Shown here: one piece after another, positions 1 to 64,000 of the stretch
Layout: every line of letters starts with the position of its first letter
Position numbering within the stretch: the first letter of the stretch is position 1
Assembly: GCF_036711975.1 (NCBI RefSeq)
Contig: NC_091967.1
Location: forward strand, 2,294,001 to 2,358,000
Direction: 5' to 3'
Length of the DNA: 64,000 bases
Source: Onthophagus taurus
Taxonomy: Eukaryota > Arthropoda > Insecta > Coleoptera > Scarabaeidae
Notes under the pieces: model-generated
Seen by the model: only the letters and a program-made list of their open reading frames with translations
Told to the model about the DNA's origin: nothing
The model's database searches: none
Program-made: the position numbers and the translations under genes

Positions 1-916
1 ATGACGTAAGACTTCCTGTATAAAACCATTCATCGGTGAGCAATTGAATATCTAATGGTTTATTATTCGCTTGTAGGCCACACAATCGATATTGTTACCT
101 CTAAGCAAGCAGTACGGTTGTAGTGAATAAAAAATTAAATATGTCAGAAGAAATAATTAAAAGTAAAGTTAACAACTTGATTACGTCAATGTTTTAATCA
201 TATTAATTTTATTTATGATTACACGTAATGTAACATATAACAATTATTCTAGCAACGCAAATTTAATTTTTATTTTATTATTAAGTTAATAACCAGTTTT
301 AAAAGGTTCTTCAAAATTTTTTCTCTAAACGTGATACAATAATAGAATCACCTTCAACATTATTGAGTTTATACGTTGGGCATCGGCAATGAAACAATAA
401 ATTACTGTCGAAATCGTTTGGACGTAAAGAAAATTGATAGTGATTGCTTACCAACCTCTTTACTTAAGAAATTTAAACCAATTTAAACAAAAAAAACTTC
501 GATTAATAGCAAAAATTTTTAAATAATATTAAATATTGGAAAAAATTGCGCTTTAAATCATATTTTAAACGTAATTTACTTCCCTAATCTGTATTGTATT
601 GTTTAAAAAATAAACATTTTAACAAACGTAAAAAAAACAAACTGTCAAAGCGTTCACTTTATGTGTGAAATAAACCTAATGCATAGGCATTTAAATGAAC
701 CCAGAAAATGGGAGCTAAAAATAAAGTGCGCCGCGAAATTTATCGATGGAAGTTTGAAATAAAAATTCACAATGTAAAACATCGCACCGCTCCCAAATAA
801 ATAAATACTAAATAATAAACGAAACGAATTTATACATTTATAACTTTTAACAAAACGGGATTTATTATTTATTAACTTGAAGTAAAAACTAATGCTAATA
901 AATTTTAAAACGTTAT
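1..916. other. Intergenic, nothing assigned
   Basis: A+T-rich stretch before the stop codon of the RING gene. I see no convincing exon. On the minus strand a GT...AG pair about 47 bases apart lies near 56-105, but no start codon or recognisable protein goes with it, so no gene is called. It may hold the 3' untranslated region of the RING gene. Confidence 0.4.
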
Positions 917-2250
917 CTAATTTTGTCTGTAACGACGAATGTAAGGAAAATTCAAAGGGGGAAACATAGTTACACTTTGATTTTCGCTGAAATTTGCAGA
1001 AGCAGTAGAAGAAGCCGAAGCGGGAACGGCGCGACCAGTAGGAGTTGAAGTTTTCGGCGTCATAAAAAGATTTTGCTACACATAAAATAAGAATTAATAC
1101 TATTTCAGCTCAGAAATTTTTTCTTACCCTCCCTTGTACTCCAGTGGGCACTCTTCTTGCATATCCCGGTTTTAAACTGGAAGGAATCGTAGAAATTGTG
1201 CAATCGAGATTGTTGAAAGATTTGGACATGGGTGTACTTGTATTAGCTCTTCCTGATGATAAGGTTAGGTGCAAATTCCGACCAGGAGATGCTTGAGCTT
1301 GATAACTCTAAAATTAAATATTAATTTAAAGTATATTTTTTATTTAATATGTTAAGAGCAACTGAGCATGTATAAAATATAAACATAACGTTTTGAGTTA
1401 TTGATGAAAAACCAATTATAAAATTTATTTGACCGGAATATGTTTTCAATTTGCACAACGATATGAATAATATTATATAATCGATACAATTTATTTTTCA
1501 AATTAATAATAAGTTATACTAGTCAGTATTTAAAATATATGCAATACAGGCAGTTGTAAATCAAATTACAAAGACCAATAACGAATTGGGTCAGTGTACA
1601 TTTTTACAACCGACTCCCAGACAAAATAAGGTGTTAAATAAATCTATCAAGAATGGATTTATGACTGAGTTAAAAGAGTTCTAGAATTACCGAAAATAAT
1701 GTACTCAATGCTTAGTTGCTCCATATGAGATATCATCAATAACATACCTTACATAAGTTCTTTAACTTATTAATATCATTACGTTGACTTTCAATGATCT
1801 TTTGATATTTTAAAGTGTCCTTTTTCATGTTGCTATATTTTAATTGTAATAAATTAATTAAATTATTGTGTTGCTTCTCTTGAAATTCCACCACCTTTAC
1901 AGAAAATAATTGATAAAATGTAGTTTTTGTCCTAATAAAAAAGTACCTTTTTAATTTGATCCATCAAAGGACTGGGCGATTTAAAAAACATTAAGATATC
2001 AGGTTGCATGTTTTTTGATAACAAAATCCTCTTGCAAGGTTTTTGGCAAATGGAACAATTTTGATTCGAATCTAAAATATTATTTTTATATTCGATTAAT
2101 CATATTTCATATATAACCATTTAGTTAATGTTTTTTCGTACCTGGTTTAAGGCAATAGTTACATTCCAAGTGGCCACATGCCCCAACGTAAAACGAAGTT
2201 TTTTCGCTGTATAGCCGGCCGCAGTTATTACAATGTATCCAACTAGCCAT
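917..2250 (-). CDS. RNF212/CCNB1IP1/Vilya-like meiotic RING-finger protein
   Basis: Five exons on the minus strand: 2142-2250, 1947-2071, 1748-1894, 1128-1307 and 917-1075, all with GT-AG borders and matching phases, giving about 239 residues. The N terminus MASWIHCNNCG opens a C3HC4 RING with ligands C7, C10, C25, H27, C30, C33, C42 and C45. It is followed by the MFFKSPSPLMDQIKK stretch typical of the Zip3/RNF212/CCNB1IP1 family, then a Gln/Lys-rich coiled coil in exon 3 and a Ser/Thr/Pro-rich tail ending RRYRQN. Family members are SUMO or ubiquitin E3 ligases that mark recombination sites on synaptonemal complexes, as Vilya, Narya and Nenya do in Drosophila. Length fits the family. Which paralogue it is cannot be decided by eye. 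It is divergent from OCRL, with 870 bases between the two start codons. Confidence 0.85.
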
Positions 2251-3120
2251 TGGTATTGATAATTTTGTAAATAATGTAAATATTATTAGTTAGATCGTTT
2301 TATTGTTGAGTTTTGTTACCTAATTGTTGTAACAATTTCAATTTCAACCAACAAAATTATTCTTGTCAAAAATTAAACGTCAGGTTAACCAACTGTTTAT
2401 TTTTTTTTTTTTTTTAATCAAATTTCCCCTAGAAAAATTTATCTATATCTTTTTTAGTTTTTGAATTTATTTTTTTGTTTTATCTTTGCATTAAAACTTA
2501 ACGTCTATATATTCAATGTAATCATTATAACCTTTTATATACACATATTAATTTACAATTAAACAAAGTAAATTAACATATCAAAAATTTACAAAACAGA
2601 GCAGCCAACTTTTTAATTAAAAAAAATTTTCTACAAAAAAGAAAATATAAATTAATAAATTAAATAATAACCATTAAATATATAATAGCTTATAAATTAA
2701 TATTATTCATAAAGCGCGATCTACCCAAAAAAGATTACAATACAAAATTTGCAGTTTTCTATAATCTAATATAATACCTTAACAATTAAAAAGGTATCAA
2801 AAATGTTCTTGGTTTCTTTAAATTAAACCGTACCTATCAAAGGAATAAATTAATTATAATTCAACACAAATTAGTTTTAATTTCAAATTAATTCTTGATT
2901 TTGCATCCTTTTCTACCCTTATAATTTCGTATAATCCGTCTCATTTTGATGTAGCAATCATTGTCTATTTCTGAATAACGTCTAAATGACAACGTTATTG
3001 ATCAAAATCGTAACCAAATTTACGTATAGGTTAAGTGGTTTATAAAAAAAAACTAAAGATAACAAAGTTATCCTCTTTCCTATGCTTATTTTAATAGCAA
3101 AATCTGATTATACGTAAAAT
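2251..3120. promoter_or_regulatory. Divergent intergenic region between the RING gene and OCRL
   Basis: The two flanking genes start outward from this stretch, so it must hold both promoters and both 5' leaders. It is A+T-rich, with a long T run at about 2398-2415. I could not fix a TATA box or initiator. Confidence 0.4.
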
Positions 3121-6100
3121 ATGTCTAATGATCAAGAAGTAATCAATATAATTGGGGAAAAGCTGTCTTCATCTAATATAACCATAAAAAATGTATCCTT
3201 TTTGTAATCTTAATTCAATTAATTTCATCGCAAATCTTTTAGGTTCTTTTAAGTGTAGTTATTCCCCAAGAAGTCTTAACTTTAAGTAATATTATTTTTA
3301 CTCTAGTCGAGTGCAATGGCAGTTACGGTTTATTTATATTTGAATCTGGTAAAAGAATCCCAACAAAATTCTCCGATCTTACTATTGAACATGTCATACC
3401 AATCGATGAGTACTTCTACTGTGATAATGAATCCATTCCAAGCAGTTATACACACGAACGGTTTTCAATAACATATAAAATGTTACGGCTAACTTTTCAC
3501 ATTGAAATTGGACCCGATAGCGATGTTTTTAAGGATGAAATAACCAGAGCTAAAGAAGGTTAAATAAATTAATCATAAAATACTTTACAATAGCCATTTA
3601 TTTCTAATTTTTGTAGCATTTTTGTTGAATTCTGTTGATCATAAATGGTTGGAGAGGTATCGAAATGATTCAGGATCTTATGATGTTGAATTTGGTGAGG
3701 TAAGGGCACAAATTAAAAGAATTTTTTAGTATTAAATTGACATTTTAATATGACATATTTATTTATAAAAGGATGAGGTCAAAAGATATTAATTTAGGAT
3801 ATCAATGTGTAAAGTTTTATTTTTTTTTGTATTACTAAATAATAAATAAATTTTTAGGGAAATTTACCTGCATCAAGACAAAGAGGAGCCAGAGGGCACA
3901 CTTCTGCAAGTAGAGAATCAATGTTAAGGTTCGAAATGGAATCAAGAAAATCACAATACACAAAAATCACCGAACGTAGGTTTGTAAATAAAAAAATGCT
4001 TTTTATTCCTTAATAAGAGCAAATTTGATTTAAAGCATATTTGTGGGAACTTGGAATGTTAATGGACAACTCCCTCCACCTAATCTCATGCTAAAATATT
4101 GGTTAGCAATCGAAAAAGAACCCCCAATGTTGTATGCGATTGGTTTTCAAGAATTAGATCTAAGCAAAGAAGCTTTTTTATTTAATGATAGCCCCCGAGA
4201 AGCGGAATGGGAGTAATTCTTTATTATAAACGTTATTATTATTTTTATTTTATTTGTTATTTTGATTTTAGAAAAGCAGTTATGGCTTCAACACACCCAG
4301 ATGCTAAATATAGACGTTTGGCTTTAATTCGCTTAGTTGGAATTCAATTGATTGTCTTAATACATTCCGATCATTATAGTCATGTTAAAGATGTCGATAG
4401 CAGCACTGTTGGAACAGGGCTTTTAGGCAAAATGGTTTATTTGTTTATTTATTTTTTTATTTATCCAATTAATTAATAAAAAAAATTTAGGGTAACAAAG
4501 GAGGAGTTGCAGTGAGGATACGTTTATACGACACAACCTTATGCTTTGTATGTTCGCATTTAGCAGCGCATCAAGATGAAGTTGAACGAAGAAATCAAGA
4601 TTACAGAGATATAGTTGATCGAATTAATTTTCGTAAACCGCCGCAAACAATTAAAGAACACGAGTACTATTTTTATATTGTTTATTTAATCTCATTTATG
4701 ATTCGTTCAATTTTATTTTAGCCAATTATATTGGCTTGGAGATTTAAATTATAGGATAATGAAATTCAATGGGGACGACGTAAAAAAGTTGCTGTACGCC
4801 AAAGAGTTGGATCTTCTTCTAAAACATGATCAGTTAATGTTGGAACAACAGAAAGGGAAATGTTTTGAGGTAAAAATAAAGTTAAAATTGAATGCTAAAG
4901 TGTATTATACTTGACGTAATGCGTTAAAACATTTATGGGGGGGAGATACTTCGTTATCCAACATAAACCAAATAATAATTTATGCAGTTTAGTTTGTTAT
5001 AGGGTCCACAAAATTTTTTTTTTTAATTCACATATCCTGTTTTTACATCTTTACATTTGTTTACACTCCTGACTGGCACAGAACTTGATAGAAATACACA
5101 AGATTCTTAACAAAATTTATTTAGGGGTTTGAAAAGTTATATTTATTTCAAAATAGAAGAATATGTTTTTTGCCTTCGCTGTCTGGAAGTTGTCCTATGG
5201 TTGTCGACCAATACATAATAGAGTAAAACTGTATATGCTCCTCTGGTATATAATGTAGAAATTTTTTGATGTCTGCGATTTTTTTGTCATTGGTTCGGTA
5301 GAGCCAAGGTAACACAGTTTGCTTTTCTCAGTGTAAAAGTGCGCTGAAGCAACCCACGAATATACTAAAAAGTAACAACTTTATTTGGTTCATTGATAAT
5401 AAACTGACGCATGATATCTCGGTGGTATCGTTTTTGCTGATATCTCTACTTTGTCTTCTTTTTTGACGTGCCTTCCATAACTGCCACCTGAAATGCATGA
5501 TCTCTTGTAAAATGTAGACCACCACTCTTAAACTGCTTTATTTCTTCAGTCGTCACTTTTATTATATTAAATCTTCCCGTTTTGCTTGAATTTTTTATGA
5601 ATGCCTCATATTCATCAGACATATAGATCCGCTCAGTTTTGCGTAAAAGTCACAGGGTAAGAATGAATGGCCCCTGATAGGAAAGAAAATGTCTACATTT
5701 TTGAGGATTTTCAGTTCCATTAAAGCCTTACACATTTTTAGCAAAGAATGATTTTTATTTTTAAGAGGAGAAGATTTTCTTGATCATCTGGCTTATATCT
5801 GTTAATATAACTCACAAGTAACACTAGGGAAGTGCCAAACGGCGATTTTCTTGAAATTTGGCACACAAGTAAAAATATTCTACACGTATATTGTGATTTC
5901 TGATCGCCGTTTTAAGGGTAGAAATCACCCTTTCCGATTTTGGAGATAAGTGCGATTATTTTACGAATTATTTTTACAATTTTTGCGAAATCATGTCAAT
6001 AGGACTTTTAGGGGTTGCTGATGACGAATCACATGTCCGTTTTTGAGAAATCAGTTAAAATTAATAAAATTGTTAAAAATTGCGACAAATTTAACAAACG

Positions 6101-9100
6101 ATAATTTTAAGGTTTAATTTTACGGTTGATATCAAAAACTACCTCCAACAGTAACGAATCATGGAAACTCATCACTACAAGTAGTGATGCATATAAAAAC
6201 TTTGTAAACAACAAAGCAGACAATATTGCCGTATTTGCAACAAAATTAGGCAAATTAACGTCCGATCTTGCCATTAATTGATTCAAACACGTTTTTTTAC
6301 CAAACACCCGGGAAAACTCTTGTTAGATTCTTGAACTGGCCAGATTGAAAAAAAATTGCCAATATTGATCAATTTCGCTAGTGTTGACTCTGTGTTCATC
6401 GTGTAAATGTTGAATTTAGATGTGAATGTTTTATAAAAAACTACTCAATTTGAAACGACGAAAGTGATATATTAATTGATTTCTGTGCTACGATCGTTTC
6501 GACCAATATGTTAGTCTTCATTAAACACTTCTAAAACGAATGTACAAAGTTTGTTAGTTATGATACATTTTATAATATTAATATTTATATACCGAATAAC
6601 GTATAATGTACAAATTTAGTACATTTGTATAACCCACTAGGTGGCAGTATAAAGATGTAGTCATTAAAGTCCCTAGATTTACAAAGTACCGCGGTTTGAC
6701 GCCATTTTGGCTCGAAAGTCAAGCGGGAAATTTAAAACTACAAACCAAAACATCACGCCAAATTTCCTTACTTTTTTTCTCGTGGTGCTTTGAAGAGTTG
6801 AAAGTCCTTCTTACTGCCATTTTTGCAACTCCAAAGGCAACAAGACGGCAATATTTTTGTAAATAAGTGGTGACATGCAGTGACCAAGGTTTATATACAG
6901 GGTGACATAGAAAAAAGTACATTGCATAGTGCCACACAATAGAGGACACTAAAATAAGAAAAAAAGTTCCTATGAACATGGGTCCGCAAGGCCTACGGTT
7001 AAAAGATACGGGGTGTTGAATTTTATTTTTTTTGGGGTTTTTTTTTTTTGAATATCTTTAGCCAGAGACGTAAAAAATTGATAAAATGTGGTATACAGGG
7101 GTTTTTTATCATGTTAAATTCAAATATGATCTTAGTTTTGTGATTACTGATAGAGAGCGCTACATACATACAGGGTTCCATCTCTATTGAATCGGTCCTA
7201 ACTTTTTCTTTTTTGTTATACACTGTATGTCATTTTCGACTGAAAAAATTTGTTATCCATGCATCTGAAAACCGACAATGCACGTTAATTATTCAAAAAG
7301 CGCCAAAGTAACCTTTGCAAAAACAATGATAAATAACAATTGAATAATGTGTCATAATTTAGTGTCCTCTATTGTGTGGCACTATGCAATGTACTTTTTT
7401 CTATGTCACCCTGTATAAGAGGTTGTCTAGGTTCGTACGCAATCATACTGCGCATTACGTCACATGTGGAAAATAATACCGCCAAGCAATTCAAATTAAC
7501 CAACGGCATGGAGCACCACATGGCCATGAGGTTGCGTGCGCAATCCGTGATCGCTTACGTCACGAAACACTCCTGCTCTTGCCCCTCGCCCACAAACTAA
7601 AATTAAAGTATTGCAGCATAGGAACTTGGACAACCTTTAATATATAAACCTTGTGCAGTGACAAGCTGTCAAACAGCTATTTTGGCTCGAAAACAGGCTT
7701 CATGAACCACGGTACTTTGTAAATCTAGGGACTTTAGTAGTCATTAAAGTGATAAAGAGATGGCATTAGTTTAATATGTCTGCTGTACAATTCAAATGGC
7801 CACGTCGAAAAAGTACGTCTGTTCTTCTAAGGGATGTCACTCTATAATTATAATCTCTAAAGTCCCTAGATTTACAAAGTACCGCGGTTTGCCGCCATTT
7901 TGGCTCGAAAGTCAAAAACTATGTCGTTCTATTGATAACATTACGCCAAATTTCCTTTCTTTTTTTCTCGTGGTACTCTGAAGAGTCGAAAGTCCTTCTT
8001 ACTCTTATTTTTGCAACTCCAAAGGCAACAAGATGGCAATATTTTTGTAAATAAGTGGTGAGATGCAGTGACAAGCTGTCAAACCGCCATTTTGGCTCGA
8101 AAGCAGGCTTCATGAACGGCGGTACTTTGTAAATCTAGGGACTTTAGTAGTCATTAAAGTCCCTAAATTACAAAAATATTGCCGTCTTGTTGCCTTTGGG
8201 GTTGCAAAAATATCAGTAAGAAGGGCTTTCGACTCTTCAGAGTACCACGAGAAAAAATAAAGGAATTTTGGCGTAATGTTATCAATAGAATGACATAGTT
8301 TTAAATTTCCCGCTTGATTTTCGAGCCAAAATGGCGACAAACCGCGGTACTTTGTAAATCTAGAGACTTTAGTAGTCATGCAAAAACAGTCAGGTAGGCA
8401 ATCAGAACAGACCAAAGGTTAAAATGTATCATCATAACTAACAAACTTTGTACATCCGTTTTAGAAATGCCTGATGAAAATCAACATATTGGTCGAAACG
8501 ATCGTAGCACAGAAATAAATTAATATATCACTTTCATCGTTTCAAATTGTGTAGTTTTTTTTATAAAACATTCACACCTAAATTCAATATTGATAAAGAC
8601 AATAAAAACATCCAAATTTTTACGATTGCCACTGGAATAACTGGATTCATTCAGCCGCTAAACACTTATACTTTTAAGTCTGGGAAGAATTTTTTAAGAC
8701 AATTTTCTGCCATTATGCTGTATAATTAAGAAGTAAATTTATATTTACGGAACAACAACCTCAAAATACAGTCTTTATACTGCTGTTTCAAAAACTGTAA
8801 TAATACAGCACCAAATTTAAAGACAGCCAAATCTAAAAATGTCACATAACCCCTTTTTACATCTGCCAATTCAATTCTAAGTTAGAATTTTTAGGCAAAA
8901 AGTGATTGATTTACAGTTTAGCCTCGGATCCATCTTCTAAAGTTTTCTCTCTCCCCAGCAAGTATGTTGAGCTGCTGCATAGTCTTCCCATGTTGTTCTT
9001 GGAGCGTCATTCGACGCATCTCTTCTTCCTCTCGTGAGCCAAACAAAATTTGGAAGTGTTTTCCAGGTCGTTTTTATCTTTTGTGTCTCTTATTATCTGT

Positions 9101-11437
9101 CCTTCGGCATTCTTACAGAGATTTTTCCACGGTTAGATTGCGTAGATGTCATTATTTTGGAAATCTTTCCATATATTTCTGTATGCTTCGTAAGTAGGGA
9201 TGAGTCTCAAAATTTAAAGTTTTTGTAAAAATGTTACTTGGATTATTTATTAGCTAGTCATATATGAAGAGATCTTAGATAGTGTACACGAAAAAATTTA
9301 TTTCTTATTATAGACGTGTTACACTTAATCTGGGGTTTTCGGAAATTCCGCGTTTTTATTGATGGTTATGCGTCATTACCGAGTAATGAAAATCCCGGCC
9401 AGCTCAACACGTTAGTCTGGTTAAGTAGCCAGATTTAAGTGTTTAGTATCAACATTGACTCACAAATTATAACTTTTTCACGGTATCAAATTCAAAAATA
9501 CAGAATATCTCCAAAAGTAGTTACCTATTAATTATTTTTTATATTTTTAGGGATTCTTAGAAGCACCAATACATTTCCAACCGACATACAAATACGATTT
9601 AAACAGCGACCATTACGATACAAGCGAAAAAGGTCGTGCACCGGCGTGGACAGATCGCGTTCTTTATCGAGGCAAAGGAATCCATCCGACAGTATACCGA
9701 TGTCACATGGAACTCCAAACGAGCGATCATAAACCGATTAGTTGCGTCTTTAAATCCGAAATAGCCGTAATCGACGAAACGAAACAAAAACGCGTTCAAG
9801 AGGAAGTGTTTAAATTAATGGATAAGTTAGAAAACGAAATTTTACCGCAAGTTACGGTCGATCGGACGGAATTAACTTTCGAAAGGGTTCGTTTTAACGA
9901 ACCCGTTCATAAAGAAGTGATCGTTGCTAATACGGGGCAAGTCCCTGTTACTTTTTGTTTTGCTAATAAAATTAAGGAGGAAAAATATTGTAAGGATTGG
10001 TTGAGGATTACACCGAATCGAAAAGATATTGAACCAGGTTATTTTTATTAATTAATTAATAATTTAATTTTTTGTAATTCGCGATGGTAATGAAAGCTAT
10101 TACAATACTCAAACGGGTGCTGTAATGAGACTCCTTACAGCATCCGATGCTGTAATGAGATTTTAATAACATTTTATGGAACCAGTTCAAGTTGGTCATT
10201 AATTTTTGTAGTTGTCAATGTGACAATTTTTGCCTATGGATGTTTAAACACGTTCTTAGCATCGAATACAAGGTCCACAATGATGAGGACATTAAACTCT
10301 GAGCAATTTCTTTTATTTTAGGAGGTGTACATGAAAAATTTTTTTCAGGTGGTTTTGACAGTTTCTAATTGTCAAATCAAATTTATATTTTCAAGTGTTA
10401 CCAACTGCTACATACCTATTTCCCTACATTGTCAAAATTTATTTTATTTTTTTGGATAAAAACGCGAATTACAAAAAATAGCATAGAAAACACGTTTCAT
10501 AAAACTTAAAGCACTAGTTTTTTTAATATACTATTATTTTTTTAATTAAAGGTGATAAATGTGATATTCGATTTGAAGTAACACTTCTCGACGCGGGAAA
10601 TTACTTGGAAGACATTTTAGTTTTGCACCTTGAAAACGGAAAAGATATCTTCATTTCCGTTTCCGCTCAATGCGAAAGATCGTGTTTTACAACTTCGATA
10701 TCGGTTTTGTGTCGATGTCCCGTTCCGATTTTGAATATGACAGCGGAACAAATTTATCAAGCCGAACGCGAACAAATTCCTTTGCGCTATTCGATACCAA
10801 GGGAACTCTGGCTGCTCGTTGATTATCTTTATAGACACGGATTGAGAATGCGGATGTTTGAATCGACGGCTCTTCACGATGATATTATTAAAATTAGAGA
10901 TTGGTTGGATCATGGCTCGTTAAATCCGATTCGTATCCTTTAAATTTAGGTTAAATTAAACGTTTTTAAATGAAATATTTTTCTTAATTTTTTTGTTTAG
11001 CTGTTGATAATGTAACCGCCGTTGCTGAATGTCTTTTATTATTTTTATCGCACACGAAAGATCCGATAATCCCTTATCATTTAACTGAGACTGCATCATC
11101 TCAAGCTAATAACTTCTTAAATTGTAGAGAGGTAAAAATGTTTATTAGGTAATTATATTTTTGATAATGTGATAACTTGTAGATTCTCGAGAAAGTCCCT
11201 GATTTACATAGGAGTGTTTTTTTGTATATAATTATGTTCCTGAAAGAGGTGTTGAAATATGGTGGTGAAAATGGAACAGATCCAAAAATATTAGCCACGA
11301 TTTTCGGTGATATTTTACTTAGAAGTCCAAAAGGAAAAATTGAAAGGCAGCAAATCCAAAGGGGAAAAATGGGTTTTGTTCATCAATTTCTTATAAATGA
11401 CATAAGTTCAATGATTGTCCCTTCAGCAAACAAATAA
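3121..11437 (+). CDS. OCRL: Inositol polyphosphate 5-phosphatase OCRL
   Basis: Twelve exons: 3121-3192, 3243-3558, 3617-3699, 3858-3979, 4036-4212, 4272-4434, 4491-4663, 4722-4869, 9551-10037, 10552-10932, 11001-11131 and 11183-11437. Every phase matches and the total is 835 residues (human OCRL about 900). Order of parts: PH-like N terminus (about 1-150), 5-phosphatase domain from about 200, ASH domain from about 525, RhoGAP-like domain to the end. Catalytic signatures are [42 protein letters not shown] and SDHKPI. The RhoGAP part lacks an obvious arginine finger, as expected for OCRL. The enzyme removes the 5-phosphate of PI(4,5)P2 on endosomes, Golgi and clathrin-coated membranes. Intron 8 (4870-9550) is full of mobile elements while most others are under 100 bases; intron 9 carries a MITE. 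A polyadenylation signal lies at 11568. Confidence 0.95.
5110..5725 (-). pseudogene. Degenerate transposase C-terminal remnant (DUF7869-like)
   Basis: Minus-strand reading in shifting frames gives pieces such as [20 protein letters not shown] and [21 protein letters not shown]. These resemble the C-terminal end of the insect-wide multicopy protein family also represented by the intact copy at 32268-34096. There is no continuous frame. It sits inside OCRL intron 8. The family call is from memory of the pattern and is uncertain. Confidence 0.4.
5820..6399. other. Intronic stretch of OCRL, unassigned
   Basis: Part of OCRL intron 8 between a transposase remnant and the left end of a Penelope-like remnant. 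The text near 5850-5930 reads like repeat DNA, but I recognise no family and no coding signal. Confidence 0.3.
6885..7653. mobile_element. MULE-like MITE with 9-bp target duplication
   Basis: Ends are CAAGGTTTATATA and its mirror, with similarity running about 35 bases inward. The 9-bp duplication TGCAGTGAC flanks it at 6876-6884 and 7654-7662. Nine-base duplications are characteristic of Mutator-like elements. It interrupts MITE copy A and is itself interrupted near its left end by a mariner-type MITE. Confidence 0.75.
6898..7413. mobile_element. Tc1/mariner-type MITE
   Basis: Perfect inverted ends starting CAGGGTGACATAG run for more than 50 bases at both sides, and TA dinucleotides flank the element (6896-6897 and 7414-7415). 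It is about 516 bases with no transposase frame. It is the innermost and so youngest member of a triple nest. Confidence 0.8.
7857..8147. mobile_element. MITE copy B (TAAAGTCCCTAG family)
   Basis: Full-length copy of about 291 bases with inverted ends CTAAAGTCCCTAG and its mirror. Its 100-base left flank (7757-7856) is repeated beside copy D at 14335-14442, so the MITE was already in place when that larger stretch was copied. Confidence 0.75.
8155..8372. mobile_element. MITE copy C, truncated
   Basis: About 218 bases of the same MITE family, directly after copy B and separated from it by TAGTCAT. It has lost internal sequence next to its left end and reads in inverted orientation relative to copy B. 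Confidence 0.65.
8590..8880 (+). pseudogene. Fragment of an insect DDE transposase
   Basis: Plus-strand reading gives [19 protein letters not shown], then after a stop [15 protein letters not shown]. These match the end of the DDE domain of a multicopy insect transposase (IQPLDVY...WKNF...LRNNIIKLQSL pattern). There are stops and no ends that I can define. It lies in OCRL intron 8. Confidence 0.45.
8881..9550. repeat. Rest of OCRL intron 8, with a small foldback
   Basis: At 9321-9442 the motif ACACTTAATCTGG is mirrored by CCAGATTTAAGTGT, suggesting a small foldback element of about 120 bases. The stretch 8940-9200 looks like decayed repeat DNA without a family that I can name. Confidence 0.4.
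10072..10515. mobile_element. MITE with TTTTGTAATTCGCG ends, in OCRL intron 9
   Basis: The left part begins TTTTTTGTAATTCGCG and the right part carries the mirror CGCGAATTACAAAAAA. The first about 90 bases recur at 54832-54925 and the last about 100 recur at 60755-60870. No coding sequence. Confidence 0.6.
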
Positions 11438-11567
11438 TAGTGTAAATGTCTTTAATGTCTAGTATTTATTAATTGTTTTAGATTATAAGCTAATTAAAAT
11501 AACATAACCCAAAAAAACTTATTGTGTCAGTATTGAATTTATTATTTTTGTAGAAAGATTTTGCTTC

Positions 11568-11573
11568 AATAAA
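11568..11573 (+). terminator. Polyadenylation signal of OCRL
   Basis: AATAAA, 131 bases after the OCRL stop codon and only about 20 bases from the stop codon of the convergent gene. Confidence 0.6.
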
Positions 11574-11590
11574 ATTATTGCTATAAACAT

Positions 11591-11985
11591 TTATAATTCA
11601 TCATCTACTACACTATTTGGAGCCAATTTTAAACTAAAACCTTTTTTAATCAACAAAAAATTACACTCCTCCCTACTTTTATCTTCTAATGGAATGCGTT
11701 CCATTTCGTTATCATCTTCATCTAAAATTACAAGCTCCGGAGGATGTCCTTGTATCTTCTTAAACGTTAAATCAGCATATTTTGGGACATCTTCATAAAT
11801 GAATTGTTTCACTTCTTTTAAATAGTTTAATTTACAACCGGGGCAACTCTAAAACATAATATGTTAATAAATAACGCCACAACATACACTTTTTTTACCT
11901 CTATACGCCCCCTAATTGATTTCGACCTTCCCCAAATTCCTTGAGTGATAATTAATAGAAAAACTAATGCAAGTAAATGCTTCAT
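11591..11985 (-). CDS. Selenoprotein M-like ER thioredoxin-fold protein, cysteine form
   Basis: Two exons, 11899-11985 and 11591-11848, with a 50-base intron; 114 residues. The start at 11985 is chosen over the upstream in-frame ATG because it opens the signal peptide MKHLLALVFLLIITQGIWG. The mature part contains SCPGCKLNYLKEVKQF and then GHPPELVIL and a RIPL...REE stretch, which aligns with vertebrate SELENOM, where the redox motif is CGGU. Here the selenocysteine position is cysteine (CPGC), so no recoding signal is needed. The last residues VVDDEL resemble a KDEL-type ER retention signal. Likely role: redox work in the ER lumen. It is convergent with OCRL and the 3' ends overlap: a minus-strand AATAAA lies at 11538-11543. 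Confidence 0.88.
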
Positions 11986-12292
11986 TGTAGGTAATTGTTT
12001 AAAACTATTCAAATACACGTACTCTTAAATAATCTTATCGAAAAAGTTGAGTTTTTGAAATACTTCAAATAGATAAGTTTGAAGTGACAATGAGTTGACG
12101 TAAATACATAACCTCACTTTTTGTTACACAAGATATTAAATGAGTTAATTTTTACGTTAACAATTTGTATTTATCGATATATAAGATAAACCGATCAACA
12201 AGTTAAAAAACAACTCAAAAGTTTCTAATTTTGACTTACTTACATTTTTGGAATCTTTCATCCAAGTATCGTTTTTTAATATCTGTAGGATT
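11986..12292. other. Upstream region of the SELENOM-like gene
   Basis: A+T-rich, about 300 bases, between the start codon of the SELENOM-like gene and the nested element block. It should contain that promoter. No motif could be fixed. Confidence 0.3.
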
Positions 12293-12715
12293 TCCAGTTC
12301 TACCGGAAGTCGCCAGCTTCTTTATTTTTTAAATGGAACCCTGTATATTTTTACATATTTGGATTTGTCTACTTTCAAAGTTTATGAATAACTTTACTTT
12401 TTGCAATTTGATTCGGCCCTTCTCGAGTTTTTCTAAAAAAAAATCTACTCTTGCAGACATTTGTTCAAAAAATCAGAAAACACTCGATTTTTGGTAACTA
12501 TTCGAAATTTGGAAGTACCATAACTTCATCTTTTTAAACAACACTTCCCATATTTTATTACTTAGTCGTCTTTGGGTAAACATTAATAGTTTGGGAGATA
12601 ATTATGGTTTTTTGAAAAATGCACACATATCTATTGATATTAACCGAGTGTGCCATGGAAAACAAGCCTTCTCTATGAGTTCTTGTCAAAGTCTCACTTG
12701 TTTACGTCACTTGAT
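12293..12715 (+). repeat. Left inverted arm of a long foldback element
   Basis: Starts near ACCGGAAGTCGCC and runs through a stretch that includes GTGTGCCATGGAAAAC. The same text appears inverted at 15930-16380 and, after interruption by two transposons, at 19851-19918. Arms are about 420 bases and imperfect. The uninterrupted left arm shows what the right arm looked like before it was split. Confidence 0.7.
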
Positions 12716-12941
12716 GCATGTGTGCTGATGATTATCTGTTAGGTGCTTTAATATTAGTACTAAAGAGTTAAAATCAATAGCGAAAACAATATTTACACAT
12801 ATCAAGACATTCTTAATTTATTTTTTATACAGGAAAGCGCGACAAAGCTCATAGTAGAACTTGAGGAATATTTAACAAAAGCTATGTCAATAAACATTTA
12901 CTTCATACAACAAAAAATTGGTATAAAAAGCTAGAAACAAG

Positions 12942-13610
12942 TTACAATAAATGTTCGAAATGGTGGCCGTTCGCATTCAAGCACTGTGTTATACGTGAAG
13001 AAACACCCTCAAGTGTAGCTTTTCGTACTTCTTGAGGAGAGAGACTGTCGAATGCTGCTTCTAATTCCTCCCTGGTGTTTATCCACCTGTCTTCAAACGT
13101 TAAAGTCAGCTCTTGGGTGCAATGCGCCGGAGCTCCATCCAGTTGATACCAACAGCTTCCTCTCAAGTTCAAAGACAGGTTGTCAAGAAAATCTTCTACC
13201 ACAGTACGTAACAAATTCAACTAACGCTGTCGTTAAAACACCGTCATAAATGACGTAAAAGAACCTAACCTGATGGTTTCTTTCTCAGATTGCATGCGGG
13301 TTGACGGAAGCCCAGATATTTATACGCAAAAACTTAGGTTCGTCCGTCCATATAACTTTTTTCAAAAAGTTTTCACCCTATTGACAACGAAGGTATAGCA
13401 TCTCACACACACAAGTTCATTTGGTCATCGGGATCTTGAGGATGAAGGTCTAACTAACGAGAACTTGTAGTAGTGGAACAGATGTTTCTTGAAGACCCTA
13501 TGCACTGATTCCGAGATCTTCTTTGGCAGTTTGAATTGAGGCGTTGGGATTGGCATCGAAATAAACCAAGGTATATTTTTTGGTCGGTTTAACACGTGAT
13601 TAATTCGTTC
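12942..13610 (-). pseudogene. Tc1/mariner-superfamily transposase remnant
   Basis: Minus-strand pieces: KKVIWTDEPKFLRINIWAS (first catalytic Asp region), then WYQLDGAPAHCTQ (second Asp) and the family tail CLNANGHHFEHLL. A stretch carrying the third catalytic residue is missing: the frame jumps from the second Asp region to a Trp-Ile/REELEAAF piece of the tail. It lies between the arms of the foldback element and may be its decayed transposase. Dead copy. Confidence 0.65.
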
Positions 13611-14334
13611 AAAATGCAAAAAATTTGCTTCTAACTTATTCTTTTATCACCGGGGGTAAATGTGGATAATTTTCATTAAACATTCTGCAAGTTCTACTAA
13701 GAACTTTGTCGTACTTTCCGTGCATAAAATAGTATATTATTATATGAGCATATAATAGCTCATTATATGCGAGTAGAATACTATACTTTGTCCACGACTA
13801 TTGAAATTGATTCCATAAATTTATTTTTTTAAAAAATTTTTGAATAAAGGTTAAACGTCAATGTGACACAAATTCAATGTTACTAACTGTAACCAACTTC
13901 ACAACAATTTGTCAAAATTAAATGTCAGTTTTATAAAACGTCGTTTTCTTTAGGAAAATTAATTAATTTATGCTTAAATCATACGAAAAAAGGAATTTGT
14001 TTAGGTTTTTTTAATGTCAAACATTTAGAAACTCCTAAAAAATTGAATGAAATTGTCGTTTTTTGAACTTTTAACGTTTCAAATAATTATTATTAGTCTG
14101 GTCAAGATACCCGTGGATAATTATTATTCACCGCTATTATTCACTCCGTGAAAAATGACTACCATTTTGGTTTAGAAAACTCGTTCATAAGGTATATATT
14201 ATAAGGTAGTCGTGGACAAAATAAATTAAGGATTTCGTCATTTGTATAGTAGACTCCACGAGAGCTGGCAGTAAATCATCATTTTCTGCTCTTACAAATG
14301 CCATACGTAGTTCACAAACCGCTAGAGAGTGTGT
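13611..14334. other. Interior of the foldback element, unassigned
   Basis: A+T-rich sequence between a transposase remnant and a duplicated MITE-bearing stretch. A palindromic patch lies near 13735-13780 (TATTATATGAGC and its near mirror). No gene recognised. Confidence 0.3.
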
Positions 14335-14735
14335 GTTGGAAAGAGATAGCATTAGTTTAATATGTCTGCTGTACAATTCAAATGGCCACGTCGAAAAAGT
14401 ACGTTTGTTCTTCTAAGGGATGTCACTCTATAATTATAATCTCTAAAGTCCCTAGATTTACAAAGTACCACGGTTTGCCGCCATTTTGGCTCGAAAGTCA
14501 AAAACTATGTCGTTCTATTGATAACATTACGCCAAATTTCCTTTTTTTTTTTCTCGTGGTACTCTGAAGAGTCGAAAGTCCTTCTTACTCTCATTTTTGC
14601 AACTCCAAAGGCAACAAGACGGCAATATTTTTGTAAATAAGTGGTGAGATGCAGTGACAAGCTGTCAAACCGCCATTTTGGCTTGAAAATAGGCTTCATG
14701 AACCGCGGCACTTTATAAACCTAGGGATTGTACGT
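14335..14735. mobile_element. MITE copy D plus duplicated flank
   Basis: The MITE spans about 14443-14729. Both it and 108 bases of left flank are nearly identical to 7757-8150. The apparent small reading frame beginning [14 protein letters not shown] crosses from flank into MITE in both places, so it is a by-product of the duplication and not a gene. Confidence 0.7.
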
Positions 14736-14990
14736 TTCATAAAGGCCCAACGTCTCAGGTGGTTTGGACATGTCATGAAAATGGCAAATCGCCGGCTACC
14801 AAGAAGAATCTTCGAGTCTAACATGCCAGGAAGATGATGTCAAGGTTAATCTCGAAATCGCTGCAAGCATGAACTGGAGAGGGATTTTCGGAGTATGAAG
14901 GTGTGAAATGGGAAAGGCAGAACTTCAAGCCGAGATGGATGGCGGGAAGCCGTGAAGCAGGCTAAGGCTCACCCTGAGCTGTAAAGAAGA
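14736..14990 (+). pseudogene. 3' tail of a LINE retrotransposon
   Basis: Plus strand reads QRLRWFGHVMKMANRRLPRR and later WREAVKQAKAHPEL, the C-terminal signature of RTE/Jockey-like LINE polyproteins, followed by an A-rich end. The frame is shifted in the middle. 5'-truncated, as usual for LINE insertions. Confidence 0.7.
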
Positions 14991-15929
14991 AAGAAAGGAA
15001 AAAGAACATTTATATCTGTTTTTCTAGTACAATTGTATGAAGTAGTAGGTATTTTTTAGTAAATATTTCAATTTTAGTACGTTTCATAGAGGTACTTATA
15101 ATTACAATCTGTTCATAGAACATTAATGAATACGAATACCGAATTCTACAGATACATGCATAAAATAAAGGCATACAATGAAGATATCACTCATATTAAT
15201 TGATTCGTTGCCACTATGTTTCTTTCAATCGTCAAAATATCCGTGAATCATGTAGTGCCGTGTTCCTTGAAAAGCAGCGAATTTAAAACCAAACGTCATT
15301 AAACCTTTACGAAATTGTCTAAATTTGTCCTAAATTGTGAACATAAACGTGAAAAATGGTCTATAATGTTCAAACTGTATCTAAGATTATGTAATCTTGC
15401 ACTACAATTGTTTAAAATCGCAAAAATTTGTTCAAATTCATATAAATTTTTATAAAAATGTCTAAAATTATTCAAACAGTCTAAAATTAAACATAACATT
15501 AGTACTGACACTAGAAATAACACTAAACCTAGAAACTTTCGAGTTTAACCGTGCGTCTTTTGAAAAGGCGTTTGACTTTTCCGACACTTCTAACTTATTT
15601 CTGAAGAAGCTTGCAACATGGTAAGAAGAGAGAAGGTATGAAGAGATTGAGGTTGCAAAAAGTCGAAAGTTTCTAGTTGTCCAAAATTATTTAAAATTGC
15701 TTAACATGATCAAAATAGACACTGTCTAATACGTCAAAATGTCTAAAATTATTTTAGCCTACTTTGTAAACTTTTGGCAAATTTTGGCGAAATAATCTAA
15801 GTCGTACGTCCATATCTTGATTCATACCATTTTTAAGAGATCTGTCACTGCCAGCTCTCGTGGTTTCTACTATATAAACATTATTTACGTTATTAATATC
15901 GATTTTAACTGGTTTCAGATTCACAAGTG
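14991..15929. repeat. Unassigned interior with TCTAAAATT-type low-order repeats
   Basis: Around 15310-15500 and again at 15680-15760 the short text GTCTAAAATT recurs with variation, giving a degenerate tandem look. A CTAGAA-rich patch at 15515-15545 resembles patches at 27345 and 37185. No coding sequence recognised. Confidence 0.35.
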
Positions 15930-16380
15930 TCAAACAACGTAAATCAGACTTTGACGTTTGTCAATAACTCACTAAATATTTGTTTTCCATGGCACACTAG
16001 GTTAATATCGATAAGATGTGTGCTTTCTTCAAAAACGCTAATTATCTCCCAAACTATTAATGTTAGGTGTAGGAGATATAAGATATAAAAGATGTAAAAT
16101 GAGACGTTGAAGACGACTAAGTAATAAAATATGGGGGGTGCCATTTAAAAAAATGAAGTTATGGTACTTCCAAATTTTAAAAAGTTAACGATTTAGACAG
16201 CCGTGCTTGGCACTAAAACATACTCCATCACGTTGCTTAAACATGTTCTGGATCCTATATTGATATACCAAAAAGCTAGAGCAGATTTGTTTGAAAAAAA
16301 GTCGAATAACTCGAGAACGGCCGAATCAAATTGCAAAATGTAACGTTATTCATAAACCTTGAAAATAGACAAATCCAAAT
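15930..16380 (-). repeat. Right inverted arm of the foldback element, inner part
   Basis: Reverse complement of the left arm at 12340-12715 with scattered differences. It is cut at 16380 by the TA insertion of a pogo-like element, and its outer part resumes at 19851. Confidence 0.7.
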
Positions 16381-16381
16381 A

Positions 16382-17897
16382 CCGTATTTTCTCGAATTTA
16401 ATCCGCATCTTTTTTATAAATTTTACATGCTCTAAAATCAAATGCGGATTAGATTCGCAGTCGTATAGTTGCAATTTGGAAAATAGTAAAATTATTATAA
16501 AAACATTATAACAATAACACTTTATTAAGGGTTTTAGAACGATATTTACTTTTTTATGTATCATTTTCTTCCCATATTAAGTCATCTTCGGATCTGTCCA
16601 AAGCATTGGTTATACAAAATTTCTTAAATGATGTTATAATATTGTTTTCAGGGATCGTTTTCCATGTCGCCTACACTTACTGAGCAAGTTCAGAAGCTCG
16701 TTTAATTGCTCCCGATTTTGTCAATTCTCGAGTTTGTTAATATATACGATATCATTCCACCAGGTATTATTGTTATGACAAGAAGTCTAAACCAAGGGCA
16801 ATCAGTCTATGATTAATTAATATCTTTATTTAATAATCCTCCTGGTCTACGACTCCATATTTGTCTTAACCATTCCATCATCAGCTTTTCCATTATCCAT
16901 CCTTTTTGTTGTGCCCTAACTAAGACGTCATTCGGGAAGTCTTTCGGATATCAGAATGGTTTTTTTCTCAATATTAATAATGACAGCAATTTTTCCCTAT
17001 TACTTGTTACTACATCAATGTTATGCGCAATTTTTCGCAACCACTCGTTTATAAAGAAATTTCCCACACACCTCTTCTTTCCAATGTGTAATTTTGAGGC
17101 ATATCCAGATATACTGCCATTTCGTCGGCATTCACAGTTTGAAACAAATTGAAATTTTCTTGAAAATTATTAGGAGTTTTTGGAAAATTTTTATTCTGCG
17201 CCTCAATGATAAATCCACAGTCGCATAAATCCTACAGTCCAACCTTTGCTGGTATTACAAATTTGTTAGTCCCTCTTTTCGTTTTTCTTGAGAGAACCAG
17301 AAAAATTCCTCATCAATTTCATGAATTCTTCTTTGGCTCGGTAAATTTCTTGCACGATGCCTCACAGTCTGCAATAGCTGCTTTGTCTTTCCGCAACAGC
17401 CGCAACGTTACTTTCATTAACGGCAAAAATTGTACCAGATTTTAGATTTCCTTCTTTTAACGCTAACTTAATAACATCTCTTTAAACTTCGCTGTATAGA
17501 AGAACTTCTTCGATTTTTGCTACTTTTTTCCATAATAATGCTATTATATGTATAATTAAGCACACACCACGTTCGAGCTGCTACGAGGGCAGTATATGAA
17601 CTGAATTCGTGCTAGGCAATACTATTTATTTTTAAAATCATATTTATTTTCCAATTTTTTCTGGCTTGATAAATTTAAAGTCTAGTCTAATAAAAACTCG
17701 TCATAAACAAGGTTTCTTTAGGTGCATTAGCGTCAATCAACGGAAAAAATATATATTTATGGTTAAGAACAAGCATCACATCGCTTTGGTGTTGTCGAAT
17801 TGCTCAAAGAAAGATGCGGATTACATTCGCAAACAAAATTTTTTTACCACTATGCATTTTTAAAATCGGAGTGCGGATTAGATTCGAGAAAATACGG
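16382..17897 (-). mobile_element. Pogo-like DNA transposon 1, degenerate
   Basis: Inverted ends CCGTATTTTCTCGAAT and its mirror, with TA at both sides (16380-16381, 17898-17899); 1516 bases. Minus-strand frames give CENPB/DDE_1-type pieces: YPKDFPNDVLVRAQQKGW, MEWLRQIWSRRPGGL and IIPGG, separated by stops and shifts. This is the pogo/Tigger transposase family. Not functional as read. Confidence 0.75.
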
Positions 17898-17899
17898 TA

Positions 17900-19848
17900 C
17901 AGTAAAGCTCCGCTAATTCGAACACCCCCAAATCCGAATTCCCTTGTAATCCGAACAAAATTAGAAAACATGAAATTTGCATTATGTCCCTTGCAATCCG
18001 AATTGTTAGAAGATTGTTTGTGTGGCCGTTTAAACAAGTTGGAACACGTTTAGTTTTATAGTTTATAGTTACTTGTTTACGTTATACGCTCAGTTTTGCG
18101 TAAAAATGCCACCGAAATGGTCGCACAAGACGTTAACAATCGCGGAAAAAGAACAAATATTAATAAAACTGAGTAGTGGTACCAGTGGAAAAGCCTTAGC
18201 AGAAAAATATGGTGTCAGTGTGTCAACCATTTCTGGCATTAAAAAAAAATAAAGAAAAAATAAATAGGTATGTATAACATTCTACTATTTTTCTTAAATC
18301 GGTAATATATTAACATGGACTTTTTCATGGATTTAAAGTTACATTGCAAGTTATGTCGCAACTCCAGCGCGTAGAAAAGCTTTGCGAAAACCAGAATATC
18401 CAGAAATGGAAGATAAGTTGTATAAATGGTTTCAGTTACAGCGAGAAAAACATGCTACATTCACAACTAACTTTTTAAGAGAAAAAGCTCTGAAAATTTT
18501 TACTAAATGTTATAAAGACAAAACGTTTATTGCAAGCAGAGGATGGATCAGTCGATTTAAAAATAGACGTGGTATTCGTCAATTAAAAGTGGTTGGAGAG
18601 AAACTCTCTAGCGACTCATCTGCAGTGCAACCGTATTTACGAAAATTCACTAAAAAAATGACAGCTGAATGTATTACCCAGCCAAATATACAACGCAGAT
18701 GAATCTGCATTATTCAGGAAACTACTTCCCGATCGTACATTAGTGCATGCCGGAGAAAGAACTGCTCCAGGGAGAAAAACATCAAAGGAAAGAGTAACTT
18801 TTCTTGCTTGTACAAACGGAGATGGCACACATAAACTTAAAATGTTGGTTATCGGAAAAGCAAAAAATCCGAGATCTTTTAAAAACTGTCTCCTGTCTTC
18901 CAGTTGAATATTTCTCGACAAAAAATGCTTGGATGACTTCAGCTCTTTTTGTAAAATGGTTTCACGAGTCTTTTGTTAAACAAATTAGAAAATTTCAAGC
19001 AGAAAACAATCTGAGTGGTAAAGCAATTTTGTTAATCGACAATGCGCCAAGTCACGCATCGGAAACCAAATTAATAAGCGATGATGGTGAAATTATAACA
19101 ATGTTTCTGCCACCCAATTGTATTCCACTTATCCAACCTATGGATCAAAATGCAATTCGTTTAAAGTCTCTTAGAACATGTTCTATCTATAGAGGAAGAC
19201 GATATTTCCAAAGCACTGAAGAATATTTCTATTAAGGATGCTGTGTTCATGCTTGCCAATGCTTGGGACAAACTATCGGCTAATTTAATAGCAAAATGTT
19301 GGAGAAATGTATTTGGACAATCAGATGAGGAAACAAGAATTAAAAGAAATCGGTGCTATGCTCCAGCAAATAAACAATGATCATCATCCTTCGCAATCAG
19401 AAGTTAACGATTGGATTGTTGGTGATAAAGATCATGTTTCGCTGGATAGTGACGGCAGGGACGGCAGGCAGTTCTCTCCATTAAGACGCTGGTACAAACG
19501 AAAACGAATTAAAAGTAAAACATGAGAATGCTATTAAACGCTTCAGTACATGTATTCAATGAGCGGAGGAGAATGCAGTCGATTTAAACACCGTAACAAC
19601 CCTTAGAATTCTACGGCAACGCGCCATGAAATTTAAACAAGACTGCATGCGACAAACAAAGTTGTTTGATTTTTTTAAATAAACTGTATAAAACATGTAT
19701 TGCATATATTATCTAGTACAATAAATCTATAAATAAGTATTTATATGACTTTTTTTGATAATATTTAAATATGACTTCAATAATCCGCATGCTTCCATAA
19801 TCTGAATTGAGCTGGTTTTAATTGATTCGGATTAGCGAAGCTTTACTG
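17900..19848 (+). mobile_element. Tigger/Jerky-like DNA transposon 2, degenerate
   Basis: Inverted ends CAGTAAAGCTCCGCTAATTC and its mirror near 19820-19848, flanked by TA; 1949 bases. Plus-strand protein starts at 18106 with a helix-turn-helix (IAEKEQILIKLSSGTSGKAL), then a CENPB-type domain (about 18382-18660) and a DDE domain with DESALFRK, then LLIDNAPSH and LPPNCIPLIQPMD. Several stops and frameshifts break it. It shares its left TA with the right TA of the neighbouring pogo-like copy. Confidence 0.8.
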
Positions 19849-19850
19849 TA

Positions 19851-20040
19851 TGTAAAAATATACAGGTGTTCCATTTAAAAATATAAAGGTAGGTGGCGAC
19901 TTCCGGTATAACCGGAAGTGCTAGAAATTTGAAAATATTTTAGTTGAAAAGAACGCAATTACTTATACTTAAATTTGAATTCTCAAATTTTTATTTTGGC
20001 CAGAACCTCTAATGAACGATCTCGCTGAGATTATACAGGG
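19851..20040 (-). repeat. Outer end of the right foldback arm
   Basis: Begins TGTAAAAATATACAGG and continues through GGCGACTTCCGGT, mirror of 12293-12360 on the left. It ends near TACAGGGTGTATAAT. It directly follows the TA of Tigger copy 2. Confidence 0.6.
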
Positions 20041-20078
20041 TGTATAATAAAAACATTTCAAAGAAAAAAATTTTAATT

Positions 20079-20084
20079 TTTATT
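20079..20084 (-). terminator. Polyadenylation signal of PSMC5
   Basis: AATAAA on the minus strand, 60 bases after the PSMC5 stop codon. Confidence 0.5.
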
Positions 20085-20143
20085 ACACAAGATTTTTTTA
20101 AACACTAAGTTAGATTATCATCAAAAATTAATTCATTAATACC

Positions 20144-21757
<1,614 letters not shown>

Positions 21758-21892
21758 GATAAACGGATTTTATTCACAAATCGCAAAAATCGTCCACAAT
21801 GAAAATGATAATCACGATATTTGACGTTTGACAATTACATAGTCAGTGTTGCCAACCTATGCCGACCAAATGTCTGTAAAATTAATGGTAAT

Positions 21893-23905
21893 TATAACAA
21901 AAATTGTTGCAAATTTTATTGTTAACAATATTGCTCTTTTGCACTTTTTCTCTTAGATACATCAATATCAAGATAGATACGAAAATATGAAAATTTGATG
22001 AATTTGTTACTCCTTCAAGTTATTAAAGATAACACTTGGAAATCGGAGTATGTTATAAGAAAACTTTTATAACAAAAATTGTTACAAATTTTATTGTTAA
22101 CAATATTGTTCTCTTGCACTTTTGCTCTTAGATACGTCAGTATCGAGATACATACGAAAATATGAAAATTTTATGAATTTGTTGCTTTTTTAAGATATTA
22201 AAGCTAACACTTGGGAATCGGAGCATGCTATAAGAAATCTTTTATGACAAAAATTGTTGCAAATTTTATTGTAAACAATATTGCTCTCTTGCACTTTTGC
22301 TCTTAGATGCGTCAATATCGAGATACATACGAAAATATGAAAATTTTATGAATTTGTTGCTTTTTTAAGATATTAAAGCTAACACTTGGGAATCGGAGCA
22401 TGCTATAAGAAATCTTTTATGACAAAAATTGTTGCAAATTTTATTGTAAACAATATTGCTCTCTTGCACTTTTGCTCTTAGATACGTCAATATCGAGATA
22501 AATACGAAAATATGAAAATTTGATGAATTTGTTGCTTTTTCAAGTTATTAAAGTTAACACTTGGGAATCGGAGCATCCTATAAGAAATCTTTTATGACAA
22601 AAATTGTTGCAAATTTTATTGTTAACAATATTGTTCTCTTGTAGTTTTGCTCGTAGATACGTCAATATCGAGATAGATACGAAAATATGAAAATTTGATG
22701 AATTTGTTGCTCTTTCAAGTTATTAAAGCTAATACTTGAGAATCTGAGCTTGCTATAAGAAATCTTTTATGACAAAAATTGTTGCAAATTTTATTGTTAA
22801 CAATATTGCTCTCTTGCACTTTTGCTCTTAGATGCGTCAATATCGAGATAGATACGAAAATATGAAAATTTGATGAATTTGTTGCTTTTTCAAGTTATTA
22901 AAGTTAACACTTGGGAAACAGAGCATGCTATAAGAAATCTTTTATGACAAAAATTGTTGCAAATTTTATTGTTAACAATATTGCTCTCTTGCACTTTTGC
23001 TCTTAGATACGTCAATATCGAGATAGATACGAAAATTTGAAAATTTTATGAATTTGATGCTCTTTCAAGTTATTAAAGCTAACACTTGAGAATCTGAGCT
23101 TGCTATAAGAAAACTTTTATAACAAAAATTGTTGCAAATTTTATTGTTAACAATATTGCTCTCTTGCACTTTTGCTCTTATGGTTAGATGCGTCAATATC
23201 GAGATAGATACGAAAATATGAAAATTTGATGAATTGGTTGCTCTTTCAAGTTATTAAAGCTAACACTTGAGAATCTGAGCTTGCTATAAGAAAACTTTTA
23301 TAACAAAAATTGTTGCAAATTTTATTGTTAACAATATTGCTCTCTTGCACTTTTGCTCTTAGATACGTCAATATCGAGATAGATACGAAAATTTGAAAAT
23401 TTTATGCATTTGATGCTCTTTCAAGTTATTAAAGATAACACTTGCAAATCGGAGCATGCTATAAGAAATCTTCTATAACAAAAATTATTGCAAATTTTAT
23501 TGTTAACAATATTGCTCTCTTGCACTTTTGCTCTTAGATACGTCAATATCGAGATACATACGAAAATATGAATATTTGATGAATTTGTTGCTTTTTCAAG
23601 TTATTAAAGTTAACACTTGGGAATCGGAGAATGCTATAAGAAAACTTTTATAACAAAAATTGTTGCAAATTTTATTGTTAACAATATTGCTCTCTTGCAC
23701 TTTTCCTCTTAGATACGTCAATATCGTAATAGATACGAAAATATGAAAATTTGATGAATCTGTAGCTTTTTTAAGTAATTAAAGCTAATACTCGGGAATC
23801 GTAGCGTGTTAAAAAAAACTTTTACAATAAAAGTTGTAGCAAATTTTATTGTTAACAATATTGCTCTTTTGCACTATTGCTCTTAGATGCGTCAATATCT
23901 ATTTT
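21893..23905. repeat. 175-bp satellite array, about 11.5 copies
   Basis: Tandem repeat with a period of 175 bases (for example the same text at 22251, 22426 and 22601). Each unit has AAAATTGTTGCAAATTTTA, TTGTTAACAATATTGCTC, GTCAATATCGAGATA and GCTATAAGAAA. Copies differ at a few percent, and end copies are more diverged. It lies between the 5' ends of PSMC5 and CDK11. Confidence 0.9.
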
Positions 23906-24254
23906 GACAATATTATATTTTGAACCGTTTTCAAATTAGGTATGGGATTTACTTATGACGCGTACTGTATATACCAACGATCTGGCAACGTTGCTCGAAC
24001 GACAGCATTGCCAATCGATTGGTAACTCTGGTCATAATGTACCATATTATGTAGTGAAGTTTGTTTTTTAGTGGAACCAATTATTTGGTTAATTGTTACA
24101 AATAAGAGATATTTTAAATAAAATAAATCTTTATGAATGATTAAAATGAGTTGAATTAGTTGCAAATTAAATAAATTTCAATATTTTAAATAATTAATAA
24201 TCAACATTTTTTGTTGATAATTATTTACAGGAATTTTTTTTCTGTAATACCATC
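23906..24254. other. Spacer between satellite and CDK11 upstream repeat
   Basis: A+T-rich, no recognised coding sequence. Confidence 0.3.
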
Positions 24255-24578
24255 AATATCTTTTTTCGTTTCTATATAATTAAAGTAGTCTCAAATAAAA
24301 TTTATTTTAAGTAAATAAATTAATTATTACATAATTTTTTAAAATAAATTATAATTTTAATTATTTTCAATTAATTTAAAAGCGCCATCTAGTATCTAGT
24401 ACCTCAATACATCACATTTTTCGTTTTTATATAATTAAAAGAGTTTCAAATAAAATGTATTTTAAGCAGATAAATTCTCCATATTCATACAACATTACTA
24501 ATTAATTAATAATTCTTTGAAATAAATTATAATTTTGGTTATTTTGAATCAATTAAAAAGCGCCATCTACTATTTATT
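24255..24578. repeat. Tandem duplication of about 160 bp upstream of CDK11
   Basis: Two diverged copies, each with TTTTCGTTT(C/T)TATATAATTAAA, TCAAATAAAAT and, near the end, AAAGCGCCATCTA. It lies within 450 bases of the CDK11 start and could overlap its promoter. Confidence 0.6.
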
Positions 24579-24700
24579 TCCCCTTCAAAACAATATAACC
24601 TCTTAATACGTGTTGAACTTTAATTTTTTTTTACCTAATTAAATTAATTACGTTAAATGTTGATGTTAGCAACCCAAAAGTAGATTTGTTTATTTATAAT

Positions 24701-27228
24701 ATGTCAGGTGGTTCCGGCGATGAGCAAAGAGAGGACGGTGAATTAAGACAGAGCCCCATTTCGCGTAGACAAAAAATTAATACAATGGAATACAGGTTAG
24801 GTGTTATTTTTTTGAAAAAAGCTTTTTTATTCATTAATATTTTAGTGACGAAGATGGTGAAACGATCGATTCATTGGATATTAAGCCACCCCAAGCTTCA
24901 ATTCCATCCCAAAGTCGATCAAAAAGTCGTCGAGAACTGAATGAACGCCACCATAAACGTTCTGAGCGTCATAAAGAAGATCGACATGGTCATCGGCAAA
25001 AGCATCACCGCGAACGCAAAGATAGAGAACACCGCGAAAAAGAGCGTTATTATAGAGAGAAGGTAAATTATGAAAATTATGGGTTAGAATATGTAGCTTA
25101 TCGAGCGTCTGAACGTAAAGAAGAGAAAATGCGTCATTCGGATTTCCGTAAATATCAAGAGAAAAAGGAGAGGGATCCCCACGAACGTTATCCTGAAGAG
25201 AAACATCGTCGTGAAAAGTCAATGGGGGATAGAACACTACAAGATTTAAGAGAACGATTATTGAGTAAACGAGGAAACAAAGGTGAAGATGAATATAAAT
25301 ATGAAAGGGGCGAGTCCCACCGTGAAAGAAAACCCAAAGAATACGAAAGTTTAGATAGCGCTTTACAAGGTGAGGCAGGAATGTATGTTAAAGAAATAAT
25401 AAACATAAGCACCGAAGAGAGGCGAAGCAAAAAAGATCGCGAAGAAGATAAATTAACAGAAGAAGAGCGCGCAGAACAAGATATGCGTAGAGAAAAACTT
25501 TTAGAGGCAGAGCGAGAAATGGCGCGACAAAAAGAGCAATCGCGCATCGAACGCGAACGTCGTCACATTGAAAAACAAGCCAAAAGAAAATTCGAAGAAG
25601 AAACAACCTTAGCTAAGAAACAACGCGTTGAAGAAGCAACCGTCACAGTTTCAGACAATTCCGACGAAGAATACGAAGATATTGAACGCGAAATTGACGA
25701 CGATGAAGAAGAAGAAGAAGAGGAAGAAGTAAGCGAACGCAGTAGAAGTCGCCAACGAAGTACAAGCGTTGAATCAAACACTAATCAATCATTAAGTAGC
25801 CACGAAGAACGTTACGTTTCCGATCATCATCAATCTAAATCAAGGAGTCGATCCCAAAGCTCAGAAAAAGATCGAAATTTAAGTCGATCAAGGTCGAGAA
25901 CGCGATCACCATCGTTAGATCGTAACGGAAAAGAATTAGCTGTTGATGATAAAGATGATGAGCTCCTTGAAGAAAAAAAAGATGAAACTAATGATGAGGA
26001 GAAAAAGCCGAAATTCGATAAGGATTTACCACCGTATTTTCCGGCGATTCAAGGATGTCGGTCTGTTGAGGAATTTCAATGTTTGAATAAAATTGAAGAA
26101 GGTACTTATGGGGTTGTTTATCGCGCTAGAGATAAACGCACCGAAGAAATCGTTGCTTTGAAACGGTTAAAAATGGAAAAAGAAAAGGAGGGGTTTCCCA
26201 TAACATCGTTACGCGAAATTAATACTTTATTGAAAGGTCAACATCCAAACATAGTAACCGTGCGAGAAATAGTCGTTGGAAGTAATATGGATAAAATTTT
26301 TATCGTAATGGATTATGTTGAGCACGATTTAAAATCGTTAATGGAAACGATGCGTCATAAAAAGCAAACTTTTACCGCGGGCGAAGTTAAATGTTTATTA
26401 AAACAATTATTAGCCGCTGTAGCTCATTTACATGACAATTGGATTTTACATCGCGATTTAAAAACGTCTAATTTGTTATTATCCCATAAAGGAATTTTGA
26501 AAGTTGGGGATTTCGGTTTAGCCAGAGAATACGGTTCCCCTTTGAAAGCTTACACCCCCATTGTTGTAACTTTATGGTATCGCGCCCCCGAATTATTATT
26601 ATGCACCAAAGAATATTCAACACCTATCGACATTTGGTCCGTTGGATGTATATTCGCCGAATTATTATTAATGAACGCATATTTTCCCGGAAAATCCGAA
26701 GTTGATCAATTAAACAAAGTTTTTAAGGAACTCGGAACGCCGAGCGAAAAAATTTGGCCGGGATTTAAACAACTTCCCGCCGTTCAAAAAATGAAATTTG
26801 CCGAGTTTCCCGTTTCTAATCTTCGAAATCGTTTTAGTATGTTGACCGAATTGGGATTGGGGTTACTTTGTAAATTTTTAACGTACGATCCCGTTCAACG
26901 AGTTACAGCTGAGGATGCTTTGAAACATGGTTATTTCAATGAAGCTCCACTTCCTATCGATCCTTCCATGTTTCCTACTTGGCCTGCTAAAAGCGAACTT
27001 GGACATAGAAGAGCTATGGCAGCTAGTCCAAAACCACCATCTGGTGGAAGAGAATATAAACAATTAGTAAGTGGAAAAACTTATTTAATATGAAAAAAGT
27101 ACCTTTAATTATGATTTTTTTTGTAGAGAGCTGATGGTGATGATGATGGATATGGATTTAGGATTGGAATTTCAGCTGCTGATAGTCGAAGATTGGCTAT
27201 GGGAGGTGGATTTAGTTTGAAGTTTTAA
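24701..27228 (+). CDS. CDK11: Cyclin-dependent kinase 11 (PITSLRE kinase)
   Basis: Three exons: 24701-24795, 24846-27066 and 27127-27228; 805 residues. The N-terminal half is highly charged: Arg/His/Glu-rich, an acidic Glu run near residue 290 and RS-type repeats. The kinase domain runs from about 446 to 727 with the glycine loop IEEGTYGVVYRARD, the signature PITSLRE near 484, HRDLKTSNLLL near 567, DFGLAREYG near 586 and WYRAPELLL. The C terminus MGGGFSLKF matches human CDK11 (GPGFSLKF). It works with L-type cyclins in transcription and splicing in the nucleus. The start at 24701 (MSGGSGDE) is preferred to an in-frame ATG five codons upstream. Polyadenylation signal at 27279. Confidence 0.95.
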
Positions 27229-27278
27229 TTATATTTATTGTATAAGTTTCAGCAAAATAGTTGCTAATTTTGAATATT

Positions 27279-27284
27279 AATAAA
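27279..27284 (+). terminator. Polyadenylation signal of CDK11
   Basis: AATAAA, 51 bases after the stop codon. Confidence 0.6.
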
Positions 27285-27339
27285 AAAGAAATGATGGTAC
27301 TAAACACAAAAAATTAGTTTGTTGATACTCTTTACCTTC

Positions 27340-28130
27340 AGATTAGTAAAACTAAACCTAAAACTAAAAGCATTCTGGTTTAACTGTCTTGAGAGACACA
27401 TGGCTAAACCGAATGTTTCTAGTTCTTGGTCTAGTGTTAGTTCTAGTGACAGTGGTATTATTATTATTGCTGCTGGGCTGAGGGGAGCGGCCCCTTTGGT
27501 TACCGCGACCTATAAAATCTATTGTAACTTTAGCCCTCCACAAGTTTAGAGCAAATGTAGATCCTTGATGAACCTTAGTATTGCGCTGAGATCTTGAACC
27601 TTTATGTCAGTAGGTGTCAAGAGAGTTTTACTTAAACAACCTCTGGCGACGCAATTGCACAGTATATATTCAGGTGTTTCTGACTCGTCGTTGCAAAGTC
27701 GACAGGTATGATCCTCAGCTTATTCAATGTGGAAGAGGTGATATTTTAGGGGCGCATGGCCAGTAAGGTAACCTGAGAGCATCCTTAGATCCCCTTTGCA
27801 GAGGCATAAAACCTCTTTGGTTTTGTTTTGCGACGGAGTTATCATACTCTTCGCTTGTCTGTGACCTGGAAGTTCTTTCCAGCGTAAGACTTCCTTTGAG
27901 ACCTCCCAACTGTTGATTATTTGTTTTAGGTGGCTTTTTTGTAGTCCACAACGAGGTTGGGGTCTAATAAAGGACGTGTTCGCTACCTCTCTGGCCAGCT
28001 TGTTCGTCTTCTCATTGTCCTCAATGTTGCTGTGACCTTGAACCCACCAAAGCAAGTTCTCTCAGGTTGCTGGTACACTTTCTGATCAGTGCGGAGTCAC
28101 ACGTGTAGGCCTGAATTGCTCTTAAAAATA
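27340..28130 (-). pseudogene. LINE 3' part with RNase H domain
   Basis: Minus strand from about 28060: LLWWVQGHSNIEDNEKTNKL, the RNase H end of R1/I/Jockey-type LINEs, followed by WEVSKEVLRWKELPG, LRMLSGYLTGHAPLKYHL and, after a stop, a CxxC finger (CRLCNDESETPE). 27447-27540 looks like the 3' end of the same copy. 5'-truncated and interrupted by stops. The 27345-27440 patch is rich in CTAAA and CTAG motifs. Confidence 0.7.
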
Positions 28131-28516
28131 AAATTGATATTATTTATTGGTGAAACCAAAAAAAAAATATATAATTTACAATTACAAAAGAAAATATCAG
28201 ATTAAAAAAAATGAATTATATATAAAAAAAAAATTAAGTACTAAACCATAAATAATAAGCGGTTTACCAAAGAAAACCAAGTCAATGCACCTGATGGACT
28301 CAGGTGTTATTGTTTTTCATCGGTCCCTTGATCAATATAGAAAATATATATAAACAGAATCCGATCATGCAGTAACACAATAAGGTAAGAAAGAAGTAAA
28401 AGTAAAAGAAGAATAAAGGAAGGAGCCGAAAAAGAAATAGAAAAAAAAAAAAAGAAAGAAAAATAAATAGAAGAGGAAGGATAAGAAAGAAGGGATAGTT
28501 TTATACATACTATATA
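28131..28516. repeat. Low-complexity stretch with a purine tract
   Basis: 28383-28498 is almost pure A and G on the plus strand, and its mirror pyrimidine reading produces spurious Ser/Phe-rich frames. The rest is A-rich. No gene. Confidence 0.5.
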
Positions 28517-29932
28517 CAGGTTCCCCATAATAGGCTACCCATTTTGAAATTTGAATTAAAATTTTTTTAGTTAACAAAACAAACTTTTTATTATACTAAA
28601 TTACAGCTAACTTTTTGGGATTTATGATAACTTATAAATATTTGGCTAATTTAATTCTAACTTTTAAAAATCACGTCTTCTAATTGACCTCCACCAACTT
28701 CAACACATTTTTCAATATTAGATAAAAAGTGGTTCATTACACGGTGTAGCAAACCTTCGTCTATTCCTTCAACTTCTTCACGAATTTTGACTTTGAGTTC
28801 CTCGATTGTACCTGGACGACTCGCAAACACTTTGGCTTTTAAATATCCTCACAGGAAAAAATCGGGTGCCGTTAAGTCGGGGGACCTCAAATCTCCGAAT
28901 CGTTAAATGAGTCGACCATTAAACATTTCTCGCAGAACCCTCATTGAGTTTCTGGCGGTATGAGCTGTTGCCCCATCTTGTTGGAATAGTAAGGGATTGT
29001 TTAGTAATCCTCGTCTATTTAATTCTGGAATGAGGAATGTCTCTAGCATGTTTACGTAGCGCTCGGATGTTACTCAAAAAAATATGGGCCAATAATACCA
29101 AAAGATCCTACTCCACACCACACAATAACTTTTGGATTATGGAGGTTCTGTGTAAAGATTTCACGAGGATTTTCATTTGACCAGTATCTAAAATTCTGTT
29201 TATTAACCATGCCGTTCAAATAAAAATTTGCTTCGTCGCTCATTAGGAGATTGTGAATTGCTCCTTGATGTAAATCCAAAAATTCTTGACAAAATGCTAA
29301 CCTTGCTTCTTTATCTTGATTGCTAAGGTGCTGTGCCGTTTGGTACTTATAGGGATGAAATTTTAAATCCTTTCGAATAATTCGATCTAAGCTTCCCTTT
29401 GATATTCCTAGGATAAGGCTTTGTCGATTAGCAGACCTTTTAGGACTTCTTGTAAACGCAAATCTAACTCGTTCAATATTTTCTGGTGTACGAATTATTC
29501 TTCGACGTCCAGGCTTCTTCAAATCTTGTACAGAACCATTTTCACGCCAATGACGAACCCATAACTTAATAGTTTCACGATTTGGCGTGTGACCCCTATT
29601 GTTGTTATTAAACTGACGCCGGAATACACGCCTAACTTCTTCTATCGAATTGCTTCTAATGTAAGTTTCTACACAAAACACACGTTGTTGGACTGAGTAA
29701 TCCATGAAAGTTCAAACAGATGTTGAAAAAAATGACGAAACTAAAAATAATATCGAATATTATCTCGATAATAATAATTTAAAACTTATTTGTGACAGGC
29801 GACTATTTGATTAATAATTAACTTAAATCCCAAAGACTATAGAAGATATTCCCACAGAGAAAAACTTATTTAGTTATCTCATAGGGAATTTATTAATAAA
29901 ATAAAATGGGTAGTCTATTATAGGGAACCCTG
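28517..29932 (-). mobile_element. Mariner-superfamily transposon, nearly full length
   Basis: 1416 bases with inverted ends CAGGTTCCCCATAATAG (left) and CAGGGTTCCCTATAATAG (right, mirrored), flanked by TA. The minus-strand transposase starts at 29705 (MDYSVQQRVF): helix-turn-helix, IKLWVRHWRENGSV and GRRR motif, then the catalytic MSDEANF, QQDGATAHTA and SPDLTAPDFFL. It carries a one-base frameshift near 29070 in a T run and two in-frame stops in the last third, so this copy is inactive, but the ends are well kept and it is probably rather young. Confidence 0.85.
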
Positions 29933-29944
29933 TATATATCCCGT

Positions 29945-30373
29945 CAAGCAAAAGCTTGTTTATCTTAAATCACCCTGCTGCCGAAGAAGATATGCTTTAT
30001 AAAAAAATTTAAAACTACTCTTAGATTTATTGTTAATATCAGTAGGAATGGCATTGATCAAATTAGGTATGCTATATAAAAAACATCGTTCAAAAATTTG
30101 CAATCTATGTTGGGGTATAAACAAGGAAGAACGACGACGGATGTTGATGTTATGCACGTCGCAGCGATATCTCAATTTATTTAACAAGTAGGGAGGTTTT
30201 TGATTGAAAATAATTCTTCGATACAAACAAGCAGAATGCAATTTACGACGCGGAGACATATTTAACCACCCAACCCAGTTTAAGGTATGGGATATTTTTT
30301 CTCGCTTTCGAATGCCAAATATAAAGCGTAAGCATGCATTTTGCACACGTTGAACACGCAACGACTCGGCAAC
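29945..30373 (-). pseudogene. CR1/Jockey-type LINE fragment (reverse transcriptase C-terminal part)
   Basis: Minus strand reads LRVQRVQNACLRFIFGIRKR, GWLNMSPRRKLHSACL, PPYLLNKLRYRCDVHN and FERCFLYSIPNLINAIP, the thumb and C-terminal region of CR1/Jockey reverse transcriptases. It is cut at its 5' side by the Tigger fragment at 30374. Confidence 0.75.
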
Positions 30374-31378
30374 ATCTAATACTGCTAGAAAGTTGGCTGA
30401 AAAATTTGGAGTTGGAAGGACACAAGTGAACGACATTTTAAGAAGTAAATACCACTTTAAAAAGCTGTTTGAAGAAAATTCCAATCTAAAGCAAAAGAGA
30501 AAATTTCCTAAAACCGATGGACTGGCTATTGACCAAATAATTTACAAATAGTTCTGTAAAGCGAGAAATATAAACATTATCTCGAGCGAATAGGTATTGG
30601 ATGAGAGATGATGAGAGGGGTTGTAGGCTATGTGGGGGGGAGTGGGAGTCGTTGGAGCACCTACTGAGGGAGTGTGACGAGCTAAGAGAGGAGGTGATCG
30701 GCTGGAAGCAGGTGCTGGGGGAGAGGGCAGAGGGAAGAGAATGGATGAGGGAGGTGGTGGCGACAAGGCAGCGTAGGGAGATGCGGGGAGGAGATGGGGA
30801 GGGGTGGGATAGGAAATAAAATGTATTGTATTGTAATGTGATATATGTAATTGTAGTATTGTTAAAATTTAATTGTTTGTGGAATGAATGCTGATTTTGT
30901 AGCAATAAACTTAATTATTATAAACATTATCATATCTAGACCTTTATTAAAAGAAATAGCAGTGGAAGTAGCCCAAAATTTGAAATTTTAAACCATTTGC
31001 GGTGAATCAGCTGATGTCGACCTGATCAGTGTTGAAGTCTGGAAAACAAAGTAAAAATAATTGATATTGAAGAATTACTTACCAAAAGATGTGTACAATA
31101 AACTGGCGATAAATGTACGGGTAAAAAACCCAAACAGAGAATGACAATTTTATTTTGCGCAAACATGGAAGGAGGAGACAAGGAGGATTCGTTAATCATC
31201 GAGAAAAGTAAAAACCCTTGTTGCTTTAAAGGATCGCACATCAACAAACTTCCTTTAAATTGGGAGTGTAATAAAATAACAACAGAGCTTATGACTTTGT
31301 GGCTAAAACAATTTGATGAAAAGATGAGAAAGCAAAATAGAAAAGTACTCTTATTTCTGGATAACCCCACGTCCTATT
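30374..31378 (+). mobile_element. Tigger-like transposase fragment
   Basis: Plus strand: NTARKLAEKFGVGRTQVNDI and KRKFPKTDGLAID (psq and CENPB DNA-binding parts), then ESADVDL and the DDE part QRMTILFCANMEGGDKEDS and RKVLLFLDN. Stops interrupt it, its 3' end is missing, and a LINE tail is inserted at 30582-30918. No terminal repeats were found, so it is a truncated relic. Confidence 0.75.
30582..30918 (+). mobile_element. LINE 3' end inserted in the Tigger fragment
   Basis: 337 bases flanked by a perfect 13-bp duplication TATAAACATTATC (30569-30581 and 30919-30931). Plus strand reads CRLCGGEWESLEHLLRECDE and ends WDRK before a stop, the C-terminal finger region of an R1/Jockey-type LINE. It is strikingly G-rich compared with its surroundings, so it comes from an element of different base composition. 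Confidence 0.8.
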
Positions 31379-31442
31379 TGATAAGAAAAGGAAACAATTT
31401 CCATTTTTGTCAAGACCTTGTTTACAAGTCCTAGTTTTATAT

Positions 31443-31669
31443 TAAAATTGCGTGATACATCCATAACCTCAAATCTCGTCCCAATTAAATGAACATCATT
31501 CCCTTGATGTAATTAGTAATATAAAGTTAAATTAATGTTCCAATTCCTCTCCAACCATATTAACGTTAAACCTTCTGATGATGGCCTAATAGGCCGAAAC
31601 ATGTAAAGGAAATATTTAAATTAATACATCGATTAACAGTAAAATAGAAAGTAATATTTATTCAATTTA
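31443..31669 (+). mobile_element. Short insertion carrying a hammerhead-like ribozyme
   Basis: 227 bases flanked by the perfect 13-bp duplication CCTAGTTTTATAT (31430-31442 and 31670-31682); the host text HIKLG is split at this point. No coding capacity. At 31571-31609 it contains a hammerhead-like core: CCTT, CTGATGA, hairpin GGCC-TAATA-GGCC, GAA, palindrome ACATGT, A, AAGG. Probably a non-autonomous relative of Penelope-like elements or a retrozyme-type element. Confidence 0.65.
31571..31609 (+). ncRNA. Hammerhead-like ribozyme core
   Basis: Stem I CCTT/AAGG (4 pairs), conserved CTGATGA, one extra T, stem II GGCC/GGCC with loop TAATA, conserved GAA, then the self-complementary ACATGT as a possible dimer-forming stem III, then A at the expected cleavage position. 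The extra base after CTGATGA is not canonical. Activity is unproven. Confidence 0.5.
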
Positions 31670-31969
31670 CCTAGTTTTATATGTAACAGATGCAAAATTA
31701 TACGATTCCTTGATACTAAAGGTGGATTTATCACGTTCTGTTGTCCTACAACTAGAGCTTCCTGAGGAGGCCAACCTTTTTTAATCCAATGTTGATATTT
31801 AGCTCTACTGTCCCATAAGCAAAGAAAACCGGGATATTTTGTATAACCACCTTGTTGGCCTAAAAGAAAGTTGACCATTTTTAAATCAACATATATGAGC
31901 CAATTATGTTCCACATATTTATTTTTGTCTAAAATCAGAGCAATAGTTGTATATGCTTCTTTTACATTT

Positions 31970-34094
31970 GAAGGGTACAGGGAATAAATGAGCTAAGTCA
32001 AAATACAAAATAATCTAGGAAATCGTGTTAAAAGTTTCAGACTGTATAAGTTCGCCTGTAAAAGTAATTTTAATGTTTGAGCATCATTAAAGGAAATGTA
32101 GCTCTTGATACTACGGTAAAATATAACGGCAAATTTGATTGCGGTTGCATAACGTTGATAATACTCAAAATTACTCAGTAACACCACCAAAAGCTGGGAA
32201 TAAAACAGCTTAGTCCGAGCATCAACAGTTTTATAATATTTTATTAAATAATGAAACAAGAAAACATTCATTTATGGGGTATTGACGAATAAAAGTTTGC
32301 TGCCTCAGGTCCACAAAACTGGGCTAGATGCTGTAAATCTTGGAATTTCTCTTTGGAAATCTGTATTAAATCTGAAATTTTTCGTAAATATAGAGTAATA
32401 TTTAGCGTAACATTATACTAAACATACCTCTATAGCAACACTCCGGAAGCTCAAATTCGTTGTTATTTAGCTTTGTTTTTCGAGACTTGGGGCTGGTAAT
32501 AACAAAATTTTCCCATGCACCGTTATATGAAGTGCGGTAATATAGTAGATGTGGATGCTCTTTTTCCACCTTTATTTCCTTAATAGGACGGGACAGAATG
32601 GGGCATTTCTTTTTGTATATTGTATCGAAATGCTTCGTCCACCCTCGAAAATAATCCTGTGTAACATCCAAAACGATAAATGGGTTTGGTTTGGATCTAG
32701 CATTTTCAAAAGCTGCAATCCATTCCTTAGGATGTTCTACTTTGGTTTTTTGATTTACCAAGCCGAAATTCTTGTCACATTCCAAATATGAATGTCCCCG
32801 AATTGGAAATATAACTTTAATAAAGTCTAGACGTTTTTCTATGTTAACCAGATGATGCAGGAAACGAAAAATTGTAAAATTTTTATTTTGACCCGGACAC
32901 GAATCGCAGAATAAGTATAAGGACTTAACTTTCTCGTCGAGGAAGTTGTACACAAAGTGGTGAATTAACGAAGCGACATCGTCACTACCTTTTTTTCCCA
33001 CAAACTCAGGATAAACATAAAACACGCTTTGAGAATTTCCCAAAATGTGTATGTTGAAGGCATAAATTGATAGTTGTCTCTTATAGTAAACATCGTTGGT
33101 TGATAAGTTTGGGGCAGGTAAATTTTTTGAAAAGTCAAAACATATCGCTTCAATTTCTTTTGACTTTTTGGATTCTAATTTAGAAGCTTTTTTCCGAATG
33201 TAAAACTGTTCTGCTTGGCTTTTGTGAACAGTATTTTCCAGCTCAATCTTCTCAATTAATCTTTCTATCTTTTTCGTTTCATTGTCTCGTTTATTTAGTT
33301 TCTCAGCGAGGAGTACCCTTTTCTTCGCCATAAATTGATCGCAAGTACTGCATGTATCTGTTCTTGGATATCCAAACGAGATGTTAAAATCCCTTTCTAG
33401 AACTGTTCTGTAAGTTTCATACGATATCTTTACTTGTGGATGCACTTCCTCAAATAATTTATGCATTTTTTTCATATTCAAGTCTTCAGATAGGTAAATT
33501 TTTGAGGAATCCCGTAAGCCATAGTGAGATGATCTATTCGGAAAGCTTTTTATGTGACCGTGAATGATATTTAGAACTTCCGGACTTAATTTTCTTGGAC
33601 GTGTGTTATGCTTTCCTCTTTTATTCTTTGGAGCTATGCCAGTCATTTTTAAACTACGAACGAGATGTTCGATTTTTGACTTAGTAATTCCGTGAATTGA
33701 TATAAAAGCCGTCCTGCAAACAGATACTTCTTCAATACGATCATTTATTTTTGCACGAATTCTGTAGAACAATGTAGCATCACGAAGTTTCGCGGATTCT
33801 TCAGGTTGACGTGGTCGTCGCGTTGCTACTGGTACGAGGGAAATTAAACCGCACAAATATAAATTCTGTTCATCTTCTGTTAGTAGCAAGTTAAATTGTC
33901 GTAGAATTTCTTTACGTACTTGTTCCTTCAAGGTTTCGAAACACTTTTTACGACATTTACAGTCCGGACCCATTTCGTGTCTTTTCCCCTTTTTATGAAC
34001 ATTGACGAAAAGATTCGCTTTAATTTTACCAGACTGTGTTGTAAACACGATTTCAACAAAAATTGACTTAGCCTGTTTATTCCCTGTACCCTTC
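31970..34094 (-). mobile_element. 2.1 kb DNA transposon with one spliced gene, looks whole
   Basis: Inverted ends GAAGGGTACAGGGAATAAA with similarity to about 32 bases (through GCTAAGTCAA), and a 4-bp ATTT duplication (31966-31969 and 34095-34098). It is inserted in the GQQGGYTKYP relic. It contains a single two-exon gene on the minus strand. Four-base duplications are known for Sola transposons among others; I cannot name the superfamily with certainty. Confidence 0.75.
31985..32267. other. 3' part of the transposon, no assigned gene
   Basis: Between the stop codon of the putative transposase and the left inverted repeat. A 92-codon minus-strand frame beginning at the stop codon is present, but nothing in it is recognisable. 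Confidence 0.3.
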
Positions 34095-34096
34095 AT
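32268..34096 (-). CDS. Putative DDE-type transposase (DUF7869-like), two exons
   Basis: Exon 1 is 32428-34096 and exon 2 is 32268-32371, joined over a 56-base intron (GTATGT...TTTCAG); about 590 residues with no internal stop. Without splicing the frame ends soon after the donor; with splicing it continues into the family-typical tail DLQHLAQFCGPEAANFYSSI. Features: Cys cluster CKCRKKC near residue 50, CSTCD near 250, possible catalytic Asp residues in ICFDFSKN (near 320) and LFCDSCPGQNKN (near 397), then IRGHSYLECDKNFG. Many insect genomes carry such genes in high copy. The ATG straddles the inverted repeat edge, so the true start may be a later Met. The frame is intact, so the copy is young or kept under selection. 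Confidence 0.7.
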
Positions 34097-34440
34097 TTGT
34101 AATAGGAATGTGCAATACGCAACGACCCTAATTTATTCCCATTGTGTAAAAGAACACATTTTAGACTACATTTTGATGAGTCTATGAATAGACGCCACTC
34201 ATTAGAAACGTAATTTTAAAGTCCCATTGCAGCTATTAAACCAGGTAGATCTTTACAAAATATTTGAGAAGATTTTTTTTGTTTTAGCCTAGAAGCCAAA
34301 ATTTTTGCAGCAGCCTTTAACAGTCCCAGATCTCTAACAAGGTCGTTTAAATCATCTTGGTTGAATAGTTTTGGCGCTTTCAGGTCACATTCAAAGTCAA
34401 TATCACAACTGTCAGTTTTCACCTCAAAATGCATAGGCTA

Positions 34441-35446
34441 CTCCTGTGAAGCATCAGCTTGAGGTTCAAGTGATATTTTAGGACTCAAAACACGTCTATG
34501 TGCTATTTGGCTCGATTTTTTCGGTTAATGCCAGTTATGGTCACCAAACAAAAATAACAGTCGTCGTGGTGGTTCAAGGGTTCAGTCCAGATACTCCTTT
34601 TCTTATTTATCCACAAACGTAGAAACTCAACACACGTTTTGCAATAAAATCGCGGAATCCAAGACTTGTCTTTCATTTCTAGTCAAAGTAATTTTTGTAA
34701 TCACGAACGCTGTCACATTCAAACGGTATTCTTTAGCCGTCTTGTTTAATAACAATGGCTGTAAAAGCTTTCATACTTATTAAAAATCTCCAGATTCATT
34801 AACTATAAATATACTGATGTAACGTGATTTTAATGTAATAACTTGCATGTTTAAACAAAACAAACTTTTCCATGTTAAATTTATTTCTCTTAACTTAATA
34901 ATAAAAAAATAACATTAATATAACATATAATATACGGAATGTTTATTTATATTCATATCGAAAATATGTAAGACAACAAGCTTAAAAATCTCATTTTAAA
35001 TCTGGTCAGCAGATATCAAGGGAACTTTCCATGCTTTTATAATACATCAACGAATAACAAATAGAACAGTCGAAAGAACGCCAGGTTATCTATTACAATT
35101 GCTTGTTTTTTCTATAATGGCAAAAACCTAAAACTACTGAGTCGACCTGAAATCACTGGTTAATAGTGTCTGATCCTCTTTCTTTATTGCAACATGATCA
35201 CAATGTCCTCAATTTTCTTTTTTTTTTTATTAGATTATATTAAATTTGTATTATTGTATTTTAATATTCATTTTTTTTGTGTTTTCTTTATTAATTTAAA
35301 CATAACAATTAATCTTGAATGTTTTTTTAAATATAATATTATGTATAATATATGCTAAAACTTTATGCTTAGATATTAAGTTTTTCTTTCGTTTGTTGAA
35401 CAATGATATATATCTTAACCATTATCTATACTGTTGGTGAGACTTC
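34441..35446. other. Intergenic, nothing assigned
   Basis: About 1 kb of A+T-rich DNA between the repeat block and the end of NECAP. 34441-34720 may be upstream sequence of the GQQGGYTKYP relic. The part next to NECAP should hold its 3' untranslated region. Confidence 0.3.
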
Positions 35447-36484
35447 CTAAAATTGTACCCAATTGGCGTTCGATGGTGAAGATTGATTAGGCACACTGTT
35501 TAAAAAGTACATATAAAGTAATGGCAATAACTTTATGTAATATTTACTTTGAAGGTGCTGATGTAAAATCGCCCCATGATTCAGCTACAGCTTCCGGTTT
35601 GGGTACGTGAGCTGGAGAACCTGCTGGCGAACTTCCCGGAGGTGCCGGTAATCGACTTCCTCCAGGTGGAGGTGGAAGTAAACCTAAACCACCGGTGGTT
35701 CTTGTTTTTGATTTATTAGTTGTCGAATCTGACCCATCTTTCTTCTTTAAACCAATTAAAAAAAGTGTTAAATTGGACACAATATAAATTATTAAAAAAA
35801 GATCTTACAGTAATTTTCATATTAATTTTAATAGTTTCACCCTCTTTAAATCTAAGATCCAGCTCTGGTTGGGTTGGTTCTGAAGAAATTTGCTGCTCCT
35901 TTTTTTTCCATTTGAAATGATCTTGTAAAGCTACATTGAGATCAAAAGAATCAGATCTATCCCCAAATCCTATCCCAATAAACGCAGATCGACCTAAAAA
36001 TTCAACCCATTAAACAAAAAATTATTTCTTTTAAAATTTATTTACCGCTATCATCTTGAACTCTTAAAACAAAGTATCTGGATGAATCACTAACAGATTC
36101 GATAGCGACCCCGGGATATGTATCAATGGGACATCTAGCATACAATTCTCCACTGTTTTTATCTTCCAATTTAATATAACACTCTTCACCTTTAGCGATT
36201 AGTCGTAATCGACCTGTCCATGTTGGTTCGGCTAAATTCCAATCGGCCGCTCTTAAAACAAGAACGGCATTGAGTTTTTTACAACCGGATGGGTGTTTCG
36301 ATAAAATTGGGGGGCGTATTTTGATAAAACAACGATAACAGATTGCTCGTTTCTTGTTAGGATTTAAATCGATTTTTTTCTCTTAACCCTAAAATTACCT
36401 GTAGCCGCGATTAGACGTCCTTGGCGGTATATTAAAGACGAATACTTCGTGTTTTACGAGTATAACACTTTCGTAAGTATCCAT
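35447..36484 (-). CDS. NECAP: NECAP adaptin-ear-binding coat protein
   Basis: Five exons: 36399-36484, 36046-36251, 35809-35993, 35548-35744 and 35447-35495; 240 residues. The N-terminal PHear fold starts [20 protein letters not shown] and includes [30 protein letters not shown] and [17 protein letters not shown] Pro/Gly-rich linker ([10 protein letters not shown]) leads to the AP-2 ear motif WGDF and, from the last 49-base exon, the C-terminal WVQF. Without that exon the frame would stop at once after the donor, so the splice is needed to reach WVQF, as in vertebrate NECAP1. It acts at clathrin-coated pits with AP-2. Confidence 0.93.
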
Positions 36485-36744
36485 TCTCTTTTATATTCCG
36501 TAAACTGAACAATAAACAACAAAAACCGAACTGACAGTTTTGACGATTCAGTACTTGAATTGCTTACGTCAAATTTCAAGGTGGTAACTGTTAAAGTCAA
36601 AAAGTAACTAAACTTTTTAAGATGCGTTCAAGGTCCGTTGAGTAAACATACAATGTATTTCACTTAAGAAGCAATATACAAAAATACACAAAAAAAAATT
36701 AAAATATAAAGCGAAATATTAACGGTTATAATTTTATTATTGTT

Positions 36745-37085
36745 AGGTTATCCAACTTGACTCGGTTACCATGGTGATTAAGATCCAAATGTTGCTTGTC
36801 AAAATTGAATTTAAGTTTTTTAAGAATAAAGTCTTATTTAATTGGTTTAAAAGGCTGTATTTATTTCTCTTAATTAGAATCGATTTAAATTAACGAATTT
36901 TTTATGAATACGAGATAATTGATAAAAAATCGGAATAAAATTTTATTACTTTAAAGTTATCCAACTTGACTCGGTTACCATGGTGATTAATATCCAAATA
37001 TTGCTCTTACTTGTCAAAATTGACGTTGAATTTAAGTTATTTTAATGAAAAACACATAATTAATTGGATTTAAAGGTTGTATTTA
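36745..37085. repeat. Direct duplication, about 209 bp apart
   Basis: TTATCCAACTTGACTCGGTT and the following about 100 bases occur at about 36748 and again at about 36957 with small differences. Confidence 0.7.
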
Positions 37086-37189
37086 ATTCAAAATGGGTAA
37101 ATGGATGAAATTATAAGCAAGGTAAGTGGATTAGATCAAAAAAAATTTTTAGATCAATTAAAATGTACAAGAATAACAATTAAAACTAG

Positions 37190-38345
37190 ACCTAGAACTA
37201 GAAACAGTCGGGTTTAGTCGCGAAAAAACTTTCAGTTGTCAATGTCATCTTTAATTTTATTATTATATTCGTCATCTTCATAAAATGACCTTTAAAGTGA
37301 GTCCAAACTTGACGCATTTATCTCAAAAATCCAAAAAGTTCGAACTTTTAATTTTGACAGATTTGTCAACTTCATAAAAAATCCTTTAAAATGAGTCTAA
37401 ACTCGACATATTTAACTTTAATATTAATGGAAATACAATTACTTCCGGTTTGAAACGTCAACGTCAAATTTGACATATTTGTCATTTTCATTTAAAAAGC
37501 TTTAAAATGAGTCCAAAGATGACGCACTTATCTCAAAAAACAAGAAAGTTAGAATAAAAAACGTTGAACCCGAAGTTAGCAATTTAAGTATTAAATATTA
37601 ATACCAACCTTAATTTTTAATTCTTTTTATTGTATTTTTGTTTTTGTGATAAATTTTAAGACATTTTATAAAAATTAAGAATTTATCAAAATGACATTGA
37701 CATTTCAAAACGGAAGTTGCTTATATCTCGAGTAATATTGAAATTAAACGTACCATGTTTGGGCTCATTTTAAAGGATTTTTCACGACAATTACAAAAAT
37801 GTCAAAATTGACGTTGACAATCACTTCCGGTTTGAAACGTCAACGTCAATTTTGACATATTTGTCATTTTCATTAAAAAAAACCTTTAAAATGAGTCCAA
37901 AGATGACGCACTTATCTCAAAAAACAAGAAAGTTAGAATAAAAAACGTTAAACCCGAAGTTAGCAACAATGAAGATAGCGATTTAATTATTAAATATTAA
38001 TACCAACCTTAATTTTTAATTCTTTTTATTGCATTTTTGTTTTTGTGATAAATTTTAAAGACATTTTATAAAAATTAAGAATTTATCAAAATGACATTGA
38101 CATTTCAAAACGGAAGTTGCTTATATCTCGGGTAATATTGGAATTAAACGTATCATGTTTGGGCTCATTTTAAAGGATTTTTCACGACAATTACAAATAT
38201 GTCAAAATTGACGTTGACATTTCTAATCGGAAGTTGACCATAACTTCATTAATATTGAAGATAAATATGTCGTGTTTGTACTCATTTTAAAGGATTTTTA
38301 ATGAAGATTACAAATATGTCAAAATTGAGGTTGGCATTTTAAATT
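37190..38345. repeat. Foldback repeat cluster with AACGTCAACGTCAA motifs
   Basis: Units with GTCAAAATTGACGTTGACA face mirror units with AACGTCAACGTCAATTTTG; a block at 37437-37800 is repeated at 37820-38200. TCATTTTAAAGG and its mirror occur throughout. Strong hairpin potential, no coding sequence. Probably a non-autonomous foldback element that was duplicated in tandem. Confidence 0.65.
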
Positions 38346-39057
38346 TGAAGTTAGTTATCCTATAATAGACAAGTGAACAACTTCATGGTAAGTGTAATAA
38401 TAAAATTCACTAAAGAATCACCCCTTGACGTTTGTTGCAGTCATTCAAATACACTCTGTATACTATATTCCATACATAATGGGCATCCTACCTGTATATT
38501 ATATTATACTTTTCCTCCAATGACGTCACGTTTCCTTCCTCACCCCGTCAACGTCAATTTGCTCAAGTTAGATAACCTAATCAATACACAATGGACCTTG
38601 GGAAGCGTTCTGAATGACACTAAAACGAGTATTTTCTGAATTATATTTTATTTTTTGAAAACATATTTTAATATAAAGCGAGGATAAACCCAAAAATTAA
38701 TTATATATTAGCAATATAATTAATAGATTTATTTACAATTGGAAATACCCAACCAATTTTCGACAACTCACACAAAAAACGCGAAAAAGATGTGATTAAA
38801 TAAAAAAAAATAGTTTTTACGTAAATATAAGGAATGTAAAAACACTTCAAGAAGACAAAAAATATTTATAAAGTACACATGTACCTATGACTAATTTTTT
38901 GTACACAATTTTACCCTAAAAGTTACCAAAACAAACAAAAAAAAATCACCATAGGAGACAAATGATCCACCTAGTGACCTAATGATAAAAAGACGATGGA
39001 GATATGAATAAGAAGTTAAAAGGGATATCGTCGGTTGTACGGGCTTTATTGTATTAG
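38346..39057. other. Intergenic before RNF185, nothing assigned
   Basis: Contains the likely 3' untranslated region of the RNF185-like gene on its right side. An 88-codon plus-strand frame at 38373 has no recognisable content. Confidence 0.3.
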
Positions 39058-40063
39058 TTACGCAAATATCAACCAAGCGACGAAAATAATTGCCAACCAT
39101 AAGAAAAGTTTCGACAGGAACTGTTCCTCAATGTGATTCGGGGTGCCCAATGGCGCAGCGCTCGGTCTTACATCTCCTATATTGAACATTGATGTAAAAA
39201 AGCCAAATGGAAATACTCCTATACCAAACGACATGTGGAATCCATTATCGCCCAATCCAAATGCTTAAAAAACAAATAATTTGAATTAATCATTTATTAT
39301 TTTGAGTTTTATTTTTTATTGTTAACTTTATAATATTAATTTATATCTTATAACTTTATTTCTATTTGTTTAATAGGCAAATATAAATATATTATTTTAT
39401 ACAATAAAATGAAGAGGCTTCTCATTCAACACTTCTTTTAAAATTCATTAAAGTTGGAATTATCACTTAAACTATAATATTCTCTTAGAAGTTTTATCAT
39501 TAACATAAATTTAAGAATGATGATGATTATTTGAAAAGCTTGAAACAAAAATTAAATTTTCCAAGTGAAATAATTAAATAATACACTTTATTATACCTGA
39601 ATAATTTCCACCTGACTCAGGTTCAGATCTTTGTCCAGACGGACGTGGTGGATGCTTTTCCCTAGGATCTTGTTGATTACCACTACCACGTCCATACAAT
39701 GGCACAACCTTTTCTCTACTAATTCCAGCTTTACAAACGGGACAAACTTGATTATAAGGCTTTGTCTCTAACCATTGATGTAAACAGGGCCAACTAAAAC
39801 ATATAAAAAGAAATAAACAATCTCCACTTTAACTATCATTGAAGATGTAAGGTTACCATTTAAAAGGGTACTAACCAAAATAAATGACCACACATACTAA
39901 CTACAGCATCCCTTGCAGTATCTAAACAAATATTGCACTCAAACGTTTTCTCCTCTTTCTTCTCGTCACCCTGTGATGAACCGCTTGCCTCATCTTTACT
40001 TGGGAAATCGTTGTTTTTTTGCCCAGCTTGGGTTGTCTCCTTAATATCTGCGTTTTCGTTCAT
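39058..40063 (-). CDS. RNF185: RNF185/RNF5-type ER membrane ubiquitin ligase
   Basis: Three exons: 39876-40063, 39597-39793 and 39058-39263; 196 residues (human RNF185 192). The N terminus is hydrophilic and Glu/Lys-rich. The C3HC4 RING is [20 protein letters not shown] followed by [12 protein letters not shown] and VCPVCKAGI. Then come [17 protein letters not shown], a hydrophobic hairpin ([13 protein letters not shown]) and a C-terminal membrane segment ([16 protein letters not shown]). The protein sits in the ER membrane and marks misfolded proteins for degradation. RNF5 and RNF185 are close relatives and insects usually have one; RNF185 is the likelier name. Confidence 0.93.
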
Positions 40064-41016
40064 AATCCCGTATTAAAAGTAATTATAATGGGAATTTAAA
40101 ACGTTACGAGGACGTTGAGTAAACGCGTGACCACCCCGAACTTACTACTAAATGATTAAGACGATTATGACGTTTATCAACGACGATGACGATTATCCAA
40201 ACTGCGAAAAAAAATTAAACGAAATTTTGCATTTATTATAAAGAAATACTTGACAATTTCGATGACAGTTGTCAAATTAATTTTGGAGGTGTCACCTTTC
40301 GCCTTCTTCGATTCCTAAAATTTTATTTCCACCAACAACGATTATCACAGTTGTACTAATCAGATAATCAGGTGATACTTTTTTATGACGTAAATACGGT
40401 AAATACGCACAAATAGTAAGCAAGAAATGTAAAAATTACGTGGTTTTTATCGCAATCTGTCAACAGAACGAAGGGACTTATGTGTAGTTGTTTTGTTGAT
40501 GTTTTGATGACATCTATGGATTAAAATTGTAACCTTCATTTAATAAATGTCAATTTCAACATAAATTTAATAATATTGTAATAATTATAATAATACGATT
40601 ATTATTTTATGATTTTTTTTATCAATCAACTTTCTATTTTATTTGTAAATACAATGTTAGTGATAAGTGATAACTAAAAAAAAAATTTTATTAAGTAGTT
40701 ACAACAAAATTTTAATAGATGTCACTATTAAATTTGAAAAATTTTATTAAATTAATTAATTAAGTCATTTATTCGTGTAATAAACACTGCTTATAAAATT
40801 ATTTAATAAAATTTAATTCTAAAAGACGACCTTTAGTTACATTCATCTACTTTTTAATTTAACTCGTATTGATCAAACTTTCTAAACTAACTCCGCAACA
40901 GTGAAATGAATTAAATAATTTTATTTGTGTTAATTACAAGAAAATCGAGTTGACATTAAAAACAAAAATGGCAAAAAACGGTCATAATAACTCATTAATT
41001 CCTGTTAAAGTCAAAA
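40064..41016. promoter_or_regulatory. Divergent intergenic region, RNF185 and DNAI4
   Basis: 953 A+T-rich bases between two outward-facing start codons; both promoters should be here. No element could be fixed by eye. Confidence 0.35.
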
Positions 41017-43215
41017 ATGAGCAACAGAAAAGTATCGAGATCATCACCGCTTACTCTTCGAACGGAAGTTTCACTTCCAAAGAAGTCTGCGAAGCCTAAA
41101 TCGATTTTAAAGGAGTCTAAAAAGACTCAAAAAACTCTTTATCCAGTTTATTATAATGGAGAGTTGGTAACACCTAAACCGTTAAATCCCCTAATTTACC
41201 GCGAAGGCAAAGAACGACAGATAAGTATATTAAATATAGCAGATAATGCGATTACTACCACGTTTAGTAGTAAATCAAAGTCTAGTATTTTTGGGTCGTT
41301 TTCGGAGACTTCTTCGAAACTTCACACGGAAACTTTGGCTAATATGGGTTCGACGAATCTTTATACAAGTACAAATATCGATATAGCACTTTTAGAACCG
41401 CTAGTTGACAACGATACGTTATCGATTGAGGGAAGTGTGGTGATTGCGCCTCCGCCCCGATTAGAACCAATGCCTTCAAAAGTAAGTTTAACCCTGGTGG
41501 AGACCCCAACCATTTTTCTTTTCGAATTAAGTAGTAGTACGGCTGAAGCAGACACGGTCGAAGGTGATTTAGTCGAATCCGACAACAAAATGTACGAATA
41601 CTTAACAGTGGGAAAAGGAAGAAATCGCAAAGTGGTTTGTGCCGAAGTTCAAACAATCCCTGTTTTGCTAAAAACCCGAGATACAACTGCAGTGAGGTAC
41701 AGAACTAGAAGTGATTATGCTTACGCTTCCGGTTGGGATATGTACGACACTTATAACGAGGTCAAAGACGAAGATGAGGAAAATAACATTCCATTAGCTG
41801 CGAAAGAGAGTGTGCAGGTTTCTATAGATAGTTTTCAAGTTCCATCTGAAGAAAAGCAAATGATGGCATTAGTTAAAACGCCGGAATTTTTAAACGCTCT
41901 TTGTGTCGTTGAAAGATTATTGGCGAATAACAATTTTAATGCGCAACAGAAAAGATTTCGGGGATTAAGCGATCCGGATCCATTTCGAGAAAAAATCGAA
42001 TATAAATATGAATTGAATTTATTGTGGACTTTTGCAAATGAAAAAACCGCGGGGAGATGCGCCACTACGATGTGTTGGAATCCTTCGAATCAAGATATTT
42101 TAGCTGTTGGGTATGGAAAGTTTTATTACTCCGAACGCACCACGGGATTGGTGATGATTTGGAATATAAAAAATCCGGTCCAACCTGAAAGAACGTACAA
42201 TTTTTCCGAACCTGTTACAGCTGTAGATTTCTCAAAGCAACATCCAAATGTTTTGGCAATTGGGTTTTATGATGGCACAATTAAAGTGATTGAAATTTCT
42301 GATCACGAGTTAATGGTATTAGGGGAAAGTAGCCGAGAAGATAGTCCCATATTCGAACCAATTTGGCAATTAACTTGGTATACAGATCAAGATTACTACA
42401 AAGGTATTGAATTTTTAATGGTTGCGAGTCAAGATGGTCGACTTAGTAGATTTACACTAGAACAAGCTTCTTATATGCCATATTTTCATTTGATGAGAGT
42501 CTCACGAGCTGAAGGAAGAATAAAAGGGTTAAAATCAACGCGAAAATGCGTTATTCCCGGAATTCCAATCGCGAGACATCCCGCCTCTTTAGTTATGACG
42601 GAACATCCCATAAATCCAAATATTTATTACGTCGGAACATCCGAAGGGGTCATCCATAAATGTTCAAAAAATTATTACCATCAACATTTAGATTTATTCT
42701 TAGGCCACGAAGGTCCGATATATCAATTTAAATTTTCCCCATTTTGTAATAAAGTTTTTTTAACGTGCGGAGATGACTGGGTCGTTAGAATCTGGGCAGA
42801 AGGGATTTCAACGCCACTTTTGGAACTTGGTAAAACAATGCTATCCGTGCAAGGTGCCGATTGGTGTCCAGCTTTTTCAACGATAATCGCCAGCATAACC
42901 GGAAACGACATTTTTTTGTGGGACTTGCAAAGAAAAGCTTACGCGCCCCAATCCGTAACAAAATCGCCTACGAAAGCTCGGTGTACTTTGGTTGAATTTA
43001 CACAAAGCGGAAGGTGCTTGGTCGTTGGAGATATTGAGGGAAATATTATGATTTTTTCGTTGGAGGATATGCCATTTCAAGCGTTTTATCAAGATAAGTT
43101 GCTTACGCAAGCTATTAAAAGGGAGTTGGTTATCGTTCCTGAGTTGGCGAGAAAAGTGGAAAAATTGGATGGATTGTCTTATAAACGTGAGAAGTCTACC
43201 AAAAATTTTCAATAA
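41017..43215 (+). CDS. DNAI4: Axonemal dynein intermediate chain 4 (DNAI4/WDR78)
   Basis: Single uninterrupted frame of 732 residues. The N-terminal third is low-complexity; then come WDMYDTYNE and LCVVERLLANNNF, conserved in DNAI4. Beta-propeller repeats follow: LWTFANEKTAGRCATTMCWN, LAVGYGKFYYSERTTGLV, WNIKNPVQPERTYNF, VTAVDFS, LAIGFYDGTIKVI, PIWQLTWY, YYVGTSEGVIHKCSKNY, GPIYQFKFSPFC and FLTCGDDWVVRIW. The family forms part of inner-arm dynein f/I1 in cilia and flagella, so expression in sperm and sensory neurons is expected. Being intronless is unusual next to its spliced neighbours and may reflect an old retrocopy or intron loss. AATAAA signals lie at 43214 (overlapping the stop codon) and 43295. 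Confidence 0.92.
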   Translation: MSNRKVSRSSPLTLRTEVSLPKKSAKPKSILKESKKTQKTLYPVYYNGELVTPKPLNPLIYREGKERQISILNIADNAITTTFSSKSKSSIFGSFSETSSKLHTETLANMGSTNLYTSTNIDIALLEPLVDNDTLSIEGSVVIAPPPRLEPMPSKVSLTLVETPTIFLFELSSSTAEADTVEGDLVESDNKMYEYLTVGKGRNRKVVCAEVQTIPVLLKTRDTTAVRYRTRSDYAYASGWDMYDTYNEVKDEDEENNIPLAAKESVQVSIDSFQVPSEEKQMMALVKTPEFLNALCVVERLLANNNFNAQQKRFRGLSDPDPFREKIEYKYELNLLWTFANEKTAGRCATTMCWNPSNQDILAVGYGKFYYSERTTGLVMIWNIKNPVQPERTYNFSEPVTAVDFSKQHPNVLAIGFYDGTIKVIEISDHELMVLGESSREDSPIFEPIWQLTWYTDQDYYKGIEFLMVASQDGRLSRFTLEQASYMPYFHLMRVSRAEGRIKGLKSTRKCVIPGIPIARHPASLVMTEHPINPNIYYVGTSEGVIHKCSKNYYHQHLDLFLGHEGPIYQFKFSPFCNKVFLTCGDDWVVRIWAEGISTPLLELGKTMLSVQGADWCPAFSTIIASITGNDIFLWDLQRKAYAPQSVTKSPTKARCTLVEFTQSGRCLVVGDIEGNIMIFSLEDMPFQAFYQDKLLTQAIKRELVIVPELARKVEKLDGLSYKREKSTKNFQ

Positions 43216-43305
43216 TAAATTATACATTTTATTATGAAACAAAAAAGTAACTAAGTTGGGTTTAGAAGAGGTTGTATTGGGAAACATTTTTATTAATAAA
43301 CAAAT

Positions 43306-43506
43306 ATATATTTTTTTTAGTGTTTTTATTTAAAAAATAAATCGTAAAGGATTAAATTAAGTACAAAAAGGTGGTTTGTGTTGTGTAAGTTGCTACAAGG
43401 CACTGTGTTCTTATAATTCAAAAATAAATGTAATAAATTAATAAATGAGAGGTTAAATTAGTTCATACAGAGTGAGCAAAAAAATCTACAGTGTGATGTT
43501 AGCGTC
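43306..43506 (+). repeat. Direct repeat copy 1, about 200 bp
   Basis: Nearly identical to 48167-48367, with only a handful of differences. It starts just after the DNAI4 polyadenylation region. Confidence 0.85.
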
Positions 43507-45155
43507 TTCATTGCATTTAAAACTAGTTCAATAAATAACTAATAAATTAATAAGTATAAGTAAATTAATAAGTATAAGTAAACTAATAAGTTAATAAATT
43601 AAGATGATTTAACGCAACTTATCTCTATACTAATTGTAAGAAATTATACTCACAATTTCGAATGTAGGATTGAACAAAATAATTTTGCTGTCATATACCA
43701 GATTTTAATGCGACTTGGTACTTGATGCGACTAGTAATAAAATATTTAATTGTTCTGCCATATAATTTACGACTTTAGGGAAAATAAGATGTACAGAGTG
43801 GGCAAATTTGGGTGTTATTATAGGCTATCTCAGAAAGTATAAGAGATACGAAAAAAGTAGGTGCCATGTCCCGGTCTCTTTTTTCGAGACTAATCCAATC
43901 CCGCAAACACCAAACCTCTATCTTCTTTTATTTTCTAGTTATAGCCAAAAAGCCAAATTTTCCTGATTTCAAAAAATGCTCATATTTCGTTTATTTTTGA
44001 AATTAGAGAAATGGGGTTGATACGTTTTTAAGACACTCTTTTAAGTAGAATACACTGCCGTTGAAAAATTTTAAACATAGTTGATGATTTTTGAGATACA
44101 ACACAAAGATGTGTTTTTTTAGCATACTTGAGCCTACTTTTAGCTTTCCAATGATGTATCGCGTGTATTCCAAAATAGTAAACGTTATAGTTCATAATTT
44201 TGATTATAATAGGCGGATCCGGACTGTAAATACTACCTAGTGGCTATAATATATGGTTTTACACGAATATGATAGAATAAAGTTGGTTTTATACTATTAT
44301 TCAGGATAAAGTTGGTTTTATACCAACGAATAAAAACTTTGAATAGTTAATTTAAATTTCTCAGCATCTTATCCCTGATTTTGTTCACCAATAGAAAATG
44401 GTTAGCAAGTAAAGCTTGTTTATTAAAAATACAAGAAATGTATTAATTAATGAATAATCTTGCATCTTCTTCTACTAAACTTACTGGTTGTAAGGTTCGG
44501 AATCAATGAATGAAATCTTCGGTAGTATTTTCCCAGTTTTCAGACAAACAAAAAAAAGTGACAAAAAAAGGACAGAATATATTACATTCTGTCAATTTTT
44601 TAAATATAATAATGACATTTTATTACACATTTTTCTTTAAATTCTAAATATCAGGAAAACTATTAAAGTTATATGACATACTTATCATTAATTAAAGGGA
44701 ACTTGATCAGCAATTCAATTAGCATACAATATACAGAGTGTTCCATTTAAAAAACTTAAGTAAAAGCCATTTGAAAAACATTAAAAGTAACTGAGCTTTT
44801 TAAACACATCCTGTATCCAATATTTTTGATTACTATCATCTATCTACTGGCTTTGACTATTGCCTGACGTGATTTCAAGGCAAAATCAGAAAAAATGTCG
44901 TTTTTATATCGTTTTCAAAAAGATCCTGTAATAGGCACATTTTGAATATCTCAGGAAGTATCAACACTGAAATAGTAACATATACGGTTGTATAAACAAA
45001 TTTAGTTGTATTCATAATATGATAAAACATACAGGTGTATACCATTTAAATAAATTTACGTAGTTTCCGTTACGTTTAAATGGAACAACTTGTATAAGTG
45101 AAAATAATTTTACGTAATGGGCACGGAACTTTTATAACAAAACGATACGATTTCC
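43507..45155. other. A+T-rich intergenic, repeat-like
   Basis: No gene seen. Short end-like motifs such as CAGAGTGGGCAAATTTGGG (43796) and CAGAGTGTTCCATTTAAA (44734) suggest decayed transposons. Confidence 0.35.
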
Positions 45156-48100
45156 CCCCTCCACTTGTTCTGATTAAAAGAACAGCATACTGTTCAGTGG
45201 GAAATTAAAATTTCAAGTTAGAAAAAAATTGTGTTAACAAAAATTGTTCCTGAAACAATACTAAACAAACTTTGTCAACATCTTTTTTTGATTTAATCAA
45301 TAATTAAAGAGATAACCTCAAAATAATAATTTTTAAATTTGTATACATAATTACACTTAGATGTTTAATTAATAGAGATGTAAAATTTTGTTATTAAGAT
45401 AATTGGTTCAAAATCGAAATTGAAACAAATTTTATTTAAAACATTTTTTGATAAAAACAATAATTATTGAGATAATTAATTTTGATAGCATACTATTCAG
45501 AGGGAAATTAAAATTTCAAGTTAGCAGAAAATTGTATTAACAAACACTGTTCCTGAAGTAATTCTAAACAAATTTTGTTAACAACATTTTTTGATTAAAT
45601 CAACAATAAGGATATAACCTTAAAAATATTAATTTTTGTAGCATACTATTCAGAGGGAAATTAAAATTTCAAGTTAGCAAAAAATTGTATTAACAAACAC
45701 TGTTCCTGATGCAATTCTTAACAAATATTGTTAACAACATTTTTTGATTTAATCAATAATTAAGGAGATAACCTCAAAATATTAATTTTTCCATTTTTAT
45801 ACATAATTACACTTAGACGCTTAATTAATAGAGATGTAAAATTTTGTTATTAAGATAATTGATTCAAAATCGAAATTGAAACATATTTTATTTAAAACAT
45901 TTTTTGATAAAAACAATAATTATTGAGATAATTAATTTTGATAGCATGCTATTCAGAGGGAAATTAAAATTTCAAGTTAGCAAAAAATTGTATTAACAAA
46001 CACTGTTCCTGAAGTAATTCTAAACAAATTTTGTTAACAAAATTTTTTGATTAAATCAACAATAAGGATATAACCTTAAAAACATTAATTTTTGTACCAT
46101 ACTATTCAGAGGGAAATTAAAATTTCAAGTTAGCAAAAAATTGTATTAACAAACACTGTTTCTGATGCAATTCTTAACAAATATTGTTAACAAAATTTTT
46201 TGATTTAATCAATAATTAAGGAGATAACCTCAAAATATTAATTTTTCCATTTTTATACATAATTACACTTAGACGCTTAATTAATAGAGATGTAAAATTT
46301 TGTTATTAAGATAATTGATTCAAAATCGAAATTGAAACAAATTTTATTTAAAACATTTTTTGATAAAAACAATAATTATTGAGATAATTAATTTTGATAG
46401 CATACTATTCAGAGGGAAATTAAAATTTCAAGTTAGCAAAAAATTGTATTAACAAACACTGTTCCTGATGCAATTCTAAACAAATTTTGTTAACAACATT
46501 TTTTGATTAAATCAACAATAAGGATATAACCTTAAAAATATTAATTTTTGTAGCATACTATTCAGAGGGAAATTAAAATTTTAAGTTAGCAAAAAATTGT
46601 ATTAACAAACACTGTTCCTGATGCAATTCTTAACAAATATTGTTAACAAAATTTTTTGATTTAATCAATAATTAAGGAGATAACCTCAAAATATTAATTT
46701 TTCCATTTTTATACATAATTACACTTAGACGCTTAATTAATAGAGATGTAAAATTTTGTTATTAAGATAATTGGTTCAAAATCGAAATTGAAACATATTT
46801 TATTTAAAACATTTTTTGATAAAAACAATAATTATTGAGATAATTAATTTTGATAGCATACTATTCAGAGGGAAATTAAAATTTCAAGTTAGCAAAAAAT
46901 TGTATTAACAAACACTGTTCCTGATGCAATTCTTAACAAATATTGTTAACAAAATTTTTTGATTTAATCAATAATTAAGGAGATAACCTCAAAATATTAA
47001 TTTTTCCATTTTTATACATAATTACACTTAGACGCTTAATTAATAGAGATGTAAAATTTTGTTATTAAGATAATTGATTCAAAATCGAAATTGAAACAAA
47101 TTTTATTTAAAACATTTTTTGATAAAAACAATAATTATTGAGATAATTAATTTTGATAGCATACTATTCAGAGGGAAATTAAAATTTCAAGTTAGCACAA
47201 AATTGTATTAACAAACACTGTTCCTGATGCAATTCTAAACAAATTTTGTTAACAAAATTTTTTGATTAAATCAACAATAAGGATATAACCTTAAAAATAT
47301 TAATTTTTGTGGCATACTATTCAGAGGGAAATTAAAATTTCAAGTTAGCAAAAAATTGTATTAACAAACACTGTTTCTGATGCAATTCTTAACAAATATT
47401 GTTAACAAAATTTTTTGATTTAATCAATAATTAAGGAGATAACCTCAAAATATTAATTTTTCCATTTTTATACATAATTACACTTAGACGCTTAATTAAT
47501 AGAGATGTAAAATTTTGTTATTAAGATAATTGATTCAAAATCGAAATTGAAACAAATTTTATTTAAAACATTTTTTGATAAAAATAATAATTATTGAGAT
47601 AATTAATTTTGATAGCATACTATTCAGAGGGAAATTAAAATTTCAAGTTAGCAAAAAATTGTATTAACAAACACTGTTCCTGATGCAATTCTTAACAAAT
47701 ATTGTTAACAAAATTTTTTGATTTAATCAATAATTAAGGAGATAACCTCAAAATATTAATTTTTCCATTTTTATACATAATTACACTTAGACGCTTAATT
47801 AATAGAGATGTAAAATTTTGTTATTAAGATAATTGATTCAAAATCGAAATTGAAACAAATTTTATTTAAAACATTTTTTGATAAATACAATAATTATTGA
47901 GATAATTAATTTTGATAGCGTACTATTCAGAGGGAAATTAAAATTTCAAGTTAGCAAAAAATTGTATTAACAAACACTGAAGTAATTCTAAACAAATATT
48001 GTTAATAAAAATTTTTGATTTAATCAATAATTAAGAATATAAGCTCAACAAAATTTTTATATATATATTTTTTATTGAGAAAATCGTTCTAGAATTTAAT

Positions 48101-48168
48101 TTAGAACAACTTTTGTATGAAATTTTCTGCTGAGAACGAGTGGAGGGGAATACTAATAACTCACCCTG
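45156..48168. repeat. 303/154-bp satellite array between inverted motifs
   Basis: Tandem units from about 45187 to 48060. The text CATACTATTCAGAGGG recurs at spacings near 303 or 154 bases, so the array mixes a long unit and a short unit lacking about half of it, in the order S L S L S L L S L L. It is bounded by CCCCTCCACTTGTTCT (45156-45171) and its mirror AGAACGAGTGGAGGGG (48133-48148), and ends at CACCCTG followed by TA (48162-48170), a transposon-like terminus. The array may therefore have grown inside a DNA transposon. Confidence 0.8.
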
Positions 48169-48367
48169 TATATTTTTTTAGTGTTTTTATTTAAAAAATA
48201 AATCGTAAACGATTAAATTAAGTACAAAAAAGTGGTTTGTGTTGTGTAAGTTGCTACAAGGCACTGTGTTCTTATAATTCAAAAATAAATGCAATAAATT
48301 AATTAATGAGAGGTTAAATCAGTTCATACAGAGTGAGCAAAAAAATCCACAGTGTGATGTTAGAGTC
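48167..48367 (+). repeat. Direct repeat copy 2, about 200 bp
   Basis: Pairs with 43306-43506. The two copies enclose the satellite array and 1.6 kb of other DNA. Confidence 0.85.
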
Positions 48368-48753
48368 TAATCTTATCTTATGCTTTTCTTTCCAATCCTT
48401 CATTTAATCAAGCATTTAAAACGAGTTCAAACATAATAAATTACAATGATCTTTGGATAAAACGAACCCGTTTTTAATTAATTTTTGGTTATAATCACTG
48501 TAATTTTATTTTTAATTAATTATGTGTGAAGAAATTGATTCGAATCAATTCTAATTCATGAGAGGAGTGAAAGAATTTTTTTTAAACATTAAAAAAACTA
48601 ATTTAACCCCTAAAATAAATGTAAAGTGGAACGAAGATGAAAAAATACATCAATACAAAAATACTTATGCGTTCTTTTCAGTCTTTTCCGTTAACTTTGA
48701 AACAATTATTGCTCTGCGTTTCCTTCATTTTCATTTCAAAACGATTTTAAGTT

Positions 48754-49816
48754 TTATTTCCTCATTTTCTTCAAAACAAAAAAGTAACTGTCGTTTACGT
48801 TCGTCGAAAAAGCGTATCTTTTCGTAGACAAAAACTTTTTCAAAATATCTTTTTCAATATCTTTGTTCATGTGCACATTAATAACTTGAACATCCACCCT
48901 ATCAAAGGGCAAAGTTTCCAAAATTTGCAACTCAGTACCGCCCGTTTTCAAAGTCAAATAATCAATTTTAGTTGAGTTCATGGCCAATAATAGTGAGTAA
49001 AGTGGGAAGCATTTAACGCGCGTGTTAAATATATCCGTGTCTTCTATAATTGAATTCGCATGTATGCTGTTTATTTTAACACCATCTCTATCTTCATGAT
49101 GGTAAGAGACTTCTTTAGGATACGGGGATGGGCTTAAACAACCATGAACAGCTTGTGAGTTTTTACGATCATGCTTTTTAAGACTAAAATAATGTCTTGG
49201 GTCGGGTTGAATTAATAAACCATTCCAATCAAGTTTTTTTTCTAAATATAGTGTTTCTGAGGTTTTACCATCATTATAAGCTCCTGCTTCTACGAAAACA
49301 CCGTTTTTCTGTTACAAAAAAAACTTTTAAACATAAATCTGATTAATAAAATAATTAATCAAACCTTATTTTTTAATAATTTTAAAAGATAACCTATTTC
49401 TTCATTTGGTTCATCTAAAACAATATCATTAGGTTCTGTTTGTGTTTCTTTAACTGGTTGTAGATGCATTTGTCTAATATAAGCAATCAATTGGGGATTG
49501 TCTTGAGTAACTTCCAACAATTCATAATCCTTACTCATATTAACTTGAAACTGGTAATGTCTCATCGCTAAAATAAGTATAAGCCTCACCATGTTGAATT
49601 AAAACTTGATTTAATCTCTATTTTACCTGCATTTCTCATATAAATATACAAAACGACCAAAACAGTTACAAAACCCATGAAAAAAGCAAATATAGGCATC
49701 AACCTCTTAAACATTGTTGGATTAAAAATGAAACTAGACATCTTTGTGGGTGTCTGAGGTGGTATCACTGTGGGTTGTACATTTTCTCTTCCGCTTATTG
49801 TTGTTGGGAACGTCAT
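48754..49816 (-). CDS. Star-like type II membrane protein (methyltransferase-21 fold)
   Basis: Three exons: 49627-49816, 49365-49567 and 48754-49308; 315 residues. A cytoplasmic N terminus is followed by one membrane segment (about residues 40-60, FAFFMGFVTVLVVLYIYM), then DNPQLIAYIRQMHLQP, KNGVFVEAGAYNDGKTSETL, LIQPDPRHYFSLKKH, AVHGCLSPSPYP and IDYLTLKTGGTELQILETL. These are the conserved blocks of the insect Star family, whose Drosophila member helps move EGF-receptor ligands from ER to Golgi. Drosophila Star is much longer, so this may be a short orthologue or a Star-related paralogue. The last exon carries the FkbM/Methyltransf_21-like fold, probably without enzyme activity. Confidence 0.8.
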
Positions 49817-50979
49817 TTTTCATCCCCTTAAATAAATTTATTTTGTAATACATAAAAAGTAAACAAAGAATACAGTAAAACTAACCTCAAAAGTCGAAGT
49901 GTTCTCCCACGAAGATTTGGTATTAAAAAAACATGTTCTAACGCGATTAGAAGTACTAGGGCAAATGAATTCGTCTACCAATTGCTACTGCTAAGACCAT
50001 TATGCAGGTGTGACACACACACACAGGAGAGGTAGAGCGGTTTCTTAAAAGTAAAGGCGACGATCGAAGGTATACGAAGGATTATGGCTCTTATTGCATG
50101 GGGATATAAAGATTCGGTTTGAGGAGAGAGAGTAGGTATAGTGTCTAGGCTTCCACCTCCCTGGGAGTGTTGGGACAATGGGTCTTTTTTAAAAATTAAG
50201 ATAAAAGGTAAAAGTTTATGGTAAATTTCCTGTTTGTGAAAATACCAATTGAATTCTACACTTAACGTAATTATTTATGCACAAGAATTTTGGACTGCTG
50301 CTTACAACCAATAATTAACAACTTGTTATTTCAATGTTTATAGCTTTTTTAATAAAATGCATTTGGTATGAAATTTTGGTCGCGAAATAGTGTTACTTCA
50401 AAATAATTATTTGCAATAAATATACAATTTTATTTATTGCCAAATAACTTTATCTTTTATTATTAACCGGATGATGTCAATAAAAAAAGAAGAAGCCAAG
50501 AAATTCAATGTGATTTCAAGCATCTCGTCACATTTCTTAAGTTTTGGAGTCAGGAATTACTCGCAAACACAATCTGTACTCTTCTACATCTTCTAAAGCA
50601 AGTTCCCTTGACCGAAGAATGACTCCAAGATGGGTGTCTTAAGATTGTCTTAGCATTTGCATCTTAGGCATATTATTGCCTGCAATGTGGTAAATATGGT
50701 GTTTATTTATTAAAAATGAGTGATGCAAGCTCTTCTAGAGTTAAGAACCTAGAAACACCTTTAACCCTTTGTGCCACAAGAAGTCAAAAATTTTGAAACT
50801 TTGTGACAGAATTAAAACGTTATCAAAATACACTCAGTAAAGGCTTTTGGAATCAATTTTAGCAAAATATACAATCCCCCCATTCCAGGGGGATAATGGT
50901 ATTTGAGAGTACCATCAGAGATTAAAATATATTTTAGTGATGTAAACAAAAACTTTTATTGCTTATATTTAAAACATAT
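49817..50979. other. Upstream of the Star-like gene, plus spacer
   Basis: A short CA microsatellite lies at about 50013-50026. 49980-50180 is less A+T-rich than its surroundings and could include a 5' untranslated exon of the Star-like gene. No coding call. Confidence 0.3.
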
Positions 50980-53900
50980 TGAGCAAAAACTAACATTTTC
51001 GTATAACCTAAAAATGTCAAAAAGGATGCTAATTTAAAAATTCCTGGATGCCGTATTTATTGAAATTAAGGAATGAAACTTATTCTAAATTAAAGCTCAA
51101 TGCTTTCTCTTTAAAATGATGTATAATAATGGTTATGTTGAATCACAAAAATGTGTAGAAAAAAAATGTTGAAATTAAACCTACATTTTGGTATAACCTA
51201 AAAATGTCAGAAAACATGCTAATTTAAAAATTCCTGGAAGCTGTGTTTATTGAAATTAAGGAACGACATTTATTCTAAATTAAAGCTCAAAGCTTTCTCT
51301 TTAAAACGATGTATAATAATTGTTGGGTTGGATTGGAAAAATAATGAGAAAAAAAATGTTAAAACAAAACTTACATTTTCATATGACATAAAAGTGTCAA
51401 AAAAGATGCTAATTTAAAAATTCCTGGAAGCCGTATTTATAGAAAGTAAGTAATGAGACTTATTCTAAATTAAAGCTCAATGCTTTCTCTTTAAAATGAT
51501 GTGTAATAATTGTTATGTTGGATCACAAAAATGTGTAGAAAAAAAATGTTGAAATTAAACCTACATTTTGGTAGAACCTAAAAATGTCAAAAAAAGATGC
51601 TAATTTAAAAATTCCTGGAAGCCGTGTTTATAGAAAGTAAGGAATGAGACTTATTCTAAATTAAAGCTCAATGCTTTCTCTTTAAAATGATGTGTAATAA
51701 TTGTTATGTTGGATCACAAAAATGTGTAGAAAAAAAATGTTGAAATTAAACCTACATTTTGGTAGAACCTAAAAATGTCAAAAAAGATGCTAATTTAAAA
51801 ATTCCTGGATGCTGTATTTATTGAAATTAAGGAATGAGATTTATTCTAAATTAAAGCTCAAAGCTTTCTCTTTAAAATGATGTATAATAATTGTTGGGTT
51901 GGATTGGAAAAATATTGAGAAAAGAAATGTTAAAACATAACTTACATTTTCATATGACATAAAAGTGTCAAAAAAGATGCTAATTTAAAAATTCCTGGAA
52001 GCCGTATTTATAGAAAGTAAGGAATAAGACTTATTCTAAATTAAAGCTCAATGCTTTCTCTTTAAAATGATGTGTAATAATAGTTATGTTGGATCTCAAA
52101 AATGTGTAGAAAAAAAATGTTGAAATTAAACCTACATTTTGGTAGAACCTAAAAATGTCAAAAAAGATGCTAATTTAAAAATTTCTGGATGCCGTATTTA
52201 TTGAAATTAAGGAATGAGATTTATTCTAAATTAAAGCTCAAAGCTTTCTCTTTAAAATGATGTATAATAATTGTTGGGTTGGATTGGAAAAATAATGAGA
52301 AAAAAAATGTTAAAACAAAACTTACATTTTCATATGACATAAAAGTGTCAAAAAAGATGCTAATTTAAAAATTCCTGGAAGCCGTATTTATAGAAAGTAA
52401 GTAATGAGACTTATTCTAAATTAAAGCTCAATGCTTTCTCTTTAAAATGATGTGTAATAATTGTTATGTTGGATCACAAAAATGTGTAGAAAAAAAATGT
52501 TGAAATTAAACCTACATTTTGGTAGAACCTAAAAATGTCAAAAAGGATGCTAATTTAAAAATTTCTGGATGCTGTGTTTATTGAAATTAAGGAATGAAAT
52601 GTATTCTAAATTAAAGCTCAAAGCTTTCTCTTTAAAATGATGTATAATAATTGTTGGGTTGGATTGGAAAAATATTCAGAAAAAAAGTGTTGAAACAAAA
52701 CTTACGTTTTTGTATAACCTAAAAATGTCAAAAAAGATGCTAATTTAAAAATTCCTGGATGCCGTATTTATTGAAATTAAGGAATGAAACTTATTCTAAA
52801 TTAAAGCTCAAAGCTTTCTCTTTAAAATGATGCATAATAATGATTATGTTGAATCACAAAAATGTGTAGAAAAAAAATGTTGAAATTAAACCTACATTTT
52901 GGTATAACCTAAAAATGTCAAAAAACATGCTAATTTAAAAATTCCTGGAAGCTGTGTTTATTGAAATTAAGGAATGACATTTATTCTAAATTAAAGCTCA
53001 AAGCTTTCTCTTTAAAACGATGTATAATAATTGTTGGGTTGAATTGGAAAAATATTGAGAAAGAAAATGTTAAAACAAAACTTACATTTTTGTATAACAT
53101 AAAAGTGTCAAGAAAGATGCTAATTTAAAAATTCCTGGAAGCCGTATTTATAGAAAGTAAAGAATGAAACTTATTCTAAATTAAAGCTCAAAGCTTTCTC
53201 TTTAAAATGATGTATAATAATGGTTATGTTGGATTACAAAAATGTGTAGAAAAAAATGTTGAAATTAAACCTACATTTTGGTATAACCTAAAAATGTCAA
53301 AAAAGATGCTAATTTAAAAATTCCTGGAAGCCGTATTTATAGAAAGTAAGGAATGAGACTTATTCTAAATTAAAGCTCAACGCTTTCTCTTTAAAATGAT
53401 GTATAATAATTGTTGGGTTGGATTGGAAAAATATTGAGAAAAAAAATGTTAAAACAAAACTTACATTTTCGTATAACATAAGAGTGTCAAAAAAGATGCT
53501 AATTTAAAAATTCCTGGAAGCTGTGTTTATTGAAATTAAGGAATGAAATGTATTCTAAATTAAAGCTCAAAGCTTTCTCTTTAAAATGATGTATAATAAT
53601 TGTTGGGTTGGATTGGAAAAATATTGAGAAAAAAAATGTTAAAACAAAACTTACATTTTCGTATAACATAAGAGTGTCAAAAAAGATGCTAATTTAAAAA
53701 TTCCTGGAAGCTGTGTTTATTGAAATTAAGGAATGAAATGTATTCTAAATTAAAGCTCAAAGCTTTCTCTTTAAAATGGTGTATAATAATTGTTGGGTTG
53801 GATTGGAAAAATATTGAGAAAAAAAATGTTAAAACAAAACTTACATTTTCGTATAACATAAGAGTGTCAAAAAAGATGCTAATTTAAAAATTCCTGGAAG

Positions 53901-54465
53901 CCGTATTTATAGAAAGTAAGGAATGAGACTTATTCTAAATTAAAGCTCAATGCTTTCTCTTTAAAATGATGTGTAATAATTGTTATGTTGGATCACAAAA
54001 ATGTGTAGAAAAAAAATGTTGAAATTAAACCTACATTTTGGTAGAACCTAAAAATGTCAAAAAAGATGCTAATTTAAAAATTCCTGGATGCCGTATTTAT
54101 TGAAATTAAGGAATGAGATTTATTCTAAATTAAAGCTCAAAGCTTTCTCTTTAAAATGATGTATAATAATTGTTGGGTTGGATTGGAAAAATATTGAGAA
54201 AAAAAATGTTAAAACAAAACTTACATTTTCGTATAACATAAAAGTGTCAAAAAAGATGCTAATTTAAAAATTCCTGGAAGCCGTATTTATAGAAAGTAAG
54301 GAATGAAACTTATTCTAAATTAAAGCTCAAAGCTTTCTCTTTAAAATGATGTATAATAATTTTTGGGTTGGATTGGAAAAATATTAAGAAAAAAAATGTT
54401 GAAACAAAACCTAAAAGTGTAAAAAAATATGCTAATTTAAAATTTCCTGAAAGCCGTATTAAGTA
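50980..54465. repeat. 190-bp satellite array, about 18 copies, two alternating subtypes
   Basis: GATGCTAATTTAAAAATTCC recurs every 190 bases (for example 51971, 52161, 52351 and 52541, offset by one or two). Two subtypes are visible: A has ATGTTGGATCACAAAAATGT and CCTACATTTTGGTAGAACC; B has GGGTTGGATTGGAAAAATAT and CTTACATTTTC(A/G)TAT. They mostly alternate A-B, a 380-base higher-order dimer, with local runs of B near 53400-53830. Confidence 0.9.
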
Positions 54466-54831
54466 AATAAGCTCGTAAAAAACACAGAGCATCGGTAGTT
54501 TCGTCATTCAGGGAAGATCGAATTTTATTTTTCTGCAAATTTGATCGGCCACAGAAAAAGAACTTTCTGATTCTAAGCTTGCTAGTACAATTAATCGTAC
54601 ATTATTTTCAAATACGATCCATTGGTACCAGTTTTTTTTTCAAAAATCGTGTTAGTGCTTCATCTAAAGCTGTTTGCGTCTTCAAGCGTCAATCGTCTTT
54701 GCAAAATATCTCGCAAGGACATCGAACTGGACGAATCCCAGCTTATTATAGTTTCATTATCAAATGTTATTTTTGAGGAAGCCTCTTCAGTTAAATTTGA
54801 ATATCATCGTCAAACTCCTGTAATATCTTTT
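54466..54831. other. Spacer after the 190-bp satellite
   Basis: Overlapping plus-strand frames of 65-71 codons are present, but they lack any recognisable motif. No gene called. Confidence 0.3.
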
Positions 54832-54925
54832 TTGTAATTCGCGACGATAATAAAAGCTATTATAGTACTCAAACAGGTGTTGTAATGAGACTCCTTACAG
54901 CATCCGATGCTGTAATGTAGTATCA
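54832..54925. mobile_element. Left part of a TTTTGTAATTCGCG MITE
   Basis: About 90 bases nearly identical to 10072-10160, including ACTCCTTACAGCATCCGATG. Similarity stops at about 54925; the matching right end is found at 60755-60870, beyond the peptide genes and the Penelope-like element. Confidence 0.65.
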
Positions 54926-55284
54926 GTTTTCAATACTGCTCATAAATCGTTCGGGAGTATTTGGAATCCCGGAATATCGGTATTAAAAGCCGTAGTAAAC
55001 CGAAACTGTAAATAAAAGAGGTGAAGCAAAAGCCAATTGTGTAATACAATAAGTACATGAGTGGGATCGACCGTATGGATCCAATAATATCCTGTTATCC
55101 TGTTGTTCATAAAACAAGTCTCTGCACCATTTACCAAACTAAGTAGAATAGAGTTAGCGAATGCAGAATTATTTATCAGTTAATTAATTAATTCACCGTG
55201 TATATTAAAGAATATAAAAATTTTAATTGTTCATTGTAACATATCTCATTAAACAAAAATTGACCAAAGAAAATTAAACCAAAG

Positions 55285-55548
55285 ATGATATTTTTTTGTC
55301 GAATTTCAATTTTAATTTGTTTAACATGCAACGTTTTCACGGTTTGTGTAAGAATCCTTTATTTGTTTAAATTAATTAATTAATTTTAGGCACCTTTATT
55401 TGAAGAAGAAGAAGTTCAACAAAGATTTAATATGGATACATTTGAACGCGATGGAAAAGTGTGTACTTGTTACGTGGTGTGTTCTTGTAAACAATCTTTG
55501 GAATCGTCGTCCACCGAGGGAATAAGAAAATTAATAAGTCCATATTAA
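55285..55548 (+). CDS. Small secreted cysteine peptide 1 (CxCxxxCxC)
   Basis: Two exons, 55285-55347 and 55390-55548, joined in phase 0 over a 42-base GT-AG intron; 73 residues. Exon 1 is a signal peptide (MIFFCRISILICLTCNVF). Exon 2 begins with an acidic stretch (APLFEEEEVQQRFNMD) and then the core VCTCYVVCSC followed by a Ser-rich tail ending SPY. I do not recognise a family. It resembles the two minus-strand genes just downstream in exon layout, acidic propiece and cysteine core. It could be an immune, hormonal or seminal-type secreted peptide; nothing in the sequence decides this. Transcription is not proven. Confidence 0.6.
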
Positions 55549-55615
55549 TTTTTATAATTCTAAATAAATCAATTAAAACTTACTTTTCATATTTATTTAT
55601 TGACATAAATTTATT

Positions 55616-55907
55616 TTAAGGCATGCAAAGACGAATTATAAAGCTGAAACATTTGCTGTTATCGAAATTTTCAATTCTTTCTATAGTACCTTTTGCGTTC
55701 CCGTCATTTTTAAAAAACAAATTTCCGCCTTGGCTGGTATCATTGTGAATGTTGGTGTGTAAAATACGTTGTTCAACTTCGTTGTTGGGTTCCGGGCGGC
55801 TGTTTACTAAAATAATCTTAAAGAAATAACTTTTTTTTAAAGAAACTTTTTCTTTTTAAACCACTTACATGTACAAAACAAATTATCAAAGTTGTAATTT
55901 TCGACAT
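55616..55907 (-). CDS. Small secreted peptide 2 (cysteine core reduced)
   Basis: Two exons, 55869-55907 and 55616-55816, phase 0, 52-base intron with GTAAGT donor and CTTTAAG acceptor; 79 residues. The signal peptide MSKITTLIICFVHIILVNS spans the splice. The acceptor ten bases further on (TTTTAG) would bring an immediate stop, so the upstream one is used. The mature part has NNEVEQRILHTNIHNDTS and ends KCFSFIIRLCMP. Aligned with peptide 3, the first and last cysteines of the core are kept and the inner pair is replaced by Ser and Arg. Convergent with peptide 1; stop codons are 67 bases apart. Confidence 0.6.
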
Positions 55908-56108
55908 TTTCGATTTAGGTACGACTTAAAAATCTTTAATTAAACATTTTTTTAACCGCCAATAACGAATTTATATATTCGTTTTCGACATATTAATTTT
56001 ATTAATCCTTAATTAATTCCGATTAATTTAAGAAAGTTAATATGGTATTGTTTAAAAGAAAATTGTGGTTTCGAATTAATTAATTTCTTCGTTTATTGGT
56101 AACATAAA

Positions 56109-56391
56109 TCAAAAGCATGCACAAATCACAAGGCAAACGCATTTTGGGTCCTTTTTAGGGATTTCTCTGTATAGTGAGTAGTTCATGTTCGCTTTATTAT
56201 CAATTGCGACGTTTCTTATGTCGGAGGTATCGGTTCTTATTACATTGTTCATAAGTCTCACTATGGGTTCTTCAGATTCATTATCACCAAAAATCTAAAA
56301 TCGATTTGGTATATTAATCTCAAAAAAATTTGTTTTATTTACTTACGACACTATTTATTAAGATATACGAAAAGAGTAGTACTACAATCAT
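56109..56391 (-). CDS. Small secreted cysteine peptide 3 (CxCxxxCxC)
   Basis: Two exons, 56347-56391 and 56109-56294, phase 0, 52-base intron; 76 residues. Signal peptide MIVVLLFSYILINSV, then acidic NESEEPIVRLMNNVIRTDTS and the C-terminal core KCVCLVICACF directly before the stop. The spacing CxCxxxCxC is the same as in peptide 1, and NVIRTDTS resembles NIHNDTS of peptide 2. Same strand as peptide 2, a tandem pair. No known family recognised; a secreted role is an inference from the signal peptide. Confidence 0.6.
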
Positions 56392-56807
56392 TCTGATAAA
56401 CCTCTTCAACTGATGAAAAAGTTTAAGTTTTTTTAGCTTTTATAAAAAGGATCGTTAACCAAATCGATTTCCTTTCTTAGTGTTGCGTTACAATTTATAT
56501 TGATTTTTAGATTTATCGCCAACAATAAATTGTCCCTAATAAAGTAAATCATAAATTTTATTTTTGTTATTATCTTATTAAATATTGCTGCAATTCGAGT
56601 AAGTAGATAGGTTATTTTGATAGTGTTTCTAACATATTAATCATGTTGTTGTTGTTGGTAGTTGTTTGAACTGTTTGAAGTTTTGTTCCTGGAAAGTTTG
56701 CGAATCCAACTAAATCTCCGTAATTCGATTACGTGCAGTTAACTGGAAGTGTTTTAAACCAAATTTAAATAATATGTCGTTAGATCTACATCTTACTTTT
56801 AATTATG
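56392..56807. other. Spacer between peptide 3 and the Penelope-like element
   Basis: A+T-rich. It should contain the promoter of peptide 3. No coding sequence recognised. Confidence 0.3.
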
Positions 56808-56857
56808 TAATTAAATTAAACAAATTTTGCACTTAAAGGGGAAATGTGTTTATTATC

Positions 56858-56897
56858 ACTCTACCGGTTTCGCTCCTTTCGGAGCATCTTCAGGAAT
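56858..56897 (-). ncRNA. Hammerhead-like ribozyme core, 3' terminal repeat of the Penelope-like element
   Basis: Minus strand: stem I ATTC/GAGT with one G-T pair, CTGAAGA, extra T, stem II GCTCC-GAAA-GGAGC, GAA, palindrome ACCGGT, A. Hammerheads in the terminal repeats of Penelope-like elements are established; activity of this copy is unproven. Confidence 0.6.
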
Positions 56898-57180
56898 TCC
56901 TAAAGTTATTAATTTTACAACACTTTCTATTATTATATAATTTTACATTTTAACTTACGTCAATTTTTTGAACAACTAAACATGTATGTGATACTTTATT
57001 GAATTAATTCACTATTAAAATGTTAATCACTAAACATGTGCTATCATACATCACTTTTTATTATATTTTAGGTTATGTTGAAACTGTCAATGGTATATTT
57101 TCTATTTTAATGTTGGTAATATGTCTTGTTTTGAATAGGTTGATTTTCAACAGATTAAAATGAGGTATTACAACATAAAC

Positions 57181-57440
57181 CAAGGTCTATAGAACATAAG
57201 GTTACCCAATACCGATTCTCCTCCTCTGAGAGGCAAGGTGGGTCAGTGACGTAGCTAGTTCTATGAACAACACAACACGATGCGAGGTTTAAATATTTTG
57301 TATAGACTGTACCACAGTATATGCACGTATAGGCTATCTTTTACTCTGACTGTATCGAACCGGTGACGTCAATTTGCGGGGTAATAATCGATACTACAGA
57401 GGCATAGGGAATTAGGTAACCTTATGTTCTATAAACCTTG
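57181..57440. mobile_element. MULE-like MITE in the Penelope-like element
   Basis: 260 bases, ends CAAGGTCTATAGAACATAAG and mirrored CAAGGTTTATAGAACATAAG, perfect 9-bp duplication AACATAAAC (57172-57180 and 57441-57449). No coding sequence. Its CAAGGTnTATA ends match the MITE at 6885-7653. Confidence 0.82.
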
Positions 57441-57962
57441 AACATAAACATATTAACTCCCTACATCAAACACACTGAAAAATATAATGGTACAGAGAGA
57501 GCAGCTATTTTTAGAGTTCGGGAGGTTTTCGTGGAGGTGTGTATGGTTGTTTGAGATAGGTATATAGTGGTCTTCTTGTAGGTATAATTTGTTCGTTTAG
57601 GCATGTTACATCAGGGCAGTTGTTGAGGAATTTATTAATTTCATAGTTTTCCATTATTTCTAAATAGTAACTTTTATTGATATGATGAAGGATTCTGGAA
57701 TTTTTATCTTCGTTAAATTCATGTTTTGAGTTAAATGTTAAGTGATTTCCGAAGTTGGAGTTATTTTTGTGTTTATGTTCTCTTATTCTTTTTCTAAGGC
57801 TTCTGCCTGTTTCTCCAATGTACGCTGCTTTACAAGTGTCGCACTCTAGTATGTACACACCATTGTCGTCCAGTTTATTTATTTTGTCCTTATTGTTTAT
57901 AAGCATTCTTTCTAATGTTTTATTTGGTTTGAAATTAAGGTTTATATTATATTGTTTTAAAC

Positions 57963-58286
57963 CAAGGACAGTAGAATCTAACAGGACTGCTACATCCATT
58001 GTTGTGACAAACTGCCCACAAACTACGTCATACCATTTTCCACGCCCTGCTGTTGTTATGGTCTATGTATTTGCTGTGTATTTTTAGACGTTATATCCTA
58101 GACGTATTCATATTATTTTTGAAGTTTTATGTTTTTAGACGTATTAATGTCTATCATATAACCTCTAAAAACACAGACAGATACCAGGCGTGGCAAATAG
58201 TGTGACGTAGAGTGCGGGCAACCAACCCGTAGTGGACTACAAAAATACAATGGATGTAGCAGTCCTGTTAGATTGTACTGTCCTTG
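57963..58286. mobile_element. Second MULE-like MITE in the Penelope-like element
   Basis: 324 bases, ends CAAGGACAGTA and its mirror with long inverted similarity (CTAACAGGACTGCTACATCC), perfect 9-bp duplication GTTTTAAAC (57954-57962 and 58287-58295). It lies between the reverse transcriptase and endonuclease parts. Confidence 0.82.
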
Positions 58287-60128
58287 GTTTTAAACTCTGT
58301 TTTATTTTATTGGATATGTTGCCTTGGAATGTTATAGCTCTATAATAAATACTTTGATCTTCATTGTGTTGATTCTTTAGGGTGGTACAATTAATCATTT
58401 TTTGTTTTTTCTGTTGTTTGTTTATAATATTATTTATTATGTGAGTTGGGAAGTTATTATTTTTCGCAACTTGGTAGATTGTATTTATTTCGGTGGTAAG
58501 GTTTTCTGTGTTGATTTTTGAATTGTATGCTCTATGTATGTGTGATCTAAAAGCAGCTAGTTTATGTGCGTTACAGTGATATGAGTGTGTTAAATATAAA
58601 ACCGTTATCCTGTGTTCTTTTTATGTTTATGTCTAGGTAGTTTATTTCGTTATTTTTCTCTTGTTCTATCGTAAATTGTATCTTGCTGTGTATTGAGTTA
58701 ATATATTTATGAATCTTGTTTATAGTGTTTTTGTCTTTAGTATTAACAATGACTAGTATGTCATCTACATACTTTTTCCAAAATTTTATGTTTTCAAAAT
58801 ATGGATTATTATCTTTATTAATTATAAGTTTAGTTTCCATCTCATTTAGAAATATGTCAGAGATCAAACTGCTCAAAGGAGACCCCATTGGTAAACCCTC
58901 TTCGTATGAATATATATTATTATTGAATTTGCAGAAATTTTGTTGTAAACTGATCTCGAATAGGTTGAAAATGTTATTACGATCATTTAGGTCTGTTATG
59001 TTATGTGATAGAATGTCTTTAATAATGTTCAATGTTTGTCTCGTGGGGATGTTGGTATACAGGTTGACGATGTCGAAGGATAGAATAATAAAATCTTTTG
59101 GCAGTGACATTGTGCTCAGTTCTGTTATTATTTCTGATCTATTCCCAATAGTGTATGTTGGTTGGAAGTTAATATTTGTTTTGAAAATGTCTATTAGAAA
59201 TTTTGATATTTTGTAAGTACTTGAGTCGATGCTGGTTATTATTGGTCTTATGGGCATGTTCTGTTTATGCAGCTTAGGCAATGCATACAATCTAGGTATT
59301 TTCGGGTTCATTGGGATGATTGATCTTACATTTCTGCCATATTTCGTTAAAGTAGTTTTACTATTGTTTATTATTTTCTTGACTTTTTCATGAAAGGAGT
59401 TAGTAGGATTTTTTAGGGTTTTTATGAAATTGTTATCGTTAAGGAATTTTTCGGTTTTTTCTATATAATTTATCTTATCCAAAATGACTAAACCTGCACT
59501 TTTATCGCCCTTAGTAAAGATTAAATCATTTTTTTCTTTCTTTTTGTTATTTTAGTTTCTTCTTTCATTAGTATTTGTTGTAAGGTTTTGTGTATTTCTT
59601 CTTCTTTTGGCAGTCCTCTCGTAGCTGCTTCTAGTTCTAATGCCGTTTTTCTGAGGTTGGTTGTTTTATATATGGAATATTTCAGTCCTTTTTCTAGTAA
59701 ATTCATTTCGTTTTGATTAAACGGTGTCTTTGACATATTTGTAACTCTTTTATGAAATTTATGTGTTGTTAAATTCTCTCTTGTTGATGTCGTATTCCTA
59801 TTCTTCTCCATTCTTTGTTCTTCTCGAAGTTGTTTCAATTTTTTGTCTTTCTTTTCCCATTCTCGGAACAACTTCTCCTTATATGTTTGTTCTATGTTTA
59901 CTATTATTTCTTCGAAGTGTAAAGTGATAGTTAATTCTTGGTATGTATAGTATAGTTGGATATTGATGTCGTTAATTATAGAATAATGTTTTTTTACTTC
60001 TGTTTTTATATCTTTTGTCATGATTCTTTGAATCAAATCTGTTTTTAGATGTTTTGGAAATTTATGTCTAGCAAATTTTGGTTTCAGTTCTTCTTCTAAC
60101 CATGTTCGTAGGAATAGTATGTGTTGGA

Positions 60129-60168
60129 ACTCCTGAAGATGCTCCGAAAGGAGCGAAACCGGTAGAGT
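60129..60168 (+). ncRNA. Hammerhead-like ribozyme core, 5' terminal repeat of the Penelope-like element
   Basis: Same core as at the other end but on the plus strand, with a perfect four-pair stem I ACTC/GAGT. The minus-strand element transcript would contain its antisense here and the sense form only at the other end. Confidence 0.6.
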
Positions 60169-60218
60169 GATAATAAACACATTTCACCTTTAAGTGCAAA
60201 ATTTGTTTAATTGAATTA

Positions 60219-60754
60219 CCCAGGTGAAAAGAAAACAAAAATGAATATTTTAATAATGTAGTTTAAAAAAATTCGAGTTTTCTTGAAAATTCTCATACAA
60301 TCTCCGAGGAAGTTCATTATTCCCAGCATTATCTGTATAAGATTATACAGAGAATATTGAAGTAAAGGTTATAATACGCTGTTTATTAAAACGGAGTGTT
60401 TCAAAGCTCTTGCTGAAAGCAGCGCGCTAACAAGCGAATTGAAACATAAAACTATTGGTGGGTTAGAGATGTTATCTTAATTAAGTTTTCATCGTTTGAG
60501 AGAATTATTTCAATACAAATTTCAGGAAAAATATCATGCTCATAGAAAATCTTTTTAAAATAAAATTAAAAATATAGAATTTTAAAAAATCGTATCTCAT
60601 GGACGAATTGAGATATCATTATAAAATAAAGATCATTTTAAAACGAATTTAATGTGCAATAAATAATTTTTTAATCAAGCTCTGCATATTTGGTTGTTAT
60701 AGACTTGAAATATAAATTATAAAAAATTTTTGTAGGAAATGTTGCAAGTTTAAA
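60219..60754. other. Spacer right of the Penelope-like element
   Basis: A+T-rich, nothing recognised. Confidence 0.3.
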
Positions 60755-60870
60755 TATTTTCAAGTGTTACGGTGTTACCAACTGCTTTTATTTTTGAGAA
60801 AAAAAAAAGATTAAAAACGCGAATTACAAAAAATAGCATAAAAAACACGTTTCATAAGACTTAAAGCACT
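60755..60870. mobile_element. Right part of a TTTTGTAATTCGCG MITE
   Basis: TTTTCAAGTGTTA, CGCGAATTACAAAAAATAGC and CACGTTTCATAA are shared with 10385-10515. It pairs with the left part at 54832-54925. Confidence 0.65.
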
Positions 60871-61789
60871 CATTTATTAAAAAAAAATTAAATTCAAACG
60901 TGTCTTACGAAACTTGTTTTTTTAATAGACTATTTTATGCATATGCGTTGCAAAATATCGAAGAGGTGTAGAATTACTAAAGCAAAATTCCGACCGGAAA
61001 TTCGCCGTCACGATCCGATGTAGATAAAAAGTAAGGGTTTACAGGAAGCGATTTTTAAATGACGTCGACGTTGCGTTAGAATTCAATTATTGTTTCGCAA
61101 CTCAGAATGCCGTAGTCAGCCGCTGCGTCACGTGTGCATGAATATGTATTCACCCTTAGGATTTTCTAAGAGGATCAATATGCATTTTTATGAAACGCGT
61201 TTTTATTATTTTTACATATAACGCGAACTATGTATATTTTAAATCCAAGCATCATCTATTTTAAACTCAACAATATGTTCATAACATTCTGTGCTCTCTT
61301 TTTATGTTACATACTTTGTATCACCACTTCACATGAAACGTTGCATGTATAAACGTAATTATCCACATACAACTTTGCGTGTACACTATCACCATTAATA
61401 AATTCCATTTCATTTTAAACGTTATACATAAATTCTATTAAAATCAACAAATACACCAAATAACAGAAAAAAATCAAACTTGAAAAAGTAATTTCGTGAA
61501 AAAGTGGTTCACTTTTGTTCTGCAGGACTGTTTAAATTGCTAACAACTCGCTTCGTGACCCACTTTTCCTCCGAATCCATCGTTATAATCCAGCCCATCA
61601 ACTATTTACACGGGATAAAACATCGAGCTTTTAAAGTCTCACAATGAAGCTAAAGTGCGGACACCTGCGGAAATTTTGATTACGCCTGGTGAAGCTCATC
61701 ACTTAACTGATTAATTTTTTTTTAATGAAATTAACCATACAATTCAAAAATGAATATTATCTAAATTCAACTCAAGGTGCTTTCTGAAA
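60871..61789. other. Intergenic, nothing assigned
   Basis: No coding sequence or repeat family recognised. 60980-61150 is richer in CpG than its surroundings. Confidence 0.3.
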
Positions 61790-62110
61790 ATGCAACATTC
61801 CTAAACAATATCTAAACCGGGAAAGAACACGATTTCTGAAAGAATTTTACTGGAGCGAATGCAAGAAGAAGCAGAAATTAATCAATCTGGATTCCGAAAA
61901 ATCAATTTGGATTTAGGGAAAGTAAAGCAGCTATACAACACGCGGCGAGTTTCATTAGTACGTTGGATAGTCTAGGAGATGGTATTTGATGTTGACTTCG
62001 TCTGGAAAAGTGGGTTGCTCACAAAGATGATCAAAGCCAAGCTGGAAGAGAACCTAATCAAAATGACGGCTTCTTTTTTTCAAGAATAAGTACTTCTGAT
62101 ATGCTGGAAG
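61790..62110 (+). pseudogene. LINE reverse transcriptase fragment
   Basis: Plus strand, with frame changes: NQFGFRESKAAIQHAASF, the conserved block near the start of the palm domain of Jockey/I-type LINE reverse transcriptases, then DFVWKSGLL. Short and decayed. Confidence 0.6.
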
Positions 62111-62129
62111 CTATAAAGAAAAAGACGAG

Positions 62130-62900
62130 GTATGTATGTAGCTTCACGTGGAGGTGAAGTCCTTCACAGCACTTAAGTTCCAGCGGTCCCTTTGTACATT
62201 CCCACATTTTACAGTTCAATCAGGGATCAGAAAACCAACCCAAGGTTTTAATGAACGTTAATATAGAACAGAACGGTATGTTCTTTATATCCGAAATTCC
62301 TACTATGCCTACTTCAATGCCTACTAACCGCCAGCATAGCCTGTCTGCTACCTGTGCAGATTACAACATTTCTGCCAACTTTTTTGAACTCGATGATCAC
62401 ATTGGTTGCTACATTTATAGCAGTTATTTCGGCCTGAACAGTCGTGCAGTACGACCCTAGCGAAGTGAAAAGGTATAGCTAAAGATCGCGCGAGAAAATT
62501 TCGGCTCCGGAGCTTCCAGCCTTCTTTAATCCATCAGTGTAGATGGTCTGGTTGTTCTGAAGAAGTTGTTCTGGGGTATCGTTTCAATGCCAAAGACTAT
62601 TCCTATTTTTACAATCTGCTTATTATCCACTGACCGCAATCGAAGCAACGCCATCACGGTCACCTCCCTGATAAAAATATCTAGGGGCACCACTAGAAGG
62701 GCAATATCTATTGCCCTTCGACACTGGGTAAGCACAATCGTTGCCTTTCTGGTTTTGCAACTAATGTGTGATTTCCAAGTTAGTCCTTTGTACAAGATAA
62801 CGTCAAGATATGTCACCTCTGGAGCAAAGGTTAATGAACAGTTGCAGAAATGGTTTGGTGTTAAGTGTCTCAGTTTGCCAACAATCTAAAAAAGAAAGAA
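62130..62900 (-). pseudogene. LINE fragment, reverse transcriptase end to RNase H
   Basis: Minus strand: VTYLDVILYKGLTWKSHI and TRKATIVLTQCRRAI (linker after the reverse transcriptase in R1/Jockey-type LINEs, usual form YLGVILD..LTWKPHI), then an RNase H-like part near 62460-62280 (VQAEITAI). Multiple stops. Opposite in orientation to the fragment on its left. Confidence 0.6.
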
Positions 62901-63817
62901 GAAGAAGAACATGTAAATAATTGTAAAATAATTAAGATAAATTGACATTAACTAAAATAAAATAAACATTATAAATAGTTAATTATTCTTACAAGTCTTT
63001 AACATTAGAAGTAAATTAAATGCTGGAATCTAGACGTTAAGTGTGATAAAGTAATCCAATTACAATGAAAAACGTTCGTAATTCTACCTTGGTTACTTCA
63101 AAAATGGGGGGAAAAAGATCGTTTTAGAAAATTAACGATTGTTATAACTTACCCATAAAAAGAAAAAATAATGTCACCATTAAAACCAATAATTTTAGAA
63201 TTGGTCAATTTTGTTCCTCATTTCATGGTTAAATTAACTTACGAGATTCTACTGATATAAACGTATATGTCAAATCGTTTCCATCAATCCATGATGCTTC
63301 AAATCATTCTTAGTGTTGAGTAAATACAAGTGAGGACTCTGGTGAGCTTAGAAAACGAACAAGGAATAGCGAAGGAACCCTTCGGCGCGGCACAAATCCT
63401 TCTTTTGTGCCCTATTTGCAGAGACAGCATTCCGCAACGTGCCTAAGACCACCTACAGAGCACGCGGAACTTGTCACCTGCTACCTGCGGACCTTTTATT
63501 ACCGCTTTCCATTCCGTTGCTCCCGCTCCGTGAAGTGTAAAATGTGAGGGAGGTTCGTTTCAAGCCTGTTAGAATCGCGTGATGCGGGCCTCCTTATATA
63601 ATATAACAATGAAACGACCAATTCCAAACAACGGTTTGGGACGTAAACATTTTCTTTGTCCTGGCCAAAAGAGTTTAATCGATCAATGTGACGTAAAGAA
63701 TTGGTTCGTTTAATTAGAAATTGAGCGAAAGATTTTATGGGATTATTAATAAATCACGTTAATTTATTTCCTTTTTATGTTCTCCCACTGATCTTTAAGA
63801 TTTAGACAGTAACAATC
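62901..63817. promoter_or_regulatory. Upstream region of the last gene
   Basis: 63340-63600 is clearly richer in G and C than its surroundings and is followed by TATATAATAT at 63595-63604, a possible TATA box about 220 bases before the start codon at 63818. This is suggestive only. Confidence 0.3.
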
Positions 63818-64000
63818 ATGAAACTTTTACTATATTTAGCAATCTTTTATTTCAAAAATGTAAGGGAACATTATTAACATTTATTTTTAATTTAAATTCT
63901 TTTTTAGGCACTAATCCAATCACTTCGTGACGATTTAGAACAAAATTTGGATTTAAATTCAATATTAAAAAGTAAAAATTGGATTCCTTTAGGCTGGGTT
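63818..64000 (+). CDS. Secreted protein, 5' end only (cut by window end)
   Basis: Exon 1 is 63818-63859 (MKLLLYLAIFYFKN), with a GTAAGG donor in phase 0. Exon 2 starts at 63908 after TTTTTTAG and is open to the window end: ALIQSLRDDLEQNLDLNSIL then KSKNWIPLGWV. The first about 18 residues form a signal peptide. Exon 1 is 14 codons and ends in phase 0, the same plan as the three peptide genes at 55285-56391 (13-21 codons). Identity cannot be told from 45 residues. Confidence 0.5.

What the first reader, a model, noticed from the sequence alone, without database searches (positions are those of the whole stretch)
55285..56391. Cluster of three paralogous secreted mini-proteins with a CxCxxxCxC core
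Seen: three two-exon genes of 73, 79 and 76 residues within 1.1 kb, each with a signal peptide largely in exon 1, a phase-0 intron of 42-52 bases and an acidic region before a short C-terminal cysteine core. Peptides 1 and 3 share CxCxxxCxC (CTCYVVCSC and CVCLVICAC). Peptide 2 keeps the outer cysteines but has Ser and Arg in place of the inner pair (CFSFIIRLC). Peptide 1 is convergent to the other two. I know no described family with this nine-residue core. Inference: a fast-evolving secreted family such as an immune or reproductive peptide.
Basis: partly seen in the sequence, partly recalled or inferred. Interest (0 to 1): 0.85.

Follow-up and report, generated by a model that had tools for sequence, protein, structure and literature searches.

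The report
Three tiny secreted cysteine proteins
Three neighbouring genes in what looks like an insect genome appear to make tiny secreted proteins, two of them with an unusual four-cysteine motif, that matched no protein family we could search; they may be fast-evolving defence or signalling peptides, but nothing yet shows that they are expressed.

Summary
P1 (+, 73 aa), P2 (-, 79 aa) and P3 (-, 76 aa) lie in 1.1 kb, each with two exons, a phase-0 intron and a hydrophobic leader. A mechanical scan for such models finds only these three starts on both strands, against 0.045 per random 64-kb strand (limits set knowing the candidates). P2-P3 homology is strong (0 of 5000 shuffles) and specific to the coding frame. 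P1 joins only through its core (7 of 5000 against P3; P1-P2 not significant). Each has a TATA box and AATAAA just past the stop. No credible match in Pfam, NCBIfam or PDB sequences. P2 lacks exactly the two inner cysteines, which modestly favours nested pairing (C1-C4, C2-C3): a small two-disulfide hairpin, one disulfide in P2. The structure model is too poor to show it. Function is inferred: lineage-restricted secreted effector, defence most likely. Whole chains are slightly acidic, so membership of the cationic beta-hairpin antimicrobial class is not shown. No transcripts or insect genomes could be searched, so novelty is open.

The parts
55285..55347 (+). P1 exon 1 (21 codons, hydrophobic leader)
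55348..55389 (+). P1 intron, 42 nt, GTAAGA...TTTTAG, phase 0
55390..55548 (+). P1 exon 2 with stop: acidic stretch, core, 19-residue tail
55462..55488 (+). P1 core CTCYVVCSC
55213..55220 (+). P1 TATA box TATAAAAA at -72, with TCATT 35 nt downstream
55563..55568 (+). P1 polyadenylation signal AATAAA, starting at nt 15 after the stop
55869..55907 (-). P2 exon 1 (13 codons)
55817..55868 (-). P2 intron, 52 nt, GTAAGT...TTTAAG (weaker AAG acceptor), phase 0
55616..55816 (-). P2 exon 2 with stop
55625..55651 (-). P2 core CFSFIIRLC: outer cysteines kept, inner pair Ser (AGC) and Arg (CGT)
55970..55977 (-). P2 TATA box TATATAAA at -70; no Inr consensus at the expected distance
55610..55615 (-). P2 polyadenylation signal AATAAA, starting at nt 1 after the stop (further copies at nt 15 and 19)
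56347..56391 (-). P3 exon 1 (15 codons)
56295..56346 (-). P3 intron, 52 nt, GTAAGT...TTTTAG, phase 0
56109..56294 (-). P3 exon 2 with stop
56115..56141 (-). P3 core CVCLVICAC
56437..56444 (-). P3 TATA box TATAAAAG at -53, with TCAGT 33 nt downstream
56092..56097 (-). P3 polyadenylation signal AATAAA, starting at nt 12 after the stop

Best explanation
A cluster of three genes for small secreted proteins of one lineage-restricted family. Supported by the sequence: P2 and P3 are paralogues; P1 probably is. Inferred: the leader is removed in the secretory pathway, leaving chains of about 51-60 residues whose N-terminal part is acidic. The functional unit is the nine-residue core near the C-terminus. 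In P1 and P3 its four cysteines pair in a nested ladder (C1-C4 and C2-C3) to give a tiny rigid hairpin with a largely hydrophobic three-residue loop; in P2 only the outer disulfide remains. Most likely role, at lower confidence, is a secreted host-defence effector acting outside the cell on microbial surfaces or on a host receptor. Approximate belief: real secreted paralogues 0.85; nested hairpin core 0.45; defence role 0.3.
For: P2-P3 similarity reached by 0 of 5000 shuffles, full length and exon 2 alone; P1-P3 by 7 (full) and 5 (exon 2) of 5000. For P2-P3 and P1-P3 the coding frame scores clearly above all other frame pairs (53 vs 33; 44 vs 25). Only three model starts in the window, all here, vs 0.045 per random strand. 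TATA box at -75 to -45 for 3 of 3 ATGs, against about 5% of ATGs in the window; TATA plus Inr-like in 2 of 3 against 7 of 2084 ATGs, these genes included. AATAAA within 40 nt of the stop in 3 of 3 (background 7-20%). P2 differs from the four-cysteine pattern at exactly the inner pair (AGC, CGT against TGC, TGT in P3): loss as a pair is what nested pairing predicts, whereas 1-2/3-4 or 1-3/2-4 pairing would leave C1 and C4 without their partners. Known families hold one- and two-disulfide hairpins side by side (arenicin-1/2 and -3; PMC13001179 section 5). In Nasonia, infection-induced genes without immune homology are enriched for signal peptides, shortness and multi-copy families (PMC3873987 section 11), and a high proportion are taxonomically restricted (abstract).
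Against: No transcript, peptide or orthologue evidence. The inner-pair argument rests on one gene, and P2, with its AAG acceptor, could be decaying. Assumed mature chains have net charge -3, -1, -1, unlike typical antimicrobial peptides; the core with three residues before and two after is +2, +2, 0 (with six before: +1, +1, +2), and there is no shared dibasic site to release it. The structure model is uninformative (mean pLDDT 44.2) and, for what it is worth, pairs a strand inside the core (54-57) with none inside it: its two strands are 41-44 and 54-57. With the three patterns tried, the only NF-kappaB-like match within 500 bp upstream of the three ATGs is one for P2 at -260, which falls inside P3's exon 2. 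P1-P2 protein similarity is not significant, and there the coding frame does not win (24 against 28).
Confidence: 0.42

Rival explanations
1. Secreted signalling peptide: a precursor whose C-terminal cyclic peptide is released, in the manner of allatostatin C-like or other disulfide-ringed neuropeptides.
For: The cysteine ring sits at or near the C-terminus in P2 and P3 and follows a KK dibasic site in P3; acidic spacers are common in precursors (recalled).
Against: No conserved dibasic site: P2 has none, and P1's only one after the assumed leader (RK) is downstream of the core. Core residues other than cysteines vary strongly among the three, unlike receptor-constrained neuropeptides. P1 carries a 19-residue tail. 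No Pfam match at E up to 1.
Confidence: 0.15
2. Reproductive peptide (seminal fluid or egg-coat), diverging fast under sexual conflict.
For: Small secreted, strongly diverged tandem paralogues are also the usual look of accessory-gland proteins (recalled).
Against: Nothing in the sequence points to it specifically.
Confidence: 0.15
3. Metal-binding mini-protein: the CxCxxxCxC core binds a metal ion in the manner of a metallothionein cluster.
For: The 8 papers found to hold the string CxCxxxCxC concern, by title or start of abstract, metallothioneins or cadmium or copper handling (listing only).
Against: P2 lacks two of the four ligands. Only four cysteines after the assumed leader, hydrophobic and aromatic spacers, and a secretory leader; metallothioneins are cytosolic, cysteine-rich throughout and poor in aromatics (recalled).
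Confidence: 0.08
4. Decaying or non-genic sequence: one or more of the three, P2 above all, is a pseudogene or a chance model.
For: P2 has an AAG acceptor, lacks the inner cysteines and has no Inr consensus. Open frames of this length are common by chance here.
Against: Frame-specific P2-P3 homology with no DNA similarity above chance, an open frame in P2 despite long divergence, second codon positions changed least in P2-P3 (36, 17, 30 differences at positions 1, 2, 3 in 54 codons; partly built in because the alignment is by protein), and the three-start model scan.
Confidence: 0.12

Closest known systems
Two-disulfide beta-hairpin antimicrobial peptides (protegrin, tachyplesin, gomesin, arenicin-3)
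   Same: Short core with two close cysteine pairs, paired residues at least three apart (PMC13001179 section 23); protegrins come from the C-terminal region of a precursor (PMC4410394 section 5). Protegrin has CxC-loop-CxC with a four-residue loop (spacing recalled).
   Different: Loop of three, largely hydrophobic and not arginine-rich; whole assumed chain slightly acidic; no shared release site; no sequence match found.
Arenicin family of lugworms
   Same: One family holds one-disulfide (1, 2) and two-disulfide (3) hairpins (PMC13001179 section 5), as P2 versus P1/P3 would.
   Different: BRICHOS precursors, 202 residues for arenicin-1 and -2; here no Pfam match and 73-79 residues.
Aphid bacteriocyte-specific cysteine-rich (BCR) proteins
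   Same: Lineage-restricted secreted proteins of 67-108 aa; three lie within 20 kb, suggesting tandem duplication; diverged except for the cysteines (PMC3574423 passages).
   Different: BCRs have six to eight cysteines; here four or two in a nine-residue core.
Allatostatin C/CC (PISCF) peptides
   Same: Single disulfide ring near the precursor C-terminus (recalled); CC is also expressed by hemocytes (PMC4237046 passage).
   Different: Cx6C ring with a conserved ending (recalled); here Cx7C with no residue but the two outer cysteines shared by all three cores.
Metallothioneins
   Same: The CxCxxxCxC string (listing).
   Different: Cysteines after the leader only in one nine-residue stretch, secretory leader, inner pair missing in P2.

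Membership tests
Beta-hairpin antimicrobial peptides | at least one cysteine pair, paired cysteines three or more residues apart (PMC13001179 section 23) | tested here: met
   Cores: seven residues between the outer cysteines in all three, three between the inner ones in P1 and P3. That they bond is not shown.
Beta-hairpin antimicrobial peptides | active form of 11-25 residues with charge +1 to +8 (PMC13001179 section 23) | tested here: inconclusive
   Whole assumed mature chains do not meet it: 51-60 aa, charge -3, -1, -1. Core fragments of 13-17 residues would be +2, +2, 0 or +1, +1, +2 depending on the cut, but no release site is shared and the active form is unknown.
Beta-hairpin antimicrobial peptides | beta-hairpin structure | tested here: inconclusive
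   AlphaFold2 of P3's exon-2 part with three sequences: mean pLDDT 44.2, strands 41-44 and 54-57, no hairpin within the core.
Beta-hairpin antimicrobial peptides | antimicrobial activity | not testable with these tools
   Needs synthesis and assay.
Allatostatin C-like neuropeptides | dibasic site before a C-terminal ring (recalled) | tested here: not met
   Only P3 has KK before the core; P2 has none and P1 only RK after it.
Metallothioneins | many cysteines spread along a short cytosolic chain (recalled) | tested here: not met
   Four or two cysteines in one core, hydrophobic leader; no Pfam match at E up to 1.
Aphid BCR-like secreted proteins | six to eight cysteines with conserved spacing (PMC3574423 passages) | tested here: not met
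   Four or two cysteines after the assumed leader.
Any described family in the searched libraries | profile or sequence match | tested here: not met
   Pfam 0 families at E up to 1 for 3 of 3 peptides; NCBIfam, a prokaryotic library, one weak match for 1 of 3, E 0.18; PDB best E 1.4 with P3 alone and 1.8 with the three-sequence profile (P1 and P2 were not searched alone).

The most novel reading that the evidence does not exclude
An undescribed insect peptide family whose active part is a nine-residue nested two-disulfide hairpin with a three-residue, largely hydrophobic loop, with a natural single-disulfide variant beside it: a compact ladder motif not seen in the antimicrobial, neuropeptide or symbiosis-peptide families compared here.
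Probability: 0.25. Interest if true: 0.6.

Novelty: new member of a known kind. Interest (0 to 1): 0.4.

Why it matters
If real and expressed, the cluster adds a small orphan family to the taxon-restricted secreted peptides of insects and offers a very small natural disulfide-ladder scaffold with a built-in comparison (P2 lacking the inner pair): comparing the three would show what the inner disulfide contributes. It would also show that genes of 73-79 codons in two exons, easily missed by annotation, can be recognised from sequence alone by splice signals, TATA box, poly(A) signal and frame-specific paralogy.

Tried and rejected
Further members in the window: profile and tblastn searches of six frames found no credible fourth copy (best ORF outside the three genes E 0.55). 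The third CxCxxxCxC DNA match (58048-58074) lies inside the arms of the reverse transcriptase/GIY-YIG element and its reading frame has no resemblance beyond the motif. DNA-level homology of P2 and P3: a high score was my artefact (overlapping flanks); repeated without overlap, upstream, exon 1, intron, exon 2 and downstream show none for P2-P3. In the same call exon 1 of P1-P2 was reached by only 1 of 500 shuffles, and the P1-P2 downstream score (0 of 500) comes from overlapping AT-rich sequence on opposite strands. Open-frame length as evidence: rejected. Relatives in viral contigs: 343 stretches matched a pattern, none confirmed. Structure prediction: uninformative, so no fold search was run. 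Immune promoter motifs: no convincing NF-kappaB site; GATA matches are too common in AT-rich DNA to count. Paper searches: eight, of which 20, 31 and 47 sought comparison classes; in the rows listed (several lists were cut) I saw by title and start of abstract none that describes this family. Papers seen beyond a listing: PMC13001179 (outline, sections 5 and 23, part 1 of section 16), PMC4410394 (outline, section 5), PMC3873987 (outline with abstract, sections 11 and 12), PMC3574423 and PMC4237046 (found passages).

Full report
What is there. rebuilt the three gene models from the sequence. P1 lies on + (55285-55347, 55390-55548; 73 aa), P2 on - (55907-55869, 55816-55616; 79 aa), P3 on - (56391-56347, 56294-56109; 76 aa). 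Introns are 42, 52 and 52 nt, AT-rich (81-86%), start with GTAAG and are phase 0. P3 and P2 are in tandem with 201 nt between them; P2 and P1 converge with 67 nt between their stop codons.

Is it more than chance? Open-frame length is no argument in this AT-rich DNA. Four other things are. First, a mechanical scan for two-exon models (ATG, exon 1 of at least 30 nt, GTRAG donor, intron of 39-66 nt, acceptor AAG, CAG or TAG, phase 0, 60-90 aa, hydrophobic N-terminus) gave three distinct starts on both strands of the window, all three in this cluster, against 68 in 1500 random (Markov) 64-kb strands, of which 0 had CxCxxxCxC and 2 had Cx7C in the last 35 residues. I set these limits knowing the candidates. 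P2 appears only with the AAG acceptor allowed; with CAG or TAG only, the scan returns P1 and P3 alone, and none in 40 random strands. With AAG allowed the P1 start also yields a second model without the core. Second, P2 and P3 align over most of their length with a score that 0 of 5000 shuffles reach; P1-P3 is reached by 7 of 5000 over 15 residues round the core, and P1-P2 by 1285 of 5000, so P1's membership rests on the core and on gene structure. tblastn with P3 finds the P2 locus (E 1.3e-4) and with P2 the P3 locus (E 0.016), but P1 finds neither among the 40 rows shown. Third, for P2-P3 and P1-P3 exon 2 the coding frame beats all other frame pairs (53 vs 33, 44 vs 25), while for P1-P2 it does not (24 vs 28); at DNA level exon 2 of P2-P3 shows nothing above chance (299 of 500 shuffles reach it). 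Fourth, each ATG has a TATA box at -53 to -72 (about 5% of ATGs in the window have one at -75 to -45; locally 4 of 33 and 3 of 47, these genes included), two have an Inr-like element 33 or 35 nt further on, and an AATAAA starts 1-15 nt after each stop (background within 40 nt 7-20%). These zones were also chosen after looking.

What it encodes. By the -3/-1 rule applied by eye (recalled; no signal-peptide program was available) plausible cuts follow A22 in P1, S19 in P2 and G18 in P3, leaving 51, 60 and 58 residues with net charge -3, -1 and -1. Upstream of the core the charge is -5, -3 and -1; the core with three residues before and two after is +2, +2 and 0, with six before +1, +1 and +2. 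The cores are CTCYVVCSC after KV, CFSFIIRLC after K and CVCLVICAC after K. P2's two non-cysteine positions, AGC and CGT, are each one base from TGC and TGT, the codons P3 has there.

How it most likely works. P2 lacks exactly the inner two cysteines. If P2 is functional, this fits a nested ladder (C1-C4, C2-C3), in which losing C2 and C3 leaves the outer bond intact; other pairings would leave C1 and C4 without their partners. This is one event in one gene: of the six ways to lose two of four cysteines, two are compatible with nested pairing, so the support is modest. Published hairpin peptides show that one family can hold one- and two-disulfide forms (arenicins, PMC13001179 section 5). AlphaFold2 on the exon-2 parts was uninformative: mean pLDDT 44.2, with strands at 41-44 and 54-57 and no hairpin within the core (residues 52-60). 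Function is inference: in Nasonia, infection-induced genes without immune homology are enriched for signal peptides (42% vs 16%), shortness and multi-copy families (PMC3873987 section 11), which makes defence the leading guess, with reproduction and signalling behind. The absence of positive charge over the full chain, of a convincing NF-kappaB site and of a shared release site count against a classical antimicrobial peptide, though core fragments alone could be weakly cationic.

What is known. No Pfam family at E up to 1 for 3 of 3 peptides; NCBIfam, a prokaryotic library, one weak match for 1 of 3 (E 0.18); PDB best E 1.4 with P3 and 1.8 with the profile (P1 and P2 not searched alone); no confirmed relative in viral contigs. 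The string CxCxxxCxC was found in 8 papers, which by title or start of abstract concern metallothioneins or cadmium or copper handling (listing only). Of the families compared, none is shown to fit (membership table). No insect genome, proteome or transcriptome could be searched, so 'orphan' means only that these libraries and searches hold nothing. That the window is from an insect is inferred from gene content and gene style; it was not tested.

Surroundings. The cluster sits between a 190-bp tandem array (50984-54413, 18 copies) and an element with a reverse transcriptase and a GIY-YIG domain on the - strand (reading frames 58571-59551 and 57511-58062) flanked by 112-nt inverted arms at 56807-56918 and 60108-60219. 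Such repeat-rich ground may favour local duplication; this is inference.

Verdict. A real-looking thing of an ordinary kind (lineage-restricted, clustered secreted mini-proteins) with one unusual feature, the nine-residue four-cysteine core and its natural two-cysteine variant.

Noticed in passing
56807-60219: Mobile element with a reverse transcriptase frame (RVT_1) and a separate GIY-YIG frame on the - strand, bounded by 112-nt inverted arms 90% complementary; looks like a Penelope-like element (name recalled).
   Followed up: partly
50984-54413: 190-bp tandem array, 18 copies, ending less than 1 kb from P1; other arrays of 175 bp (21892-23899) and of about 153/303/456 bp (45184-48048).
   Followed up: no
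63818-64000: Possible fourth secreted-type gene of the same build: hydrophobic 14-codon exon 1, phase-0 intron of 48 nt (63860-63907) and an exon 2 cut by the window end; relation to P1-P3 not established.
   Followed up: partly
48754-49311: Reading frame with an FkbM methyltransferase domain (Pfam PF05050, E 2.4e-6) on the - strand.
   Followed up: no
57954-58002 and 58247-58295: 49-nt inverted repeat, 96% complementary, inside the mobile element, suggesting a rearranged or inverted copy.
   Followed up: no
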